From Synergistota bacterium (GTDB taxonomy: Bacteria; Synergistota; JAGHAJ01), in assembly GCA_021161545.1 (NCBI GenBank), contig JAGHAJ010000052.1, forward strand, positions 1-5,564: DNA of 5,564 nucleotides. Direction: 5' to 3'. The notes below the pieces were generated by a model that was given only the letters and a program-made list of their open reading frames with translations, ran no database searches and was not told the DNA's origin. Position numbers and translations under genes: made by a program. This document shows positions 1 to 5,564 of the stretch, piece after piece (the stretch's first letter is position 1; each line of letters starts with the position of its first letter).

Positions 1-48
1 ATACTCCTTTACTACTATCCCGGAGTGAAACTGGTGAAACTTTACTAA
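1..48 (+). CDS. 3' end of an upstream gene, probably SpoIID/LytB-domain protein (partial)
   Basis: Frame 1 is open from the window edge to a TAA at 46-48 and reads ILLYYYPGVKLVKLY. The YYPG-x-x-L tail resembles the C-terminal end of SpoIID/LytB-domain proteins, which often finish with a segment like HYYPGTEL. I also know SpoIID-like genes as neighbours of queA in several anaerobic lineages. The stop codon touches the ATG of queA with no bases between, so the two genes are probably co-transcribed and translationally coupled. Only 15 residues are visible: that it is coding is likely, the family name is a tentative inference. Confidence 0.5.
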   Translation: MLLYYYPGVKLVKLY

Positions 49-1071
49 ATGAAACTTTCTGAATTTGATTATGTATTACCTGAGGAACTTATTGCACAGG
101 AGCTCGCATACCCCAGAGATCACTGTCGTCTTTTGGTGGTAGATAGAAAGAGCTCTCGGTTGGAGGAAAGGCGTTTTTACGAGATTGTTGACTATCTTCG
201 TGAAGGCGATGTAATGGTCTTTAACTGGAGTAAGGTTATACCTGCAAGGCTGTTTGGTAGGAAGGTTACAGGTGGCAAGATGGAGATACTCCTATTGAAT
301 GAGAGGGGCACTGGTGTGTGGGAAGTGCTGGTGAAGAGGGCAAAGAGGCTACACGTGGGTGATAGAATCAGCTTTGGTGACAGTGGCTTTTCTGCACAGG
401 TTATAAAGAACCTTGGTGAGGGGAGGAAACTGCTGTCTTTTTCCCCTTCAGAGCGGTTTGATGACTTTCTTCAAAAGGAAGGTAAAGTCCCTTTGCCACC
501 GTATATCCGCAGGGAAGTTGGAAGTGCCGATGATTACCAGACAGTTTATGCAAAGGTGCCGGGTTCCGTTGCTGCACCAACAGCGGGTTTCCACTTTACA
601 GAGGAGCTCCTTCGAAGGATAGAATCTGTGGGGGTAAAGGTTGTGTTTGTTACGCTCCATGTAGGACTTGGAACATTTAGACCTGTTGTGATGGATGAAA
701 TAGAACGTCACCGGATGCATGCAGAATATTTTGAGGTAACAGAAGATGTAGCAGGCCTCATAAATACTGCTAAAGCTGAGACGAAAAGAATCATTGCCGT
801 TGGAACGACTGCTGTCAGGGTTTTAGAGACGGTTGCAAATGGTTCTGGTCAGGTGGTGGCTTCATCTGGATGGACGGACATCTTTATCTATCCGGGGTAT
901 AGGTTTAAGGTGGTTGATGCCCTTGTTACCAACTTTCACCTGCCGAAATCAACACTTCTGATGCTTGTTTATGCCTTTGGTGGCACGAATCTCATGCGGG
1001 ATGCCTACGACTTTGCTATAAAGAAGCGTTTTCGTTTTTACAGCTTTGGTGATGCTATGTTGATTATTTAG
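49..1071 (+). CDS. queA: S-adenosylmethionine:tRNA ribosyltransferase-isomerase QueA
   Basis: Cytoplasmic enzyme of queuosine synthesis. It transfers and isomerises the ribosyl part of S-adenosylmethionine onto preQ1 at wobble position 34 of GUN-anticodon tRNAs (Asp, Asn, His, Tyr), giving epoxyqueuosine and releasing adenine and methionine. The 340-residue length is typical. Family signatures are nearly all present: MKLSEFDYVLPEELIAQ at the N-terminus, VIPARLFG (63-70), PPYIRR (150-155), YQTVYA (163-168), GSVAAPTAGFHFTEELL (172-188), VTLHVGLGTFRPV (201-213), VGTTAVRVLE (251-260), TDIFIYPGY (276-284), TNFHLPKSTLLMLV (294-307) and GDAMLI (334-339). The start fits the family N-terminus; only a weak GGTG lies upstream (33-36), so coupling to the preceding gene is likely. 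Oddity: the usual NDT(R/K) before VIPARL reads NWSK (59-62). No tgt follows; the next gene is convergent and overlaps the last 8 bases. The identification is firm. Confidence 0.97.
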   Translation: MKLSEFDYVLPEELIAQELAYPRDHCRLLVVDRKSSRLEERRFYEIVDYLREGDVMVFNWSKVIPARLFGRKVTGGKMEILLLNERGTGVWEVLVKRAKRLHVGDRISFGDSGFSAQVIKNLGEGRKLLSFSPSERFDDFLQKEGKVPLPPYIRREVGSADDYQTVYAKVPGSVAAPTAGFHFTEELLRRIESVGVKVVFVTLHVGLGTFRPVVMDEIERHRMHAEYFEVTEDVAGLINTAKAETKRIIAVGTTAVRVLETVANGSGQVVASSGWTDIFIYPGYRFKVVDALVTNFHLPKSTLLMLVYAFGGTNLMRDAYDFAIKKRFRFYSFGDAMLII

Positions 1072-4009
1072 GTATGTCTTTACCCTCTATTATTATCTTC
1101 AGGAATGCTTCCACTACATCGGGGTCAAGCTGCCTGCCTGCATTTCTCTTTATCTCTTCTACGGCATCCTCTATAGAGAGGGCTTTTCTGTAAGGACGCG
1201 AGGATGTCATTGCATCGAGGGTATCTGCAACTGCCATTATCCTGCTCCATAGTGGTATTTCTGTTCCTTTTAGCCCATCTGGGTATCCTCTGCCGTCCCA
1301 CCTCTCGTGGTGGTGGAGTATCACGGGAACGATGTCTTGGAGGTGCTTTACCTCTCTCAAGATATTTGCACCTGTTACTGGGTGTTTCTTTATCTCATCA
1401 TACTCTTCTTCGGTTAGCTTGCCGGCCTTGTTTAGGACTGCACCCCTTATCCCTATTTTGCCTATGTCGTGCAGCAGGCCTGCAAGGAATATTCTCTGCA
1501 GGTATGGTTCTGATATACCCATCTCCTTTGCAATCCGTACGCTCCACTTGGCTACCCTCAATGAGTGTCCCCTCGTGTAAGGGTCTTTTATCTCTATTAG
1601 CTCTGAAAGTGCCCTTATCGTCTGCATGTATGTGCGTTTGAGCTGTTCTTCTTTCTGTGATAATTTTCTGTTTGTTTCCTCTATCTCTTTCGTATAGGAT
1701 TCTATCTGCTCTATTGTGGAGCTTAGCTTGCTCTCTTTCTCTGTGAGTTCTTGTAGTGTCCTCATAAGCTCTTTGCTCTTGGCCTTCAAGTCTTCTTGGA
1801 GTTTTATGTTCTGTATCATGTCTGCGGATTCCTCTGCTGCCAGAGATAAGAACAGCTCCTCCTGAGTGTCGAATGCGTTTAGCTTTTTACTTTCCGTGTT
1901 CAATACTGCTATCACTTCGTCTCCTGCTTTTATGGGAACGGCAAGTTCACTATTAAAATACTCGTATCCACAGAGGTATTCAGGCTCCTTTGAGGTATCC
2001 GGTATGTTCTGCATCTCGCCTTGCTTTGTTGCCCTTACTATAACGCTCTTTTGGTTTATTCCTATGGTATGTCCGTAAAGTGGGGTGTCTGGTGAAGGTT
2101 TGTGTCCCTCTTTGTAGTAGGAGTACTGAATGACAAGTTTGTCACCCTCTTTGGTAAATAAGGACAGGTTTTCATAATCCCTTGCTCTGCCTATAGTGGT
2201 TGTAATCATCCTTGCAAGCTCTTGCAGAGTTTTTGCCTTGCTTCCCTCTCTTATTATTTCAAGCAGTATGTTGAGCTCCTCTGCCTCGCGCCAGAGGTTT
2301 TTTATTATGTCGCAGGTATTGAACGCTACAGCAAGGTAATTTGCCACCATCTTTATAAACTCTTCTTCCCTTTTTCCAAACCTCTCCTGAACTGGACTTT
2401 CTATATCTATTATCCCTATGACTTTATCTTTGTATATAATTGGGCATGCAAGCTCGCTCTTTATGGATGGGTCGCCCATGAGGTATCTCGGTTCTTTTGA
2501 GACATCGGGCACATTTTTGAGTTCCTTGGTTGTTATTGCCCACCCTCTTATTCCTATATCTACTGGAACTTCCTCTAAATTTTCAATGAATATCCCTGAT
2601 AAAGCTAATGGTTTTATGATCCCTTCCTCTATGATGCAGATGTTTATGTTTTTAAATCCGTAAAGACCTTTGATGACATTTACGGTCTCTTTTGCGATTT
2701 CCTCTTTTTTGAGGAGCTGAGATGTCCTTCTGGCAATCTCTGCGACGTGTTTTAACCTCTCACTCTCTTCCTGCATCTCTGCTTCTTGCTCTTGAAGTTC
2801 TTCGTTTAAGGCTACTAACTCTTCGTAAGAGGTGTGCAGGTCATCTTCGTATTGTTTCAATTTCAGCGATGCATTATTGAACTGTGCCATGGTCTTTTGG
2901 ATTTCCTTGCAGCCCTCTAACTTTACCTGATACCCGAGGTTTCCAGATGCAAGCTTTCGCAGTCCTTCTCTTAGCGTGATTAATGGGTGGATAACGGACC
3001 TGTTTAGGAGCATTATCGCTGTAATCACCGTTAGAATTAATGTGATTCCTATGGGCAGAAATTCCTTCATTAGAATGGTGGCTATTATTGGTGTAATTTG
3101 TCTGTCTGGTGTTGCTGTAAGCACTATGTGCCAGTCAAACGGGTGGAATGTCGTGAATACCTTGATTTTTTCCTCTCCGTTAAATCTGTAAAAGAACGTC
3201 CCTTCTCCCTCTTCTATCACCCGCCTTATGATTTTCAGGAAAGGTGCGTCATCTCTGGAAAGTTCTCTATCCGGGTACGCTATCAACTCTCCATTTGGTC
3301 CGTAGATTGCCGTGTAGAATCCGTAGCTGTTTGTATTTGTGATATACTTCTTTAGGTTTTCTATGAGTTTTTCCTTGAAGAGAGGAGGAATTATTCGTGG
3401 GATGTCTTCTGCATAGACGCACAGTCCTACTTTCCATCCCCAGGGGGAGAATGTCTTCCACGCTACAACCTTGCGCTCTCCTCTAAGGAAGTAAACCAGT
3501 GCACCATCCTTCATGCCTTTAATCCTTTTGCCAAAGTAAAACCTTTCTATATTCACTCCTATAAGGCTTTTATCAGGATGAAATATCGTAGTGCCTTCCA
3601 TGTCAAGTATGAAAACATATCCCCTGCCTATCTTGTATCCTTTCAGGTATTCTTTTGCAAGCCTTTTTGCATCTTCTTCTGTGAGTTTACCTTCTGCTAC
3701 CAACTTTTGGAGGGATTGGAGCATCTTTACTATACCCATTACCTTGTGGCTTAGTATCTGCTCCATTACGGGATGCGCTTTTCTTTCAGAGTACAGGATG
3801 TACTCTTGAATCTCTCCGGAGAGCAGCCTGAGGTCAGCTATATAGTCGTACATTCTCTTTATGAGTGTCTGATACATATGCTCCTTGAGGCTCGTGTAGC
3901 TTACGACGTACATAAGAACAAGTGCTGCCATAGAACCGATAAAAAGGTAGAATATTACTCTCTTCTGCATAAATTTAATACTATCATAAGATAAAAATTC
4001 TTTCAACAT
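1064..4009 (-). CDS. Membrane Cache-HAMP-GAF-GAF-HD-GYP sensor, predicted cyclic-di-GMP phosphodiesterase
   Basis: A 981-residue signalling protein. TM1 is about residues 17-37; a periplasmic region (38-313) looks like a double Cache sensor, with GRGYVFILDMEGTTIFHP near 128-145 and a second half near 229-300; TM2 is about 317-336; HAMP is about 335-388; a coiled coil spans about 385-425; GAF1 is about 425-570 and GAF2 about 588-735; a second coiled coil spans 735-795; HD-GYP is about 793-975. The HD-GYP core is intact: H815 in DPYTRGHS, H847-D848 in LLHDIGKIG, H876, H899-H901 before ERWDGRGYP, D929 in VADT, and RPYR. Members of this family hydrolyse cyclic di-GMP to pGpG or GMP; activity here is inferred. 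There is no GGDEF or EAL domain. The Cache domain probably binds a small ligand outside the inner membrane. The start is uncertain: neither ATG 4009 nor an in-frame ATG at 3970 has a clear Shine-Dalgarno, and both precede TM1. The gene is divergent from the T-box operon and convergent with queA. Confidence 0.93.
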   Translation of the reverse strand: MLKEFLSYDSIKFMQKRVIFYLFIGSMAALVLMYVVSYTSLKEHMYQTLIKRMYDYIADLRLLSGEIQEYILYSERKAHPVMEQILSHKVMGIVKMLQSLQKLVAEGKLTEEDAKRLAKEYLKGYKIGRGYVFILDMEGTTIFHPDKSLIGVNIERFYFGKRIKGMKDGALVYFLRGERKVVAWKTFSPWGWKVGLCVYAEDIPRIIPPLFKEKLIENLKKYITNTNSYGFYTAIYGPNGELIAYPDRELSRDDAPFLKIIRRVIEEGEGTFFYRFNGEEKIKVFTTFHPFDWHIVLTATPDRQITPIIATILMKEFLPIGITLILTVITAIMLLNRSVIHPLITLREGLRKLASGNLGYQVKLEGCKEIQKTMAQFNNASLKLKQYEDDLHTSYEELVALNEELQEQEAEMQEESERLKHVAEIARRTSQLLKKEEIAKETVNVIKGLYGFKNINICIIEEGIIKPLALSGIFIENLEEVPVDIGIRGWAITTKELKNVPDVSKEPRYLMGDPSIKSELACPIIYKDKVIGIIDIESPVQERFGKREEEFIKMVANYLAVAFNTCDIIKNLWREAEELNILLEIIREGSKAKTLQELARMITTTIGRARDYENLSLFTKEGDKLVIQYSYYKEGHKPSPDTPLYGHTIGINQKSVIVRATKQGEMQNIPDTSKEPEYLCGYEYFNSELAVPIKAGDEVIAVLNTESKKLNAFDTQEELFLSLAAEESADMIQNIKLQEDLKAKSKELMRTLQELTEKESKLSSTIEQIESYTKEIEETNRKLSQKEEQLKRTYMQTIRALSELIEIKDPYTRGHSLRVAKWSVRIAKEMGISEPYLQRIFLAGLLHDIGKIGIRGAVLNKAGKLTEEEYDEIKKHPVTGANILREVKHLQDIVPVILHHHERWDGRGYPDGLKGTEIPLWSRIMAVADTLDAMTSSRPYRKALSIEDAVEEIKRNAGRQLDPDVVEAFLKIIIEGKDIPK

Positions 4010-4051
4010 ACAAATGGAATGTGATGAGCAGAGACTTAGTTGTTGATGGGA

Positions 4052-4079
4052 TTGACAGGGTGAAATTTCGTGTTATAAT
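4052..4079 (+). promoter_or_regulatory. Sigma-70 type promoter for the T-box/ABC transporter operon
   Basis: The sequence has a perfect TTGACA (4052-4057), a 16-base spacer, and a perfect TATAAT (4074-4079). A TG one base before the -10 box makes it an extended -10 as well. Transcription should begin at an A near 4086-4088, about 14 bases before Stem I of the T-box. Such a full match implies strong, constitutive initiation, with regulation left to the leader RNA. The rest of the gap upstream (4010-4051) shows nothing clear. Confidence 0.85.
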
Positions 4080-4292
4080 TAGTTCAAAGTGAATATTTAA
4101 ACCTGATGAGGGGAAGAGTAGCCTCATTTGACTGTATCAGAGAGGGGGGTAGGTAGGGTGTGAGCCTCCTTACGGCGGTGAGGTGAAGAGAGTCCCTGAG
4201 GGCAAGCTGAAGAAAGCTTTGTGCAAGTAGGCAAGCGGGTGACTCCGTTAGAGGTCAACGAGTGGAAGTAAGCATGTCGGCTTGCTTCTATG

Positions 4293-4330
4293 AGGGTGGC
4301 ACCGCGGGAGCCGGTAAGGTCCTCGTCCCT
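4293..4330 (+). promoter_or_regulatory. T-box antiterminator
   Basis: AGGG (4293-4296) pairs with CCCT (4327-4330). Between them is the standard 7-base bulge TGGCACC (4297-4303), whose TGGC is complementary to a tRNA 3' end of G-C-C-A. A second helix joins GCGGG (4304-4308) to CCTCGT-side bases 4322-4326 and can continue past one A-C mismatch to 4310-4312 with 4318-4320, leaving loop GGTAA. The 3' arm is the same segment as the 5' arm of the terminator, so the two folds exclude each other. Confidence 0.9.
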
Positions 4331-4349
4331 TTTGGGGCGGGGGCTTTTT
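4318..4349 (+). terminator. Intrinsic terminator of the T-box leader
   Basis: A hairpin of up to 12 bp pairs 4318-4329 with 4334-4345 (including a few G-U pairs) around a TTTT loop (4330-4333) and runs into TTTTT (4345-4349). It is the default fold when the cognate tRNA is charged, and it shares bases 4318-4330 with the antiterminator. When formed, it should stop transcription about 85 bases before the binding protein start codon. Confidence 0.93.
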
Positions 4350-4353
4350 GTTA

Positions 4354-4411
4354 ATGAAGGGAGGTGATAAATACAGGCTTGAAATTGTACTCTGCACATA
4401 TTAACATATGA
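4354..4411 (+). other. Short leader after the terminator, with an unused Shine-Dalgarno sequence
   Basis: AAGGGAGGTGAT (4357-4368) is close to a full complement of the 16S rRNA 3' end, yet no ordinary start codon sits at a good distance. The nearest is a TTG at 4379, 14 bases past GGAGG, opening a 10-codon frame that ends in TGA at 4409-4411, overlapping the ATG at 4408. A 16-codon ATG frame (4354-4404) also exists but contains the SD rather than following it. This may be a tiny leader peptide, or a remnant of a gene once controlled by the T-box. Neither is established. Confidence 0.3.
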
Positions 4412-4420
4412 AGTATTTGA

Positions 4421-4427
4421 GGAGGTG
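4421..4427 (+). promoter_or_regulatory. Ribosome binding site that sets the binding protein start
   Basis: GGAGGTG lies 9 bases (measured from GGAGG) before ATG 4435 and 6 bases before the in-frame GTG at 4432. It lies inside the frame opened at ATG 4408, which has no Shine-Dalgarno of its own, so 4408 is unlikely to be the real start. Confidence 0.85.
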
Positions 4428-4434
4428 TTTTGTG

Positions 4435-5397
4435 ATGAAGAAGTGGGTTGTAGGCTTTCTGGTGATGTTAATGGTGTTTGGTGTGTTTGGTGTTTCTGCA
4501 ATGGCTGGAGGTAATCTCAAGGTTGTTATTACTACATGGGCTGGGTATGGGCCTCTTTTCATAGCTAAGGACAAAGGCTTTTTCAAGAAGTATGGAGTTG
4601 ATATGGACATTATTACCATGCAGGACATAGGGGCGAGGAAGCAGGCACTTGCTGGCAAGAAAGTGGATGGTATGGCTACTGCGCTGGATGTCGGTGTAAC
4701 GCTTGTTTCTCAGGGTGTGCTTATTAACATGGTCTGGATACTGGATACATCTAACGGTGCAGATGGTATAGTGGCTACGAAGGACATTAAGACGGTCGAA
4801 GACTTAAAGGGCAAAAAGGTGGCACTGATGATTAACTCTACGAGTCATCTGTTTTTCCTGACGGTGCTCAAGGATCATCACATGACGGCGAAGGATGTTA
4901 CTGTTGTTCCCATGACGGCTGGTGATGCTGGTGCAGCGTTTGTTGCCGGTAGGGTGGATGCGGCTGTAACATGGGAGCCATGGCTCAGTAAAGGGGTTAA
5001 AAGTGGTAGAGGACACATACTCGTTTCCTCTAAGAGTTACCCCGGTCTTATAGCAGATGTGCTTTTATTTAGAAAGGATGTCGTTGAGGCAGATCCCAAG
5101 CTGATGGTGGGTGTGGTTAAGGGGCTGAAAGATGCGATGGCGTATTACCCTTCGCATAAGGAAGAGTGTGTAAAGATAATCTCCAAGGGGTTGCGTGAAG
5201 ATGTTAAGGACCTCAAAAACGACCTTAAGGGCATAAGGCTTTACAACTATCAGGACAATCTCAAGCTGTTTGGTGGAAAGATCTACAAGATAGCAGAGCA
5301 GGCTGCGGAGATATACTACCAACTTGGGGTTATCAAAAATAAGCCGAATCCATCTGAATTTCTTGTAGCTCAGTTTCTCAAGGAGGCAGAGAAGTAA
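4435..5397 (+). CDS. ABC transporter periplasmic substrate-binding protein, NMT1/SsuA-like
   Basis: A 320-residue periplasmic solute-binding protein of the broad NMT1/THI5-SsuA-TauA type, delivering a ligand to the permease encoded next. Residues 1-24 form a signal peptide: MKKW, a hydrophobic core rich in V, F, L and M, then the cleavage motif AMA before GG. No cysteine follows the core, so it is a free periplasmic protein rather than a lipoprotein. The mature part starts with KVVITTWAGYGPLFIAKDKG (29-48), the usual first lobe of this family, with FFKKYGVDMDI next; VEDLKGKKVAL (121-131), AAFVAGRVDAAVTWEPWL (167-184) and the helical C-terminus also fit. Start ATG 4435 is preferred because of the ideal RBS; an upstream ATG at 4408 adds nine residues and lacks one, and GTG 4432 is a close alternative. 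Known relatives bind sulfonates, nitrate, thiamine precursors or riboflavin. The T-box upstream suggests an amino-acid-related ligand, possibly linked to arginine; this is inference. Confidence 0.93.
   Translation: MKKWVVGFLVMLMVFGVFGVSAMAGGNLKVVITTWAGYGPLFIAKDKGFFKKYGVDMDIITMQDIGARKQALAGKKVDGMATALDVGVTLVSQGVLINMVWILDTSNGADGIVATKDIKTVEDLKGKKVALMINSTSHLFFLTVLKDHHMTAKDVTVVPMTAGDAGAAFVAGRVDAAVTWEPWLSKGVKSGRGHILVSSKSYPGLIADVLLFRKDVVEADPKLMVGVVKGLKDAMAYYPSHKEECVKIISKGLREDVKDLKNDLKGIRLYNYQDNLKLFGGKIYKIAEQAAEIYYQLGVIKNKPNPSEFLVAQFLKEAEK
5380..5386 (+). promoter_or_regulatory. Ribosome binding site of the permease gene
   Basis: AAGGAGG sits within the last codons of the binding protein gene, 11 bases before GTG 5398. 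It supports the GTG start that touches the preceding TAA, and implies coupled translation. Confidence 0.75.
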
Positions 5398-5564
5398 GTG
5401 GAAAAGAGAGCCCTGCTGAAACCGAGGGAAGATATCCCTCGAAGATTGTATCTGTCCTTAATGCCGTTGATGTTTGTCGTGATACTGGTGCTTTGGAGTA
5501 TAGTTACTTACGGAGGGGTGATTTCACCCCTCTTTCTCCCCTCTCCATCTAAGGTCGTTGAGAC
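5398..5564 (+). CDS. ABC transporter permease, SsuC/TauC-like (5' part only)
   Basis: The frame begins with GTG right after the TAA of the binding protein gene, preceded by AAGGAGG, and stays open for 55 codons to the window edge. A basic cytoplasmic start (MEKRALLKPREDIPRRLY, with GTG read as Met) leads into a membrane segment at about residues 19-37, then YGGVISPLFLPSPSKVVE. The FLPSPxxV motif after the first helix is characteristic of the SsuC/TauC/ThiX type permeases that pair with NMT1-like binding proteins. It should form the inner membrane channel; an ATPase gene is expected beyond the window. ATG 5461 is a poorer alternative start since it lacks an RBS. Two perfect hairpins lie within this segment. 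Confidence 0.85.
   Translation, partial: MEKRALLKPREDIPRRLYLSLMPLMFVVILVLWSIVTYGGVISPLFLPSPSKVVE
5423..5441 (+). repeat. Perfect 7-bp inverted repeat (hairpin) at the start of the permease gene
   Basis: CGAGGGA (5423-5429) and TCCCTCG (5435-5441) are exact complements around the loop AGATA. The hairpin starts 25 bases after the binding protein stop region. No T-run follows, so it is not an intrinsic terminator; it could slow exonucleases or ribosomes. Confidence 0.6.
5513..5532 (+). repeat. Perfect 9-bp inverted repeat (hairpin) inside the permease gene
   Basis: GAGGGGTGA (5513-5521) and TCACCCCTC (5524-5532) are exact complements; in RNA this would give about 8 bp around a 4-base ATTT loop. 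TTT then CTCCCC follows, too short a T-run for a strong terminator, though weak attenuation or mRNA stabilisation is possible. It lies within codons 39-45 of the permease. Confidence 0.6.

Follow-up and report, generated by a model that had tools for sequence, protein, structure and literature searches.

In a Synergistota bacterium, an arginine-type T-box leader before an NMT1/SsuA-like ABC importer suggests starvation-induced uptake of arginine or a precursor

Substrate-binding proteins of the COG0715 type are numerous and are, by default, usually annotated as parts of sulfonate, nitrate or taurine transporters. The amino acid relevant to a gene can be read from a T-box in front of it, so that one placed before such a transporter directly predicts a substrate for a clade of which at least 80 members have been sequenced. 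We found this combination in a stretch of 5,564 nucleotides (the window), which is a whole contig of a Synergistota MAG (a 1.58 Mb draft in 288 contigs, 82% complete), and the locus raises the question of which amino acid its leader responds to and what the transporter behind it imports.

Only one RNA family was matched in the window by Rfam cmscan, the T-box RF00230, at positions 4097–4333 of the forward strand. The match covers the full length of the model (1–219) with 92.5 bits and an E-value of 5.7e-20, which is 0.5 bit below the gathering score of the family (93) yet far beyond chance. It comprises stem I, stem III and the antiterminator domain, and is preceded by a sigma-70-type promoter (4052–4079, +) with TTGACA and TATAAT hexamers spaced by 16 bases, a TG before the second hexamer and consensus bases at 12 of 12 positions; three promoter-like sites were found, against 0.5 expected in shuffled sequences. 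The family match and folding both place an antiterminator stem-loop with the T-box bulge at 4292–4331 (+), in which UGGC (4297–4300) is complementary to the tRNA 3′ end GCCA. Folding also gives an intrinsic terminator at 4316–4347 (+; −24 kcal/mol, z −6.7, with no equally good value among 200 shuffles). Terminator and antiterminator exclude each other, since the bases common to both form the 5′ side of the terminator stem. The stem I domain on its own is no more stable than its shuffles, so that folding energy alone would have missed the T-box. Between the terminator and the following gene, at 4354–4411, two short reading frames of some 15 codons overlap, accompanied by a strong ribosome-binding sequence; they represent either a leader peptide or a chance occurrence.

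The gene behind the leader (4435–5397, +), 101 nt from the end of the T-box, encodes an NMT1/SsuA-like ABC transporter substrate-binding protein, which matches PF09084 (NMT1/THI5-like) with 75.7 bits, over the cut-off of 20.5. Its start is probably ATG 4435 (ribosome site 4419–4427), giving 320 residues, rather than ATG 4408, which would give 329. It is followed by the first 54 codons of an ABC permease gene (5401–5564, +), TauC/SsuC-like on the basis of a weak TauC match (E 4.4e-6). The contig stops 164 nt into this gene, placing the ATPase and any further genes beyond view, and a search of the genome assembly for the remainder of the permease did not find it. An earlier note on this DNA had described a complete T-box with terminator directly upstream of an NMT1/SsuA-like binding protein, a description borne out by the terminator, by PF09084 and by the full-length RF00230 match that the same note had proposed to look for. 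Its coordinates were right to within a few bases, with the corrections that the leader begins at about 4097, not 4101, and the binding protein probably at ATG 4435, not 4408. Elsewhere in the window, between queA and the T-box operon, the reverse strand carries a gene (1064–4009, −) whose 981-residue product, a membrane sensor combining Cache, HAMP, two GAF domains and one HD domain (HD-GYP type), is a probable c-di-GMP phosphodiesterase.

About 90 T-boxes, drawn from 61 Synergistota genomes, were placed in one alignment, and the gene behind each was identified by eye from its sequence. In the architecture common to these leaders the specifier follows GAA and one further base, and across the alignment it agrees with the downstream gene: the column reads AGA, AGG or CGN before argG, CGG before carA, ACC before thrC or thrS, and AAA or AAG before lysine-pathway genes. 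Some T-boxes before transporter genes read UGG; at three Synergistota loci such tryptophan T-boxes precede apparent ECF-type or other transporter genes. The window T-box has AGA in this column (4189–4191, +, within GAA-G-AGA-G-UCCC), corresponding to arginine in the column that reads arginine before argG and carA. Furthermore, the variable base of UGGN, which is C or U in arginine leaders and mostly A in threonine leaders, is C in the window, and the genome's tRNA-Arg(UCU) ends in GCCA, allowing full pairing with UGGC. From these comparisons of sequence, the predicted assignment of the window T-box to arginine appears strong.

Only one other T-box is detectable in the genome, at positions 5337–5572 (−) of contig C232, directly upstream of argG-argH (these genes and the TRAP transporter that follows were named from their sequences). 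It shares its architecture and AGA specifier with the window T-box. With short alignments disregarded, neither leader has a closer full-length match than the other, at 84% identity over 233 bases; the runners-up reach 74–76%. A tree of arginine and threonine T-boxes places them as a pair (100/99 support) within the arginine group. This identity, together with the sister position on the tree, indicates that the two leaders arose by duplication, although one now precedes biosynthetic genes, followed by the TRAP transporter, and the other an NMT1/SsuA-like ABC importer. The TRAP transporter (DctP-, DctQ- and DctM-like, C232 1–5303), on the same strand behind argG-argH, may be a second importer, of another class, under arginine control. 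In two Aminobacterium-like Synergistota, the argG T-box operon continues into an ArtJ-like amino-acid binding protein gene, which would again couple arginine starvation to uptake.

The arginine pathway of the genome contains argF (455 bits), argG and argH. For argB and argC, profile searches of the 82%-complete draft returned only matches far below cut-off, and for argJ no match. The absence of these three genes could be due in part to genome incompleteness; nevertheless, the lack of the argJ route to ornithine seems genuine, with incompleteness unlikely to be its whole cause, because argJ is absent from 58 of the 61 Synergistota genomes. With argF, argG and argH present and argB, argC and argJ not found, an arginine precursor would need to be imported, and such cells are predicted to require ornithine, citrulline or arginine from outside. 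The three genomes that do have argJ all belong to one genus (16 species here), which has no T-box at all; among the 61 genomes, most other genera have between one and six.

The reading that we favour, and to which we attach moderate confidence, is that the T-box marks the NMT1/SsuA-family transporter as one that is induced by arginine starvation and takes up arginine, ornithine, citrulline or a similar compound. Under arginine shortage, the AGA specifier would be bound by uncharged tRNA-Arg(UCU), whose GCCA end would pair with UGGC. The paired tRNA would stabilise the antiterminator, allowing the transporter to be transcribed together with argGH, and the transporter would bring in arginine or a precursor, with ornithine or citrulline as the first candidates and otherwise arginine or a 2-oxo/2-hydroxy analogue. 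In this proposal the T-box and its predicted specificity come from the sequence and the mechanism from the established T-box model, whereas the substrate is what we infer. An arginine-type T-box before a transporter of the NMT1/SsuA superfamily makes an amino-acid-related substrate the natural prediction, and arginine or a precursor is a plausible one.

The fold of the binding protein brings in a second candidate. Its AlphaFold2 model (pLDDT 93.7) has the same fold as TauA (Z 29.5, rmsd 3.6 Å over 286 residues) and SsuA (Z 28.5), the closest solved structures, at about 20–24% sequence identity; no classical amino-acid-binding protein was among the chains listed in the structure search, a result compatible with a ligand of that kind. 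The transporter could accordingly import taurine or a related aminosulfonate, its arginine T-box either having no metabolic link to the substrate or reflecting a general shortage of nitrogen. The best NCBIfam subfamily, SsuA_fam (TIGR01728), would suit this reading, with 156.7 bits for the binding protein, under the cut-off of 163.5, and 185.3 bits for its closest homologue, but the score against the taurine equivalog TIGR01729 (TauA), 83.1 bits, is far under the cut-off of 304.

The ligand pocket is similarly divided. In TauA, Glu106 and Asp205 hold the amine of taurine and Gln30 contacts the sulfonate (PMC6906117). We mapped these contacts, for side chains only, by profile alignment and not by structure, leaving out Asn55, Asp84 and Ser109 of TauA owing to a mismatch with the chain numbering. 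The amine-binding acids are kept in this alignment, as Asp110 for Glu106 (52 of 52 members) and Asp208 for Asp205 (48 of 52), and Thr132 and Trp176 are kept as well. In contrast, Gln30 is replaced by Trp35, a tryptophan in 51 of 52 members. The pocket thus indicates, as far as aligned residues allow, a ligand with an amino group that is not necessarily a sulfonate, although taurine-like compounds also fit the kept acids.

Homologues of the binding protein were collected by scanning one genome per species (84,980 species), which gave 80 loci at 36–50% identity, mostly in Firmicutes; the closest proteins within Synergistota are only 27–30% identical. Counting clustered neighbours (unclustered ones were identified only in part, so that sulfonate enzymes may occur in single loci), the same-strand run includes an aminotransferase in 64 of 76 homologue loci, of HisC-like (34), MocR (18) or class III (12) type, and a GldA-like dehydrogenase in 53 of 76. 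The permeases come after the binding-protein gene, and in most cases the ATPase closes the run or an aminotransferase comes next. In several Firmicutes, the closest homologue among them, a conserved operon consists of a GldA-like dehydrogenase, a HisC-like aminotransferase, the NMT1/SsuA-like binding protein, a permease and an ATPase.

These aminotransferases and dehydrogenases act on amino and hydroxy/oxo compounds. Class III aminotransferases, and GldA-like dehydrogenases in the company of aminotransferases, would suit taurine-type chemistry too, but the T-box is of the arginine type and not of the cysteine type. Given also the tryptophan in place of Gln30 and the low TauA score, we consider an aminosulfonate substrate unlikely. 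The favoured reading, an importer of arginine or a precursor, is the one towards which the residues of the pocket and the gene neighbours of the homologues appear to point, in that both suggest an amino-acid-related substrate; this agrees with the earlier prediction of an amino acid, a derivative or a precursor.

Less probable still is that the T-box serves mainly genes past the end of the contig, for example arginine-pathway genes of the same operon, in which case the transporter would be a mere passenger importing something else. The break within the permease, whose continuation is not in the assembly, leaves room for such genes, and behind argGH of the same genome a TRAP transporter does follow on the same strand. 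However, the transporter is the first gene behind the leader, and at homologous loci the run as a rule stops at the ATPase or carries on into an aminotransferase. Finally, a specifier read in another frame, as GAG (Glu) or AGU (Ser), would make this a glutamate or serine transporter, and is highly improbable: both triplets can be cut from GAAGAGAGUCCC, and tRNA-Glu(UUC) and tRNA-Ser(GCU) of the genome likewise end in GCCA, but these frames are ruled out by the column register that the argG, carA, threonine and lysine T-boxes of the phylum fix, and the sister T-box stands before argGH.

T-boxes have been reported before operons of this kind in another phylum. A 2025 survey of Bacillota describes them, as members of tandem riboswitches, ahead of ssuA (COG0715) operons, the ssuABC operons (COG0715/COG1116/COG0600) having T-box T-box arrays in 12% and T-box SAM arrays in 8% of cases, alongside TPP and SAM arrays, and reads the T-box ssuABC operons as thiamine-precursor uptake (PMC12452182). 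The pairing of a T-box with a COG0715 transporter, on which the earlier note had remarked, was therefore already on record; what differs is that the window has a single arginine T-box, in Synergistota, instead of tandem riboswitches. It is also well established that T-boxes control amino-acid ABC transporters, for example HisXYZ (PMC9413887) and TrpX (PMC9382623), where an importer is placed under starvation control as proposed here, for histidine and tryptophan instead of arginine. A search of open-access papers turned up no account of an arginine T-box ahead of such a transporter, nor of arginine genes under T-box regulation in Synergistota. The binding proteins of HisXYZ and TrpX are generally assigned to families other than that of the protein in the window.

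Recurrence of the T-box with the same specifier upstream of homologues, envisaged in the earlier note, was not observed: none was found beside the binding protein in the 80 homologue loci (pattern scan of all 80, Rfam scan of 29), and there was no other case of a T-box near a homologue in the 61 Synergistota genomes searched for both. Other riboswitches (SAM, TPP) were not consistently present beside the homologues either, the TPP matches at two loci not being directly upstream. With homologues that lack it, the T-box appears to be a lineage-specific recruitment, and what regulation says about the substrate comes from a single locus of a single draft genome. A new substrate class for the COG0715-like subgroup, which had been claimed from the T-box, does not follow from this lineage-specific element alone, but gene context and pocket lend the idea independent support. 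We put forward only tentatively, as somewhat doubtful, the broader view that the whole clade (the COG0715 importers common in Firmicutes beside aminotransferases and dehydrogenases) has as substrates amino acids or the corresponding 2-oxo/2-hydroxy analogues and not sulfonates, its Synergistota member being an arginine-precursor importer under tRNA-Arg control.

For the organism itself, the T-box of an arginine operon duplicated onto a transporter suggests that import of arginine or a precursor is switched on when arginine runs short. Synergistota mostly appear to be without the acetyl-ornithine route, so that dependence on imported arginine precursors may be a wider feature of the phylum.
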